Shown piece after piece: positions 1-59,446 of a DNA stretch of 59,446 nt. The number at the start of each line of letters is the position of its first letter. The stretch's first letter is position 1. The position numbers were made by a program, and so were the translations under genes. The notes under the pieces were generated by a model, which had not been told where the DNA came from, made no database searches, and worked only from the letters and a program-made list of their open reading frames with translations. This DNA comes from Dehalococcoidia bacterium (lineage in GTDB: Bacteria; Chloroflexota; Dehalococcoidia; Lucifugimonadales; UBA3495): the NCBI GenBank assembly GCA_022825745.1, contig JAJDWF010000035.1:1-59446 (forward strand), read 5' to 3'.

Positions 1-2
1 AC

Positions 3-80
3 TGCATCCGCGCCAACACCAACGCCACCGCCACAATGATCGGCGAAAGGGCCGCCGATTTCATCAGGTCGGCCCGCTAG
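3..80 (+). CDS. GMC oxidoreductase, C-terminal fragment (5' end outside window)
   Basis: Only the last 25 codons are inside the window, ending in TAG. The peptide reads ANTNATATMIGERAADFI near its end. This matches the conserved C-terminus of glucose-methanol-choline flavoenzymes (choline dehydrogenase type, with NxNATTIMIGEK.AD.I). In that family the Asn-rich motif lies beside the active site and partners a catalytic His further upstream. The substrate cannot be told from this fragment. It is convergent with the Uma2 gene that follows. Confidence 0.6.
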   Translation, partial: CIRANTNATATMIGERAADFIRSAR

Positions 81-93
81 CAACGGCAATCGG

Positions 94-690
94 CTATTCG
101 TCCCGCGCCGGCCGGCGGCGGTGCTGGAATATATCCGCCAGCGGTATCTCCAGGCCGGGCAGCAACGGCGTGGTGAGCGTGTCGCCGGCGGTGAGCACGG
201 CCCGCTCCACGTACGCCCCGTCGCGCAGTTCCAGTTGAGTCACCGTATCGTTGCGCGGGTCTATCGGCCAGTATTCCAGAACACCGGCCTCGGCGTAGAT
301 CTGCCGCTTGCGGATAAGGTCTCGATTACGGTCCGTGGACAGTATTTCCACCACGATGTCGGGCGGGGCCTCGACGCGGGCGTGGCTCACGATGTCCCGG
401 CGCTCGTTGAGGATGATGACTATGTCCGGTTCGGGAGCGCGTTGTAGTTCGCAGGACAAGATGGTGGTTATCGCGTGATAGAACTGCGCCGGCGGCTCAA
501 CGAAGCCGTCCATATAGTCGTCGAGATGCCGGCAGAACTCTAGCATTAGAAATTGGTGGTCAGGGCTGCCATGCGTCGTGATATACAGCGCTCCATCGTC
601 GAGTTCCCACTTGCCGTCGGTCTCTCCCAGGGCCAGAAACTCGTCGAGGGACATCCGGGTTCCCGTGCGCAGTTTTTCAGTGGTGGTCAT
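94..690 (-). CDS. Uma2 family endonuclease (DUF820)
   Basis: The 198-residue protein shows the Uma2 (PD-(D/E)XK-like) pattern: MSLDEFLAL near the N-terminus, KWELDDGALY, then APEPDIVIIL, PPDIVVEILS, a D.IRKRQIYAEAGVLEYW block and a C-terminal PGLEIPLADIF. The two PD.(V/I) strands followed by the RK..Y.AGV.EYW segment are the usual nuclease core. These genes are very abundant in cyanobacteria and Chloroflexota and their role is not settled. An ATG at 690 is preferred over TTG at 696 because GAGGGG lies six bases upstream of it. A second member of the family lies at 53790-54347. Confidence 0.85.
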   Translation of the reverse strand: MTTTEKLRTGTRMSLDEFLALGETDGKWELDDGALYITTHGSPDHQFLMLEFCRHLDDYMDGFVEPPAQFYHAITTILSCELQRAPEPDIVIILNERRDIVSHARVEAPPDIVVEILSTDRNRDLIRKRQIYAEAGVLEYWPIDPRNDTVTQLELRDGAYVERAVLTAGDTLTTPLLPGLEIPLADIFQHRRRPARDE

Positions 691-724
691 GGTCAACCCC
701 TCTTGCCGGCAGCGATCGATCCGC

Positions 725-2053
725 CTAGTCTGCGGCCGCGCTGACCGCCGGCGTCGGCTGGTAACGGACGGAGTAGCGGCGCTCTCGGATGGTGAACGCG
801 CTCACGGCGGCAGGGTACAGCAGCACGGCGGCGATGGTGAACGCCAGGATGTAGTTGCCGGTCATCTCGCGCAGGTAGCCGGCCAGCAGCACGCTGCTGA
901 ATCCGCCCAGTTGGTGGAACAGGAACGCCACGCCGGATATGGTCGCCAGCGATTTCAGGCCGTACACCTCGGCGGTGAGCGAGGTGGTCAGCGGCGCGGT
1001 GGCGATCCACGACAGTCCGGCGACGAAGGCGAATATGATCAGGCCGGCCATCACCGGAATCTCGGGTACCAGCAGGGACGCCACCAGGATCACATACCCG
1101 GTGCCCCGGCAGAAATACACCGCCGCCAGCCAGTTCTTGCGTCCCCCGATGCGGTCGGAAATCCAGCCCGCGCCGGTGGCGCCCAGTGCGTTCAGGCCCG
1201 ACATCAGGCCGAAAATCAGCGCCGCCGTCTGCGGGTTGATGCCCTCCTCCACTGCCATGGGCACGAAGTGCACCGCCAGCATGAACGTGGTGGACCCGCA
1301 GATGAAGTACGAGAAGCTCATCTGCCAGATGGGGAAGGATTTGAACGCCTGCCGCCAGTTCTCGGCGAACAGCGGCTGCGGGGGCGGCGCGGCGACGCCG
1401 GGAGAACCGGCGGGTCCAGGCGCCGGTTCGGGGTCGCCGTCGGGCGTCAGGCCCTTCTTGGCCGGGTCGTCGTGCAGGAACACGAACGCCAGCGGGATGC
1501 CCAGGCACAGGATCATCAGGCCCAGCACGATCCACGACAGGCGCCAGTCGATGAGGCTGATCAGGTAGGCGGCGAATGGCACGAGGATCAGGCCGCCCAG
1601 GGACATACCCGAAGCGTTCAACCCAATGACCAGCCCGCGCCGGCGGCGGAACCACTTGCTCAGCATCGCGCCGGTGTTGGTCAAAGACGTGCCGCTCTGT
1701 CCAACCGCGGACACCACGCCGAACACCGCGATGAGAAACCAGATGCTGCCGGTGGCGGCCATCAGCAACGTGGACGCTCCCACGACGACAATGCCGGCGA
1801 TGACCACGATGCGGACGCCCACCCGGTCGAACAGGTAGCCCATGAAGGGCTGGGTTACGCCGTTGAGCAGCGCGCCCAGCGCGGCCGCCCAGGACACCAC
1901 GGTGCGGTTCCACTCGAACTCCGCCTCCATGGGCACCACGAACGCGCCGAAAGCGTTGCGCGTCCCCATGGTGAGGAACGCGATAAACATGCAGGTGGCA
2001 ACAACGAACCACCCATAGAACATGCCGGAACGCGCTGGATTGCTGGCCGCCAT
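725..2053 (-). CDS. Major facilitator superfamily transporter (OFA/monocarboxylate-like)
   Basis: The 442-residue hydrophobic protein has about twelve membrane segments. It begins with the FYGWFVVAT pattern typical of OFA-type carriers and carries the MFS A-motif GYLFDRVGVR after TM2. A hydrophilic Pro/Ala-rich loop (around residues 200-225) separates the two halves. It probably exchanges or imports a carboxylate, but the substrate is unknown. The start at 2053 is chosen for its GGGGGA ribosome site eight bases upstream; the frame is open 23 codons further. A related carrier sits at 46386-47696. Confidence 0.85.
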   Translation of the reverse strand: MAASNPARSGMFYGWFVVATCMFIAFLTMGTRNAFGAFVVPMEAEFEWNRTVVSWAAALGALLNGVTQPFMGYLFDRVGVRIVVIAGIVVVGASTLLMAATGSIWFLIAVFGVVSAVGQSGTSLTNTGAMLSKWFRRRRGLVIGLNASGMSLGGLILVPFAAYLISLIDWRLSWIVLGLMILCLGIPLAFVFLHDDPAKKGLTPDGDPEPAPGPAGSPGVAAPPPQPLFAENWRQAFKSFPIWQMSFSYFICGSTTFMLAVHFVPMAVEEGINPQTAALIFGLMSGLNALGATGAGWISDRIGGRKNWLAAVYFCRGTGYVILVASLLVPEIPVMAGLIIFAFVAGLSWIATAPLTTSLTAEVYGLKSLATISGVAFLFHQLGGFSSVLLAGYLREMTGNYILAFTIAAVLLYPAAVSAFTIRERRYSVRYQPTPAVSAAAD

Positions 2054-2177
2054 AGTGTCTATCCCCCGTGCCCGGAACCCCGAATAAGGCCGATTGTATG
2101 CCCGGCAGTGGCAGGCGTGCAAGTTGAAAGCTTCCTTACCCTATGCTACCGTCAACAAAACAGCGGGAGTCATCGCT

Positions 2178-2543
2178 ATGGGAGTCACCTACGCCAGAGG
2201 CAGCATCGCCGGCAAGTCGGAAAACCGCGAGTACGATTTTCTGGTGGATACCGGCGCAACCTGGGTCGGCATCCCACAGGCTGACATTGACGCTTTGGGG
2301 CTGGATACCGTACCCAACGCCGACGCCGCCCTGCTGACCGCCGACGGCAAAGTCGTGCGCACGCCTATCTACGTCGGCATCGGTATGCTGGAAGGCACGG
2401 GCTTCGTCAACGGCGTCGTCCCGGCGGCGGTCCCTCTGGTCGGCTACAAATTGCTGCAGGATCTGGGATTCAAGGTTGACCTGGTGAACGAGCGTATCGA
2501 GCCGCGCCCGGACGGCGAAATCGGGCCGCCGTTCCTGCTGTGA
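2178..2543 (+). CDS. Small retropepsin-like aspartic protease domain protein
   Basis: This 121-residue protein has the active-site signature FLVDTGATWVGIP, in which DTGA is the single aspartic-protease motif of retropepsin-type dimers, followed later by the hydrophobic stretch VPLVGYKLLQDLGF. The length and the single motif fit the stand-alone bacterial clan AA proteases, which act as homodimers. Targets are unknown. The ATG at 2178 has GGGAG eight bases upstream; the frame stays open for 28 further codons but without a better start. It is divergent from the MFS gene. Confidence 0.7.
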   Translation: MGVTYARGSIAGKSENREYDFLVDTGATWVGIPQADIDALGLDTVPNADAALLTADGKVVRTPIYVGIGMLEGTGFVNGVVPAAVPLVGYKLLQDLGFKVDLVNERIEPRPDGEIGPPFLL

Positions 2544-2564
2544 CGGACTCGGCGGGAGGCCCGA

Positions 2565-3125
2565 CTACGGTATTTTGCCCTCCCGCTTCAATGCTACCAG
2601 TCGGGCGGTAGCGGCATCGTTCCGCGCCTGTTCCTCTGGCGTCTCCAGTGGGCGTTCGATCCGTTCAAGGAAGGGGTGGTTGAGTTCGTGCCAGAATACC
2701 TGCTCGGCTTGCACCATCTCGTCAAGCCGGTCGCTGATCAGCCGCGCCGCTACCACGGGGCGAGCAGGATATCCAGTTAGCCTACCCAGATGTTCGGCAG
2801 TCCGAATGACAGTTCTGGCGTCCCTCTCTTCTGCCACGTAAGCTATGACCACCGCTAGGTACACGGTATTATCTTTGCGGTCGGTAGTTTCCAGAATCAA
2901 AGGGGTAAGCAGGAAGTTATGCCGCTCAGCCAGAGGTATATCACCTTCCCAAGGCGGCGGGAGCAAAGCGACCTTTTCGCTAGAAGTGAGCGTTCTGGTG
3001 AGGCGCAGACCCATATCGTCGGCGATAAGAAAACCGTCGTCCTTCATTCGCTCCTGCATTGTCAATCTGAGAAACATCCGGTCGCCACCAAATTTGCCCC
3101 GACGTTCCATTTCATCATCGTACAT
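2565..3125 (-). CDS. Hypothetical protein next to a restriction-modification island
   Basis: I do not recognise this 186-residue protein with confidence. The N-terminus is charged (MYDDEMERRGKFGGD). The C-terminal half reads YLAVVIAYVAEERDARTV, then RTAEHLGRLTGYPARPVVAA, which resembles the C-terminal part of DUF3782-type proteins, where a coiled coil is joined to a PD-(D/E)XK-like fold. No complete catalytic triad is visible, so nuclease activity is not claimed. The start at 3125 has AGAGG five bases upstream. It lies 74 bases downstream of vsr on the same strand and may be part of the same island. Confidence 0.55.
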   Translation of the reverse strand: MYDDEMERRGKFGGDRMFLRLTMQERMKDDGFLIADDMGLRLTRTLTSSEKVALLPPPWEGDIPLAERHNFLLTPLILETTDRKDNTVYLAVVIAYVAEERDARTVIRTAEHLGRLTGYPARPVVAARLISDRLDEMVQAEQVFWHELNHPFLERIERPLETPEEQARNDAATARLVALKREGKIP

Positions 3126-3199
3126 ACTGACCTCTGTATCTGACTGATTAGCGGTGTATGCCCAATACGAGTTTAGCATGGCACTCACCGACAACAGTG

Positions 3200-3625
3200 T
3201 CAGGGGCTGATGCCCTCGCCTTCCAGAAAAGCAACCAGTCGCTCAGCGGTAGCCGGCAAGTCCCGCAGCTGGCACTCCCAAACGGTAAGCACGGCCCAGC
3301 CCTGTTCCTCAAGCGAGACAACGTTGCGAGCGTCGCGGGCGTGGTTGCGACCCAGCTTCGCAATCCAGTATTCCCGGTTGGTGGCGGGGATACGCACTCG
3401 CGGGCAACCGTCGTGGCGATGCCAGAAGCAGCCGTTGACGAATACCACCTTGCACCGCGACGGGAAAACCAAATCGGGCCGACCCGGCAGGTCAGCCCGA
3501 TGCAAACGATACCGATAACCGAGGCCGTGCAACAACCGCCTCACCTGCATCTCCGGCTTCATGCCCTTCGACTTGACCCGCGCCATGATCCGGCTGCGGG
3601 CTTCGGGCGATACGGTGTCAGCCAT
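3200..3625 (-). CDS. vsr: Very short patch repair (Vsr) endonuclease
   Basis: Vsr nicks DNA 5' of the T in T:G mismatches that arise by deamination of 5-methylcytosine made by a partner methyltransferase. The 141-residue protein matches the family in length. It keeps SRIMARVKSKGMKPE (E25), GRPDLVFP (catalytic D51), FVNGCFWHRHDGC (C66, H69, H71, C74: metal and active site) and WAVLTVWECQL near the C-terminus. It lies 13 bases after the restriction enzyme gene and on the same strand as the methyltransferase it presumably protects against. Confidence 0.93.
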   Translation of the reverse strand: MADTVSPEARSRIMARVKSKGMKPEMQVRRLLHGLGYRYRLHRADLPGRPDLVFPSRCKVVFVNGCFWHRHDGCPRVRIPATNREYWIAKLGRNHARDARNVVSLEEQGWAVLTVWECQLRDLPATAERLVAFLEGEGISP

Positions 3626-3638
3626 AGCAGAACGCCCG

Positions 3639-4736
3639 TCAGACCGCCAGCACTCTATGGTTTTGATTCTTAATCACCCGTCGATGGGATAGTTCCGCGT
3701 CTCGATTGTTCCCGTCTTGAATTGATCCGTTGTTGAGTTGCACCGAATCTGGATTGATTCCTACGCCCCGATTGTCGCGGTCGCTTCTCACGACTACATA
3801 GTGGAACACCAACTGGCGCGTACCACTACCGGCATTGTAATCAGCATTTCGAGTGTGTCTTCCGATACGGAAATGCAAGTGTGGATTGCCAGTAACGAAA
3901 ACTGTGGAATTGAAAGTGACCTGAGCAGCTATAGTCTCACCCACGCCGTATGTCTGACCTTGAATTGGACGCGAAACTATTTCTATGCTAACAATGCCGG
4001 GTCCCAATAACGTCAACCAATTGCTTTCATACCCAGCAGACCTTAGGATACTGCCTCGCGCCGCCGGAAACGGCTTTCGAATCTGAAAAGAGCGGGCAGA
4101 ACCGCTGACGTCCCGGTATATCCTAAATTGACTACCGTTGGGTTGCCAAGTGAACATATGTGGGCCAGTTTGACTTCCTAAATGCCCCTCAAGATTGTTT
4201 TCTTGATTGCGTGTCCAAGTGTAATCTGCTGGATCGTATGGAGTTGTTGAAACTTCAAAAATCTTGAACCGAAACTTCGCCATATCACGAATCAATACCA
4301 CAGTCCGCAAATTTGGATATTGATTAGTTGCCTCCGCGACTCGGTCATTCCAAATCTGCAAGACCTGATCTCCGGCAGTCTGAATGTCTGCTAAAGGCGC
4401 ATTGTTGCTGAAAGAATATCCTAGGGCATTCCTACCAGAAATGAGCGGTACGCGGGTTTCGGTTATGGGGTTATTGGAACCTATCGTCTTGGCCGACCAA
4501 GCGGTGCTGCCAAGTACGATATCTGCAATACCCAAAGGACTTTTTCTGTGTATGCCGTTGACTGCGGCAGCGAAAATATCGCCCCAATCATCGCCTGACA
4601 AGTCGCTCCTTCCGACCGCGCTCGAATAAACGATGTTGCTTGCGATCGTCTGAATGACGGTGTCGGGAATCTGGCCCAACGGATACGGCGTAGGGTTGCT
4701 CCATCCGCCGCGCAATCTCGGTCCTTGATAGGCCAT
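3639..4736 (-). CDS. Probable type II restriction endonuclease with a C-terminal surface-protein-type beta domain
   Basis: This 365-residue protein is coded directly after, and overlapping, a C5 methyltransferase, where the cognate restriction enzyme is expected. Residues 45-85 hold SGDDWGDIFAAAVNG and GIADIVLGSTAWSAKTI, a plausible PD-(D/E)XK-like core with D72 and K83. Residues 246-355 are different: IVSIEIVSRP, YGVGETIAAQVTFN, NPHLHFRIG and NADYNAGSGTRQLVFHY match the repeat domain of large secreted or cell-surface proteins. The start at 4736 has an ideal GGAGGA site; the longer frame is the overlap with the methyltransferase. Base composition is clearly AT-richer than its surroundings, a sign of transfer. 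The recognition site is unknown. Confidence 0.65.
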   Translation of the reverse strand: MAYQGPRLRGGWSNPTPYPLGQIPDTVIQTIASNIVYSSAVGRSDLSGDDWGDIFAAAVNGIHRKSPLGIADIVLGSTAWSAKTIGSNNPITETRVPLISGRNALGYSFSNNAPLADIQTAGDQVLQIWNDRVAEATNQYPNLRTVVLIRDMAKFRFKIFEVSTTPYDPADYTWTRNQENNLEGHLGSQTGPHMFTWQPNGSQFRIYRDVSGSARSFQIRKPFPAARGSILRSAGYESNWLTLLGPGIVSIEIVSRPIQGQTYGVGETIAAQVTFNSTVFVTGNPHLHFRIGRHTRNADYNAGSGTRQLVFHYVVVRSDRDNRGVGINPDSVQLNNGSIQDGNNRDAELSHRRVIKNQNHRVLAV

Positions 4737-5643
4737 CTTGCACTTCCTCCAAAACTGCCTGCACCATAGGAACGGGAACGGCGTTGCCGGTCTGCTTGCG
4801 GATTTGCTGATAAGTTCCGGGCAGCTCAAACCGCTCCGGGAATCCTTGCAGCCGCAACATTTCTCGGGGCGTCAATCGCCTTTCGCCGTTAACCAGCAGG
4901 TAATTGTACGACGCTCCGGCGCGCAGGGCGCAGGAAAACGGGTGGCTAGACACGTTGCCGCCCTTGTTTTCGTGCCAGATTGATAGGTCGTAGGGGCTTT
5001 CGTGCTTTGCCAACCGCTTCTGGCGTATCGCGTCGCTGGCCATGTAGGTTGCCGGAACTTCTTTTTCCAAAACCTCCGACAGGGGCTGATAGTGACCCAT
5101 CGGGTCGGGCCACTCAAACGGAACAGAATGGTCGAGGAAACCTACGATGATTGTGCGCTCTCGCTTCTGAGGCAGTCCGAAATCAAGGGCGTTGAGAACT
5201 TTCCAGTCGGCGCGGTAGCCCAATTCGTTCAGAGCGGAGATTATCGCTTGCATCGTCCGGCCCCGGTTGTGGGTGGACAGCTGGCGTACGTTCTCTAAAA
5301 CGAACGCCGCCGGTTGTTTGGCGTCGATAATTTCCGCGACGTCGAAAATGAGGTTGCCACGATCATCGTCGAACCCGCGCATATCACCGATGATGCTGAA
5401 CGGTTGGCACGGGAACCCGGCCAGCAAGACGTCGTGGTCGGGTACGGATTCGGGTGCTATTTCGGTGATGTCGCCGCCTGGCTCCATGCCAAAATTCTGC
5501 TGGTAGGCGCGGCGCGCCTCGGCGTCAATGTCGCAGGCGAAGACGCAAGCCATACCTAAATTAGCAGCGGCTATATGAAAGCCACCAATGCCACAGAACA
5601 AATCCGTGAACGTCAGCGACAGCTTGTTGTCCCTATGGGCCAT
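4588..5643 (-). CDS. DNA (cytosine-5-)-methyltransferase
   Basis: It methylates C5 of cytosine within a recognition site and protects the host from the partner nuclease. The 351-residue protein shows the ordered motifs of the family: FTDLFCGIGGFHIA (motif I, SAM binding), GFPCQPFS with the nucleophile C79 (motif IV), FVLENVR (motif VI), RERTIIVGF (motif VIII) and QTGNAVPVPM (motif X). The variable target-recognition region lies between VIII and X. A polar tail of about 60 residues follows motif X and is coded in the 149 bases shared with the restriction gene. The start MAHRDN at 5643 is chosen over an upstream extension that lacks conservation. Confidence 0.93.
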   Translation of the reverse strand: MAHRDNKLSLTFTDLFCGIGGFHIAAANLGMACVFACDIDAEARRAYQQNFGMEPGGDITEIAPESVPDHDVLLAGFPCQPFSIIGDMRGFDDDRGNLIFDVAEIIDAKQPAAFVLENVRQLSTHNRGRTMQAIISALNELGYRADWKVLNALDFGLPQKRERTIIVGFLDHSVPFEWPDPMGHYQPLSEVLEKEVPATYMASDAIRQKRLAKHESPYDLSIWHENKGGNVSSHPFSCALRAGASYNYLLVNGERRLTPREMLRLQGFPERFELPGTYQQIRKQTGNAVPVPMVQAVLEEVQDGLSRTEIARRMEQPYAVSVGPDSRHRHSDDRKQHRLFERGRKERLVRR

Positions 5644-5830
5644 AACCCGTACAAAGCATCTCCATTTTCTGCTCCACAAGGTTATCAGGTTTGTCAAGGG
5701 GTTTTGCAGAAATTTTATGTAATTGCGGTCAAATTATCGCAATTTTCGTAAGCCGCGGACCTTTGAAAATAAAAACACCGGGGCAGCCCGTGATCTACCC
5801 CGGCGTCGGCACCCTGCCGTTTATTGTTAC

Positions 5831-7336
5831 CTACACGTCCTTCAACGCCAGCGCGTCCTCCCCGGCGCTGTTGCCGGCCAGGCGGCCGAAGACCATGCCC
5901 GCGCTCAGGCCGCTGCCGCCCGGGTAGTTGTGGTAGAACAGCCCGCCCACCATCTCGCCGGCCGCGTACAGGCCGGGGATGGGGTCCTGGGCGTTGGTCA
6001 CCACCTGGCCCCGGTTGTTGACCTTGACGCCGCCGAAGGTGAACGTGATGCCCGTGGTGACCGCCCAGCCGCGATAGGGCGGCGTGTCGATGGTCTCGGC
6101 CCAGTTGGTCTTGTCCACGGCCAGGCCCTCGGTGCGCCGGCCGTCCTTCACGGTGGCGTTGTAGGGGATGTCCTTGCGGACGGCGGCGTTGTACTCCTCG
6201 ACCGTGCGCGCCAGCCCGACGGGGTCGATGTCCAGCATCCGCGCCAGTTCCTCGATGGAGTTGGCCTCGGCGGTGGTGGCTTGCGGAATCCAGTACTCAT
6301 CGCGGAGCAGGTGCTTCACCTTCTCGTCGAAGACCTGGAAGCACAGGCCCTGGGGCTGGTCCATCAGCGCGCGACCGTAGGTCACGTAGGTGTAGTTGCG
6401 GAAGTCCGCGCCCTCGTCCAGGAACCGCTCGCCGTTGATGTTGACCATGATGCCGAAGGGGTACGAGTGCTTCTGGAACAGCTCGGTTACGGTGCGGTCG
6501 CCAAATGTCGGGGCGTTCATGTCCCAGGCCACGGCGTGGCAGGACGACCAGTGGCCGTATGACTGCGCGCCCACGTCCAGCGCCATCTTGATGCCGTCGC
6601 CGGTGTTGTAGGGGATGCCGCGCACCTTGACGGTCTCCCAGCCGGGGCCCAGGTAGCGGCAGCGCATCTCGGCGTTGGCCTCGAACCCGCCGGCCGCCAG
6701 CACCACGGCGCGGGCCGCGATGTCCTCGAACCCGTTGGGTCCCTTGACCCGCAGGCCGGCGACGTGTCCCCTCTGGTCCTGGATCAGGGATACGCCCTCG
6801 GTGGAGTAGCGGACCTCGACGCCCAGCTGCTCGCACACGTCAAACTGCTGGTCGGACAGGCCCTTGCCGGCTCCGACCGCCTCCACAACCAGGCCGCCCC
6901 AGAAGCGGAACTTGTCGCCGTCGCGGAACGCCTGCCGCCCGAAGGACAGCACGAACCGCACGCCGTGTTCCTGCAACCACTTCATCGTCGGGTACGACTG
7001 GCTGACCAGGATCTCGGCCAGCTCGGGGTCGGACAGGCCGTGCGTCACGCGCATCATGTCGTCGTAAAACTGGTTCTCGGTGTACTGGCCCACCTCGATG
7101 GAGTTGGCCTCGGTCTCCGACATATCGGGAATCAGGCCCTTGATATCGTCCAGGCCGTTGTAGGCGAAGCGGATGATGCCGCCGGTGAAGTAGGTGTTGC
7201 CGCCCCGGAAGTACTCAGGGGCCTTCTCCACCACCAGCACCGATTGGGTCTGCTCGCGGGCGGCGATGGCGGCGGACAGGGCGGCGTTGCCGGCCCCAAC
7301 GATGATTACGTCATAAACAGTGTCATTAGCAGGCAC
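5831..7336 (-). CDS. tcuA: FAD-dependent tricarballylate dehydrogenase-type flavoprotein
   Basis: The 501-residue protein belongs to the fumarate reductase/succinate dehydrogenase flavoprotein family. The N-terminus carries the dinucleotide-binding motif VIIVGAGNAALSAAIAA and the Glu that holds the ribose (VVEKAP). GGNTYFTGG follows, and the C-terminus has GLYAAGEMVGGLFYHNYPGGSGLSAGMVFGR, written here in parts as GLYAAGEM and YPGGSGL. TcuA oxidises tricarballylate to cis-aconitate. The membrane partner TcuB is not present nearby, so the true substrate may differ. The start is GTG at 7336 with GAGGTG five bases upstream; the overlapping ATG is in another frame. Confidence 0.8.
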   Translation of the reverse strand: MPANDTVYDVIIVGAGNAALSAAIAAREQTQSVLVVEKAPEYFRGGNTYFTGGIIRFAYNGLDDIKGLIPDMSETEANSIEVGQYTENQFYDDMMRVTHGLSDPELAEILVSQSYPTMKWLQEHGVRFVLSFGRQAFRDGDKFRFWGGLVVEAVGAGKGLSDQQFDVCEQLGVEVRYSTEGVSLIQDQRGHVAGLRVKGPNGFEDIAARAVVLAAGGFEANAEMRCRYLGPGWETVKVRGIPYNTGDGIKMALDVGAQSYGHWSSCHAVAWDMNAPTFGDRTVTELFQKHSYPFGIMVNINGERFLDEGADFRNYTYVTYGRALMDQPQGLCFQVFDEKVKHLLRDEYWIPQATTAEANSIEELARMLDIDPVGLARTVEEYNAAVRKDIPYNATVKDGRRTEGLAVDKTNWAETIDTPPYRGWAVTTGITFTFGGVKVNNRGQVVTNAQDPIPGLYAAGEMVGGLFYHNYPGGSGLSAGMVFGRLAGNSAGEDALALKDV

Positions 7337-7408
7337 AGTGGCACCTCGGCGGCCGGCCGGCTGTGCGCCGGCAGGCGATTTTGCAGCGATGATGATACCA
7401 CAGCGCGC

Positions 7409-9427
7409 CTACACCGCAGTCAGCCACCACCGCGCTTCGCCGGCTCCGCCGCCGCTGACGTTGACCTCCATCCCTTCCAGCAGCCACGCGCCGCCGATGC
7501 CCCGGCTCTCCGCGGCAACCTCCAACACGTCCGACAGCCGGCCTTCCACCACCGCCCGGCGGCTGCCGGCCCCGAGCAAAGGCAGCGTCGCTTCGAGCTG
7601 GGGACGCGGTTGGGAACGCTGCGCCAGCCGCGCCGCCGCCGCACCCCGGGCCGCCGCGTAGTTGTCGGTGTACCGGCAGTTGACCAGCCGGCCGCGTCCG
7701 GTGTCCAGGGGTAGGCCGGCGCCGCCGGATTCGGCACGAACGGCGGTGGAGGTCTGCGTCCGCCAGCAGTGGTTCGCATACAGGTCCAGGCTTTGCAGGT
7801 AGGCCGTATTCTGTCCACTGTTGCGGATGCGCAGCACGTGGCCCCGGCCGGCGATGCCCGACTGCGCCTCGGTGAGCAGCTCGACGGTGAGGTCGTCGGT
7901 AACGTCGTTGCCCATGCCGGCGGCGTCATCCGTCGCGGTGTAATCCACGCCGGCCATGGGCGCAGCGATGTCGTCAATCACGTCCCAGGTGTCCGTGGCC
8001 GCCAGCAATCCGCCGGAGCCGGATTCGCCGCCGCCCGGTATTTCCAGCGCCTCGTTGAGACTCCACACCTGCTGCCGGCCGGCATCCGACGAACGGCGGT
8101 AACGGAAAGTTACCGCGTCCTCCACAACATCCGCCCCGTCGTTCCGCTGGATGGCCGTCGCGTAAGGCCCGTCGCCGTCGGCGGTGTCGGCAATCGTGAA
8201 CCTGGCCAACGACACCGGATTGAGATGGCGGTGAACGTCGGCCCGCCGCGATGCCGCTTCCAGCCGGACGCGACCCAGACCGTCGGCGTAGATCAAGCCG
8301 TGCTCTTCCCGCTGCAACCTACGCAACGCCCGGCCCGCCGACACGTCCCACACCGAGCGCGGCCCTCCCGTCAGCAGCGTCCGCCCATCGTCCAACGCAT
8401 AGTCGCCGGGAACCAGGCCGGCCCAGCCCAGGATCGCCGCCGCCACGTTGCCGGAGCGCATCAGGCCGCCGGCCAGCGCCCGGTGCAAGGGTACGGTGTC
8501 CAGCCGCTGCATCGGGTCGGCGGCGGTGACGCGACACACGCCGGCCTCGTAATCCGGGTTGACGTCGGTGATGCGTCCGCTGAACAGGCTGCGCCCCACG
8601 CCGAATTCGCCCCAACGGTCCTGCGCGTTGCGAAAACCGTGCCACAGGCCGTGCCGGCTCGAGTCCGGCGCATCGGCGATGGCAGTAGCCGACAGGATTT
8701 CCCGCCGCCTCGCGCCCGGTTGGGCCAGTGCGACGGTGTAAACGCGCACGCTGTCCGCGGTCTGCTCAATCTCCAGGTCATACCACGCCCCCGTCTCCAG
8801 CGCGCCGCCGTCGGACAGTCGCGTAACCGTTCGCCCCGACACCCGCTCCAGGATGGTGGCGTCGCTGGCGAACCGCAGGCGCAGGCAGTCGTCCCGGGCG
8901 ACGCACCGCAGCACAAACCCGCCCAGCCCGTTGCTGCCGCGACGGTAGCGCGCCGTCAGCGTCGCCAGCAGGTCGCCCGTATCCAGCAGGGCTACCGCAT
9001 CCGACGGCGGCCAGCCCCTGCCTTGTCCCATCGCCGTTCCGTCCGCCACCACAAAACCGTTGCCGGCGACGCCTGCCACATCCCACTGCTCGCCGCCGTA
9101 CGCCGTTCGGCCATCAAGGTCAACGGACGCCGCACCGCCGGCAGCAAAGTCGTCGTGGATCCGGTTGGCGCGCAGCCACACCGGACGACCCGGCCGCACG
9201 TTGGCGCCCAATGGGCCGCTGCTATTCCCCGGCGTGTACCGATGGTCGTGGTTCCGCAGCGTGATCTCCAGTTCCGCCGGCGGCGCAAACTCCGGCACCG
9301 GCAGCCCGCGCCGGCCCCACCGCCAGCGCAAACCCAGCACGTCGGCGGACACGTCCGAGCCGTCCGCATCCCACGTGCCTGCGTTCGCCCAATCGACCAG
9401 GATTTGCCAGCGAATTCCCGCGATCAT
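7409..9427 (-). CDS. Large phage-like tail/tail-tip protein
   Basis: The 672-residue protein is the last gene of a phage-like morphogenesis cassette. The N-terminus (about 1-95) reads like a baseplate or tail-tip domain that describes segments by range (ELEITLRNHDHRYTPGN, then RPGRPVWLRA). Residues about 95-285 look like a lectin or LamG-type jelly roll (WYDLEIEQTADSVRVYTV). A third part resumes the tail fold (FSGRITDVNPDYEAGVCRV). The C-terminal third is rich in small beta elements. The start codon ATG at 9427 overlaps the preceding stop by one base, so it is translationally coupled. It may bind cell-surface sugars; that is inference from fold. Confidence 0.6.
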   Translation of the reverse strand: MIAGIRWQILVDWANAGTWDADGSDVSADVLGLRWRWGRRGLPVPEFAPPAELEITLRNHDHRYTPGNSSGPLGANVRPGRPVWLRANRIHDDFAAGGAASVDLDGRTAYGGEQWDVAGVAGNGFVVADGTAMGQGRGWPPSDAVALLDTGDLLATLTARYRRGSNGLGGFVLRCVARDDCLRLRFASDATILERVSGRTVTRLSDGGALETGAWYDLEIEQTADSVRVYTVALAQPGARRREILSATAIADAPDSSRHGLWHGFRNAQDRWGEFGVGRSLFSGRITDVNPDYEAGVCRVTAADPMQRLDTVPLHRALAGGLMRSGNVAAAILGWAGLVPGDYALDDGRTLLTGGPRSVWDVSAGRALRRLQREEHGLIYADGLGRVRLEAASRRADVHRHLNPVSLARFTIADTADGDGPYATAIQRNDGADVVEDAVTFRYRRSSDAGRQQVWSLNEALEIPGGGESGSGGLLAATDTWDVIDDIAAPMAGVDYTATDDAAGMGNDVTDDLTVELLTEAQSGIAGRGHVLRIRNSGQNTAYLQSLDLYANHCWRTQTSTAVRAESGGAGLPLDTGRGRLVNCRYTDNYAAARGAAAARLAQRSQPRPQLEATLPLLGAGSRRAVVEGRLSDVLEVAAESRGIGGAWLLEGMEVNVSGGGAGEARWWLTAV

Positions 9428-9852
9428 TACCAAACTCCCAGATCAACCGGCCCGTCCTGCCGGAACGCCGCCTCAAACCGCACCGGCTCGCCGGCCTTGC
9501 TGCTGATGCGGTAGGACAGGCACACGAACCTCCCCGACACCCGGCGCTGGCCCGGCGCGTTGCCCACCGGCCCGTATTCCACCCGCACGGCGCGACCGAC
9601 CACGCCCGACAGCACGGCGTCCGGCCCCATGTCCGGCGTGTCGTCCCAACGCCCGGACAACGTGAACGCCTGCGCAGCCTCCGACCCGGCCACGGTTCGT
9701 ACCGCCGTGTCGTTCACACCGGTAACGTCGTGAGCCGCCAACTCGCGCCCCAGCGGCCCGACGCGCTCCACCCAAGGCGACAGGTCACGCAGCGCGCCGC
9801 CGGCGTCCTCCACCGCCACGTAGCTGTACCCGGCGCTGGCGTATCCGGTCAT
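9427..9852 (-). CDS. Phage-like tail tube protein
   Basis: This 141-residue protein lies between the connector and the tail-tip gene, where a tail tube gene is expected. FTLSGRWDDTPDMGPDAVL, VEYGPVGN and SYRISSKAGEPVRFEAAF resemble the beta-sandwich of small tail tube proteins in siphophages and gene transfer agents. The ATG at 9852 is two bases after the connector's stop codon and follows a G-rich stretch; the longer frame runs into the connector gene and is not credible. The family call rests on pattern and position, so it is moderate. Confidence 0.6.
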   Translation of the reverse strand: MTGYASAGYSYVAVEDAGGALRDLSPWVERVGPLGRELAAHDVTGVNDTAVRTVAGSEAAQAFTLSGRWDDTPDMGPDAVLSGVVGRAVRVEYGPVGNAPGQRRVSGRFVCLSYRISSKAGEPVRFEAAFRQDGPVDLGVW

Positions 9853-9854
9853 GC

Positions 9855-10697
9855 TCACACCCCCAGCACGGCGTTGCGGCGGCGGTACGGGGCCAGCAGC
9901 GTGCGGACCGTGGGGGAGACGCCGCCAACGTCTCCCCCATCGCCCTCCGGCAGCGCGAAAGGTCCCGCCAACCTCTCGCGCCACCAGACGGCGGCCTGCA
10001 GCAGGCACGCTTCTGATACCCCCTTCGGGTACCGGTGAACCAGTATTGCCGACCCTGCGGCGTGCGCTGACCGCTCAGTTCCGTTGACCCCGCGCTGCGC
10101 CGTCAGCGTCAACTCACCCTGCCCATCGTCAGCTACGCCAGCGACGTACATCTGCTCGTCGTCGATGCGGACGGTGTGGCCGGCCGACAGCGTGGCGCCG
10201 GCGCCTGGAGCGGACACGGCAACCGTTTCATCGTCAGCCGCCGTGTTTCCATCCGTCCGCAAAGCGGTATCCTCCCGCACGTCGCCGTAGCCCCAAACCC
10301 CGCTCACCACCACGCCGGCCCGGCTCAGCGGGAACCGGCGACGCGCCCCCGACGCCAGCATGATGCGGGTGTAGGGTCGGCCGCCCGGCTCCGTGGGCGC
10401 GGCGTTCAGCGGATACAGCAGCCAGTCCGCCGCCGGCCAGCCGACCCACTCGCCCGAAGCTTCCCGCACGCGCACCTCGCTGGCCACAACCAGGTCCGGC
10501 ACCGTCAGCGACGCTTTGCCCGTACCGTCGAAACGACGCTCCCCGCGCATCGCGCCGAACTGCCGGCCGCAGTAGCCGTCAATCCAGCGGGACGCCGCCT
10601 CCAGCAGCGTCAGCAGCCGCCCGTCGTGAGCGTCATCGGGCGCGTTCAAAACCGATGCCGATTTCAACGTCGCCAGGTCCGCGTAAGCATTTGTCAT
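9855..10697 (-). CDS. Phage gp6-like head-tail connector protein
   Basis: The 280-residue protein starts with YADLATLKSASVL, then LLTLLEAASRWIDGYCGRQF, the helical start of gp6/HK97-type connectors that form a ring between head and tail. It ends with SEACLLQAAVWWRERL, a conserved helix in the same family. The middle (about 150-225) holds an extra beta-rich section (VRIDDEQMYVAGV and TLTAQRGVNGT) also seen in tailed-phage adaptor proteins. GGAGAAAG precedes the start. It lies downstream of the capsid gene and is coupled to the tail genes. Confidence 0.75.
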   Translation of the reverse strand: MTNAYADLATLKSASVLNAPDDAHDGRLLTLLEAASRWIDGYCGRQFGAMRGERRFDGTGKASLTVPDLVVASEVRVREASGEWVGWPAADWLLYPLNAAPTEPGGRPYTRIMLASGARRRFPLSRAGVVVSGVWGYGDVREDTALRTDGNTAADDETVAVSAPGAGATLSAGHTVRIDDEQMYVAGVADDGQGELTLTAQRGVNGTERSAHAAGSAILVHRYPKGVSEACLLQAAVWWRERLAGPFALPEGDGGDVGGVSPTVRTLLAPYRRRNAVLGV

Positions 10698-10716
10698 GCC
10701 ATCTTTCTCCGTAGGC

Positions 10717-10750
10717 TGTCATTGCGAGGAGCGACGCGGCAATCTCGTCG
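10717..10750 (+). repeat. Short dispersed repeat, copy A (ATTGC...GCAAT type)
   Basis: The stretch begins TGTCATTGCGAGGAGCG and ends GGCAATCTCGTCG. ATTGC and GCAAT can pair to form a stem. A close relative with the same outer ends and the same orientation is at 12133-12174. Elements of this shape, CATTGCGAG..GCAATCTC, are scattered through many bacterial genomes. This copy separates the capsid gene from the connector gene. Confidence 0.7.
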
Positions 10751-10769
10751 AGGCCGCGCCGCGCCGTCG

Positions 10770-12101
10770 CTACACCGTGATGTTGTACTGCAACGCCGTG
10801 TGCGTCGCCGACGCCCGCGCGCCCGTCCGTTCCATGAACGCCAGCCTCATGCTCACCACCATGATGTTTTGACGCTTCTGGATGTCCCGCGTCGTCTCGA
10901 TCATCAGCTCCCGGCGGAACCCCAGACGCCACTGGGTCCGGTTCACCGCCAGCAGCCGGCCCTTGGTGTTGCCGTTGCCGCCGTCGGTCACCTTGCCGTC
11001 GGCGTCCGATTTCGCCATCTGCTCCGACACGATGACCGGGATGCCGTCCACCTGCGCCAGCTGACCGTTGAGCAGCGTGGCCTGCGGCCCCAGCTTGTCC
11101 AGCGTGCGGAACTCGTCGATGGCCAGCGACTTGATGTACGTGCCCACGTCGGCGACGTAGGCCAGCTCGGAGGGACGCACACCGTACTTGCCCAGCAGAC
11201 CCCGCGCTTCGTTGAACATATCGGCGCTGGGCGCGGCGGCGTGGTTGTTGGCCTGCCCGTCGTTGTCCACCAGCGGCAGGTGCAGCAGCCCGTCGAACCC
11301 CAGCAGCCAGTGCGCCTTGCCGCCCATGGACGCGCTGATGGTCGCGCCGTCGGCGTTGATGTTGTTCTGCGTCGTGCGGTCGGCGTTCAGCAGCACGTCG
11401 TCGATCACCTCAACGGCGTTGCGCACCAGCGTGCTCCGCACCTCGGCGGCCATGGCGATTACGGCGTCCTCGTCCAGCGTCAGCGACCATGGCACCTCGG
11501 CCACCAGCTCGTAGGCGGTCAGCGTCTGCCGCGCCGTGGTCAGCGCCGTTTCCGTGGTCGCGGTGTTCTCCACCCCCGGATACCACGCCACGTTGCCCAG
11601 TTGCAGCGGGATCTCAAAGGGGTTGGTGGGCATGTCCACCCGCGTGAACAGCGACGCGACGTGCGTGTCCACGTTGACGTCGGCCCACAGCGCCGCCGCC
11701 TCGCCGGTGGGGACCAGTTCGTCGCCGGCGCCGGCAGTGGTGCTGTCCATGGCGGCCTTCAGGTTCGCCTGCCAGTCGGACAGCAGGCGAGGGTTGCCGT
11801 CGCCGGGCTCCCGCTGCTGCGACGCCAGCACGCTGCGCACGCAGGCCAGGTCCAGCGCGTCCATGCCCTGGTACTTGCCGAATGGCACCCGGGGCCGCTC
11901 GCCGGGATTGCCATAACGCGCCAGCATCGCCTGCCGTTCACCGGCGCGCTGCTTTTCGGTAAGCTCGCCCACGGCGCGGCTGAGGCGGCCCAGCTCCTCC
12001 TGCAACGGCGGAATGTCCGCGTCCAGCCGCTGCCGGTAGAAATCCCGCGCCTCCGCCACTTCGTTCTTGATGGTTTCCAGTTCCCACGTTGAAAGCGTCA
12101 T
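10770..12101 (-). CDS. HK97-family major capsid protein
   Basis: The 443-residue protein builds the icosahedral shell in HK97-like phages. Residues 1-65 form a charged, probably coiled-coil delta domain (RQRLDADIPPLQEELGRL) that the prohead protease normally removes. The rest has the HK97 fold signatures: LVPTGEAAALW, FTRVDMPTNPFEIPL, TAYELVAEVPWSLTLDED, MGGKAHWLLGFDGLLHLPL, and a C-terminal LMIETTRDIQKRQNIMVV P-domain strand. No obvious cargo-loading or encapsulin features are visible. It is bracketed by two directly repeated short elements. Codon usage and GC match the host chromosome. Confidence 0.9.
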   Translation of the reverse strand: MTLSTWELETIKNEVAEARDFYRQRLDADIPPLQEELGRLSRAVGELTEKQRAGERQAMLARYGNPGERPRVPFGKYQGMDALDLACVRSVLASQQREPGDGNPRLLSDWQANLKAAMDSTTAGAGDELVPTGEAAALWADVNVDTHVASLFTRVDMPTNPFEIPLQLGNVAWYPGVENTATTETALTTARQTLTAYELVAEVPWSLTLDEDAVIAMAAEVRSTLVRNAVEVIDDVLLNADRTTQNNINADGATISASMGGKAHWLLGFDGLLHLPLVDNDGQANNHAAAPSADMFNEARGLLGKYGVRPSELAYVADVGTYIKSLAIDEFRTLDKLGPQATLLNGQLAQVDGIPVIVSEQMAKSDADGKVTDGGNGNTKGRLLAVNRTQWRLGFRRELMIETTRDIQKRQNIMVVSMRLAFMERTGARASATHTALQYNITV

Positions 12102-12132
12102 AAATTCTCAAACTCCTGCTCGTTAAGCGAAA

Positions 12133-12174
12133 TGTCATTGCGAGTCCGCCGGGGCGGACGTGGCAATCTCGTCG
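12133..12174 (+). repeat. Short dispersed repeat, copy B (ATTGC...GCAAT type)
   Basis: It begins TGTCATTGCGAGTCCG and ends GGCAATCTCGTCG, with an internal perfect arm pair GTCCGCC/GGCGGAC around GG. It matches copy A at 10717-10750 at both ends and lies in the same orientation, so the capsid gene sits between two direct repeats. It fills the space between prohead protease and capsid genes. Confidence 0.7.
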
Positions 12175-12179
12175 GAAAA

Positions 12180-12914
12180 TCAACTCCTCAGCCCCCGCAG
12201 CAACCCAACCACCTCCGCCGCTACGCCACCCCGGTGCGCAAGCAACGCGCCCCGGTTGGCCGGCACCGGCACCGCGCTGATCTCCAGCAACTCCTGCTCC
12301 AGGAACCGGATGCCCAGGAACGCGCCGGTGCGGGCATCCCGCCGTTCCTCGAACCGCAGCGGGCGGAACCCTACGGACACCCCCTGCTGGTAGCCCCGGC
12401 GGTACAGCCCCTCAACCTCCCGGGCGAACTCGGTGTCCGCAAACTCCAGGCGAGCCAATAGCGCGCCGCCGTCGCGCCACACCGATTGCGCCCGCCCGAT
12501 GGCCGGCCGGCGATAGTCATGGGCCCACAGCACCACCGGGTTCTCCCGGTAGGCGTCCAGCCGCCAGCCTTCCGGCGCAACGGTATCGCCGTGCCTGTCC
12601 ACCGCCCCCGTGGACGCTACGAACGTCAGCGTCTCCCCGTCCGCCTGCCGGTGGCGAGCCTGCCCTTCGACAGGCTCAGGGCGAGCGGCCATCCGTCCCT
12701 GGTGAGCGGCCTCGCGCTCACCGTGAGGAGTCTCCCGCTCATGGTGAGGAGTCTCCCGCTCATGGTGAGCCTGTCGAACCGCCGCCGGTTCCGCCAGCGT
12801 CCCCCACTTGCACACCATGGGCGCGTCGCCCATCCCGCAGGCGTAGACGGACAGCGCCCGCAACAACACCGCCCGGTCGTCCGCCAGGTCGGGCCACCGG
12901 CTCCCGTTCATCAT
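12180..12914 (-). CDS. HK97-family prohead protease, interrupted in frame by a palindromic repeat
   Basis: This serine protease trims capsid and scaffold during head maturation. The 244-residue protein has FVASTGAVDRHGDTVAPEGW, VVLWAHDYRRPAIGRA (catalytic His region), GVSVGFRP (Ser region) and ELLEISAVPVPAN, all typical of the family. Residues about 43-85 are not: they are the translation of a repeat (HHERETPHHERETPHGERE and similar), inserted between the N-terminal helix and the protease core without breaking the frame. AAGGAGG stands five bases before the ATG at 12914. It is the first gene of the cassette; no portal or terminase gene precedes it. Confidence 0.85.
   Translation of the reverse strand: MMNGSRWPDLADDRAVLLRALSVYACGMGDAPMVCKWGTLAEPAAVRQAHHERETPHHERETPHGEREAAHQGRMAARPEPVEGQARHRQADGETLTFVASTGAVDRHGDTVAPEGWRLDAYRENPVVLWAHDYRRPAIGRAQSVWRDGGALLARLEFADTEFAREVEGLYRRGYQQGVSVGFRPLRFEERRDARTGAFLGIRFLEQELLEISAVPVPANRGALLAHRGGVAAEVVGLLRGLRS
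12659..12785. repeat. REP-like palindromic element inside the prohead protease gene
   Basis: The element is bounded by the inverted arms TTCGACAGGCTCA (12666-12678) and TGAGCCTGTCGAA (12766-12778), a perfect 13-base match. Between them lies a 21-base unit, starting TCTCCCGCTCATGG, repeated in tandem (12731-12772), plus diverged copies. TTCGACAGGCTCA palindromes are a known kind of dispersed repeat. The total keeps the reading frame. Confidence 0.8.
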
Positions 12915-13110
12915 CGCAACCTCCTTGCCTTGATCACATCGGATCTCGCGCCGGCGCGACGACGAATCGGCTGGGTAACAGCCGGCAAAAAGCCGGCGGA
13001 ACCGACCCGGCATCAGGTCAGTCCCACCGGCAGCTATGCTGATTGATTCAGTTCAGGCTAACGCGTGAGTTGCAGCAGTGTCAACGCCCGGATGTCACCG
13101 TGCAGCAAAA

Positions 13111-13140
13111 CATAGGGGCGAATAACAATCCGCCCCTATG
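13111..13140. repeat. Palindromic dispersed repeat (CATAGGGGCG/CGCCCCTATG)
   Basis: Ten-base perfect inverted arms surround a ten-base AT-rich loop. The element lies just beyond the 3' end of the VOC gene. It is related to the copies at 30271-30300 and 55078-55100, all built around GGGCGAAT. It could act as a transcription stop, but no T-tract follows. Confidence 0.7.
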
Positions 13141-13167
13141 ATGATCAACGGGTGTGGCGGACGGAGC

Positions 13168-13662
13168 TTAGTCGTCGTCGCCGACGGCCGCCGGTTCCGG
13201 CTCCTCGATGGGGTCGAGCTGCCAGGGGAAGTTCCCCTCGAACAGGAACCCGTCCTTGTTGCCCCATTCCGACTCCGGCGATTCGTAGTAGATCTCAATC
13301 TCGTTGTCGTCGGGGTCGTAGATGTACACGCCCATGGATATGCCGTGGTCGCCCAGCCTCTTGAACTTGACGCCGTGCTCCTTGCAGCGCTGGTACAGTT
13401 CCTTGAGGTCGCGGAACGAGTTCATCTGCCAGGCCATGTGCGCCATGCCCACCCGCCGGTCCTCGGGACCCGGCGCGTCCATGCCCAGCGGAATCAGCGC
13501 CAGCTCGTGGGACATGGTGGTGTCGGCGGACAGGAACGTCATCCCGCCCGGCCGGCCCGTCATCACGGTGAGGCCCAGCACGTTGGTGTAGAAATCAACG
13601 CTGCGCTCGATGTCGCGCACCTTGATGACCAGATGGCCCAACTGCTTCGGTGTGTAAGCCAT
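13168..13662 (-). CDS. VOC family protein (glyoxalase/extradiol dioxygenase type)
   Basis: The 164-residue protein has the two beta-alpha-beta-beta-beta modules of the vicinal oxygen chelate fold. It opens with LGHLVIKVRDIERSVDFY, where His is a likely metal ligand, continues with HMAWQMNSFRDL (second His) and ends the core with YIYDPDDNEIEIYY, whose Glu is the usual third ligand. Such proteins include catechol 2,3-dioxygenases and lyases; the substrate is unknown. The acidic C-terminal tail of about 30 residues is extra. GGGAGG precedes the start at 13662. Confidence 0.85.
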   Translation of the reverse strand: MAYTPKQLGHLVIKVRDIERSVDFYTNVLGLTVMTGRPGGMTFLSADTTMSHELALIPLGMDAPGPEDRRVGMAHMAWQMNSFRDLKELYQRCKEHGVKFKRLGDHGISMGVYIYDPDDNEIEIYYESPESEWGNKDGFLFEGNFPWQLDPIEEPEPAAVGDDD

Positions 13663-13790
13663 GACAGTACCTCCCTGAATTCTATTGCGTGTGGCTGTCT
13701 TGCCGGCATTATATCGCAACCCGGCGCCTGCGCGCATTGCGACTTGCGTGAATTACGACTATTGAGGCAAACGCGCACCCATGTTATGTA

Positions 13791-13817
13791 TTGCCGGATT
13801 TGCGCGGTTAGTATAAT
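13791..13817 (+). promoter_or_regulatory. Sigma70-type promoter for the GNAT-aminotransferase gene
   Basis: TTGCCG (13791-13796) and a perfect TATAAT (13812-13817) are separated by 15 bases, slightly short of the optimum. The start codon is 64 bases further downstream. The region also separates the gene from the divergent VOC gene. Confidence 0.45.
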
Positions 13818-13881
13818 GTGCGGGCGCCGGCAGTTGGAGTTTCCGGGCCAATCTCAGCCACCGATTTCTGGCGAGTCGCTG

Positions 13882-15627
13882 ATGACGGAAATTACGCGAC
13901 ATACATCAACCCCCGGCCCTCCGCCACTCAACACGGCGATTCGCGACCCGTCGCCGCTGGTTGGGAGGCCTGGAGGCGAAGCCGAAGCCAACGGCTCCGG
14001 CCTCGTGTTCAAGCAGGCCACCGAGCCCTGGGAATTTGAAGAGATTTCCCAGTTGAACTACGCTTCTTTCGTCGAGGAAGTGCCCCAGCATCCCGTCAAT
14101 GACGACCGGACTCTGGTTGACCAGTTCCACGACGAAAACACGTACTTCATCTGCCGGCGTGGGCCGGAACTGCTGGGCATGATCTGCGTGCGCGACCGTC
14201 GCCCCTTCTCGCTGGACCAGAAACTCGGCCGCCTGGAGGACCACCTGCCCCAGGCCGAAGGCGCGAAACTCTGCGAGGTGCGTCTGCTGGCCGTGCGGCC
14301 CGAACTGCGCCGTACCCGGGTGCTCCCCGGCCTCCTCACCATGATGGCCCGCTACTGCCAGGAGGGCAGCTACGATTACGTGGTGATGTCGGGCCGGGTA
14401 TCCCAGCAGCCCCTGTACCGGCATATCGGGTTCATCCCGTTCGGTCCGGTGGTGGGCGATGAATCCGCTCCCTACCAGCCCATGTACCGGCCCGTCGGCA
14501 ACGTGGGAGTGGAGTTCGCCGGCAAGTTCCACCAGCGGGTTTCCGCGCCGCCCGGCGACCCGGTTATCCTCACCCCCGGCCCGGTGGCGATGCCCGATGC
14601 CGTGGTCCAGGCGTTCCAGCAGCCGCCGCTGTCCCACCGTTCTCCCGAGTTTCGTGATCTGATGCTTGGCGTCCGGCGCCGCCTGTGCGAACTGACGCGC
14701 GCGAACCACTGCGCGGTGATGGTCGGCTCGGGCACCATGGCCAACGACGTGGTGGCGGCGCAGTTGTCCCGTCTCAACACGCCCGGCACTATCGTCACCG
14801 CCGGCGAGTTCGGCGAACGGCTGCTCGACCACGCCGACCGCATGGGCCTGGAATACGTCGCGGTGCAGCACGAGTGGGGCGAGTCGCTGGACTACGACTG
14901 CATCAAGCGCGCGCTGGTGTCGAACCCGGGCGGCTGGCTCTGGGCGGTGCACTGCGAAACGTCCACGGGAGCGTTGGCCGACCTGTCCCGCCTGAAAGCA
15001 TTGTGCCGGAAGCACGACGTCAAGCTCGCTCTGGACTGCATCAGCAGCATCGCGGCGACCTCCGTTGACCTGCGCGACGTCTGGCTCGCCAGCGGGGCCA
15101 GCGGCAAGGGGTTGGCCGCCTACCCCGGCCTCGGGCTGGTTTTCTGCGAGCGGCCTCCCGCGCTCGATCCCGCCCTGCCCCGCTACCTGGACCTGGCCCT
15201 CCATTGCTCCGGGGCAAACGATGGCGCGGTGCCTTTCACCCTGTCGTCCAACCTGCTGGCGGCCCTGGCAGCCGGTTTGCAGCGCCAGACGCCGGAGTTG
15301 CTGGAGCAGATTGACCGGGATGGGCGCTGGCTGCGCGCGCAACTCCGCGACCTGGGCTTCAGCCTGGTGGCATCGGAAGGTGAAAGCATCGGCGCGGTAA
15401 CCACCATAGCGCTGCCCACCGGCCCTTCAACCAATCACACAATCGACTCGGAACGGATGGGTAACGCGCTGGCCGAACTGGGCTTTTACACCTCGTACGC
15501 CAGCAGCTACCTGCGCGAACGCAACTGGCTGCAAGTCTGCCTGATGGGAGAAGTAAGCCGCCCCCAGCTGGAGCGGCTCATCCCGGTGCTGGCGGCCCAA
15601 CTGGACGCGCTCACAAGGAGACAATAG
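13882..15627 (+). CDS. Fusion of an N-terminal GNAT acyltransferase domain and a class V aminotransferase
   Basis: The 581-residue protein joins two enzymes. Residues about 45-205 look like an N-acyl-amino-acid-synthase type GNAT domain: YFICRRGPELLGMICVRDR, CEVRLLAVRPELRRTRVLPG, YRHIGFIPFG. Residues about 225-580 are a fold type I PLP enzyme of the alanine-glyoxylate/phosphonoacetaldehyde aminotransferase type: LTPGPVAMPD, VGSGTMANDVV, LALDCISS (D385 for the PLP nitrogen) and ASGKGLAAYPG (K409 as the Schiff-base lysine). The order suggests transamination and N-acylation of one metabolite, which is inference. The frame is open far upstream, but conservation begins near 13882, which also follows the promoter. 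Confidence 0.75.
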   Translation: MTEITRHTSTPGPPPLNTAIRDPSPLVGRPGGEAEANGSGLVFKQATEPWEFEEISQLNYASFVEEVPQHPVNDDRTLVDQFHDENTYFICRRGPELLGMICVRDRRPFSLDQKLGRLEDHLPQAEGAKLCEVRLLAVRPELRRTRVLPGLLTMMARYCQEGSYDYVVMSGRVSQQPLYRHIGFIPFGPVVGDESAPYQPMYRPVGNVGVEFAGKFHQRVSAPPGDPVILTPGPVAMPDAVVQAFQQPPLSHRSPEFRDLMLGVRRRLCELTRANHCAVMVGSGTMANDVVAAQLSRLNTPGTIVTAGEFGERLLDHADRMGLEYVAVQHEWGESLDYDCIKRALVSNPGGWLWAVHCETSTGALADLSRLKALCRKHDVKLALDCISSIAATSVDLRDVWLASGASGKGLAAYPGLGLVFCERPPALDPALPRYLDLALHCSGANDGAVPFTLSSNLLAALAAGLQRQTPELLEQIDRDGRWLRAQLRDLGFSLVASEGESIGAVTTIALPTGPSTNHTIDSERMGNALAELGFYTSYASSYLRERNWLQVCLMGEVSRPQLERLIPVLAAQLDALTRRQ

Positions 15628-15629
15628 AT

Positions 15630-15857
15630 ATGAAACTGGCAATACTGCTACTACTGGCGTCCGTCGGATGTCTGCTTCTGGCAAACACCGTGCTGTTCCT
15701 CGGCCTGCAAGTGCTGGAAATGAACCAGTGGCAGGGCGCGGCGCTGGGCATCGCCATGTGGACGCTGGTAATAGCGACGCCCACGCTGGCCGTCCTCGGA
15801 ATCTGGCGCGGCGTCAAAGCCTTCAAAAACCGTCGCCGCGCCGCCCAACCGCGCTGA
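15630..15857 (+). CDS. Small two-helix membrane protein
   Basis: A 75-residue protein with two hydrophobic segments (about residues 3-26 and 36-60) and a basic C-terminal tail (KAFKNRRRAAQPR). The stop of the GNAT-aminotransferase gene is two bases before its ATG, and AAGGAG lies inside the end of that gene, so the two are translated together. I do not recognise the family. It might anchor or assist the fusion enzyme, but that is only suggested by the coupling. Confidence 0.6.
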   Translation: MKLAILLLLASVGCLLLANTVLFLGLQVLEMNQWQGAALGIAMWTLVIATPTLAVLGIWRGVKAFKNRRRAAQPR

Positions 15858-15888
15858 GCAGCGCGCTAATTCAGCAGCGCACGGATTA

Positions 15889-15911
15889 GGGGCGGGTTTG
15901 AAACCCGCCCC
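15889..15911. repeat. Perfect palindrome between convergent genes (GGGGCGGGTTT arms)
   Basis: GGGGCGGGTTT and AAACCCGCCCC flank a single G, giving a strong hairpin between two convergent genes. It lacks a T-tract in either direction, so it may be a dispersed repeat, a 3'-end stabiliser or a weak two-way terminator. Confidence 0.6.
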
Positions 15912-15943
15912 CGTTCGTCAAAGCGCCGGTGAACGACGGCTCG

Positions 15944-18220
15944 TTACGCCCCTTCCAGGTTCTTCATGTAGTTCATCGCGCTGCCGGCTTTGAACCACTC
16001 GATCTGGGTCTGGTTGAGGGTGTGGCGCAGGTTGAGGGTTTCCTCGCTGCCGTCGGCATGCTTCAGGATCGCCTGTACCGGCACGTCCGGCGCCAGGTTG
16101 TTCAGCCCCACCAGGCTCATGCGGTCGTCCTCCAGCACCCGGTCCCAGTCCGCCGGGTCCTCGAAAGTCAGGGGCAACAGGCCCTGCTTCTTCAGGTTGG
16201 ACTCGTGGATGCGGGCGAAGCTGCGGGTGATGATGGCCGCCGCGCCCAGCATCCGGGGCGACAGTGCGGCGTGCTCCCGGCTGGAACCCTCGCCGTAGTT
16301 CTCGTCGCCGATGGCGACCCAGCGGATGTTCTCCGCCTTGTAGGCGCGGGCGATCTCCGGGATGGGCATGATCTCCTCGCCGGAGAGCTGGTTCTTGCCG
16401 GTGCCGGTGTCGTCCGTGTAGGCGTTGTTCGCGCCCAGGAACATATTGTCGCTGAGGTTGTTCAGGTGCCCGCGGAAGCGCAGCCAGGGGCCGGCCGGCG
16501 AAATCGAGTCCGTCGTCGTCTTACCCTCGGTCTTGACCAGCACCGGAATGTCCTCAAAGTCGTTGCCGTCCCAGGCTTCCCACGGCTCCAGCACCTGCAA
16601 GCGGTTGCTGGCCGGGTCAACCCGCACTTCAACGTCGCTGCCGTCTTCCGGCGGATCCACGTACATGTCGGCGCCGGGGTCGAATCCGGTGGGCGGAACC
16701 TCGGGAGCTTCCGAGGGCGGCTGCAGCATGAACTCGTTGCCGTCGGCGTCCACCAGCGGGTCCGTCAGCGGGTTGAAGGACAGCCGTCCGCCCAGGCCCA
16801 TGGCAATGGCCAGCTCGGGGCTGGCGATGAAGTTCATGGTGCCGGCGTTGCCGTCGTTGCGGCTGGGGAAGTTCCGGTTGTACGACGTTACGATGCTGTT
16901 GTCCGTGCCGCGCGCCTCGGGCCGGTTCCACTGGCCGATGCACGGGCCGCAGGCGTTGGCCAGCACCGTCGCGCCGATGGCTTCCAGGGCCTCCTGCTGC
17001 CCATCGCGCTCGATGGTGGCGCGCACCTGCTCGGAGCCGGGGGTAACCAGCAGGCCGGACGCCGCCGTGACGCCGCGAGCCGCCGCCTGGCGGGCCACGT
17101 CGGCACAGCGTTCCATGTCTTCGTAGGACGAGTTGGTGCAACTGCCCACCAGCGCCACCGACACGGTTTCCGGGAAGCCTTCCTGCTCGGCTTCGGCCTT
17201 CAACGCGGAAATCGGCCGCGCCCGGTCGGGCGAGTGGGGGCCGGTAACGTGAGGCTCCAGCGTGGACAGGTCAATCTCTACGATCACGTCGTAGAACTGC
17301 TCCGGCTGCTCCTCAACCTCGGGGTCGGAGCGCAGCAGGTGGACGTACTCCTCGGCAAGGTCAACCAGTTCGCCGCGGCCGGTGGCCCGCAGGTAGGTGG
17401 CCATCCGCTCGTCGTAGGGGAACACGTCGCCGGTGGCGCCAAGCTCCGCGCCCATGTTGCAGATGGTTCCCTTGCCGGTGGCGGAAATCGACGCCGCGCC
17501 GGGGCCGAAGTACTCGATGATGGCGTTGGTGCCGCCGGCCACGGTGAGCTCGTAGGCCAGCTTGATGATGACGTCCTTGGGCGCGGTCCACCCGCTCATG
17601 GAGCCGGTCAGCTTGACGCCGATGATACGGGGGTAGCGCACCTCCCAGGGCAAGCCGGCCATCACGTCGGCCGCGTCCGCGCCGCCCACGCCGATGGCCA
17701 GGGAGCACAGCCCGCCGCCGTTCACGGTGTGGGAGTCGGTGCCGATGATCAGCGCGCCGGGGTAAGCGTACTTCTCCAGCACCACCTGGTGGATGATGCC
17801 CGAACCGGGCTTCCAGAATCCCATGCCGTAGCGCCGGCTGGCGGATTCCAGGAACTGGTAAACCTCGTTGCTCTCGTTCAGGGCGTCCTGCAGGTCGGAT
17901 GACGCGCCGACGCGGGCCTGGATCAGGTGGTCGCAGTGTACCGTGGTGGGCACGGCCACCCGGTCGCGTCCCGACTGCATGAACTGCAAAATCGCCATCT
18001 GGCCGGTCACGTCCTGGTGGGCCACCCGGTCGGGCCGCAGGTTGATGTAGCTGTCGCCGGGGCGCAGGTCGGCCTCTGCCACGTCGTCCAGGTGAGAGAG
18101 CAGCAGCTTTTCCGCCAGGGTCAGCGGGCGGTTGAGACGGGCTCGAACTTGCGCCAGCTTTTCGTCCATTTTGCGGTAGGTTTCCCGCACGAATTCCGGA
18201 GTGGAATCAATGTTGCTCAT
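15944..18220 (-). CDS. acn: Aconitate hydratase (mitochondrial-type)
   Basis: Aconitase interconverts citrate and isocitrate in the TCA cycle using a [4Fe-4S] cluster. The 758-residue protein has the family's ordered blocks: VPTTVHCDHLI, IIGTDSHTVNGGGL, VGSCTNSSYEDM with C361, and ANACGPCIGQW with C424 and C427 as cluster ligands, then the swivel domain with GDENYGEGSSREHAAL and ITRSFARIHESNLKKQG. The length and ACO2-like architecture separate it from the 890-residue AcnA type. GGAGGAG precedes the start. The next genes downstream in transcription lie elsewhere; a 2Fe-2S protein gene is 16 bases upstream on the same strand. Confidence 0.95.
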   Translation of the reverse strand: MSNIDSTPEFVRETYRKMDEKLAQVRARLNRPLTLAEKLLLSHLDDVAEADLRPGDSYINLRPDRVAHQDVTGQMAILQFMQSGRDRVAVPTTVHCDHLIQARVGASSDLQDALNESNEVYQFLESASRRYGMGFWKPGSGIIHQVVLEKYAYPGALIIGTDSHTVNGGGLCSLAIGVGGADAADVMAGLPWEVRYPRIIGVKLTGSMSGWTAPKDVIIKLAYELTVAGGTNAIIEYFGPGAASISATGKGTICNMGAELGATGDVFPYDERMATYLRATGRGELVDLAEEYVHLLRSDPEVEEQPEQFYDVIVEIDLSTLEPHVTGPHSPDRARPISALKAEAEQEGFPETVSVALVGSCTNSSYEDMERCADVARQAAARGVTAASGLLVTPGSEQVRATIERDGQQEALEAIGATVLANACGPCIGQWNRPEARGTDNSIVTSYNRNFPSRNDGNAGTMNFIASPELAIAMGLGGRLSFNPLTDPLVDADGNEFMLQPPSEAPEVPPTGFDPGADMYVDPPEDGSDVEVRVDPASNRLQVLEPWEAWDGNDFEDIPVLVKTEGKTTTDSISPAGPWLRFRGHLNNLSDNMFLGANNAYTDDTGTGKNQLSGEEIMPIPEIARAYKAENIRWVAIGDENYGEGSSREHAALSPRMLGAAAIITRSFARIHESNLKKQGLLPLTFEDPADWDRVLEDDRMSLVGLNNLAPDVPVQAILKHADGSEETLNLRHTLNQTQIEWFKAGSAMNYMKNLEGA

Positions 18221-18235
18221 CTTGGTCTCTCCTCC

Positions 18236-19063
18236 TCAGAAGGTAACTGTGCTTCCGTACTTGTCCATCAGCGCCAGGAACAGCCGGTGGCGTACCGGAT
18301 TGGCCGCCGCGTTTTCGGAACGGCGCAGGTAGATGCGATAGACCGTTTCCAGCTGATCGTCTCCCATCCAGATGGCGTAGCTGGGCATTCCGTTGCCCAG
18401 CGTGCGATGGATGAATTCCAAACGGCGGATGCGGCTGAGTTGCAGGGCGATTCGTCCATCGCCATCGGTGGTGAGCACGGCGATGCCGCCGTCAGGGTCG
18501 GGGTTCCCGCTGCCGTCCACGAATTCCAGGCAGTCCAGCGTGGCGGGAATCGACACCGTGGCGGCCGCGTTGTGCACCATCACCACGGCCTCGCCGAGCC
18601 CGATGCCGATATCGCCCATGCCGGCGCAGCAGGCCCGGAGCACGCTCCGCAGCAGGTCAATGTCGGCCGGTTGAGCGGTGGCGTGCCGGCGCGCCGGAAG
18701 CGATGCGCTCTCCGGCAGGTGGTCCCCGATAACCTGGGCCAGATCATCCGGTATGGGCGCAAAGTTCACCCGCCCGCGACGGGTCACAGTGGCCTCGCCG
18801 CAGATGGAACCGTAAAGCGTCTTTTCCCCGGACCACCGCCGCGCCACGTCGAACCTGGGGCCATACGTGCAGCCCAGGATGCAGCCCGCCGTGGTGATCT
18901 GCACCCTGGCGGCGTCATCAACTCCAACGGCGTCGTTGAATTCACGGAGAATCGCGTCGGCGTTCCGGCCCCGGTGATACCAGCGCGCGCAGCCATACTC
19001 GTCGGTGCAGACGACGATGTTGACGTCGGGGCGCGTGGCGGAATCGGCGGATGTTGCGCTCAT
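18236..19063 (-). CDS. Protein with N-terminal thioredoxin-like [2Fe-2S] ferredoxin domain
   Basis: In this 275-residue protein the N-terminal 110 residues carry VVCTDEYGC and TAGCILGCTYGP, the spaced cysteines of thioredoxin-like [2Fe-2S] ferredoxins (NuoE and Cys-x3-Cys type). The C-terminal half (about 150-270) is an unrecognised alpha/beta domain with CCAGMGDIGIGLGEAVVMV and RRLEFIHRTLGNG. It stands between a 7Fe ferredoxin gene and aconitase, on the same strand, which suggests a role in electron transfer or cluster supply. No Shine-Dalgarno sequence is visible before the ATG at 19063. Confidence 0.6.
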   Translation of the reverse strand: MSATSADSATRPDVNIVVCTDEYGCARWYHRGRNADAILREFNDAVGVDDAARVQITTAGCILGCTYGPRFDVARRWSGEKTLYGSICGEATVTRRGRVNFAPIPDDLAQVIGDHLPESASLPARRHATAQPADIDLLRSVLRACCAGMGDIGIGLGEAVVMVHNAAATVSIPATLDCLEFVDGSGNPDPDGGIAVLTTDGDGRIALQLSRIRRLEFIHRTLGNGMPSYAIWMGDDQLETVYRIYLRRSENAAANPVRHRLFLALMDKYGSTVTF

Positions 19064-19219
19064 GTCGTTGCGATGTTGGGCGTGCTGCCCGGATGCAGTA
19101 AACGGGATGCGATAAAACGTCCGCCCGGCTGCTGAGCGCCGGGCGGGAAAATGCTGGGATTTTTGCTGCGATGGCGTCCGCCCGTTTTGGCCGGGCGGCT
19201 GGTCGCGGCCGGCGCGGGA

Positions 19220-19462
19220 CTACTTGTCGAAGTAGTCGTAGTTGATCTTGATGTATTCCTCGTACATTGCCGGCACCGCTTCTTCGGCGAAGATGGCCGT
19301 CACGGGACACACCGGCTCGCAGGCCGCGCAGTCGATGCACTCATCGGGGCTGATGAAGTACATGTCGTCATCGTCGGTGGTGTAGATGCAATCTACCGGG
19401 CAGACATCGACGCAGGCGGCGTCTTTCACGCCGACACACGGCTCGGTAATGATGTAGGTCAT
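19220..19462 (-). CDS. fdxA: 7Fe ferredoxin ([3Fe-4S][4Fe-4S])
   Basis: A soluble electron carrier of 80 residues. Cysteines 9, 17, 21 and 25 (C-x7-C-x3-C-x3-C) and 42, 45, 48 and 52 (CIDCAACEPVCP) give the FdxA pattern; the lengthened first spacing is typical of a [3Fe-4S] site. The C-terminal tail YEEYIKINYDYFDK is acidic. GAGGGG lies upstream of the ATG. It has its own promoter at 19555-19582 and is followed by the [2Fe-2S] protein and aconitase on the same strand. Confidence 0.93.
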   Translation of the reverse strand: MTYIITEPCVGVKDAACVDVCPVDCIYTTDDDDMYFISPDECIDCAACEPVCPVTAIFAEEAVPAMYEEYIKINYDYFDK

Positions 19463-19554
19463 AGCGGCTTTCCCCTCGGTTAATGTGGTGTGCGTGCGGG
19501 CAATGCCCTGATCAATGCGGCTGTCGTAGTATGGGCTACTGCCACTGATGCGAA

Positions 19555-19582
19555 ATTATAGCACGGCGGGAAGCCTATGCAA
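19555..19582 (-). promoter_or_regulatory. Sigma70-type promoter for the ferredoxin gene
   Basis: Read on the minus strand, TTGCAT (19577-19582) is followed after 16 bases by a perfect TATAAT (19555-19560). The ferredoxin start codon is about 93 bases downstream. Confidence 0.6.
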
Positions 19583-19610
19583 CCGCGAGCGGCTCCCAAT
19601 AACCCGGCGA

Positions 19611-20045
19611 CTACACTCGCGTGAACCGCTTCTTGGTGGAAAGGGTCACAAAGGTCTGCGTCTTCTGCACGCCGTCGATCACGCCGATCTGGGTGCGCAG
19701 AAAGTCGCCCAGGCTCTCGGCGGACTCCAGGGCCGTCCAGACGAAAACGTCGTAGGGCCCGGTGGCCACCACGACGTAGTGGGCCTCATCCAGGTCGGCG
19801 ATGCGCTCGGCAACGGCGTCGGACTTGCCCGGCCCGGTCTCCAGCCCGATGAGGGCGGTGGTGCCGTAGCCCATCTTCTCCAGGTTGGGCACCGCCACCA
19901 CGTGGACGATGTCGTCTTTGATCAGGCGGCGCAGCCGGCGGCGCACGGTACCCTCGCTCACGCCGACGGCCCGCGCTATTTTGGCATTGGACGCGCGCCC
20001 GTCGGACTGGAGAATACCGATAATCTTGAGGTCAAGTTCATCCAT
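19611..20045 (-). CDS. Lrp/AsnC family transcriptional regulator
   Basis: The 144-residue protein has an N-terminal winged helix-turn-helix (DELDLKIIGILQSDGR, ASNAKIARAVGVSEGTVRRR) and a C-terminal RAM domain (HYVVVATGPYDVFVWTAL) that usually binds an amino acid and forms octamers. It probably controls amino-acid or nitrogen metabolism and itself. A near-consensus promoter precedes it in an AT-rich region. GGAGT lies upstream of the ATG. Confidence 0.93.
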   Translation of the reverse strand: MDELDLKIIGILQSDGRASNAKIARAVGVSEGTVRRRLRRLIKDDIVHVVAVPNLEKMGYGTTALIGLETGPGKSDAVAERIADLDEAHYVVVATGPYDVFVWTALESAESLGDFLRTQIGVIDGVQKTQTFVTLSTKKRFTRV

Positions 20046-20120
20046 TGGTTGGTTGACTCCATACGAAATTCGCCGGGCACGCTATGTTTTCCGTATCTCC
20101 GGCGAAATAATTGCCGAACG

Positions 20121-20149
20121 ATAATAGTCTTTCTATTGCCGATTGTCAA
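20121..20149 (-). promoter_or_regulatory. Near-consensus sigma70 promoter of the Lrp-type regulator
   Basis: On the minus strand TTGACA (20144-20149), a 17-base spacer and TATTAT (20121-20126) form an almost ideal promoter about 75 bases upstream of the ATG. The surrounding 200 bases are unusually AT-rich and hold short TTGCC/GGCAA inverted pieces, as expected for an autoregulated Lrp gene. Confidence 0.75.
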
Positions 20150-20247
20150 CCATCAATGGCAATCAATTGTCATTATTCGTCTTAACCACGACGATTTTCC
20201 GGTTTATTTGAGCATTCACACGCATCATATGCGTAAATTACATACGG

Positions 20248-21216
20248 CTAACCCAGACTCAGCGCGCCGACACCCACCACGATCATGACGATTGACGCGC
20301 CTTTTACCGCCAGCGCCTGCGGAGACAGCGACTCGTCCAGCAACTGCCAGCGCACCCGCGACAGGACGGTCGAAGCGGCGAACACGAACAGCGGGCGGGT
20401 CGCCAGCACCGCCGCCACCAGCGACGCCGGCCCCAGGCTATAGGCGTACACCGATAGCAGAATGGAAATCGCTGGCATCAACGCTTCCCCGGTAATCAGC
20501 ATCCCCAGCGCCGTGGGCTGCCGCACGCCGGCGAACAGGCGTCGCCACGCGGACGCGCCGCCGCTCAGTCCCACCATGAAGAAAACCGCCCCCACCGTAG
20601 CCTGCTGTATTCCGAAAACCGTCAACACGGGCAGGTGGGCGTTCAGCGATGCCTTGGTGACCACGAAACTGCCGGCGGCGCACAGCGCGCTCAGCAGCAG
20701 AATCGCCGGGCCATATACCGCAGATCGGTCGCCCAGGGTGAAAACCGCCGTGGTGGGCAGGCTCATCCCCGGCCCGATGCGCCCGTAGGGCCGCTCCTGG
20801 AACAGCCGCACGGAAATCAGCACCGCTCCCACCACCACCAGGCTTATGCCGGCCCACTGGCCGATGGAGATGTGTTCGTCGAGGAACAGCAGCGCCAGGA
20901 TGGCAACGTAGATGGGATTGGTTTGAGCGATGGCCACGGCGCGGGAAGCTTCCATCAACCGCATCCCGCGAAACAGCAGGACCACCGAGCATCCCATCAG
21001 CAGGCCCGCGGCCACCGGCGACACCGCCACCTGCCAGGGTGTGCCCTCGGGAATCCCTACCAGCAGCGTAACAATGCTGCCGTACACCATCCCGCAGATG
21101 CCGCACCACAGGCACAGCGGCGGCACCCCCTGGAAGTGGAAGGACAGCAGCCGCTTGTCGCAAACGCTGACAAAGCAGAAGGCCAGCGAACTGCCCAGAG
21201 CAAGGATAGCCCACAT
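20248..21216 (-). CDS. DMT/EamA superfamily transporter
   Basis: The 322-residue hydrophobic protein has about ten membrane segments in two EamA repeats. The first ends in AIAQTNPIYVAILALLFLDE and the second carries VAAVLATRPLFVFAASTVL, both characteristic of drug/metabolite exporters. A short loop (about 140-170) separates the repeats. The substrate is not predictable. No clear ribosome-binding site is seen before the ATG. Confidence 0.85.
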   Translation of the reverse strand: MWAILALGSSLAFCFVSVCDKRLLSFHFQGVPPLCLWCGICGMVYGSIVTLLVGIPEGTPWQVAVSPVAAGLLMGCSVVLLFRGMRLMEASRAVAIAQTNPIYVAILALLFLDEHISIGQWAGISLVVVGAVLISVRLFQERPYGRIGPGMSLPTTAVFTLGDRSAVYGPAILLLSALCAAGSFVVTKASLNAHLPVLTVFGIQQATVGAVFFMVGLSGGASAWRRLFAGVRQPTALGMLITGEALMPAISILLSVYAYSLGPASLVAAVLATRPLFVFAASTVLSRVRWQLLDESLSPQALAVKGASIVMIVVGVGALSLG

Positions 21217-21267
21217 TGCGCCAGGTTTCGCCTCAGTGGTTGACCATCATTCGTGGATGCTTCAAGC

Positions 21268-21654
21268 CTAAACCCCGCAATGTTCGTCGCAGTCCTCGGC
21301 CCGGCCCAGCGCCCGGCTGATACCCATGCGGTTGCGTGCGAACCAGCGGTAGAATCCGTCGGATAGCGGGCGCGCCGGCCACCATCCCGTCCACCCAATC
21401 AGCCAGCCCCGGCCGGCCAACCGGTACGCTTCACGCAGGCTGGCCATTCCAACCGTCATCGTGCCGTCAGGCTTGATGCCGTAGAGCGCCGCCCGCACCT
21501 GCTCGGCGGTGAGGCCGTAGGCGGCGGAATCAAAGTCCTCCGCCATGATGTCCACCGCCTCGATGGCGTCCGGATTGCGCCGGTGCAGCATCAGCACTTC
21601 CCGGCTGCACAGCGGACAATCGCCGTCGTACAACAACTGGTAGCGGTCGCTCAT
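21268..21654 (-). CDS. DCC family thiol-disulfide oxidoreductase-like protein (DUF393)
   Basis: A 128-residue protein with LLYDGDCPLCSREV at the N-terminus, the YDGDCxxC motif that names the DCC family, and the later VGMASLREAYRLAGRGWLIG, typical of it. The C-terminus ends with the cysteines of EDCDEHCGV. The family has a thioredoxin-like fold; its function is poorly known. It is in the same direction as the DMT gene 52 bases downstream. Confidence 0.85.
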   Translation of the reverse strand: MSDRYQLLYDGDCPLCSREVLMLHRRNPDAIEAVDIMAEDFDSAAYGLTAEQVRAALYGIKPDGTMTVGMASLREAYRLAGRGWLIGWTGWWPARPLSDGFYRWFARNRMGISRALGRAEDCDEHCGV

Positions 21655-21688
21655 CGCATCATCTCATGCAAGGCAAAGGTTCGCGTGT

Positions 21689-22612
21689 TCAGTCGTCAGC
21701 CGGAACCGGCGCGGCGTCGGCGGCCATCTGCTCGGCCTGGGCCGCGGCCAGAGCGGCCACGTCGGTGCCCACGTCCTGCACGCCGTACTTCTTCTCCAGC
21801 TCGTAGATGGCGTCCAGGCCCAGCACCGAGGCCACGTCCCAACGGGTGCCGTAGCGGTCGGGATCGACCATGCCGTCGCTCATCAGCTCCTCGTAGGCCG
21901 CGCGCACCTGTTTGTAGATCAGCCAGATGGTGCTGCCGCAGATCATGATCTTGTAGCCCAGTTCGTCCATGGTCTGCGTCGTCGCCAGGTCGCCGTTGTA
22001 CATGCGCGGCACGTCGGCCAGGTCCCGGGCGTAGCGCTGGATGTCGTCCTGCGACTTGATGCCGTCCACAAACACCAGGTCGGCCCCGGCGTCCATGTAG
22101 GCGCGGCACCGGGCCACGGTGTCCTCCCAGCCGTTCACCGCGTAGGCGTCGCAGCGGGCGATGATGACGAAATCGGGATCCCTACGAGCGTCCAGGGCGG
22201 CGTGGATCTTCTGCACGTGCTCTTCCACCGGAACCACCTGCTTGCCGGCGAAGAAGCCGCACTTCTTGGGGAACACCTGGTCCTCCAGGTGAATGGCGGC
22301 GACGCCGGCCGACTCGTATTCCTTCACCGTGCGGCCCACGTTGAGCGGGTTGCCGTAGCCGGTGTCGGCGTCGCAGATCACCGGGATGTTCACGGCGTCG
22401 GCGATGTACTTGGCGTTGGCGACCATTTCGGTCATGGTGAGCAGGCCCACGTCGGGAAACCCCTTTTCGGCGGCGGTGCCCGCGCCGGTCATGTACACGG
22501 CCTGGTGTCCCACGTCCTCGGCGATGCGGGCGTGCAGCGCGTTCAGCACGAACGGCGCGACGACCATCTTGTCCGACGCCAGCATCCGGCGCAACTTGGC
22601 AGTAGCTTTCAT
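21689..22612 (-). CDS. Isocitrate lyase/PEP mutase family protein (methylisocitrate lyase-like)
   Basis: The 307-residue TIM-barrel protein has YMTGAGTAAEKGFPDVGLLT, ICDADTGYGNPLNV (Mg-binding Asp residues), IHLEDQVFPKKCGFFAG with the KKCG active-site Cys loop, and IIARCDAYAVNGWEDT. This pattern fits 2-methylisocitrate or dimethylmalate lyases, which split C-C bonds of 2-hydroxy acids to pyruvate or succinate. Exact substrate is uncertain; genes of the methylcitrate cycle are not next to it. The start at 22612 follows AGGAGAGG. It is 16 bases downstream of the esterase gene, likely one transcript. Confidence 0.85.
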   Translation of the reverse strand: MKATAKLRRMLASDKMVVAPFVLNALHARIAEDVGHQAVYMTGAGTAAEKGFPDVGLLTMTEMVANAKYIADAVNIPVICDADTGYGNPLNVGRTVKEYESAGVAAIHLEDQVFPKKCGFFAGKQVVPVEEHVQKIHAALDARRDPDFVIIARCDAYAVNGWEDTVARCRAYMDAGADLVFVDGIKSQDDIQRYARDLADVPRMYNGDLATTQTMDELGYKIMICGSTIWLIYKQVRAAYEELMSDGMVDPDRYGTRWDVASVLGLDAIYELEKKYGVQDVGTDVAALAAAQAEQMAADAAPVPADD

Positions 22613-22628
22613 AACGGCAATACCTCTC

Positions 22629-23336
22629 CTAAAAGATGCGGTCGGTTTCAGCCACGAGGGGCGGCAGGATGGCCTCCACCCAGGGCACCATGTCCCGCAG
22701 CACTTCCACCGGAATCTCGTGGCCCATGTTGTACTCGTGATACGACAGGTTATAGTTCTCCGCGTCCAGGAATTCGCGGGTGCGCCGCGCGCTGTCCATG
22801 GATACCATCTGGTCATGGAGGCCGTGGGCGACGAACACCGGCTGCTCACGGTGGTCGGGCAGGCGCGGGCGCAGCACCTCAGGGTCGGGCAGCGACGCGC
22901 TCAGCGCCACCAGCGCCGCGAACCGGTCGGGACTCCCCAGGCCCATGCGATAGGTCATGCCGCCGCCCTGGGAAAACCCCAGCAGCACGGCCCGGCCGTC
23001 GCCGGCGCGGAACTCCGCCAGCGCTTCGGTGAAGAAAGCGTCCAGCAACGTCTCGGCCTGCTCGAAATGTTCTTCGGTGGCCTGCCCCCGGGGCGGATGC
23101 CATCCGTAGCCGATCATCCCCGGCGCCAGCTCAAAGGGTATGGGCGCGTTGGGGCACACGTACACGTACCCCTTGCGGTTGATGGACGGCGCAAGGCCGG
23201 CCAGGTCCTGCATGTTGGCGCCGAACCCGTGGAGCATCACCACCAAGGGGTAGTCGGCCTCGGCGTCGTAATCGTCGGGGAATATCGCCAGGTAGTGGAG
23301 GCCGTCGTCGGCTACCCTGCGTTGTTGGGCGTGCAT
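22629..23336 (-). CDS. Alpha/beta hydrolase, carboxylesterase/phospholipase type
   Basis: The 235-residue protein has PLVVMLHGFGANMQDL (oxyanion hole), LLGFSQGGGMTYRM with the nucleophile Ser in GFSQGG, HGLHDQMVSM (Asp) and NMGHEIPVEVL (His), in the order of the abhydrolase_2 family, which cleaves carboxyl esters and lysophospholipids. AAGGAG precedes the ATG. It is the first gene of a pair with the lyase. Confidence 0.88.
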   Translation of the reverse strand: MHAQQRRVADDGLHYLAIFPDDYDAEADYPLVVMLHGFGANMQDLAGLAPSINRKGYVYVCPNAPIPFELAPGMIGYGWHPPRGQATEEHFEQAETLLDAFFTEALAEFRAGDGRAVLLGFSQGGGMTYRMGLGSPDRFAALVALSASLPDPEVLRPRLPDHREQPVFVAHGLHDQMVSMDSARRTREFLDAENYNLSYHEYNMGHEIPVEVLRDMVPWVEAILPPLVAETDRIF

Positions 23337-23705
23337 CTACGCTGCTCCTTGGAATCAGTTGCCCCTTGGGATCAATTGGCGGCGCTGACCGCCATTGCCG
23401 CTCTATTGTATCGCAGCGCCGCCCGGCGCGCTCATCGCAACTACGAAAGACCGGGACAGCTGTCCGGAAGGGCCATGATTTCCCCGAAGTGTGCAATTTT
23501 GCACATGTGAAAATCGTCGATAATTATGGTAGTGTACGAGTTGTGCAATCTTGTCCAAGCATCTGCTACGGAATACCGTTAGCAAAGAGAATTCTTGAAG
23601 GTAGTCAGCCAACCGCTCTGACCATTAGGCTGGCCTTGATTTTGAGGCGGGGGCAGATTTCGCCCCCCTCGAACGATACTATGCCAAACCGGAGGTTAGG
23701 GAGAT
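23337..23705. other. Divergent intergenic region upstream of the esterase and MMPL genes
   Basis: These 369 bases hold no convincing gene. The middle is AT-rich and contains the MMPL promoter candidate and a GTGCAA/TTGCAC inverted repeat (23491-23504). A GGGGGCAGATTTCGCCCCC hairpin-like stretch (about 23648-23667) lies closer to the MMPL start; it can fold in the leader. Confidence 0.6.
23499..23526 (+). promoter_or_regulatory. Candidate promoter of the MMPL transporter gene
   Basis: TTGCAC (23499-23504), a 16-base spacer and TAATTA (23521-23526) form a plausible promoter. Its -35 overlaps the inverted repeat GTGCAA-TT-TTGCAC (23491-23504), which could be an operator. The coding start is about 180 bases downstream, so a long leader would result. 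Confidence 0.4.
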
Positions 23706-25916
23706 ATGCCCGAAACATTGGCCCGGATCAGTTCACGCCGTCCGCTGGTGATCATCGCTATTTGGGTGCTTGTGGTGGTCGTCGCCCTCGGCATCAACGC
23801 ACAGCTGTTGGCCGGCGCAACCACGACCGAACTGCGCTTGGGCGGAGGCGTTGACTCGCAGCGCGCCGCCGAATTGCTGGAAACCCGGCTGCGCGGCGGG
23901 CCCGAGCCCATAACCGAAATCGTAATCGTCCAATCGGATGCGCTGACCGTTGACGACGCCGCGTTCCAGGAAACCGTGGAGGCGGTGTTCGCCGGCATTG
24001 CGGCCCTCGGACCCGAAGTCGTAACCGTCGCCCAGCACTACTACCAGGCGGGAGATGAATCCCTGGTATCGCAGGACCGGCAGACCACCATCATCCCGGT
24101 GATAATGACCGGGACGCTGGAAGAAGCCACCGACAACGTGGAGCAACTGCTCCATGTAGTCGAGGATGCGAACCAGGCCCAGGGCTATCGCGTCCTGATG
24201 AGCGGCGCCGCCAGCATCGCCCACGAGTCCAACGAACTGGCAACCGAAGACCTGGAGCAGGGCGAACGCATCGGCGTCCCCGTGGCGTTGATCATCCTGC
24301 TGGCCCTATTCGGCGCAGTGGTAGCCTCCCTGATCCCGCTGGGATTGGGCATCGTTTCAATCATAGTCGCCCTGGGCATCGCGGCCCTGATCGGCCAGGT
24401 GTTCGACCTGGTTTTCTTCGTAACGCTGATGATCACCATGATCGGCCTGGCCGTGGGTATCGACTATTCGCTGTTCATCGTGTCCCGTTTCCGTGAAGAG
24501 CTGGAACGGGGCCTGGAGAAGCGAGAAGCGGTCGTCCGGGCCGGAGCCACCGCGGGCAGCGCGGTTCTGTTCAGCGGTCTCACCGTCGTGATCGCCCTTT
24601 GTGGAATGCTCATTATCCCCGCCACGTTCTTCCAGTCGTTGGGCATCGGAGCCATCGTCGTCGTGCTGGTGACGCTGGCCGCCACGTTGACCCTGCTGCC
24701 CGCCGTGCTCTCTCTGCTCGGCGACAAGGTCAACTTCCTCTCCATTCCTTTCTTCAGACGGCGCCGGTCCAGCGACGATACTACGGAGCAGCACGGTTTC
24801 TGGGAAGCCACCACTCGCATCGTTACCAAGGTGCCCATCGTCAGTTTCCTCATCGTGGCCGTGCCCATGATCGTCGCCATCGTCTTCTACTTCGACATCA
24901 ACACCGGGATCAACGGCGTTGACACATTCCCCGAGGGCGCGGAGACCAGGGAAGCGTTCTTCGTCCTGGAAGAGGAGTTCTCGTTCGGCCTGGTGAACCC
25001 CGTTGAAATCGTCATCGACGGCGACCTCAGCGATCCCCGGGTGCAGGCAGCCATCGGCGATCTCGAAACCACGCTGATTGAGGATCCGGGTTTCCCCATC
25101 CCTCCCGCCGTGATTCCCGCCCCGTCGGGCGACCTGGCCCTGATGACCGTCGCCATCCACGGGGAACCCAGCGGCCCCAACGCCGTCGGCGCCGTTGCCC
25201 AACTCCGGGAACAGCACGTCCCGGCAGCCTTTGACGGGACCCCGGCCACGGTGTTCGTTGGCGGCGTTTCTGCGGTCAGCGCCGACCTGTTCGACATCGT
25301 AGATCGCTACACCCCCATCGTCTTTGCCTTCGTCCTCGGCCTCAGCTTCCTCATCCTGCTGCTGGTCTTCCGGTCAATCGTCATACCGGTCAAAGCGGTG
25401 GTGATGAACCTGCTTTCCGTGGGCACGGCCTACGGTCTGCTGGTGCTGGTGTTCCAGAAGGGCCTCGCCACCGACCTGCTGGGTTTCCAGCACGCCGAGG
25501 TGATTGACGCCTGGATACCGCTGTTCCTGTTCACCATCCTCTTCGGCCTGTCCATGGACTACCACGTATTCCTGCTCAGCCGGATCCGGGAACGCTACGA
25601 CCAGACCGGCAACAACGCCGAGGCGGTGGCCTACGGCCTGCGTTCCACGGCCAGCATCATCACCGGCGCCGCGCTCATCATGGTGGCGGTTTTCGGCGCA
25701 TTCGCGGCCGGTGAGACCATCATCAACCAGCAGGTGGGCTTTGGCCTGGCGGTTGCCATCTTCCTGGACGCCACCCTGGTGCGGTCGGTGCTGGTGCCGG
25801 CCAGCATGGAAATGCTGGGGCGCGGCAACTGGTACCTGCCATCCTGGCTGGCCTGGCTGCCCGACGTCCGCGTGGAGCCGGCCCCGGAGCCAGCCCCGGA
25901 GCCGTCCGGGGAATAA
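23706..25916 (+). CDS. MMPL family (RND-type) transporter
   Basis: The 736-residue inner-membrane protein has the RND layout: one N-terminal helix, a periplasmic domain (about 35-190), five or six helices with IGLAVGIDYSLFIVSRFREE (conserved D and Y of the MMPL core), a second periplasmic domain (about 390-530) and a second helix bundle with FGLSMDYHVFLLSRIRE. MMPL proteins move lipids or hydrophobic compounds across the membrane using the proton gradient. The C-terminus ends in a short Pro/Glu repeat (EPAPEPAPEPSGE). GGGAG precedes the start. Confidence 0.92.
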   Translation: MPETLARISSRRPLVIIAIWVLVVVVALGINAQLLAGATTTELRLGGGVDSQRAAELLETRLRGGPEPITEIVIVQSDALTVDDAAFQETVEAVFAGIAALGPEVVTVAQHYYQAGDESLVSQDRQTTIIPVIMTGTLEEATDNVEQLLHVVEDANQAQGYRVLMSGAASIAHESNELATEDLEQGERIGVPVALIILLALFGAVVASLIPLGLGIVSIIVALGIAALIGQVFDLVFFVTLMITMIGLAVGIDYSLFIVSRFREELERGLEKREAVVRAGATAGSAVLFSGLTVVIALCGMLIIPATFFQSLGIGAIVVVLVTLAATLTLLPAVLSLLGDKVNFLSIPFFRRRRSSDDTTEQHGFWEATTRIVTKVPIVSFLIVAVPMIVAIVFYFDINTGINGVDTFPEGAETREAFFVLEEEFSFGLVNPVEIVIDGDLSDPRVQAAIGDLETTLIEDPGFPIPPAVIPAPSGDLALMTVAIHGEPSGPNAVGAVAQLREQHVPAAFDGTPATVFVGGVSAVSADLFDIVDRYTPIVFAFVLGLSFLILLLVFRSIVIPVKAVVMNLLSVGTAYGLLVLVFQKGLATDLLGFQHAEVIDAWIPLFLFTILFGLSMDYHVFLLSRIRERYDQTGNNAEAVAYGLRSTASIITGAALIMVAVFGAFAAGETIINQQVGFGLAVAIFLDATLVRSVLVPASMEMLGRGNWYLPSWLAWLPDVRVEPAPEPAPEPSGE

Positions 25917-25946
25917 CTGAAGCGCGTCTTTCGCGCGGGGCATCCA

Positions 25947-27134
25947 GTGACGGCCTTAGAAATCAACATACCCGGCGACTACCTTCCGGGCTACGCAAAG
26001 GCGCGCGCCATCGATCCGGAGCTCGCGGACCGGTATGTCGCCCACACCATGATGGGAGACCCGTACGCCGATGCGGCCATAGCGGAACTACTACAACTCA
26101 GACCGCCGCAAATAGCTCGCTACATCCACGCCGGCATTGAACGGGATCTGGACGCCCTCGGAGACGCGCCCGCTCCGGTGCTCGAATTTTTTGAGTCGCT
26201 GGAACCGCCACCCGCCTGGGTTGACCAGGACGCCTTCGTTCCGGGCGTCCAGATGTTTCACCGCAACTCGTCCGAGATACTGGGCGCTTTCGTCGGCGGC
26301 ACTTTGGTGGAAGGATTTTCCACCAACATCGCCAAGTCGTTTTTCATCACCGGCAGACTGCGCGAAGCCGGCGTGCGCCGGCTGATGCAGAACAACCGCC
26401 ACATGTTGGAGCTGTTCATGCCCCACGGCATGGAAAGAAACGGCGACGGGTGGAGACTCTCGGTGCGGGTGCGTCTGGTTCACGCCCAAATCAGGCACCT
26501 GCTGGCCAATTCGGACGATTGGGATATTGCCGCCTGGGGCACGCCCCTGAGCGCGGCGCACCTGGGCTTTGCCGTCGCCGCTTTTTCGGCCCGGCTGGTG
26601 CGCCACATGCGACGCCTGGGCTGCCGGTTCAGCAACGAGGAAAAGGATAGCTTCATCGCCGTCTGGCGCTACTCCGGCTATCTGATGGGCATCCCCGAGA
26701 CTATCCTGTACCGCGGCGAAAAGGACGCCCTGGAACTCTTTGAGATCGGCCGGCTCATTGAGCCCGAACCGGATGTGGAGTCCGTGGTTATGGCAAACGC
26801 CCTCATCCAGTCTGCCCCCCTGGTTATCGGCATCACCGATTCCGGAGATCGCCGCAACCTGGTCGGGTATGTGTACAAGGTCTCGCGTGCCTTAATTGGC
26901 AATGATCTGGCCGATCAGTTAGGGTATCCCAACACCTCCACCCTGGGCGTGCTGCCCTGGTTCCGGCTACAGAAACAGTATCAGGAAACGCTGGGCCATC
27001 TGTTCAAAGTGCGGCGCCAAAGCCATCGGTTCGGCCAGTTCGCGGCGCTGCTGGAAGCCTCTACATACGACGATGCCGGCATCAGCTACCGGCTGCCCGA
27101 CCACCTCTACGCGGAAGAGTCCCGACCCTACTGA
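25947..27134 (+). CDS. Oxygenase MpaB/Lcp-like family protein (DUF2236)
   Basis: The 395-residue protein shows the DUF2236 heme-oxygenase pattern: ILGAFVGGTLVEGF, the RVRLVHAQIRHLL helix with the conserved Arg/His, DIAAWGTPLSAAHLG and VWRYSGYLMGIPETI. Relatives include latex-clearing protein and fungal MpaB', which cleave isoprenoid chains. The start is GTG at 25947. It lies 30 bases after the lipid transporter gene, so the two may act on the same hydrophobic compound; that link is inference. Confidence 0.8.
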   Translation: MTALEINIPGDYLPGYAKARAIDPELADRYVAHTMMGDPYADAAIAELLQLRPPQIARYIHAGIERDLDALGDAPAPVLEFFESLEPPPAWVDQDAFVPGVQMFHRNSSEILGAFVGGTLVEGFSTNIAKSFFITGRLREAGVRRLMQNNRHMLELFMPHGMERNGDGWRLSVRVRLVHAQIRHLLANSDDWDIAAWGTPLSAAHLGFAVAAFSARLVRHMRRLGCRFSNEEKDSFIAVWRYSGYLMGIPETILYRGEKDALELFEIGRLIEPEPDVESVVMANALIQSAPLVIGITDSGDRRNLVGYVYKVSRALIGNDLADQLGYPNTSTLGVLPWFRLQKQYQETLGHLFKVRRQSHRFGQFAALLEASTYDDAGISYRLPDHLYAEESRPY

Positions 27135-27177
27135 AGTCGGCGGGTAACGGCCGGCCACGCCGGCGCCGCTAACGCCG

Positions 27178-27408
27178 TCAACACCCCGGCTGCCCCGGGT
27201 TGCCGCAGCACCCGCGCAGCGAGGTTATCTTCCGCCGCATGTTGGACGCGGCGATGGCCAGCACCTCGCGCCAGGGCCGGCCCGTCCCCCGGAGGTTGGC
27301 GAACACCGAGCCCAGGCTGTCGGGCCGGTTATGGTCGCGCCCGTTATGACCGTGCCCGTTATGCTCATGCCCATAACCGTGGGGTTCCTGCGGGTCGCGC
27401 TCGGCCAT
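27178..27408 (-). CDS. Small His-rich protein with a conserved CCGNPGQPGC tail
   Basis: The 76-residue protein has an N-terminal metal-binding-like run (HGYGHEHNGHGHN), a short helical middle (PWREVLAIAASNMRRKI) and the C-terminus CCGNPGQPGC. Similar CCGN.G.PGC tails occur, as far as I recall, on small proteins of unknown function in Chloroflexota. His plus Cys suggests metal binding. AGGGGA precedes the ATG at 27408. It lies 20 bases after the queuosine transporter gene and probably shares its transcript. Confidence 0.6.
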   Translation of the reverse strand: MAERDPQEPHGYGHEHNGHGHNGRDHNRPDSLGSVFANLRGTGRPWREVLAIAASNMRRKITSLRGCCGNPGQPGC

Positions 27409-27428
27409 GCGCTGCCGGTTCCCCTGCT

Positions 27429-28184
27429 TCAGGCCCGGTTGACCGACGCCCCCGCCGGCGCCGCGCCGAACACGCCGAAGGGGTTGAGGGACCGGGGCGC
27501 GTCGTAAACGTCCATCCGCTCGGTGCGCTTCAGCCAGCCCACCACCAGGTAGGTCAGCGGGGTGGCGATGATTTCGTACAGCGACTTGGCGATCCAGGCG
27601 CACACCGCCGCGTTGAATACGGGCGCCCACGAACCGTCGGGGCCGACCCACAGCCCCGAAACGCCGAAAGCGATGGTGAAGAACAGTATCGAGTCTATCC
27701 CTTGCCCAACGACCGTTGAGGATATGGTGCGCAGCCACAGCAGCCGGCCCTGGGTGCGGTTCTTCAGCAGCACCATCACCACGGCGTTGGTGAACTCGCC
27801 AACGATGTAGGCCACGAACGAGCCCAGCATGATCCAGCCCGTCGCGCCCAGGATGGTTTCATACGACGCTTCGTCTTCCCAGAACACCGCGCCGGGAATC
27901 ATGTCTCCCACCCAGAACAGGAACACCATCAGCAGGTTGCACAGGAACCCCAGCCAGATGACCCCGCGCGCTACCCGGAACCCGTACACCTCGGTCAGGA
28001 TGTCGCTGATGATGTAGCCCACCGGGAAGCACACGATGGCCGCCGACACCACGAACAGGTTGCTGCCGATGAAGGTGAAGGGCAGCGTAAACAGCGTCAC
28101 CGGCTTGATGGCGATGATGTTGCTGACCAGCAAAACCGTAACCGCCAGCGCGGCGATGATGACCAGCTTCCCGGAGAATTGCAT
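27429..28184 (-). CDS. yhhQ: Queuosine precursor transporter (VUT/YhhQ family)
   Basis: The 251-residue membrane protein with about six helices has CFPVGYIISDILTEVYGF, SFVAYIVGEFTNA and TISSTVVGQGIDSILFF, the conserved blocks of the VUT_1 family, which takes up preQ0/preQ1 for the queuosine modification of tRNA. AAAGGTA precedes the ATG, and the gene begins 12 bases after glnA ends. Confidence 0.9.
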   Translation of the reverse strand: MQFSGKLVIIAALAVTVLLVSNIIAIKPVTLFTLPFTFIGSNLFVVSAAIVCFPVGYIISDILTEVYGFRVARGVIWLGFLCNLLMVFLFWVGDMIPGAVFWEDEASYETILGATGWIMLGSFVAYIVGEFTNAVVMVLLKNRTQGRLLWLRTISSTVVGQGIDSILFFTIAFGVSGLWVGPDGSWAPVFNAAVCAWIAKSLYEIIATPLTYLVVGWLKRTERMDVYDAPRSLNPFGVFGAAPAGASVNRA

Positions 28185-28196
28185 TTCGTTTTACCT

Positions 28197-29537
28197 TTAC
28201 AGCAACGGCAGGTAGCGGGCAATTTCGTAATCGGTCACGGCGGAACTGTAGTCTTCCCATTCCTTCTTCTTGTTGCGAATCAGCGTTTCATGTACGAAGT
28301 CGCCCAGGGTTTCACGCAAAAGGGCGCTTTCCTCCGAAAGGGCAATGGCCTCGCCCAGGTTCGTGGGCAGGCGGGAAATGCCCCGAGCCGTCCGCTCCTC
28401 CGCCGGCATCCGCGACACGTCGGACGTCACCGGCGACGGCAGCGGATATTCTTCCTCGATTCCCTTCAACCCGGCCGCCAGCAGCACGCTGAACGCCAGG
28501 TAGGGGTTGCACGCCGGGTCCGGCGCCCGGTACTCCACCCGCAGCGACGTTTCGTAGCCGGTCTTGTAGGACGGCACGCGGATCAGGTCCAGCCGATTCG
28601 ACATGGTCCACGAGACGTGCACGGGCGCCTCGTAGCCCGGCACCAGCCGCTTGTAGGAATTTACCCACTGGTTGGTCACCAGCGTTATTTCCGGCGAGTG
28701 CCGCAGCAGGCCGGCGATGAAACGCTTGCCCGTTACCGACAGGTGCAGGTCGTCGTCCGTGTCGTAAAAGGCGTTGGCGTTGCCCCGAAACAGCGACTGG
28801 TGGGTGTGCATTCCGCTGCCGTTCTTGGTGCGGAAGGGTTTGGGCATGAACGAGGCATACACGCCCTGCTGCTGGGCCAGTTCCTTGATGACCATGCGGG
28901 CCGTCATCACGTTGTCGGCCATGGTCAGCGCGTCGGTGTATTGAAGGTCGATTTCGTGCTGGCTGTGCGCGCCCTCGTGGTGCGAATACTTGACGGGAAT
29001 CCCCATCTCTGCCAGGTTCAGCACCGTATCCCGGCGCAGGTCGGAGGCGGGGTTGCTGGAAAGCTGGTCGTAGTAGCCGTAGGTATCCAGCGGTTCCAGC
29101 GATTCGGCGTCTTTCAGGTAGAAGTATTCCAGTTCCGGCCCCACGTAGTAGATGTAGCCCAGACTGGCCAACCGCTCCAGGTTGCGCTTGAGCACCTGGC
29201 GCGGGTCGCCGATGAACGGCTCGCCCCGGGGCGTCCGAATATCGCAAAAGATGCGGGCCACGGCGTTCTGACGCGGTCGCCAGGGCAGCAGCGAGAAGGT
29301 GGTGGGGTCCGGGAAAGCGCGCAGGTCGCTCTCCTCGTCGGTGGTGAAACCGTCGATGGCGGCCCCGTCAAAACCGACGCCCAGCTCCAGCGCGTCCTCC
29401 AGGTCGTCCACGGTGATGGCAAACCCTTTAAGGTTCCCCAGGATGTCGGTGAACCAGAGGCGCACGAATTTCACGTCAAAGTCGCGGGCGCTGCGCAGCA
29501 CATACTCGCGCTCGGCGGCATGGTGGTCGGTTAACAT
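28197..29537 (-). CDS. glnA: Glutamine synthetase, type I
   Basis: It makes glutamine from glutamate, ammonia and ATP. The 446-residue protein has the beta-grasp N-terminus (VKFVRLWFTDILGNLKGF), the metal ligands of VGPELEYFYL, KYSHHEGAHSQHEIDLQY, and the NGSGMHTHQSLF and EYRAPDPACNPYLAF blocks. The usual adenylylation tyrosine loop near the C-terminus is not evident, and the length fits the short GSI-alpha type that is controlled by feedback and protein partners. ATG at 29537 with AGGAG eight bases upstream is preferred to TTG at 29540. Confidence 0.95.
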   Translation of the reverse strand: MLTDHHAAEREYVLRSARDFDVKFVRLWFTDILGNLKGFAITVDDLEDALELGVGFDGAAIDGFTTDEESDLRAFPDPTTFSLLPWRPRQNAVARIFCDIRTPRGEPFIGDPRQVLKRNLERLASLGYIYYVGPELEYFYLKDAESLEPLDTYGYYDQLSSNPASDLRRDTVLNLAEMGIPVKYSHHEGAHSQHEIDLQYTDALTMADNVMTARMVIKELAQQQGVYASFMPKPFRTKNGSGMHTHQSLFRGNANAFYDTDDDLHLSVTGKRFIAGLLRHSPEITLVTNQWVNSYKRLVPGYEAPVHVSWTMSNRLDLIRVPSYKTGYETSLRVEYRAPDPACNPYLAFSVLLAAGLKGIEEEYPLPSPVTSDVSRMPAEERTARGISRLPTNLGEAIALSEESALLRETLGDFVHETLIRNKKKEWEDYSSAVTDYEIARYLPLL

Positions 29538-29604
29538 CAAAAAATCTCCTGCTTCTACTGAACCCGTCGGTAACTATTCAAAGATACTTAAACAAACTAC
29601 CAAC

Positions 29605-29865
29605 CTACCTGAACCGTTCCGGAACATCGCCGCCCAGAGCCATCAGGAACTCTTCGTCACTGACCCCGGACCTGCGCACCATCCGCGTTACCGTACCTTG
29701 GGGCATCGGCCCTCTGTGTCGGTGGATATTTACGAACAAGCCCAATCTCTCGTGCCGCAATTTGTTATGAGAGCCTCTTCCACTGCCTTCTGGCCGGAAG
29801 CCAAGTCGCAGGAAAGCGGACAACACTTCCGCCGTGCTCAAGTTGCGAAAATACGGCGGCATCAA
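29605..29865 (-). CDS. hicA: HicA-type mRNA interferase toxin
   Basis: The 86-residue protein has a double-stranded RNA-binding-like fold with the catalytic His in GRGSHNKLRH and the following FVNIHRHRGPMPQGTVTRM, as in HicA/YcfA toxins that cleave mRNA. Its ATG overlaps the stop of the hicB gene by four bases. The order antitoxin first is less common for this family but known. It lies between nitrogen genes. Confidence 0.85.
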   Translation of the reverse strand: MMPPYFRNLSTAEVLSAFLRLGFRPEGSGRGSHNKLRHERLGLFVNIHRHRGPMPQGTVTRMVRRSGVSDEEFLMALGGDVPERFR

Positions 29866-30218
29866 ACAATTGGGGACTCAACAGGCTCAAGATGACGATC
29901 GTACCTGAGCATTTCCTCCTCGGTCATAAACCGTGGCTCAACCCAATGCACTCCGGTAATTCCGCCTTCTTCATGGCACTCGGCGAGGGTTGTTTCTTTC
30001 TCTGCCCGCGCCTGCTCGCCTTCCAAAACCGCAACTTCCCACCCAGGTTCGTCTTCCAGATACGATGCCATGGCGTCGGCAATCATCAGCAGCGCCTCTT
30101 CTATGGTCTGGCCGTCGGAGACGCAGCCTTGCATAGCCGGGCAAACCGCCGTCCACCACAGGTTGTCGGGGGGATCAAGATCGGGATATTTGACCAACAC
30201 CACTTCGTACTGTGCCAT
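29862..30218 (-). CDS. hicB: HicB-type antitoxin
   Basis: The 118-residue protein starts with an RNase H-like domain of the HicB family: LWWTAVCPAMQGCVSDGQTIEEALLMIADAM. No clear C-terminal DNA-binding helix-turn-helix or ribbon-helix-helix is visible; the tail is acidic. It is coupled to hicA and presumably neutralises it. GGAGG lies eight bases before the ATG. Confidence 0.85.
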   Translation of the reverse strand: MAQYEVVLVKYPDLDPPDNLWWTAVCPAMQGCVSDGQTIEEALLMIADAMASYLEDEPGWEVAVLEGEQARAEKETTLAECHEEGGITGVHWVEPRFMTEEEMLRYDRHLEPVESPIV

Positions 30219-30270
30219 GGTAGTTGACCTCCGGGGTGGTCGTGCCAGCGGTCCAAGGGCCTATGTCGCG

Positions 30271-30300
30271 CGTAAGGGCGAATGATTATTCGCCCTTACG
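30271..30300. repeat. Palindromic dispersed repeat (CGTAAGGGCGAAT arms)
   Basis: CGTAAGGGCGAAT and ATTCGCCCTTACG flank GATT, giving a perfect 13-base stem. It lies between the end of the first ammonium channel gene and the start of hicB, and belongs with the copies at 13111-13140 and 55078-55100. Confidence 0.75.
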
Positions 30301-30345
30301 CACTCATTCGTTACCGGCAATTGTACCACCGGGCCATCGGTTCCA

Positions 30346-31566
30346 TTACTGGCCCATACCCTCGCCGTGCTGGGCGAGGTCGATGCCCACTTCCTCCTCG
30401 GTGTCGTTGACGCGCAGCCCGATGGTGAATTTCAGCGCCAGCAGGATGATGCTGGACACCACGAAGGACCAGCCGAACGCCGCGCCGATGCCGATCAACT
30501 GGTACAGCACCTGCTCGATCCGGGAAACGTCGGCGTCCAGCGCGCCGAAGCCGATGCCCACGAACAGGCCCGTCGCCAGCGCGCCCCACATCCCGCCGAT
30601 GCCGTGGATGCCGAACACGTCCAGCGAGTCGTCGATGCGGAGCTTGTGAATCAGCTCAACGGCGAAGAAGCAGGCCGCGCCCGCGCCGGCTCCGATGATG
30701 ATGGCCGGCATCACACCCACGAATCCCGCCGCCGGGGTGATCGCCACCAACCCCGCAACGGCTCCGGCCGCCGCGCCGCTGGCCGACGGGCGATGCGAGA
30801 AGAACCACGACACGAACGACCAGGACGACATGGCAGTGGCCGCCGCCACGTTGGTGACCACGAAGGCGTTGGCGGCGTCATAGGTGGACAGGTTGAAACT
30901 GCTGCCGGCGTTGAATCCGAACCAGCCGAACCACAGCAGCCCGGCGCCCAGCAGCACCAGCGGCACGTTGTGCGGCGCGATCGGGATCGTACCGAACCCG
31001 GCGCGACGCCCCACGATGAACGCCGCCGCCAATGCCGCCGTGCCCGACGCGATGTGGACCACCGTGCCGCCGGCGAAGTCCAGCGCAAAACCGGCCTCGC
31101 TCATGCCCAGCACGCTGCCCAGGTTACCCAGCCAGCCGCCGCCCCACACCCAGTGGCACAGCGGGGCGTACACGATGGTTACCCACAGGGCCGCGAAGAT
31201 GATGTAGGACGAGAACTTGAACCGTTCGGCGAACCCGCCGGCAATCAGCGCCACGGTGATGATGGCAAACATGCCCTGGAACACCATGAACGCTTGCTCA
31301 TCGGGCAACACGTCGATCATGCCGAACTTGGTCAGGTCGCCGACAAAGCCCAACCCTCCCACGCTGTTGCCGAAAGCCAGGCTGTAGCCCCACAGCACCC
31401 AAACGATGCTCACCACACCGATGGCCGCGACCGAGTGCATCATCGTTCCGATGACGTTCTTGTGCCGTACCAGGCCTCCGTAGAAGAGCGCCAGCCCCGG
31501 TACCATGATGAACACCAGCGCCGACGATATCAGGAAGGTCAGTACTTCCAGCTCCGTGAACTCCAT
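30346..31566 (-). CDS. amt: Ammonium transporter (Amt family), first copy
   Basis: The 406-residue protein has eleven membrane segments and the Amt signature FAGGTVVHIASGTAALAAAF, plus FGWFGFNAGSSFN and GIGGMWGALATGLFVG, which include the pore His residues. It conducts ammonium into the cell for glutamine synthetase. No GlnK/PII gene is next to it. GAGGAG precedes the start. Its paralogue lies just upstream on the same strand. Confidence 0.95.
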   Translation of the reverse strand: MEFTELEVLTFLISSALVFIMVPGLALFYGGLVRHKNVIGTMMHSVAAIGVVSIVWVLWGYSLAFGNSVGGLGFVGDLTKFGMIDVLPDEQAFMVFQGMFAIITVALIAGGFAERFKFSSYIIFAALWVTIVYAPLCHWVWGGGWLGNLGSVLGMSEAGFALDFAGGTVVHIASGTAALAAAFIVGRRAGFGTIPIAPHNVPLVLLGAGLLWFGWFGFNAGSSFNLSTYDAANAFVVTNVAAATAMSSWSFVSWFFSHRPSASGAAAGAVAGLVAITPAAGFVGVMPAIIIGAGAGAACFFAVELIHKLRIDDSLDVFGIHGIGGMWGALATGLFVGIGFGALDADVSRIEQVLYQLIGIGAAFGWSFVVSSIILLALKFTIGLRVNDTEEEVGIDLAQHGEGMGQ

Positions 31567-31778
31567 CTGCTAGCTCCTCACTCTGGTTGATTGCCAATGC
31601 GCCTTTCCTGCCTCACCGCCGCGGATCCGCCTGGAGGCGAATGGCCGTGCCGTCGGCGACGTTTTTGACCTTCACAGGGCAGGCGCAAGGTATCAAAGGA
31701 TGGTAGATTTCCGGTGTTACGTACGAATGACGGAAATGTTACAAAGTTGTTACGCGGCTGTCCGAAAGAAACGGGAGC

Positions 31779-31799
31779 CGAGGGTGGCCACTACCCTCG
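31779..31799 (-). terminator. Candidate terminator after the second ammonium channel gene
   Basis: CGAGGGT and ACCCTCG form a perfect seven-base stem around a seven-base loop, with further G-C pairs outside. On the minus strand the T-rich stretch TTTCTTTC follows a few bases later. It sits 40 bases after the stop of the second amt gene. Confidence 0.45.
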
Positions 31800-31838
31800 A
31801 CCCCCGTAGTGAGGAGAGGAAAAATTCCGTCTGCGGGT

Positions 31839-33200
31839 TTAGCTGGTGGCAGCCGATTCGGGGTACGTCTGGATGCCGTGCTCGGATACGTCCAGACCTT
31901 CGATCTCTTCGGCCTCGCTGACCCGGACGCCCATGGTGAACTTCAGCAGGAAGAACAGGGCGAAGCCGGTTACCAGGGACCAGACCACCACCGCCACGAT
32001 GCTGACGATCTGCGGAACGATGAGCGACGCGCTGCCGCCCACCAGGCCGCCGTCATTGGCGAAGATGGCAATGGCCAGCAGGCCCCACAGTCCGGTTACG
32101 CCGTGCACGCTGATCGCGCCCACCGGGTCGTCGATCTTCAGCACCCGCTCCATGAACATCACGGAGCCGTACATGATGGGCGCGGCGATGGCGCCGATGA
32201 CCACGGCGGCCCACGGGTCCACGAAGTTCACCGGCGCGGTGATGCCCACCAGACCGGCCAGCGCGCCGTTGCACGCCATCAGGATGTCGGCCTTGCCCTT
32301 GACGATGAGGGTGATGTACAGGGCTACCACCGCTCCGGTCGCGCCGGACAGCAGCGTGTTGACCGCGTTCAGGCCGATGTCGTCGCCCCAGCCGATGTTG
32401 AAGCCAAACCAGCCGAAGAACAGGATGAACGTGCCCGCCACCACGAAAGGCGTGCTGTGGGCCGGCAGTTCCTGCGCCACGCCGTTGACGAACTTGCCCA
32501 TGCGGGGGCCGACCACCGCGGCGCCGGCCAGGGCCACGAATCCGCCAACCGCGTGCACCACGCCGGAACCGGCATAGTCCAGCGCGCCCAATTCGGCCAG
32601 CCAGCCGCCGCCCCAGACCCAGTGTCCGTAGATGGGGTAAATGAGGGCGGAGACGATGAAGCTGTAGGCCAGGTAGGTCTGCAACTTGGTGCGCTCGGCC
32701 ATGGCGCCGGCCACGATGGTGGCGGCGGTGGCGGCGAAGACCATCTGGAAGATCCAGCCCACGTAGTCGCCGCTGGTCAGGAACCACCCGGTCAGGCCGA
32801 TGAACCCGCCGGCGGTGTCGCCCAGCATGAACGCGAACCCGAAGGCCCAGAAGCCCAGGGACGCGATGGCAAAGTCCATGAAGGACTTGGTCAGGTAGTT
32901 GGTGGTGTTCTTGGAACGAATCAGGCCCGCGCCGAGGAACGCGAAACCGGCCTGCATGAAGAAGACCAACGCCGCCGCAACCACGGTGACGATGTTGTCC
33001 GAGTAGCCGTTGAGCCACTCGGTGGTGGGGCCGTCATCCTGGGCGAAAGCGATGTTGAAGGACGCCAGCAGTCCGATTGCCAGCAGCCCTACGGCCAACG
33101 CCAGCAGCGTCCGCCGCAACGAGAACGGGTACTCCTTTACCGCGGCGACGCCGTGGTTGAGCACCTCATGACTGAATAGCGATTTGGTCGCCGAAAGCAT
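31839..33200 (-). CDS. amt: Ammonium transporter (Amt family), second copy with N-terminal extension
   Basis: The 453-residue protein is longer than the first copy: residues 1-55 hold a soluble stretch and a hydrophobic, signal-like segment ending LLASFNIAFAQDD. The core has GFAFMLGDTAGGFIGLTGWF, YAGSGVVHAVGGFVALAGAA, FFGWFGFNIGWGDD and ISVHGVTGLWGLLAIAIF, as in Amt/Rh channels. The start at 33200 is preferred, with AGGAGG twelve bases upstream; a 31-codon extension has no clear support. Two non-identical channels suggest different affinities or regulation. Confidence 0.93.
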   Translation of the reverse strand: MLSATKSLFSHEVLNHGVAAVKEYPFSLRRTLLALAVGLLAIGLLASFNIAFAQDDGPTTEWLNGYSDNIVTVVAAALVFFMQAGFAFLGAGLIRSKNTTNYLTKSFMDFAIASLGFWAFGFAFMLGDTAGGFIGLTGWFLTSGDYVGWIFQMVFAATAATIVAGAMAERTKLQTYLAYSFIVSALIYPIYGHWVWGGGWLAELGALDYAGSGVVHAVGGFVALAGAAVVGPRMGKFVNGVAQELPAHSTPFVVAGTFILFFGWFGFNIGWGDDIGLNAVNTLLSGATGAVVALYITLIVKGKADILMACNGALAGLVGITAPVNFVDPWAAVVIGAIAAPIMYGSVMFMERVLKIDDPVGAISVHGVTGLWGLLAIAIFANDGGLVGGSASLIVPQIVSIVAVVVWSLVTGFALFFLLKFTMGVRVSEAEEIEGLDVSEHGIQTYPESAATS

Positions 33201-33384
33201 TTGTGATCTGTGCCTCCTGATGGATTTTGAGGCGTCGTCGCGTCCGCCGATGGCGGACTGTGGGCGGCGTCCCGATTTGAATGTGACCACCAAAATCGTA
33301 GATTCAGTGTGTTAACCGACGATTGCGCCGTGATTAACAAACTGTTGCTTATGCGTTACTTTTTTGTTTCGTTGGGCCGACGTG

Positions 33385-33390
33385 TATAAT
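33385..33390 (+). promoter_or_regulatory. -10 box of the rhodanese gene
   Basis: A perfect TATAAT stands 47 bases before the ATG. A T-rich stretch containing TTGTTT lies 15 bases upstream and may serve as -35. The region is shared with the divergent ammonium channel gene. Confidence 0.5.
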
Positions 33391-33437
33391 GCGCCGCATC
33401 TGTCTGCTTGAATAATCCCCCCTGATGAGGTGCAATC

Positions 33438-34286
33438 ATGGCCGAATACGCGCATCCCGAATCCCTGGTATCCACGCAGTGGGTCGCCGACCACGGCGGC
33501 GACGCCAACGTCCGGCTGGTCGAAGTTGACGTCGATACGTCCGCCTACGAGCAGGGGCACATCGCCGGCGCCGTCAGCTTCAACTGGCAGTCGCAGTTGC
33601 AGGACAACGTGGTCCGGGACATCGTGTCCCGCAGCGAGATGGAGGCCCTGCTGAGCGGCGCCGGCATCTCGCCCGACACCACCGTCATCCTGTACGGCGA
33701 CAACAACAACTGGTTCGCGGCCTGGGCCTTCTGGCAGCTGCGCTACTATGGCCACGCCGACGTGCGCCTGATGAACGGCGGCCGCGCCCTGTGGCTGGCG
33801 GAGGACCGGCCCGTCACCACCGACGTGCCCGGCCATGCCGCCACCGCCTACAGCATCACCGCCGAGAACGCCGACCTGCGCGCCCTGCGCGACTACGTGC
33901 TGCAGGCGGTGAACAGCGGCAGCCACGCCCTGGTGGACGTGCGCTCGCCCGACGAGTTCTCCGGGGCGCTGAACGCGCCGCCCAACGTGCCGCAGGAGGG
34001 TTCCCAGCGCAACGGGCACATCCCCGGCGCGGCCAACATCCCGTGGGGGCAGGCGGTCAACGAGGACGGCACCTTCAAGTCGGCCGACGAGCTGAGCGCG
34101 CTGTACGGAGGCAAGGGGGTGGACGGCTCCCGGGAGACCATCGCCTACTGCCGCATCGGGGAGCGCTCATCGCATACGTGGTTCGTGCTGAGCCAACTGC
34201 TGGGGTACGACAACGTGCGCAACTACGACGGCTCGTGGACCGAGTGGGGCAGCATCGTGGGCGCGCCGATTGAGCGGGACGTGTAG
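33438..34286 (+). CDS. sseA: Thiosulfate/3-mercaptopyruvate sulfurtransferase (two rhodanese domains)
   Basis: The 282-residue protein has an inactive N-terminal rhodanese domain ([20 protein letters not shown]) and an active C-terminal one ([24 protein letters not shown]). The catalytic Cys is C238 in the loop CRIGERSS, the CRxGxRx pattern of thiosulfate-type enzymes. It moves sulfane sulfur from thiosulfate or mercaptopyruvate to a thiol or cyanide. It has its own promoter and is convergent with the P450 gene six bases away. Confidence 0.92.
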
Positions 34287-34292
34287 CTTATT

Positions 34293-35699
34293 TCACCCAC
34301 GGCGGGTGAGGAACATGGGCATGCCGCCTTTGGGGCGGAGCGACACCAGCGGCTCCAGCTCGATGCTGTGCGCCGGGTCGTGGCGCATGGCCCAGCGTTG
34401 TCCCAGGGCGGCCAGCACCAGCATGGCTTCCATCCACGCGAAACCTTCGCCGATGCAGAGGCGGGGGCCGCCGCCGAAGGGATAATAGGCGAACCGGGGT
34501 AGCTCCTGGCGGAACTCGGGCGTCCAGCGGTCAGGGCGGAAGTCCAGCGGGTCGTCAAACCAGCGGGGGTCGCGCTGGATGTTGAGTTGCGGGGCGGTGA
34601 GGGCCGCCCCGGCGGGAATGTCGTAGCCGCCCAGCGTGATGGGTTCAAAGGTCATGCGCCCGGTGGACCAGATGGGCGGGTACAGCCGCATGGACTCGGT
34701 GAGGATGCGTTCGGTGAAGGCCAATTTGGGCAGGTCGTCGGGCGTGGGCGTGCGACCGCCCAGGGTTTCGTCCAGCTCGGCATGGAACCGGGACTGTATT
34801 TCCGGGTGAGTGGCCAGCAGATACCAGGTCCAGACCAGGGCCACGGCGGTGGTCTCGTGTCCGGCGGCGAACAGGGTGATGGCCTCGTCGCGCACCTGGA
34901 TGTCGGTCATCACGGCGTCGTCCGGGTTCTCGGCCTCTTCATCCCGCACGTTGAGCAGTAGGGACAGCAGGTCGTCGGTCTCCAGGCCGGTGCGCCGGCG
35001 CTCTTCGATGAGGCCATAGACCGTTTGGTCCAGGTAGGACAGCCCGTGCCGGAACCGGAGGGTGAAAGGCAGGGGCATGCGGTGGAACAGCCGGCGGAGG
35101 GCGGGAGGCTGGTTGTCGCGAGCCTTGATGTAGTTATTGCTGAGCTCGAAGGCGGCCCCGATGCGGCGCACCGTGTCCGGCAGTTCCAGGTCGAACAGGG
35201 TCTTGACCACGATGCGCAGGGTGAGGTCGCTCATCTCCCGGGCCAGGTCGATTCGCATCCCGTCCTGCCAATTCTGCTCGTGCTGGCGGGTGAAGTCGGT
35301 CATCGTCTGGGCGTAGCCGGCGATGCGCCGGTGGTGGAACTGGGGCTGCATGAGGCGACGCTGGCGCAGGTGCAGCGGGCCGTCGGCGGTGACCAGCCCG
35401 AAACCCATCAGGTATTGCAGGGTCGCGGTGATCCGGCCCCGTCCCACTTTCTGATGGTTGGTGACGAAGAGTTCCTGAACGAGGTCGGGGTGGTTGACCA
35501 GGTACACCAGGGCCGGCTTGACCGACAGCGTGACGAGGTCCCCGTAAGCGGCGGCGCCCTGGATGAAGTCCAGCAGGTTGAACACGTACTTGAACGACTG
35601 CCCCACCAGCGGCCACTCGGGAGGGCCGGGAGGCAGTCCAGCGCGGTCAACGACGGGCTTGGGCGGGTAGTCCACTACGCGGGTAGTCGTGGTAGTCAT
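34293..35699 (-). CDS. Cytochrome P450
   Basis: The 468-residue heme monooxygenase has the oxygen-binding I-helix AGHETTAVALVW, the K-helix ESMRLYPP (ExxR), and the heme loop FGGGPRLCIGEGFA with the ligand C415. It resembles bacterial P450s of the CYP102/CYP4-like clan in its FGGGPRxCIG loop and its long N-terminus without a membrane anchor. No ferredoxin or reductase gene is adjacent. Substrate unknown. The start at 35699 follows GAGGGA. Confidence 0.95.
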   Translation of the reverse strand: MTTTTTRVVDYPPKPVVDRAGLPPGPPEWPLVGQSFKYVFNLLDFIQGAAAYGDLVTLSVKPALVYLVNHPDLVQELFVTNHQKVGRGRITATLQYLMGFGLVTADGPLHLRQRRLMQPQFHHRRIAGYAQTMTDFTRQHEQNWQDGMRIDLAREMSDLTLRIVVKTLFDLELPDTVRRIGAAFELSNNYIKARDNQPPALRRLFHRMPLPFTLRFRHGLSYLDQTVYGLIEERRRTGLETDDLLSLLLNVRDEEAENPDDAVMTDIQVRDEAITLFAAGHETTAVALVWTWYLLATHPEIQSRFHAELDETLGGRTPTPDDLPKLAFTERILTESMRLYPPIWSTGRMTFEPITLGGYDIPAGAALTAPQLNIQRDPRWFDDPLDFRPDRWTPEFRQELPRFAYYPFGGGPRLCIGEGFAWMEAMLVLAALGQRWAMRHDPAHSIELEPLVSLRPKGGMPMFLTRRG

Positions 35700-35949
35700 G
35701 CCGGTATCCCTCAATCAATGCGACGAATATATTTTCAGAGTAACGGCACGGGCAACCACGCGCAAGTTCCGGCGGGTGTTTCGATTGGCCTGCCCCTTTG
35801 GGGTTGGTGGTTGGATGATTGATTCGGGTCGGGGAGGTTCAGGATCGTCGGCGCTCGCGCGCGGGCACTCTGGCGCAAGCGGGGTTATTGGCGTTATTAT
35901 TTGGGTTGTTGGCAGGCGCTTTTAGATTGCCGGCATTCTGCTTGAAGTT

Positions 35950-37668
35950 ATGACCACGTCAGCGCAAGTTTATTACCGCAAGTGGCGGCCCGGCACGTTC
36001 AGCGACCTGGCCGGGCAGGAGCACGTGGGCAATACGCTGCGCCAGGCGGTGACGCAGGGGCGCGTCAGCCACAGCTACCTGTTCTGCGGCACCCGGGGCA
36101 GCGGCAAGACCACCACCGCCCGCGTGCTGGCCAAGGCCGTCAACTGCCTCAACCCGCAGCAGGGCGACCCCTGCGACCAGTGCGCCATCTGCGTGTCGAT
36201 CAACGAGGGGCGCAACCTGGACATCATCGAGCTGGACGCCGCCAGCAACCGGGGCGTGGAGGAAATCCGCGAGATCCGCGACAAGGTCCACTTCCAGCCG
36301 GCTCAGAACCGCCGCAAGGTCTATATCATCGACGAAGCCCACATGCTGACCCGCGAGGCTTCCAACGCCTTCCTGAAAACCCTGGAGGAACCGCCCGAGC
36401 ACGTCATATTCATACTGTGCACCACCGAGGCCGACCGGCTGCTGCCGACGATACTCTCACGTTGCCAGCGTTACGACTTCCGCCGGCTGCCCGGCCAGAC
36501 CATCTACGACCGGCTGGCCTACATCACCGACCAGGAAGCCATCGCCATCCATCCCGACGCGCTGCGCATGATCGCCCGCAATGCCGGCGGCTCCATGCGG
36601 GACGCCCTCAACATCCTGGAGCAACTGGCGGTGTCATCCGACGGCGACATCACCCTGCGGCACGTCGAAGAGTCCCTGGGCCTGGTGCGCAGCGACGCCT
36701 ACTTGGCCCTGGCGCAGAAGCTGCTGGCCGGCGACACCACCGGCGCGCTGGAAACCATCAACGAGGTGGTCTGGGAGGGCGGCGAGCCGCGGCAGTTGCA
36801 TCGCCAGACTCTGGACCTGCTGCGCTCCATGCTGTTGCTCTCGTGGGACGCCGGGCAGACGCTGGACCTTCCCGACGACACGCTGGCCGGCCTGCGCGCC
36901 GTCATTGAAAAGACGGACTCGCAGCACATCCTGCGGGCGGTGCGCATCTGGGGCGAGGCCAGCGCGGGCCTGCGCTACGACGCGCCGTCGGCGCTGGCGC
37001 TGGAAATCGCCGCCGCCGAAATATGCCGGCCCGCGCCGTTGACCAATAACGCGCCCGCAGAACCACCCATGGCGGCGCCGGCTCCGCCACCGCAGCAAGC
37101 CGCTGCCGGCCGTCAACCCCAGCGCCCGCCGCCGTCGCCGCAACAATCCGGTCGCGGCCAACCGCGCCAGGGCAACGCCGGCCCTGCGCAGCCGCCACCA
37201 CCCCGCCAGGCTCCGCCTCCGCCACCGCCGGACAGCCGGCCCGCGCCGTCGCGGGCGCCCGCCGCCGCGCCCGACAGCCTCCAGGGACGCTGGGAGCAGG
37301 CCGTGCGCCAGTTGGGACGGGTCAAGGGCAGCAAGTACAACCTGGGGGCGCTGCTGCGCGACTGTCGCTCCGGCAGCGTCCACCTGGCGGACGACGGCGC
37401 CACGCTGGTGCTGCCTTTCAGCAACGCCGCCAACCTGGACCGGATGCAGGAGGAACTGAACGACCCCCGGGTTCGTGATACTATTGAGCAGGCCATCGAA
37501 CAGTTTTTTGGCTCACGACACACCTTCCAGGTGACCCTGGCCGGCGCCAACGGAGAGGGCGCCCAACCAGCCCGCAACTCCATCCAGGACAGCCCACTGG
37601 TCCGCACGGCGATGGGCCTGGGCGCGCGCATCCTGGACGAACAACAGGAGGCCCCGAAACCATTATGA
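35950..37668 (+). CDS. dnaX: DNA polymerase III subunit gamma/tau
   Basis: The clamp loader ATPase. The 572-residue protein begins YYRKWRPGTFSDLAGQEHV, with Walker A GTRGSGKTTTARVL (about residues 44-57), a four-Cys zinc site (CLNPQQGDPCDQCAIC), the DEAH box of YIIDEAHMLT and the sensor region LSRCQRYDF. A Pro/Gln-rich linker (about 365-440) leads to a tau-like C-terminal domain. It heads the conserved order dnaX-ybaB-recR-recO. No slippery heptamer of the AAAAAAG type was seen. Confidence 0.96.
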   Translation: MTTSAQVYYRKWRPGTFSDLAGQEHVGNTLRQAVTQGRVSHSYLFCGTRGSGKTTTARVLAKAVNCLNPQQGDPCDQCAICVSINEGRNLDIIELDAASNRGVEEIREIRDKVHFQPAQNRRKVYIIDEAHMLTREASNAFLKTLEEPPEHVIFILCTTEADRLLPTILSRCQRYDFRRLPGQTIYDRLAYITDQEAIAIHPDALRMIARNAGGSMRDALNILEQLAVSSDGDITLRHVEESLGLVRSDAYLALAQKLLAGDTTGALETINEVVWEGGEPRQLHRQTLDLLRSMLLLSWDAGQTLDLPDDTLAGLRAVIEKTDSQHILRAVRIWGEASAGLRYDAPSALALEIAAAEICRPAPLTNNAPAEPPMAAPAPPPQQAAAGRQPQRPPPSPQQSGRGQPRQGNAGPAQPPPPRQAPPPPPPDSRPAPSRAPAAAPDSLQGRWEQAVRQLGRVKGSKYNLGALLRDCRSGSVHLADDGATLVLPFSNAANLDRMQEELNDPRVRDTIEQAIEQFFGSRHTFQVTLAGANGEGAQPARNSIQDSPLVRTAMGLGARILDEQQEAPKPL

Positions 37669-37967
37669 TGAACAAGCGCATGATGCGCCAGGCCCAGCAA
37701 CTGCAAAACCGCCTGGCCAAGGCCCAGGAGGAACTGGAAGCCATGAGCGTCGAGGGTTCCGCCGGCGGCGGCGTGGTGCGCGTCACCATGACCGGCAAGC
37801 AGGAAGTGACCGCCGTGGTGATCGAACCGGAGGCGGCCGAGGACATCGACCTGCTGCAGGACCTGGTGGCCGCCGCCGTCAACGACGCCTTCACCCGCAC
37901 CCAGGAGCTGGCCGCCGAGAAGATGGGTGCGGTAACGGGCGGAATGAACATACCCGGCCTTTTTTAG
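37665..37967 (+). CDS. ybaB: YbaB/EbfC family nucleoid-associated protein
   Basis: The 100-residue protein has a long first helix (MMRQAQQLQNRLAKAQEELE) and the YbaB core GGGVVRVTMTGKQEVTAVVI and LQDLVAAAVNDAF. It binds DNA as a dimer and is regularly found between dnaX and recR, as here. The start overlaps the dnaX stop by four bases. Confidence 0.95.
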   Translation: MMNKRMMRQAQQLQNRLAKAQEELEAMSVEGSAGGGVVRVTMTGKQEVTAVVIEPEAAEDIDLLQDLVAAAVNDAFTRTQELAAEKMGAVTGGMNIPGLF

Positions 37968-37972
37968 CGGAT

Positions 37973-38596
37973 ATGACCCCTGATCCCACTCCGGGCACGA
38001 CGCGCTCGCTGGGGCAGCTGATCGACCGGCTGCACCAACTGCCCGGGATCGGCCCCAAGAGCGCCCAGCGCATCGCCTACTACATCGCCCACGTTCCCGA
38101 CGATGAGGCGCGCGCGCTGGCCGACGCCATCGTCGCCGTCAAGGATATGATCCTGTTCTGCGACGAGTGCCGGAACCTCACCGACGCCTCGCCGTGCGCC
38201 ATCTGCGCCAACCCGCAGCGCAACCGCGACCAGATCTGCGTGGTAGAGGAGTCCCGCGACCTGGTGGCCCTGGAGCGCACCCGCGTCTATCGCGGCATGT
38301 ACCACGTGCTGCACGGCACACTGTCGCCCCTGAACGGCGTCGGCCCCGAGGACATCCACCTGCCTCAACTGTTCGCGCGCCTACAGGATCAGGACAGCCC
38401 CTTGCAGGAACTGATTGTCGCCACGAACCCCACGCTGGAGGGCGACGCCACCGCCGATTTCATTTACCGGCGCCTGGCCGGCAGCGGCATACGTATCACC
38501 CGCCTGGCGCTGGGCTTGCCCGTCGGCGGCTCCCTGGAATTTGCCGACGAGACCACCCTGAGCCGCGCCCTGGCCGGCCGCAACCAGCTCGAATGA
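37973..38596 (+). CDS. recR: Recombination protein RecR
   Basis: The 207-residue protein has a helix-hairpin-helix at the N-terminus (LPGIGPKSAQRIAYY), a four-Cys zinc finger (CDECRNLTDASPCAIC), a TOPRIM domain (CVVEESRDLVALERT) and a C-terminal Walker-like segment. It loads RecA at gaps together with RecF and RecO. The recO gene overlaps it by four bases. Confidence 0.96.
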   Translation: MTPDPTPGTTRSLGQLIDRLHQLPGIGPKSAQRIAYYIAHVPDDEARALADAIVAVKDMILFCDECRNLTDASPCAICANPQRNRDQICVVEESRDLVALERTRVYRGMYHVLHGTLSPLNGVGPEDIHLPQLFARLQDQDSPLQELIVATNPTLEGDATADFIYRRLAGSGIRITRLALGLPVGGSLEFADETTLSRALAGRNQLE

Positions 38597-39378
38597 CCCA
38601 GCCACGAACCTATCGCGCCGTCGGCCTCACCCTGCGCAAGTCGCCGGCCGGCGAGGCGGATCTCATTGCGTCGCTGTACAGCAGAGAGCACGGCAAGCTG
38701 GACGTGCTGGCCCGTGGGGCGCGCCGGCTGACCAGCAAGCTCATGGGGCACTTTGAGCCGCTGACGCTGGTCCGCCTGTCCATTGCCCGGGGGCGTACCC
38801 TGGACATCGTGGCGGAGGCCGAGGTGGTCAACGCCTTCCCCGACGTCAAAGCGGATTACGCCAGCGTCGCACGGGGCCTGCACGTGGCCGAACTCATTGA
38901 CGGTTTCAGCGCGTCCTCTGCGTCCAATCCCCAGGTGCTCGACCTTGCGCTGCAAACGCTGGACGCCATCGGCAAGCAGTCCCCTGCCGCCACCGACGAC
39001 CATTCTCCCGACCTGCCGCTGCGGTACTTCGACCTGCAACTGCTGCAACTCTCCGGCTTCCTGCCCGAGCTTTACCAGTGCGTGGAGTGCGGCGACGGGC
39101 TGGAGCCGGAGCGGCACCGCTTCGCCGCCGGCGCCGGCGGGGCGCTCTGCGCCGACTGCATAACGCCGCCGGAGATTGTCGTGCGCCCGTTGTCCCTGCC
39201 GGCGCTGAAAGTGCTGCGCCTGCTGCACCGCACCGAATCGGTTGACCGGCTGCCTCAACTGAACATGCCGGCGACCGTGCAACGAGAAGTCCACGGCATC
39301 CTGAGCGAGACGCTGCAATACTGGCTTGACCGCCAATTGCGCGCCCAGTCTTTTCTCGATGCCGCCAAATTGGCCTGA
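38593..39378 (+). CDS. recO: DNA repair protein RecO
   Basis: The 261-residue protein has an OB-fold N-terminus (YRAVGLTLRKSPAGEADLIAS), a helical middle and a zinc-binding region with CVECGDGL and a later CADC. It works with RecR in RecF-pathway recombination. The ATG at 38593 overlaps the recR stop (ATGA). The longer frame upstream runs through recR and is a shadow. Confidence 0.92.
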   Translation: MTQPRTYRAVGLTLRKSPAGEADLIASLYSREHGKLDVLARGARRLTSKLMGHFEPLTLVRLSIARGRTLDIVAEAEVVNAFPDVKADYASVARGLHVAELIDGFSASSASNPQVLDLALQTLDAIGKQSPAATDDHSPDLPLRYFDLQLLQLSGFLPELYQCVECGDGLEPERHRFAAGAGGALCADCITPPEIVVRPLSLPALKVLRLLHRTESVDRLPQLNMPATVQREVHGILSETLQYWLDRQLRAQSFLDAAKLA

Positions 39379-39452
39379 ATCCGCACACCTTGCTGTTGAA
39401 CCGCCGGCCCGTAAAGGCGTAAAACCCTTTCCATAACTCAGCCGCAAAGGTT

Positions 39453-39472
39453 GTTCCCGCGTAGGCGGGTAT
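39453..39472. repeat. Short dispersed palindrome (CCCGC-GTAG-GCGGG)
   Basis: CCCGC and GCGGG pair around GTAG, inside the wider string TTCCCGCGTAGGCGGGTATC. The same shape occurs as a dispersed repeat in many genomes. It lies in the leader of accC, 33 bases before the start codon. Confidence 0.55.
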
Positions 39473-39504
39473 CCAGGCCACCGGATTCATTGAGAAGGGT
39501 CCTC

Positions 39505-41082
39505 ATGTTCAACAAAGTGCTAATAGCCAACCGGGGCGAAATTGCCGCCCGCATCATCCGCACCTGCCAGCGCCTCGGCGTGGCTACGGTAGCGGTATAT
39601 TCCGAGGCCGACGCCGGGGCCTTGCACACTCAGCTGGCTGACCAGTCGGTGTGCATCGGCCCCGCGCCGGCCGTCGATTCCTACCTCAACATCGACGCCG
39701 TGATGAACGCCTGCCACGCCACTGGCGCCCAGGCCATCCATCCCGGCTACGGGTTCCTTTCCGAGAACGGCCGGCTGGTCAGCCGCTGCAAGTCCGAGGG
39801 CGTGGTGTTCATCGGCCCCGTCGAGGAAGTGCTGAACCAGATGGGCGACAAGCTCTCCGCCCGCCGGGTCGCGCGGAAATCCGGCTTGCCGGTCATGCCG
39901 GGCACGGAGGAGCCGGTTTCGGATGAGGAAGCCATCAACAAGGCCTGGGAGCTGGGCTTTCCCATGATGGTCAAGGCGGCAGCCGGCGGCGGCGGCATCG
40001 GCATCCACGTGGTGCACAACATGGCGGAGCTGGAACCCGTTATCGAGCGCACCCGCAAAGTCGCCCAGGCCGCATTCGCCGATTCCAGCCTGTTCTACGA
40101 GCGTTACCTGGAAGGCGCGTCCCACATCGAGGTGCAGCTCATCGCCGACCAGTACGGCAACGTGCTGCATCTTTACGAGCGCGACTGTTCCATCCAGCGC
40201 CGGAACCAGAAGCTCATCGAGGAAACGCCGGCCTCCGTCAAGCTGCCCGGCGAAGTGCGCGAGCAGATCGGCCGGCTGTCCCGCCAGCTGGGCCGCGAGG
40301 TGGGCTACACCAACGCCGGCACCGTGGAATTTCTGGTCACGCCCGACGGCCATTTCTACTTCATGGAGATGAACCCACGCCTCCAGGTCGAGCACGGCGT
40401 CACCGAACTGCTCACCGGGCAGGACATCGTGGAGTTGCAACTGCAATCCGCCGCCGGTTTCCCGTTCTCCATCCGCCAGCCCGACCTCCAGCCCAACGGC
40501 CACGCCATCGAAGCCCGCGTCTATCCCGAAGACCCGGACACCTGTCTCCCCAACGTCGGCGTCGTGAGCGAACTGCGGCTGCCCCAGGGCGAGCACGTGC
40601 GGGTCGATACCGCGCTTTGCGTCGGCTACGAGGTTTCGCTACACTACGAACCGTTGCTCGCCAAGGTGATGGCTTGGGGCGTTGACCGCGATGCCGCCAT
40701 CGCCACGCTGGACGCGGCCCTGGCCGACTTCCACGTGGCCGGCGTAACGACCAACATACCCCTGCTGCGCGACGTGCTGGCCAGTCCCGAATTCACGTCG
40801 GGGCAATATCACACGGGCAGCCTGAGCGCCATCCTGGAGCGACGATTACAAGCCACGGGCAAAACGACGACCATGCACCCAAGCGGAACCTCAGGCAACG
40901 GACACCGGCCGGACGCCGAACTCGATCCGCGCGCCCTGGCCGCCGCCATCGGCGCGGCCGCCGTGGCCGTTGCTCGGAACGAGCAGCAGAACGGCTCCGC
41001 CATCCCGCAGGGCGGCTCGCGCTGGCGGACCATGGGGCGTCGTGAACTTTTCCGCTCGCGGCTGGGGAGCGTGTCCTGGTAA
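39505..41082 (+). CDS. accC: Acyl-CoA/acetyl-CoA carboxylase, biotin carboxylase subunit
   Basis: It carboxylates biotin with ATP and bicarbonate. The 525-residue protein has KVLIANRGEIAARIIRTC, AIHPGYGFLSEN, the ATP-grasp Gly-rich loop KAAAGGGGIGIHVV, EMNPRLQVEHGVTE and the C-terminal RVYPEDPDT. About 70 residues beyond the usual end form a helical tail (ALAAAIGAAAVAVA, then SRWRTMGRRELFR) that is typical of subunits whose biotin carrier is coded separately. The start at 39505 has AAGGG upstream; the earlier frame covers a repeat. Confidence 0.93.
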   Translation: MFNKVLIANRGEIAARIIRTCQRLGVATVAVYSEADAGALHTQLADQSVCIGPAPAVDSYLNIDAVMNACHATGAQAIHPGYGFLSENGRLVSRCKSEGVVFIGPVEEVLNQMGDKLSARRVARKSGLPVMPGTEEPVSDEEAINKAWELGFPMMVKAAAGGGGIGIHVVHNMAELEPVIERTRKVAQAAFADSSLFYERYLEGASHIEVQLIADQYGNVLHLYERDCSIQRRNQKLIEETPASVKLPGEVREQIGRLSRQLGREVGYTNAGTVEFLVTPDGHFYFMEMNPRLQVEHGVTELLTGQDIVELQLQSAAGFPFSIRQPDLQPNGHAIEARVYPEDPDTCLPNVGVVSELRLPQGEHVRVDTALCVGYEVSLHYEPLLAKVMAWGVDRDAAIATLDAALADFHVAGVTTNIPLLRDVLASPEFTSGQYHTGSLSAILERRLQATGKTTTMHPSGTSGNGHRPDAELDPRALAAAIGAAAVAVARNEQQNGSAIPQGGSRWRTMGRRELFRSRLGSVSW

Positions 41083-41083
41083 C

Positions 41084-41533
41084 TTGACCACGATTAGGGT
41101 TCGCGTCGGCGAGCATTGGTACACCGTTGAAGTTGGCGACCTCGGCCAATCGCCCGTCCGGGTTACGGTTGACGGCGAGATTTTCGAGGTTGATGTAGAG
41201 GCGGAGATAGCGCCAACGCCGCCGCGCCGGGGGCGGCCCCCCGGCGGTTTCACCGTGCCGGATGCGCCGTCGTCCGCGCCGTCGGGTTCCACGGCGCCGC
41301 CGTCCGGCGTACCAGTCAATGATGACATCCTGCGCTCGCCCATGCCGGGCCGGGTCATGTCCATCCTGGTGCGCCCCGGGGATGCCGTGTCCGCCGGCGA
41401 CGAGGTCTGCGTGGTGGAGGCCATGAAAATGGAGCAGAGCATCCTGGCCCACCGCGACGGCGTGGTCAAGACCGTGTTCGTGCAGCCCCTGGATTCTGTC
41501 AACGCCAACGACCCGCTGGTAGAATTGGAGTAG
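41084..41533 (+). CDS. accB: Biotin carboxyl carrier protein
   Basis: The 149-residue protein has a beta-rich N-terminus ([15 protein letters not shown]), a Pro/Ser-rich linker (about 45-80) and a biotinyl domain with [18 protein letters not shown] and EAMKMEQS, in which the Lys is biotinylated. It carries biotin between AccC and a carboxyltransferase coded elsewhere. The start is uncertain: TTG at 41084 is one base after the accC stop, and GTG at 41042 inside accC is in frame too. Confidence 0.88.
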
Positions 41534-41583
41534 CCAACCAATCCGAACCGATAACCGCCAACCCAACGCAAGAAGGCACTCTA

Positions 41584-44619
<3,036 letters not shown>

Positions 44620-44644
44620 GCGACCCGCCCGCCAGGTGAACACC

Positions 44645-45745
44645 ATGCCCGACGCAGCGCCATCGCCCGACCCGACCCTGCACCTGCCCAGCCTGGTCAT
44701 CAAAAACTTCCGCGGCATCGACGAACTGACGATACCGCGGCTGGGTCGCGTGACGCTGCTGGCGGGGAAGAACGGCGTCGGCAAAACCACAGTGCTGGAT
44801 GCGGTGCGGGTTTATGCAGGCCGAGGCCAACTCCACATTCTTGACGATGTATTGGTCAAACGGGGGGACGCTTTCGTCGCGGCCAACCAGAAAGATGGAC
44901 AATACGTTGTTGCGGACTGGTACGCGCTTTTCACGGATCGTCGCAACTCATCCGAGATTGCAATCTCAATTGGATCCGGCGCAAGCTCCGATGTACTTCA
45001 GATCGGTTGGCAATCCGGTGTTAGATTGCAGTCAGATCAACCTACGATGCTGGGGCCTAACGAATTTTTGAGTGGAGCGCGGCCATCGTTGGTCATGCGG
45101 CTGGGTGATTCCAAAATCTACCCTCCATACGATGGCGACGTTGTTTCATTGCCTTCTACCATTCCATGCAACACCCTAGGCCCTAATGGGGCAACTGATG
45201 AAACGGTCGAACAATATTGGAGCGAGGTGGCTCTCACGCCCGACGAAGACCGGGCGCTCGAAGCACTCAACCTAATTACCGCCGCAGAAGTTGAGCGAGT
45301 CGCCGCCTTGGGTCCACCTATAAGCACAAATAGCAAAGCAACCCAGCCACGGCGGATGATGGTCAAAGTAAAGGGTGTTGATTACCAAGTACCCCTGCGC
45401 TCCCTCGGCGACGGTGCGATGCGTACCTATGCCGTCGCTCTCGCCCTTGCCAAAAGCAGCGGCGGCTTCCTACTCATCGACGAAGCCGAAAACGGCATCC
45501 ACCACTCAGTGCAGGCCAAGTTCTGGAAGATGGTGTTGCAGACTGCTCAGCGCAACAACGTGCAGGTGCTGGCTACCACGCACAGCTGGGACTGCGTAAC
45601 CGGGTTCGCTCAGGCCGCCAACGAGTTGGAGGATGTGGAGGGTTTGTTGGTCCGCTTGGAGCGTCCGCCTGCGGGACTTCGCGTTTTCTCCTACGATGAA
45701 TCCCGCTTGAATGCGGCTGTGAAATACGACATTGAGGTGCGCTAA
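44645..45745 (+). CDS. AAA family ATPase of the OLD/AAA15 type, probable defence ATPase
   Basis: The 366-residue protein opens with LPSLVIKNFRGIDELTI, the entry strand of OLD/RecF-like ATPases, then Walker A LLAGKNGVGKTTVLDAV (residues 39-55). A signature-like LRSLGDGAMRTYAV and Walker B GGFLLIDEAENGIHHSV follow near residue 275, and ATTHSWDCV is a switch His segment. Unlike full OLD nucleases it has no TOPRIM domain of its own; that domain is coded by the next gene. ATG at 44645 with AGGTG upstream is chosen over GTG at 44636. The middle of the gene is AT-richer than its neighbours. Confidence 0.85.
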   Translation: MPDAAPSPDPTLHLPSLVIKNFRGIDELTIPRLGRVTLLAGKNGVGKTTVLDAVRVYAGRGQLHILDDVLVKRGDAFVAANQKDGQYVVADWYALFTDRRNSSEIAISIGSGASSDVLQIGWQSGVRLQSDQPTMLGPNEFLSGARPSLVMRLGDSKIYPPYDGDVVSLPSTIPCNTLGPNGATDETVEQYWSEVALTPDEDRALEALNLITAAEVERVAALGPPISTNSKATQPRRMMVKVKGVDYQVPLRSLGDGAMRTYAVALALAKSSGGFLLIDEAENGIHHSVQAKFWKMVLQTAQRNNVQVLATTHSWDCVTGFAQAANELEDVEGLLVRLERPPAGLRVFSYDESRLNAAVKYDIEVR

Positions 45746-45747
45746 CA

Positions 45748-46389
45748 GTGATAATCCCCCGTCCGGGCGCATCCGACCCACTGCTAGTGGTGGAGGGGCA
45801 AGACGACTTGCACGTAATCAGGCACTTGGCCGAACATAGCGATCCATCGCTGACGTTCGGAATCCGGGACTACGAGGGTATTGAGAACGTACTCGCCAGC
45901 ATGAACGGCCACATTGACACCTCCGGTCGGCCCGCGGTTGGTTTTGTAGTGGACTCAGACCGCGATGTCAGCCGAACGTGGCGCCGTATTCGCGGCGAGT
46001 TCTTGAATACGATACGCGCCATTCCTTTGCCTGATAACCCGGAACCGAACGGTACTATCATCGCCGGAGATCCGCTTACTGGCGACCCCCGCATCGGCGT
46101 ATGGTTGATGCCGGACAATTCGAACGACGGTGAACTGGAAAACTTCGTCGCCGACATGATTCCCGCCGGCGACTCGGTTTGGCCACTGGCGCAGCAATAC
46201 ATTGACGGGATACCGCCGATGGACAGAAAGTTTGCGGACAGCAAAACGCTGCGCGCCCAGATTCACGCCTGGCTGGCCGCCCGCGAGGACCCGAGGCAGA
46301 TGGGCCTGGCTATCCGAACTCGCGACCTTGACGTTGCCAATCCGCTATCCCGGCGGTTTCTCGACTGGCTTTCCCGCCTTTTTCGCTAG
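45748..46389 (+). CDS. DUF3226 TOPRIM-like protein, partner of the ATPase
   Basis: The 213-residue protein has LLVVEGQDDLHVI with the TOPRIM-type Glu (E16), AVGFVVDSDRD with the DxD metal pair (D69, D71), and VWLMPDNSNDGELENF, the features of the DUF3226/OLD-TOPRIM group. It begins with GTG two bases after the ATPase stop and is surely translated with it. ATPase plus TOPRIM in two genes is the layout of split OLD-like and PARIS (AriA/AriB) anti-phage systems; AriB, however, carries DUF4435. Confidence 0.8.
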   Translation: MIIPRPGASDPLLVVEGQDDLHVIRHLAEHSDPSLTFGIRDYEGIENVLASMNGHIDTSGRPAVGFVVDSDRDVSRTWRRIRGEFLNTIRAIPLPDNPEPNGTIIAGDPLTGDPRIGVWLMPDNSNDGELENFVADMIPAGDSVWPLAQQYIDGIPPMDRKFADSKTLRAQIHAWLAAREDPRQMGLAIRTRDLDVANPLSRRFLDWLSRLFR

Positions 46390-47696
46390 CCGCCGCCCTC
46401 AATACCCTCTCCGCCCCCGGCCGCCTCCCGGCCCGGCCGCGTCGCCGTCAGCATCAGGACCGACACTACTGCCAGGTTGATGCCAAACGCCAGGAACGCT
46501 CCCTGGTAGGTACCGAACCGGTCCACCGCGAGGCCGGCCGCCGTGGGCCCCAGCGCTTGCCCGCCCACCTGCGCCGCCAGACTCCACGCCCGTATCGCGC
46601 CCAGGTGCATCCGCCCGAAGTAGTCCGCTCCCGCCAGCCGCGCCATGATGTGCAGGCCGCCGACGCCGAACCCCAGGAAGAACGCCCCCAGGACGCCCAC
46701 GGCGATCTCGCTGGCAAAGGCCGTGGTGATGGCGCCGGCGGCAACCACCAGGCCCGACGCCGTCATCACGAACCGCGCCTGCGTCTTCTGCGCCATCGCC
46801 GAGAAGAACACGCTCGCCGGCACCTGCGAAATCGCGAACGTGCTCGGCGTCCACACCGCCACCGACGCCGGCACTCCCTGGTCCACGAAGTGCGGCACCT
46901 GGTGCAGCGACACCCCCGCCTGCACGATGAAACCGGCGAAGGCGAAGACCATCATCAGCCAGAACGCCCGCGTCCGCATCGCCTGCCGCAGCGTGAAGTT
47001 GATCTCGTCGGCCGCGGACTGCGGACGCCGGCCCGACGCCGATTCCCGCCGCTCAACTTTCTCGCCGCCGTCGGGTTCCAGTCCCAGGTCCTCCGGACGC
47101 CGCGCCATCAGCAGGATCGCCGGAATCACGCCCACCGCCACCGTCCAGATGCCCAGGGAATACCAGGCCACGTCCCAGCCCCACGCGCCGATCATCGCCT
47201 GCCCCACCAGCGGCATCACCGCCAGGCCCGAACCCTGGGAAACGTGGTTCAGGGCCAGCGCGAAGGGACGCCGGCGCACGAACCAGTTGCTCACCGCCAC
47301 CGACGTGCCCAGCTCCAGCGGACTGGCGAACATGGTGCGGCCCGGCACGTACACCAGGTAGAACATCCAGATCTGGCTCACCGCGCCCATGGCCACCGCG
47401 CACAGTCCGGCGATGCCCGACGACATGCCCACCACCATGCCGGCGCCATAGCGGTCCAGCACCGGCCCCACCAGCGGCGAAATCACCGCCGCGAACACTC
47501 CGCCCAGGCTGACCGCGCCCGCGAACTCCGCCCGCGTCCAGCCGAACTGCTCCGACATCGGCACCACGAACACCGTCAGCACCGCCACCGACATGAGCGG
47601 CCGCGCCGAGTACGATGCTACTCCCGACAGGCCCAGGATGACCCAGCCGTAATAGAAAGGCGTCGCCCGGGCCGTTCGGGTTTGCAGCGCGCGCAT
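46386..47696 (-). CDS. Major facilitator superfamily transporter (OFA-like)
   Basis: The 436-residue protein has twelve membrane segments, an FYYGWVILGLSG start, the A-motif GPVLDRYGAG after TM2 and a charged central loop (GGEKVERRESASGRRPQSA). It resembles the carrier at 725-2053 in its N-terminal pattern, so the two are probably of one carrier family. It is convergent with the DUF3226 gene with a four-base overlap. No ribosome site precedes the ATG, but TATAAT lies eight bases away, which suggests a leaderless mRNA. Confidence 0.88.
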   Translation of the reverse strand: MRALQTRTARATPFYYGWVILGLSGVASYSARPLMSVAVLTVFVVPMSEQFGWTRAEFAGAVSLGGVFAAVISPLVGPVLDRYGAGMVVGMSSGIAGLCAVAMGAVSQIWMFYLVYVPGRTMFASPLELGTSVAVSNWFVRRRPFALALNHVSQGSGLAVMPLVGQAMIGAWGWDVAWYSLGIWTVAVGVIPAILLMARRPEDLGLEPDGGEKVERRESASGRRPQSAADEINFTLRQAMRTRAFWLMMVFAFAGFIVQAGVSLHQVPHFVDQGVPASVAVWTPSTFAISQVPASVFFSAMAQKTQARFVMTASGLVVAAGAITTAFASEIAVGVLGAFFLGFGVGGLHIMARLAGADYFGRMHLGAIRAWSLAAQVGGQALGPTAAGLAVDRFGTYQGAFLAFGINLAVVSVLMLTATRPGREAAGGGEGIEGGG

Positions 47697-47704
47697 GGCG
47701 GCTG

Positions 47705-47710
47705 ATTATA
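47705..47710 (-). promoter_or_regulatory. -10 box immediately upstream of the MFS start codon
   Basis: TATAAT on the minus strand ends eight bases before the ATG at 47696. No good -35 is visible. Transcription would begin almost at the start codon. Confidence 0.5.
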
Positions 47711-48110
47711 GCACTCGCTGCCGCCCATTCCTGGTCGCCATAACCTTCTGCCATGGCTTTTCGATTCTCGGAATTGGGTAAGGTGGCTATTTTGGCGAAA
47801 TCCCGCTTATTTCCTCTCATTTTCGCTCATTTGAGTAGGACGTAGAGCGGATGCCAGGGGCGGGATGGGGGCGATTTGGATGGACTTGGCGGGCCAGTGG
47901 GCGGATTTGGGGGAGCGGCGCTTGGGGTGGCTCGTGACTGTCTGAATCAAGATTTTTGGGATTAGAGAATTTTCAGGATTGAGGGGTTACGGTCATTTGG
48001 ATTGGGGCGATTGGATGGTTAGGTTAAATGGTACGGATGAATGGTGAGTAGGGGCAAGGGGGAAGTGTCACTGGCGGTGGGAAAGGGCACGGCGAGGGGA
48101 TTTCCTGTGC

Positions 48111-48116
48111 TATATT
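48111..48116 (+). promoter_or_regulatory. -10 box immediately upstream of the RCC1 lipoprotein start codon
   Basis: TATATT ends nine bases before the ATG at 48126, and no Shine-Dalgarno sequence is present, so the mRNA may be nearly leaderless. Confidence 0.4.
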
Positions 48117-48125
48117 GGCGACCCT

Positions 48126-50129
48126 ATGCGCCGCAGACTACCGTTTTTGAAGTTCGTTGGCTTGTCGATAGTCAGCGTGTTGCTACTGGTCGGAGCACTA
48201 GCCTGCACGGGTGGTGATAGCGAGCCAGAACCGACTCCTGATCTGGACGCTACCATCGTCGCCGTCGTCGCGTCCGCCTTGCCCACCGCGACGCCGACTC
48301 CTGACCTGGACGCTACCATCGTCGCCGTCGTCACGTCCGCCTTGCCCACCGCGACGCCGACACCCGAGCCCACGCCGTCCCCAACGCCAGAACCGACAGC
48401 AACGCCAGACATTGCTGCAACTATAGCCGCGTCGGTTTCCGCCACCATCGCCGCCGTACCGCCTACTCCAATGCCCCTGCCAACCTCAACGCCAGTCCCA
48501 ATCCTGCGACCGACGCCCATGCCCATCGCGGATGTCCCGGTTGCCAGCGGCAACCCTCGGCTGGCAGCCGGCGGCAAGCACACCTGCAGGATAGGGGTTG
48601 ACGGGGCCGTCCTCTGTTGGGGCGATGACGGTAAGGGGCAGTCCACGCCGCCGGAGGGAGTAATGTTCACCGCCGTCACTGCCGGCTATGAACACACCTG
48701 CGGTATCACCGACACTAGCATAGCGGTATGCTGGGGCGATGACAGCAGCGGCCAATCCACCGCGCCGGCAGGAACGTTCACTGCCATTGACGCCGGACGG
48801 GCGCATACCTGTGCGGTGGGTCAAGACGGAACAGCCCAATGCTGGGGCAGCGACGAATATGGGAAAACGGATGCGCCAGCGGGTCGCTTTGTCGTTGTGT
48901 CCTCCGGCGAAGAGCACAGTTGCGGCCTGCGCGAGGGCGGCGTCCTGGAATGTTGGGGAGACAACCACTATGGACAGTCCACGCCGCAAGGCGACCGTTT
49001 CCACGCCGTCAGTGCTGGATCAGCGCATACTTGCGGCATAAAGGCGGATGGAAGCATCGCCTGCTGGGGTGCCAACCCTGACGGACAAGCGCCGGCGATG
49101 GTAGAGGGTTCTTATCACGCAGTCAGCGCGGGGCGCAAGAGCACGTGTGCCGCAACGACCGGCGGCGAATCCATCTGCTGGGGCGACAGCGATGCCGAAA
49201 TATACGGCGGCTCTTACCTATTGATCAGCGTCGGCGACGAGCACGCTTGCGGCCTAAAAGCGGACGACAGCGTAGAATGCGCCGGCAGCAACCGTTACGG
49301 GCAAAGCGTGCTGCCATCTGACGGCACGGGCGATTTCACTTCAGTTTCTGCCGGACGCACGTACACTTGCTGGGTTAAGGGAGACGGAACCCTTACTTGC
49401 ATGGGTGAACTCCATGGTGGTGTCGCCTCACCGGAAGGTTCTTTCAGGTCGGTAAGCGTCGGTGAGGGGCACGCTTGTGGTGTGCGTACGGATGGCAACG
49501 TAACCTGTTGGGGCGACAACTCCTTTGGACAGGCGTTCCCACCCCGTGGCGTTTTCCTATCGGTCAACGCAGGGAACGGGTTCACTTGCGGCGTGAGGGT
49601 GGATGGTACTGTCGCCTGCTGGGGCGAGGATTGGATGATTGAAGGCACTCCAAGCGAAGGTTCTTTCCAATCCGTCAGCGCCGGTTACGAGCATATATGT
49701 GGAGTACGCACGGATGGAACTGTAGTGTGTTGGGGCAATGATAGTGGCGGGAAAACTTCAGCACCTCAAGGCAAGTTCGCTGCGGTTAGTGCAGGCATCA
49801 ATGACACTTGTGGCCTACGACTGGACCATGGAGTGGAATGCTGGGGACACTTTTACGGTGGTGGTTCCGGCAACATCTCACCCCCGGCGGGACGTTTCCA
49901 ATCCATCAGTTCTGGGATGTCCGATTACGCTTGTGGAGTGAAAACGGACGACACAGTGGTTTGCTGGGGCTATGTGCTAGCTGATAGCGACCATGCCGGG
50001 CAAGCCACGCCACCAAAGGGTTCCTTCCAGTCCGTTAGCGCAGGAACCTTCCACACATGTGGAGTGAGGACGGATGGGCGTGTAGTTTGCTGGGGCGACA
50101 ATAAGTACGGGCAGGCCGCGCCGCCGTAG
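48126..50129 (+). CDS. Lipoprotein with RCC1-type beta-propeller repeats
   Basis: The 667-residue protein has a lipoprotein signal (VLLLVGALAC: cleavage before Cys27), then a Thr/Pro-rich linker to about residue 145. The rest is a series of some 13 repeats of about 38 residues with the core SAGxxHTCGxxxDGxVxCWGxNxxGQxxPP, in short pieces such as AGYEHTCGI and VCWGDDS. This is the bacterial RCC1 repeat; two seven-bladed propellers would be expected. It is anchored outside the membrane, probably for binding; the ligand is unknown. No ribosome site is visible at the ATG. Confidence 0.88.
   Translation: MRRRLPFLKFVGLSIVSVLLLVGALACTGGDSEPEPTPDLDATIVAVVASALPTATPTPDLDATIVAVVTSALPTATPTPEPTPSPTPEPTATPDIAATIAASVSATIAAVPPTPMPLPTSTPVPILRPTPMPIADVPVASGNPRLAAGGKHTCRIGVDGAVLCWGDDGKGQSTPPEGVMFTAVTAGYEHTCGITDTSIAVCWGDDSSGQSTAPAGTFTAIDAGRAHTCAVGQDGTAQCWGSDEYGKTDAPAGRFVVVSSGEEHSCGLREGGVLECWGDNHYGQSTPQGDRFHAVSAGSAHTCGIKADGSIACWGANPDGQAPAMVEGSYHAVSAGRKSTCAATTGGESICWGDSDAEIYGGSYLLISVGDEHACGLKADDSVECAGSNRYGQSVLPSDGTGDFTSVSAGRTYTCWVKGDGTLTCMGELHGGVASPEGSFRSVSVGEGHACGVRTDGNVTCWGDNSFGQAFPPRGVFLSVNAGNGFTCGVRVDGTVACWGEDWMIEGTPSEGSFQSVSAGYEHICGVRTDGTVVCWGNDSGGKTSAPQGKFAAVSAGINDTCGLRLDHGVECWGHFYGGGSGNISPPAGRFQSISSGMSDYACGVKTDDTVVCWGYVLADSDHAGQATPPKGSFQSVSAGTFHTCGVRTDGRVVCWGDNKYGQAAPP
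48231..48356 (+). repeat. Tandem 63-base repeat in the lipoprotein linker, two copies
   Basis: Units 48231-48293 and 48294-48356 differ at only a few bases. Each encodes 21 residues with the core PTPDLDATIVAVV. The unit length is a multiple of three, so copy-number change would keep the frame. Confidence 0.85.
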
Positions 50130-50312
50130 CGATGCGCTTCCGATTTGCAGCGCTGTATCGCTATATAGAGCGAGAAGAGCCTCAATCATCCTAGACCATT
50201 GGCGAAGGACAGGTTACTGTTGTAGGATGAGAGTGGAACGACTGCCCTAGATTGGACTGCTATTTGAGAATAGCAAGAATTTATAAATTTGACAGCCTTA
50301 AGGAGGATCGAA

Positions 50313-51131
50313 ATGGCGACGAGATTTGACCAGATTTCGAACCGAGCGAAGGAGTTGCTGACCGACGCTTTAGCGGTTGACGGACCCGTTAAAGGCATGC
50401 TTTCGCTTTCTCCTGCCATGGGCGGAGGCGAACGCCTCGTCATCGGCAATCACTACCAAATGCTTTATGGTGATGACATCGCCGCCACTCAAATGGCATT
50501 CTACGAGTTGGCGGATCTCCGGCTAATTGACCAAATTGCTACAGGCGGTTACATGGTAACCCCATTGGGTTGTCATTTGGAGATTGTATTCAATGGCTCT
50601 AAGCCCTACCCGAGAGCTATTGAAGAAACCAGTCCAAAGGTTGAGCATACTATCGAGGACATTCCGAATCAGCAGGCTAGTAAGGAAGTTTTCGTTGTTC
50701 ATGGCAGGGACGTCGGAGTAAGGGATAGTGTCGTTCGATTCCTAAGTGATCTGCAACTCAAACCTATTGTCTTGCAAGAGCGGCCGAGCAAAGGCCGTAC
50801 GATTGCGGAAAAATTTGAGGAGCACGCAAGAGAAGCAGGATTCGCCGTCGTTCTCTTTACGCCGGACGATGAAGGGGCTTTAGTCGGAGAGTACAGCAAT
50901 CCCCAACTACGGGCACGTCAAAACGTGATATTCGAGCTCGGCTTCTTCATAGGGAGGTTAGGCCGCGACAAGGTAAGCGTCTTGTACAAAGGCGACGTGG
51001 AGATACCGTCGGACTACGCAGGTGTAGAGTACATCCCTTTTGATTATGAAGGCGGCTGGAAGTTGAAACTCATAACTGAGCTTCAGACTGCCGGGTTTGA
51101 CGTTGATGCGAACCAAGCTACACGACGATGA
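50313..51131 (+). CDS. TIR-like domain protein with N-terminal winged-helix-like region
   Basis: The 272-residue protein has a helical, winged-helix-like N-terminus (FYELADLRLIDQIATGG) and, from residue 125, the TIR-like nucleotide-binding domain of the PF10137 type: EVFVVHGRDVGVRDSVVRFL, VVLFTPDDEGAL, and RARQNVIFELGFFIGRL with the likely catalytic Glu (E208). Related domains in Cap12 and other defence effectors cleave NAD. AAGGAGG precedes the ATG at 50313. No sensor gene is adjacent except the RCC1 lipoprotein upstream, so it may act alone. GC is lower than in its neighbours. Confidence 0.88.
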   Translation: MATRFDQISNRAKELLTDALAVDGPVKGMLSLSPAMGGGERLVIGNHYQMLYGDDIAATQMAFYELADLRLIDQIATGGYMVTPLGCHLEIVFNGSKPYPRAIEETSPKVEHTIEDIPNQQASKEVFVVHGRDVGVRDSVVRFLSDLQLKPIVLQERPSKGRTIAEKFEEHAREAGFAVVLFTPDDEGALVGEYSNPQLRARQNVIFELGFFIGRLGRDKVSVLYKGDVEIPSDYAGVEYIPFDYEGGWKLKLITELQTAGFDVDANQATRR

Positions 51132-51205
51132 CGTGTAGGCCGACCCAAGCCCAACTGCCTGATTGACAAGATCATAGTTCCGACTACGAGCGGCTTCCCG
51201 GTACC

Positions 51206-51451
51206 TCATGGGACGGAGACGACAGCCTCAATGGACACCGGGCCATTGGCGTCGTCAACGTAAATGCCGTCGGACATCGGACGCCCCTCGTCCTCGTAAA
51301 TTTCGTGGACTATCGCAAACGCATCCTCCACGTTAACCAGGCACTCCGCGATAGTGTCGCCCTCGGTTATCAGCTCCGGCAGCATCGGTGAGGTAACGGT
51401 ATATCCGCCTTCTGGCTGAGGGTCCAGTATCAAGGGTATCCTTGCAATCAT
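51206..51451 (-). CDS. HicB-like antitoxin family protein
   Basis: The 81-residue protein reads IPLILDPQPEGGYTVTSPML and DTIAECLVNVEDAFAIVHEI, the HicB-like RNase H fold without a DNA-binding extension. No hicA lies next to it. Instead the gene 22 bases upstream on the same strand encodes a HEPN-like protein. It could be the antitoxin of that protein or an orphan. The start at 51451 has only a weak ribosome site. Confidence 0.7.
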   Translation of the reverse strand: MIARIPLILDPQPEGGYTVTSPMLPELITEGDTIAECLVNVEDAFAIVHEIYEDEGRPMSDGIYVDDANGPVSIEAVVSVP

Positions 51452-51473
51452 GATCAGATGCCAGTGCTTCCGT

Positions 51474-51980
51474 TCAGCGGGCCGGCGGATTGAAGGGCGG
51501 CATCGGTGGAGGCAGGTCGATGCTTTCGTCGGCAAGGGCCTCTGCTTCCGAGAGGAGCAGGCGGTCGATGATCCTCTGCTGCGCGGGGGTAGGCGTAAAG
51601 TTCCGGTTCGGTCCCCGTTCCCGGGCTTCCCACAGCAAGGGTATCAGCGAATTAACGTCGGCAAGCAAACCCGTTACCAGCGCTTCGGCCAACCAGTCCT
51701 CGTAGTAGTTGTCGTGCAGCTGGTCGGCGATGGCTTGCAGATGCCGCATCTGCGGCTGTTGGAACTCTTCGGACAGCAAAGCAACGATGTCCCGGCGCAA
51801 GTTGTGTGAGCGGTGTCGCCAATTGCGGTCTTCGGCGATGGCTTTCACGGCCTGGGCCACGGCGCCGGAGGCCTTGTCCGAAGCCTGCACCCGGTCGCCC
51901 ATGGTATGCAGCTCATAATTGGCCTGCTCCACCAGGCGGCGGCTGAGGTCGGTGTGGCGGTTGGCATTTGCAATGGACAT
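51474..51980 (-). CDS. HEPN/PaREP1-like protein, possible RNase toxin
   Basis: The 168-residue helical protein has SDKASGAVAQAVKAIAEDRN and then WRHRSH, so that R-x6-H (RNWRHRSH) fits the Rx4-6H catalytic motif of HEPN ribonucleases. It aligns by eye with the PaREP1-like protein at 56129-56503 over about 100 residues. A Pro-rich C-terminal tail (LPPPMPPFNPP) is extra. A HicB-like gene follows directly. ATG at 51980 is chosen; ATG at 52004 is an alternative. Confidence 0.65.
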   Translation of the reverse strand: MSIANANRHTDLSRRLVEQANYELHTMGDRVQASDKASGAVAQAVKAIAEDRNWRHRSHNLRRDIVALLSEEFQQPQMRHLQAIADQLHDNYYEDWLAEALVTGLLADVNSLIPLLWEARERGPNRNFTPTPAQQRIIDRLLLSEAEALADESIDLPPPMPPFNPPAR

Positions 51981-52032
51981 GGCCGATAGGTCTCCGTGAG
52001 GCATGGTAACATAGCCGCCTTGCCGCCTGCGC

Positions 52033-52038
52033 TATAAT
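52033..52038 (+). promoter_or_regulatory. -10 box directly before the nadE start codon
   Basis: A perfect TATAAT ends six bases before the ATG at 52045, so transcription would begin at or beside the A of the start codon. There is no Shine-Dalgarno sequence. Confidence 0.6.
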
Positions 52039-52044
52039 GCTGCA

Positions 52045-53793
52045 ATGCAGCGCGCGCTCCGGCTGGCTTTGGGCCAGTTCAACCCTACCGTCGGCGACAT
52101 CGCCGGCAACACTGCCCGAATCATCGAGCTGATTGACGAGGCGCGGGCGTCCCACGCCGACCTGGTGGCCTTTCCCGAGCTGGCCGTGACCGGCTATCCG
52201 CCCGAGGACCTGCTCTTCAAGCCGTCCTTCCTGGCCGACAACGCCGCCGCCGTCCAGCGCATCTCCGCCGCGTCCCGGGGCATCGCCGTAATCGTGGGCT
52301 GTGTCGAGGTGGGCGACGACATCGCCAACGCCGCCGCCGTCATCAACGATGGCCGCGTGCTGGACTGGTACCGCAAGATGTACCTGCCCAACTACGGCGT
52401 GTTCGACGAGGACCGCTACTTCCGGCGCGGCGACTCCTGCCCCGTGTACGTCATCAACGGCTGTCCCGTCGGCGTGAACATCTGCGAGGACATCTGGTAT
52501 CCCGTCGGCCCCATTGCCGTGCAGCGCGACGCCGGCGCCGAGGTCATCGTCAACATCAACGCCTCGCCCTTCCACGCCGGCAAGGCGGCCCAGCGCGAGC
52601 GCATGATTGCCACCCGCGCCGCCGACAACGGCGTATTCGTGGCCTATCTCAACACAGTGGGCGGCCAGGACGAGTTGGTATTCGACGGGGCCAGCGTGGT
52701 GTGCGCGCCCGACGGCTCGGTGATCGCCCGCGGCCCGTCGTTCGAGGACCGCCTCATCGTCGCCGACCTGGACGTGGATTCAGTGTTCCGCCAGCGGCTC
52801 CGCGATCCCCGGCAGCGCAAGGAAAACCCCAACATCCTGCGCGAGGTCGGCCAGGCCGCCGTCGTTCGCATATCCGACTACCACCGCGCCGGTCGCAGCA
52901 ATTCCGCCGAGGCGGCTATGTGTCGGCCCCTGGACGAGGTGGAGGAGGTGTACCAGGCCCTGGTCGTCGGCACCCGCGATTACGTGCGCAAGTCCGGCTT
53001 CCGAAAGACCTTGGTCGGACTGTCCGGCGGCATCGACTCCGCCCTCACCGCCACCGTCGCCGTGGACGCCCTGGGCGCGGACAACGTGGTCGGCGTCACC
53101 ATGCCCTCGCGCTATTCGTCGGAGGGCAGCGTCGGCGATTCCCAGGAGCTGGCCGACAACCTGGGCATCCAGCTGTGGCGCATCCCTATCGAGCCGGCGC
53201 ACCTGGCGTTCACCGATATGCTGGCCGAGCGTTTCGCCGGCACCGAGGCCAACACCGCCGAGGAGAACGTGCAGGCCCGCATCCGGGGCAACGTGTTGAT
53301 GACCATTTCCAACAAGTTCGGCTGGCTGGTGCTGACCACCGGCAACAAGAGCGAGATGGCCATGGGCTACGCCACGCTGTATGGCGACATGGTGGGCGGG
53401 TTCGCGGTGCTGAAAGACGTGCCCAAAACGCTGGTGTACCGGCTGTGTCGCTGGCGCAACGCCGGCTCCCACAACGGCCGGCCAATCATCCCCCAGGCGG
53501 TGCTGGACAAGCCGCCCAGCGCCGAGCTGCGGCCCGACCAGACCGACCAGGACACCCTGCCGCCCTACGACGACCTTGACCCCATCATCAAGGCTTACGT
53601 TGAGGACGACTACGGCTACGCCGACATAGTGGCCATGGGGCACCGGCCCGAGTGGGTCAGCCAGGTTATTTCCTACGTGGACCGGAACGAGTACAAGCGC
53701 CGCCAGGCGCCGCCGGGCGTCAAGATCACGCCGCGCGCCTTCGGCAAGGACCGCCGCCTGCCCATCGTCAACCGCTACCGCCCGGCGTCCTAG
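52045..53793 (+). CDS. nadE: Glutamine-dependent NAD+ synthetase
   Basis: It makes NAD from deamido-NAD, ATP and glutamine. The 582-residue protein has an N-terminal nitrilase-type glutaminase domain with the triad E45 (FPELAVTGYP), K111 (WYRKMYLPNYG) and C147 (VNICEDIWYP), and a C-terminal synthetase domain with the PP-loop GLSGGIDSALT, TTGNKSEMAMGY and KPPSAELRPDQTDQDTLPP in short blocks. ATG at 52045 is likely read from a leaderless mRNA. The 3' end overlaps the convergent Uma2 gene by four bases. Confidence 0.96.
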   Translation: MQRALRLALGQFNPTVGDIAGNTARIIELIDEARASHADLVAFPELAVTGYPPEDLLFKPSFLADNAAAVQRISAASRGIAVIVGCVEVGDDIANAAAVINDGRVLDWYRKMYLPNYGVFDEDRYFRRGDSCPVYVINGCPVGVNICEDIWYPVGPIAVQRDAGAEVIVNINASPFHAGKAAQRERMIATRAADNGVFVAYLNTVGGQDELVFDGASVVCAPDGSVIARGPSFEDRLIVADLDVDSVFRQRLRDPRQRKENPNILREVGQAAVVRISDYHRAGRSNSAEAAMCRPLDEVEEVYQALVVGTRDYVRKSGFRKTLVGLSGGIDSALTATVAVDALGADNVVGVTMPSRYSSEGSVGDSQELADNLGIQLWRIPIEPAHLAFTDMLAERFAGTEANTAEENVQARIRGNVLMTISNKFGWLVLTTGNKSEMAMGYATLYGDMVGGFAVLKDVPKTLVYRLCRWRNAGSHNGRPIIPQAVLDKPPSAELRPDQTDQDTLPPYDDLDPIIKAYVEDDYGYADIVAMGHRPEWVSQVISYVDRNEYKRRQAPPGVKITPRAFGKDRRLPIVNRYRPAS

Positions 53794-54347
53794 CTCCCCA
53801 GGATCTCCCGCACCGGGCAGCTGAACCCCGGCAGAACCTCACCCCCGTCCAGCGTATCGTCCATGGTAAGTACGGCCGTGGGCAGGTTCGGCTGGCGCAC
53901 CCGTATCGTTCCGGTTTCCGGGTTTATCACCAGCGCCATCCGCACGCCGAAATCCAGCCACATGGTGGCCTTGTCATCGATTTCCCGCTCGGAGTCGCTG
54001 GGCGACTTGATCTCCACAACGAGGTCGGGCGGAACGGGGCAGTAACCATCAATGTCGGCATCCAGGGACAGGCGCTCCGCGGAAACGTAGGCTATATCCG
54101 GCTCCCGCACCGTGTCCGGGTCGGTTTCCAGCAACACGCCGGCATCGGAGCCGAAAACATGGCCCAGTCCCGCCGGCGCAACGTGGGCATCAAACCGCCC
54201 CCCGAGCCGCATTGCTATCTTGCCGTGTCTCACTCCTGATGCCATCGTTTCGTGCAGCACCCCGCGTATCAACTCGCCCTTTACGCCCTTGCTGTACAGG
54301 CGCAACAGGTCGTCAGCAGTCAACAGCTTGGGTTTCACCGTAGTCAT
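53790..54347 (-). CDS. Uma2 family endonuclease (DUF820), second copy
   Basis: The 185-residue protein has LTADDLLRLYSKGVKGELIRG, TVREPDIAYV, PPDLVVEIKSPSDSERE and KATMWLDFGVRMALVINP, the Uma2/PD-(D/E)XK pattern with the E-x-K pair in VVEIKSP, which is a better catalytic match than the copy at 94-690. GGAGGCG precedes the ATG. Cellular role not known. Confidence 0.88.
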   Translation of the reverse strand: MTTVKPKLLTADDLLRLYSKGVKGELIRGVLHETMASGVRHGKIAMRLGGRFDAHVAPAGLGHVFGSDAGVLLETDPDTVREPDIAYVSAERLSLDADIDGYCPVPPDLVVEIKSPSDSEREIDDKATMWLDFGVRMALVINPETGTIRVRQPNLPTAVLTMDDTLDGGEVLPGFSCPVREILGS

Positions 54348-54377
54348 CGCAGCGCCTCCAATACACCGGGCAGTGTA

Positions 54378-55034
54378 TCACGTTCCCGCAGGCTCGCCGC
54401 CGTCCGCCTGCTTGTAGGCGTACACGGCAAACAGGGGGTCGCCGGGCGGCGCCATGTCGGGGTTGGCCAGGCCGCCACGCACGCCGTTGAACCCGCCGGA
54501 GTGGAGCATGTACTGCCCCACCAGCTCGATGTGGTCCTCGTCATTGGTGGAGCGCCAGACCCGCACCGCCTTGGTGGGGAAACAGCGGTTGGAGAAGGTG
54601 ACGATGAACACGCCCCCGGGTCGCAGGATCCGCGACACCTCCGCGAACACGTCCACCGGCCGGGTCAGGTACTGCACCGACACCGTGATCACCACCGCGT
54701 CAAAGGACTCGTCGTCAAAGGGCAGCCCGGGGTCGGCGTTGATGTCCTGCAGCAGGTACTCGTTGAGCTGCGGGTTGTCGGCCATCTCGGTGGCGTTCAT
54801 GCCCAGGCCGACGATCCGCTGCCGGGGATGGGCCTCCGGCCAGTGCGTCCGCCAGCTGCTCATCAGGTCCAGCACCTCGGCGTGTTCGGGAATCAACTGC
54901 TGGAACAGTCGGCCCACGGCCAGGATGGCCCCGTCGTCGATGTGCACGACGAGGCGGGGCATGGTGTAAAACTCGGCGTCGTTGCTGTCGTCCTCGCGCT
55001 GGAAGAACTCCGGCGGAAAACGGCTCGGATCCAT
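54378..55034 (-). CDS. Class I SAM-dependent methyltransferase-like protein
   Basis: The 218-residue protein has EVLDLMSSWRTHWPE where motif I (usually E/DxGxGxG) is expected; the Gly residues are missing, and SSW stands there. Later blocks are normal: LLQDINADPGLPFDDESFDAVVI, YLTRPVDVFAEVSRILRPGG and FIVTFSNRCFP. This variant with DLxxSxxSH occurs in methyltransferase-11-like proteins of unknown substrate. AGGAGG lies twelve bases before the ATG at 55034; TTG at 55046 also exists. Confidence 0.75.
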   Translation of the reverse strand: MDPSRFPPEFFQREDDSNDAEFYTMPRLVVHIDDGAILAVGRLFQQLIPEHAEVLDLMSSWRTHWPEAHPRQRIVGLGMNATEMADNPQLNEYLLQDINADPGLPFDDESFDAVVITVSVQYLTRPVDVFAEVSRILRPGGVFIVTFSNRCFPTKAVRVWRSTNDEDHIELVGQYMLHSGGFNGVRGGLANPDMAPPGDPLFAVYAYKQADGGEPAGT

Positions 55035-55077
55035 CGCCAAACCCAACCTCCTGATCAGGCCAATCCGGCCTTCTAAT

Positions 55078-55100
55078 GGACGAATGGTTATTCGCCCCTA
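55078..55100. repeat. Imperfect palindrome (GGGGCGAAT...ATTCGTCC) containing a stop codon
   Basis: On the minus strand it reads TAGGGGCGAAT, AACC, ATTCGTCC. The arms match except for one base. TAG is the stop codon of the amidohydrolase gene that ends at 55098. It belongs with the copies at 13111-13140 and 30271-30300. Confidence 0.6.
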
Positions 55101-56117
55101 GCCCACCCGGTAGGCCCGCGTCGCGCAGCCGTAGAACAGGTCGGCCCGCTCGTCGGCCGAGAAGTCCGCCGACATGCGCTTGAAGGCGTTCCACATGACG
55201 CAGTACGAGAACGATTCCTTGTCCACCGGGAAGTTGCTCTCGAACATGCAGCGGCTCGGCCCGAACTGCTCGATGCAGTGGCGCATCACGGGGTCAATCG
55301 CAGACGCCAGCTCCTCGGAACCCACCGGCGTCTCCCTCTGGTGGAAGTCGTAGCCCAGCCGGGGCATCCCGACGCCGCCGAGCTTGATGACCACGTTGGG
55401 ACACTGGGCCGCCGCCGCGATGCCGCTTCGCCAGTTGGCCATCACCTCGTCGGGGTTGTCGGCGTAGGGGCCGGTGCGCATCAGGCCGCCCACGTGGTTC
55501 AGCACGATGGTCAGGTCGGGCACAGCGTTGGCAAAATCGACCAGTTGCGGCAGTTGCGGATGCAGCAGCGACACGTCCAGCGACAGGCCCATGTCGGCCA
55601 GCACCCGTGCGCCGGCCCGGTAGTCGTCGCTGAGCAACTGGTCGGGCATGGGGTACGCGCCGACGATGGGAATCTCCGGGTGCGGGTCCCAGCTGACGCC
55701 GTGGCGGATGCCCTTGAACCGGTTGGGGCTGGCTGCCTGCAACGCCTCCAGCACGCGGCGCACCTCGGTTCCCAGGTGCAGGTTGGCGTGGCCGACGATG
55801 CCGTGGGCGGCCTTGGTGCGGCTGTACATGCCGCTGGCGGACTGCGCCGCGATGCCCTGGACGAATTCCACCTCGCCCACGGGCCGCAGCTCCATGGGCG
55901 GGTCGGCCCGGTACATCGCCCGCGCCTCGATGAACACGGTGGAAACGATGTTGTGGCCGCTGCCGGTGTCGGCCTCCAGCTCATCCAGGAAATAGCGCGG
56001 CTCCACCCGGTCGGCGCGGCCATCCCACAAGTGGTGGTGAGGGTCGCAGATGGGCAAATCGGGTTCCAGGGCCGGCTCCACGGTGCGGGCCAGCCAGTCG
56101 TTAATGGGGGCTGCCAT
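55098..56117 (-). CDS. Amidohydrolase family protein (TIM-barrel metal-dependent hydrolase)
   Basis: The 339-residue protein has PICDPHHHLWDG with the HxH metal site, a middle part with HGVSWDPHPEIP, TIVLNHVGGL (His) and, at the C-terminus, CMFESNFPVDK with Asp, as in ACMSD/lactonase-type amidohydrolase_2 proteins, which hydrolyse or decarboxylate carboxylic acids and lactones. AAGGGTG lies seven bases before the ATG at 56117; the frame is open three codons further. A close paralogue ends the window at 59294. Confidence 0.9.
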   Translation of the reverse strand: MAAPINDWLARTVEPALEPDLPICDPHHHLWDGRADRVEPRYFLDELEADTGSGHNIVSTVFIEARAMYRADPPMELRPVGEVEFVQGIAAQSASGMYSRTKAAHGIVGHANLHLGTEVRRVLEALQAASPNRFKGIRHGVSWDPHPEIPIVGAYPMPDQLLSDDYRAGARVLADMGLSLDVSLLHPQLPQLVDFANAVPDLTIVLNHVGGLMRTGPYADNPDEVMANWRSGIAAAAQCPNVVIKLGGVGMPRLGYDFHQRETPVGSEELASAIDPVMRHCIEQFGPSRCMFESNFPVDKESFSYCVMWNAFKRMSADFSADERADLFYGCATRAYRVG

Positions 56118-56128
56118 GTTTATCACCC

Positions 56129-56503
56129 TTACTCGTTGTCCAGAAGCGCCAGCATTTGACCAACGAAGTAATGCACTCCTGGTCGGTTTGCTTCAACTTC
56201 GTAGTCTTCCATGTTGTCGTGAAAGAAGTTCTCGTGGAATTTGCTGGCGGCCAAATAGCCGTTCAGAAGAGTCGGGTCATGGTATTGCCGGGACAAGGCT
56301 TCAACCGCCTGCTGCATGGCCCGGTGGCTCTTGTAACGCCAACCCCGCTGCTGGCAGATGGCGATAATCGCCTGCGTCGCCGCTCCATAGAGTTTCTCCG
56401 AGCCTTGCAGGTGGTCGCCGGCGGCAAACTCCCGGTCAGAGGCCAGGAGGAAGTCGCGAGCGGTTTGCGCGTGTTCGGCGGCGGTCATTTCCCTGGTGGT
56501 CAT
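56129..56503 (-). CDS. PaREP1-like HEPN protein
   Basis: The 124-residue helical protein has GDHLQGSEKLYGAATQAI and RGWRYKSH (R-x6-H), then KFHENFFHDNMED. It matches the PaREP1/PaREP8 family, which is common in archaea and Chloroflexota, and is a paralogue of 51474-51980. No antitoxin-like gene adjoins it; the amidohydrolase gene follows eleven bases downstream. GGAGAG precedes the ATG at 56503. Confidence 0.75.
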   Translation of the reverse strand: MTTREMTAAEHAQTARDFLLASDREFAAGDHLQGSEKLYGAATQAIIAICQQRGWRYKSHRAMQQAVEALSRQYHDPTLLNGYLAASKFHENFFHDNMEDYEVEANRPGVHYFVGQMLALLDNE

Positions 56504-56560
56504 GCTTACTCTCCGGAGCGGATCAGAGTTGAATTGTACCACCCACCGCCGGCGCATGAC

Positions 56561-56595
56561 CGAAAAGGGCCGCTGCATTGTCGCGCAGCGGCCCT
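56561..56595 (-). terminator. Rho-independent terminator of the subtilase gene
   Basis: On the minus strand AGGGCCGCTGC, an eight-base loop and GCAGCGGCCCT form a perfect eleven-base stem followed by TTTT. It lies 26 bases after the subtilase stop codon. Confidence 0.75.
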
Positions 56596-56621
56596 GTACA
56601 GACGGTTTTGGTCAGCAACAG

Positions 56622-59045
56622 TTAAGGATCGCAATCAAGCTGGGGGATGACAAGGCCCGGCAGCCGGTCGTCGCGCCCGTCCACAAACAACCAACGCGGG
56701 CTCTGGGGCCAGGAGAAGTCGGCGCCAACGTTCAGCTTGTTGTTGTACAGGTTGTTGCTGGCCAGCACGGTAAAGGCATGTTTGGCGCCCGGAGAAAGTC
56801 GCCGGATGGTCCACTCGGCGCGGCCGTTCCTGACCGGCACGTTTGGCGCTTTCACGTCAACATAGATGAACGCCTGTAGCCAATCATCAGCCTCATTGGT
56901 GCAACTGGCTTCCTCGGCCAGGTAGAGGTCAACCTCCATGTTGATGTAGCCGATGCGGTAATGGGTGGCTTCCGGCACGGGATCCCAGAATATGATGGCC
57001 TGATCATCCGGGATATCGATATCGTCGGGACACTTGGGGTCATCGCTGGGACACACATAGAAGTCGGGCGTTGGCAGCGACCCGCGCAGCGTGGGTTCCG
57101 GCGCCGGCGGCAGGATCGCCAAGCCATGCCCCCAAGTGCTGTCGGCCCCCAGAGAGTCCCTTTCATCCGCGTACTTCCTCAGATAGTTGGCCACCTCAAC
57201 CGGGGTGTAGTCGGGGAACCGCTGCTTTACCAACGCCGCCAGGCCCGCCACGTGGGGAGCGGCCTGGCTGGTACCAGAGAACCAGCACTCCGTGCCATCA
57301 CTGGTTCCGGGCGGATAAACCGTCGAACGTCCGCAGGCGATCCCGGTGATGTCCGGCTTGACGCGGCCGTCAACGGCAGGGCCGCGGCTGCTGTAGGAGG
57401 CGATGACATCAGGACTGCCCCAGTGAGTTGCGGCCACCGCCAGCATACCCGGGTTCCGGCTCTCGGCAGGATTCCCGATGTGGTGTCCCGAGGAATAATA
57501 TTGCAGATTGTCACCAGGATTCCGTATCCGAGCGGTCAACTGTATCCAATCCGGCTCATCGGCGCAAGTACCCTTTCTTATAACTAGATAGAATGGTAAT
57601 CTTGCGTCTTCTTCTTCGGGTGAACGAGGAGGACGAAGTTCTATGGAGAAGGAGGCGCGGGGAGTATCGTTAGCACCGCCAGATTGTACCCTTTCATCTG
57701 AGAAGATTTTATCGCCGCTATGATACAAAAGTAAATTCAAATCGCAATCAGCACGAGGCCAGCTGTCGTCCCATCTCATAAATGCCGACAATCTACCTCC
57801 ATAAGATAAATGAAAGGTATTTCCTATGTCTCCTATTCTCCAATCGTGGGTATTATTACCATCAGGATCGTTAAACGTACCGTACCAAACCTCTTCAGCC
57901 GCATTTCCGGCACTATTGACAAATACGATGCCGCCGGCTACCGCCGCGTCAATGCTCGTGATTACGCCGTCACTGTCGTAGGACGTGCCATCGCCAGGTC
58001 CTTCATATGAGTTGCTTAGCGAACGGTTGATGACGTCCACCTCGTTTTCCACCATCCAGTCAACGGCCTTCCTAAGGTCTCCTCGCGATTGCGGATGTGC
58101 TATGTATAGTTGGACTTCGGGCGCAATGTCAATCACCGTTTCGGCAACCGCTGTGCCGTGGACAGAATCCACCTCGCAGTCTGCTATGGATGAGCTCACC
58201 GGCAGCTGGGAGTCCCGAGGAGGGTAACAGCGAGCCATTACATTGCCTGGAAGCCTTCCACTGAGCTGCAATTCTCTGAAGCCCTCGAAACCGCCGTCAA
58301 TGACGCCAACCTTGATGCCCTGTCCTCGGTAGCCCATCCGGTGCCAGACATCGGCATGGTGCAAGGCCACGCCTTGGCTGACCGCCCCCCGGCTCGAGCT
58401 TTGGTCGGGCTCGGGCGGGATGATGGAATCCACGCGCCGGACACCGGGCTGTTCGGAAGCCGTAGGAAGCAAGACGGGCGGAATCAGGGCTTCGATATAG
58501 TCTTCGCCTACGTTGCGAATGAAAACGTCATTGTCTTGCAGGAACTGCTGCACGGCGGAAAGCTGTTCCGGCTCGACGTAAAAAGTCACCAGCACTGGTT
58601 CCGCTGGCGACACCGGGGCGAGGATGCTGTCGTCGGAGGTGTCGGGCTGCTGCCCACCGCCCAGAGACTGCTCCCCTGGGCGATCCAGGGTGTTGGGCTG
58701 CTGCTCGGCGGCCTGGGCCTGTTCCGCCAAGCGGTTCAGGTTGGAGTCAAGGTTGGGATACGCCGGCGGCTCCTTGACAATCGGGGGCAGGTCAGTCTCC
58801 ACCTCCTGATCATCCGGCTGGACCAAGACTCGCTCGGGGGGCGCGGCGGCCACCGGGAGATCGGCGGCAGGGCCGGGGTCAGCAGCGTCGGCGACCAATT
58901 GTTGCTCGACCGGCGTCGGAAGTTCGGGCTGTGGCCGCGCGTTGGCGGCGACCAGGGTGCCGGCCGTCAGCACGATAGCGACGAGAACCGCAATGGCAGA
59001 CAAAGCAAGCCAGTGTTTTCGCAAGTTATAAATGGCGCTTGACAT
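56622..59045 (-). CDS. Membrane-anchored S8 subtilisin-like serine protease
   Basis: The 807-residue protein has an N-terminal membrane segment (about 12-34), a low-complexity stretch (about 36-145) and a prodomain-like part (LVTFYVEPEQLSAVQQFL). The catalytic residues are D250 (VGVIDGGFEG), H296 (DSVHGTAVAE), N381 (VNSAGN) and S593 (WFSGTSQAAPHVAG). An insert at about 385-520 looks like a beta-sandwich (proprotein-convertase type P domain). The C-terminus (about 660-800) resembles fibronectin type III. It acts outside the cell. GGAGG lies ten bases before the ATG; TTGACA (59135-59140 minus) may belong to its promoter. Confidence 0.93.
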   Translation of the reverse strand: MSSAIYNLRKHWLALSAIAVLVAIVLTAGTLVAANARPQPELPTPVEQQLVADAADPGPAADLPVAAAPPERVLVQPDDQEVETDLPPIVKEPPAYPNLDSNLNRLAEQAQAAEQQPNTLDRPGEQSLGGGQQPDTSDDSILAPVSPAEPVLVTFYVEPEQLSAVQQFLQDNDVFIRNVGEDYIEALIPPVLLPTASEQPGVRRVDSIIPPEPDQSSSRGAVSQGVALHHADVWHRMGYRGQGIKVGVIDGGFEGFRELQLSGRLPGNVMARCYPPRDSQLPVSSSIADCEVDSVHGTAVAETVIDIAPEVQLYIAHPQSRGDLRKAVDWMVENEVDVINRSLSNSYEGPGDGTSYDSDGVITSIDAAVAGGIVFVNSAGNAAEEVWYGTFNDPDGNNTHDWRIGDIGNTFHLSYGGRLSAFMRWDDSWPRADCDLNLLLYHSGDKIFSDERVQSGGANDTPRASFSIELRPPRSPEEEDARLPFYLVIRKGTCADEPDWIQLTARIRNPGDNLQYYSSGHHIGNPAESRNPGMLAVAATHWGSPDVIASYSSRGPAVDGRVKPDITGIACGRSTVYPPGTSDGTECWFSGTSQAAPHVAGLAALVKQRFPDYTPVEVANYLRKYADERDSLGADSTWGHGLAILPPAPEPTLRGSLPTPDFYVCPSDDPKCPDDIDIPDDQAIIFWDPVPEATHYRIGYINMEVDLYLAEEASCTNEADDWLQAFIYVDVKAPNVPVRNGRAEWTIRRLSPGAKHAFTVLASNNLYNNKLNVGADFSWPQSPRWLFVDGRDDRLPGLVIPQLDCDP

Positions 59046-59293
59046 GATTTGCTATCCTCCGCGCTACAGCCGGTTGTGTCGTCCTGCACATCAGGGTTTC
59101 GATGGTTGCTAATACCTTTTTAGGGTAAGGCATTTGTCAATAGACAATGTGCCAAGTGTCCGCAACCTATGACCTGGGTGCATCAATTTTAATACGCAAG
59201 GGCAGTCATAGAGGTTCACTCAATTCGCCGGTTTGTACGAGTTTTGCACTATGCTGCCCCACTTTTGCCGCCAGCAGGCGATTTTCGCGGCGG

Positions 59294-59446
59294 CTAGCTC
59301 TCGTCCACCGAGTACACCCGCACCGCCGTGTCGTGGAACATGGCCGCCCGCTCGCTGGCCGAATAACCTGCCGACAGACGCTTGAACGCGTTGTACATCA
59401 CGTTGTACGAGTAGGACACCTTGTCCACCGGGAAGTTGCTCTCGAA
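59294..59446 (-). CDS. Amidohydrolase family protein, C-terminal fragment (5' part outside window)
   Basis: The last 50 codons, ending in TAG, encode FESNFPVDKVSYSYNVMYN and then AFKRLSAGYSASERAAMF. This aligns without gaps to the C-terminus of the amidohydrolase at 55098-56117 (FESNFPVDKESFSYCVMWN, then AFKRMSADFSADERADLF). It is therefore a tandem paralogue of that gene. The rest lies beyond the window. Confidence 0.85.
   Translation of the reverse strand, partial: FESNFPVDKVSYSYNVMYNAFKRLSAGYSASERAAMFHDTAVRVYSVDES

Follow-up and report, generated by a model that had tools for sequence, protein, structure and literature searches.

The gene between a C5-cytosine DNA methyltransferase gene and vsr in the window (the whole 59,446-nucleotide stretch of Dehalococcoidia DNA that was analysed) encodes a predicted restriction endonuclease joined to an Ig-like tail of the type repeated in surface proteins. 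The domain fusion is real and occurs in 8 of the 82 proteins placed in what is predicted to be a family of restriction enzymes. A plausible reading, on which the balance is nearly even, is that the protein is a PD-(D/E)XK endonuclease acting with the C5 methyltransferase and Vsr, and that its homologous Ig-like last 120 residues are an intracellular accessory module that holds DNA. The features are listed in Table 1.

Table 1. Features of the fusion gene and of its cassette in the window
Feature	Position	Strand	Remarks
Fusion gene, predicted restriction endonuclease + Ig-like tail	3639..4736	minus	365 aa + stop, ATG start; open reading frame and translation; architecture recurs in 7 other proteins
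Residues 1-242, predicted PD-(D/E)XK nuclease domain	4011..4736	minus	
Residues 72-83, likely catalytic stretch D72...S81-x-K83	4488..4523	minus	conserved in aligned rows; putative role
Residues 245-365, Ig-like tail, surface-repeat type	3642..4004	minus	
Residues 319-324 (DRDNRG), position of the surface repeats' DxDxDG loop	3765..3782	minus	alignment, 8 fused vs 115 surface domains
C5-cytosine DNA methyltransferase, 351 aa	4588..5643	minus	PF00145 E 7.8e-83; HhaI methyltransferase E 1.4e-59; start set by comparison with L068
Vsr mismatch endonuclease, 141 aa	3200..3625	minus	TIGR00632 E 1.1e-43; PF03852 E 3.2e-28

The preliminary description saw in this gene a restriction enzyme fused to a surface-type beta domain. 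Both halves of that statement are supported, with the words "restriction enzyme" resting on fold and gene neighbours and not on a family match. The repeat-like motifs that it pointed out in the last 110 residues are present (YGVGETIAAQ from residue 263, DAELSH at 346). The tail was found on P0001, P0026, P0037, P0047, P0048, P0052, P0065 and P0082. Seven further database proteins thus combine this tail with this N-terminal half, a recurrence that speaks against an assembly join as the source of the fusion. In the other 74 of the 82 rows no tail was detected, and the tail is therefore dispensable for the basic function. Structure prediction supports a PD-(D/E)XK and an Ig-like fold for the two parts (pTM 0.74, with the relative placing of the two domains uncertain).

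The family of the nuclease half has no name in the libraries searched: Pfam, NCBIfam and PADLOC returned no family for the fusion reading frame. Weak Pfam matches occur in single homologues, the best being DUF5877 (9 of 58 members, best E 3.1e-4). A sequence search of solved structures found no convincing relative of the nuclease half, and Foldseek alone gave no match at E ≤ 0.001 for either predicted model. The predicted structure of this half nevertheless has the PD-(D/E)XK fold. Among the 64 aligned rows, D72 and S81 are each present in 63 and K83 in all, with Ser occupying the usual place of the (D/E)XK acid; SxK and QxK variants of the (D/E)xK motif exist. In the alignments with the PD-(D/E)XK type II enzymes 3NDH (which we take to be ThaI), HinP1I, EcoRV and DpnI, the nuclease half is 10-12% identical to them; it differs in its Ser at the (D/E) place, its Ig-like tail and its lack of a family match. 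The nuclease half is accordingly labelled a predicted PD-(D/E)XK restriction endonuclease, from its fold and its gene neighbours.

Relatives of the nuclease half that adjoin a C5 methyltransferase gene come from genomes with the titles Chloroflexi, Dehalococcoidia, Opitutia, Oscillibacter, Prevotella and Bacteroidales. No relative was found in the viral contigs scanned, and plasmids gave no match. An unannotated relative (36.6% identical) lies at 4778-5488 of phage record MT836739.1, from human faeces. In two Prevotella records (L021 2658-4183 and L022 5161-6687) two genes of the nuclease family stand in tandem after the methyltransferase.

In the window the methyltransferase, fusion and vsr genes lie close together on the minus strand. 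The last 149 nt of the methyltransferase gene (4588-4736) are at the same time the first of the nuclease gene, read in a different frame, and vsr starts 13 nt after the fusion gene. Comparable overlaps of methyltransferase and nuclease genes are seen in relatives, e.g. L068 9387-9535 and L069 8444-8589. The alignment of the methyltransferase to HhaI covers its whole length, the second half only loosely. A methyltransferase homologue adjoins the nuclease gene in 16 of 17 loci of relatives, so that the two genes are linked, and the methyltransferase is likely the nuclease's partner. Locus L073 (genome G610) had no C5 methyltransferase match; a large upstream gene there resembles, by eye, another type of DNA methyltransferase. 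In systems of this kind the methyltransferase shields the host's sites, cleavage by the nuclease falls on unmarked ones, and Vsr starts the repair of deaminated 5-methylcytosine.

A sister species of the same genus (G002) has a tail-less nuclease at the orthologous place. Its transporter and oxidoreductase flanks share 94% and 97% identity, respectively, with those of the window, against 83% for the methyltransferase, 80% for Vsr and 69% for the nuclease half. As the cassette is less alike than its flanks, it either evolves fast or was replaced in one of the lineages. The G002 cassette also contains a GIY-YIG gene between nuclease and vsr (L068 8181-8822, PF01541 E 9.9e-7), and the window's cassette has none. 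Near the cassette, positions 9427-10008 of the window match a phage major tail protein (phrog_10528, E 8.4e-15), and the interval 7409-10008 also holds a gene of 674 aa that is 71% identical in G002; a prophage or tail-like cluster is possible there.

Within a 1151-aa open reading frame on contig C116 of the same genome, six places match residues ~245-362 with E values from 2.9e-11 to 3.3e-4, a resemblance beyond chance. The tail was matched in 27 of the 99 genomes searched, the window's own counted, and among the matches listed the open frames other than the window's own are 383 to 9728 aa long. The tail is homologous in sequence to the Ig-like repeats of giant surface proteins of the same genus and has an Ig-like fold as they do. 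The fused tail differs from them in being a single copy on a nuclease, in lacking DxDxDG and in having a carrier without an N-terminal hydrophobic segment; the fused tails are also more basic on average and form a clade of their own. N-terminal hydropathy reaches 1.2 in the fusion protein, which has no evident signal peptide, compared with 2.1-3.0 in 20 of 23 carrier frames of surface-type domains (the exceptions are L076, L079 and one frame of L047). Searches with tail regions for further proteins of the tail lineage returned only known members (P0002 and P0082 for the tail of P0001, and P0065 itself for its own tail); these searches are insensitive, since they did not return the other fused proteins. 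The open-access literature searched yielded no description of an Ig-like domain on a type II restriction enzyme.

The fusion is common to the eight proteins and looks old. When 123 domains are placed on a tree, which uses 122 columns and leaves many forks unresolved, the eight tails group in a single clade (SH-aLRT 95.9). Pairwise identity among the eight fused proteins is 36-66% in the tails and 42-80% in the nuclease halves. The GC content of the window tail (0.49, GC3 0.47) matches that of the nuclease half (0.50, GC3 0.51) and differs from the values for the surface-type gene of this genome (0.61, GC3 0.76). Clade, divergence and GC content together argue against a recent recombination with a local surface-protein gene, which had been offered as one explanation of the fusion. 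A quick tree of the 82 nuclease halves implies four changes of the fused label, two of them forced by well-supported branches. Repeated independent fusions were considered and set aside: an AU test on 78 rows (P0080, P0081 and P0083 left out for their divergence and P0082 as too short) does not reject a single fused clade (p 0.70), and the constrained tree is ahead by 10.5 log units. A single origin is the simpler reading, though not a proven one.

Within the order, the nuclease half was matched in 12 of 250 genomes. Ten of the 11 besides the window's lack the tail, judged by translation or frame length, and L016 is a weak partial match. No tail remnants were found beside unfused genes in 12 loci. 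A search of 17 loci with filters off, in which two positive controls were recovered, gave only three chance-level lines (sequence E 5.9-8.5, negative bits).

The fused tails were compared with 115 surface domains (160 matches minus the window itself, duplicates and matches under 80 profile positions), from loci preselected as good matches to the tail of the window or of P0048. DxDxDG, a typical calcium loop, stands at residues 319-324 in 64 of the 115, and its three acids are together in none of the eight fused tails. The loop that the fused tails lack is likely a calcium site, and its absence suggests that they lost calcium binding. All eight fused tails have R320 (20 of 115 surface domains) and none has an acid at 323 (71 of 115).

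Net charge per 100 residues is above zero in seven of the eight fused tails, the exception being P0048 (-3.3), while the surface domains average -5.9 and 15 of 115 reach zero or more. The core (262-341) is net positive in only five of the eight. The one-sided p values for the shift (2.2e-5 for whole domains, 2.1e-4 for the core) overstate independence, because the fused rows are related and all belong to one clade; what the values capture is a consistent state and not repeated events. Of ten positions chosen after the alignment had been inspected, K/R is frequent in fused tails at 293 (5/8 vs 0/115), 323 (5/8 vs 4/115), 353 (5/8 vs 2/71) and 356 (4/8 vs 0/63), with no enrichment at 296 or 361.

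In the proposed mechanism the methyltransferase would mark the host's sites, the nuclease domain would cut unmarked ones and Vsr would mend the T:G mismatches that arise from deamination of 5-methylcytosine. The tail would go back to a single ancient capture of a secreted protein's repeat and would have become independent of calcium; it would clamp the DNA backbone beside the nuclease core and so raise affinity or residence time. Contact with the backbone is suggested by the charge of the tails together with the missing DxDxDG loop. A similar plan is known from the type II enzymes NaeI, EcoRII and DpnI, whose accessory DNA-binding domains have other folds; DNA contact by the Ig-like tail is putative. 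Against a DNA clamp, the basic shift may only reflect the move from cell surface to cytoplasm, the tail of P0048 is acidic, and three of the eight cores are not net positive.

DNA binding and multimerisation, both raised in the preliminary description, are both possible, and the basic residues favour the former short of proof. In the latter case the tail would join subunits, and pairing of its Ig-like sheets would assemble nuclease dimers into tetramers or let them act on two sites simultaneously, as type IIE/IIF enzymes do. Basic gains are unexpected for plain sheet-to-sheet contact, and this role is considered unlikely.

The tail might instead be a sensor that licenses the nuclease on meeting an invader, for instance a protein of a phage or a modified DNA backbone. 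Domains of the tail family match two PHROG families of unassigned function (E 1.4e-16 and 1e-4). In 26 of 28 fused pairs the tails are less identical than the nuclease halves, and in 27 of 28 tail likeness is at or below the expectation for a fast-evolving module, which fits sensing only in part; faster divergence would equally fit a merely accessory part. Many relatives with the same gene neighbours have no tail, and the conserved Arg320 and fold core suit a fixed partner such as DNA. In DndH and in BREX PglZ, beta-sandwich domains that, like the tail, are appended to a defence protein have been suggested to bind the DNA backbone or invader proteins (PMC10853773, PMC12839542). DndH and PglZ are large multi-domain proteins, unlike the fusion protein. 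Sensing is on the whole improbable.

That the tail is a passive rider, a chance fusion tolerated with no function of its own, is quite improbable: its sporadic occurrence in the family and tail identities at the lower end of the range would fit, but all eight tails keep an open frame and an Ig core, and all share an Arg320 that is infrequent in surface domains. A nuclease toxin of the polymorphic kind, secreted or on the cell surface, in which the export region is N-terminal and the toxin C-terminal, is very improbable even though the tail's relatives mostly sit in frames with a hydrophobic segment, since the fusion protein lacks that segment, has the reverse order with its nuclease half N-terminal, and is encoded between methyltransferase and vsr.

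Returning to the DNA-holding module, a fuller history can be offered tentatively and is itself doubtful. In a single event, a calcium-dependent extracellular Ig repeat may have been taken into service within the cell, where it would act without calcium as the DNA clamp (or invader sensor) of a restriction enzyme. Arginines would have been built into its formerly acidic loop, and the domain may then have diversified together with an enzyme family that the curated libraries searched (Pfam, NCBIfam, PADLOC) do not name. The fusion offers a testable case of how a defence enzyme puts a cell-surface domain to new use within the cell, and the tail-less relatives are natural controls for it.
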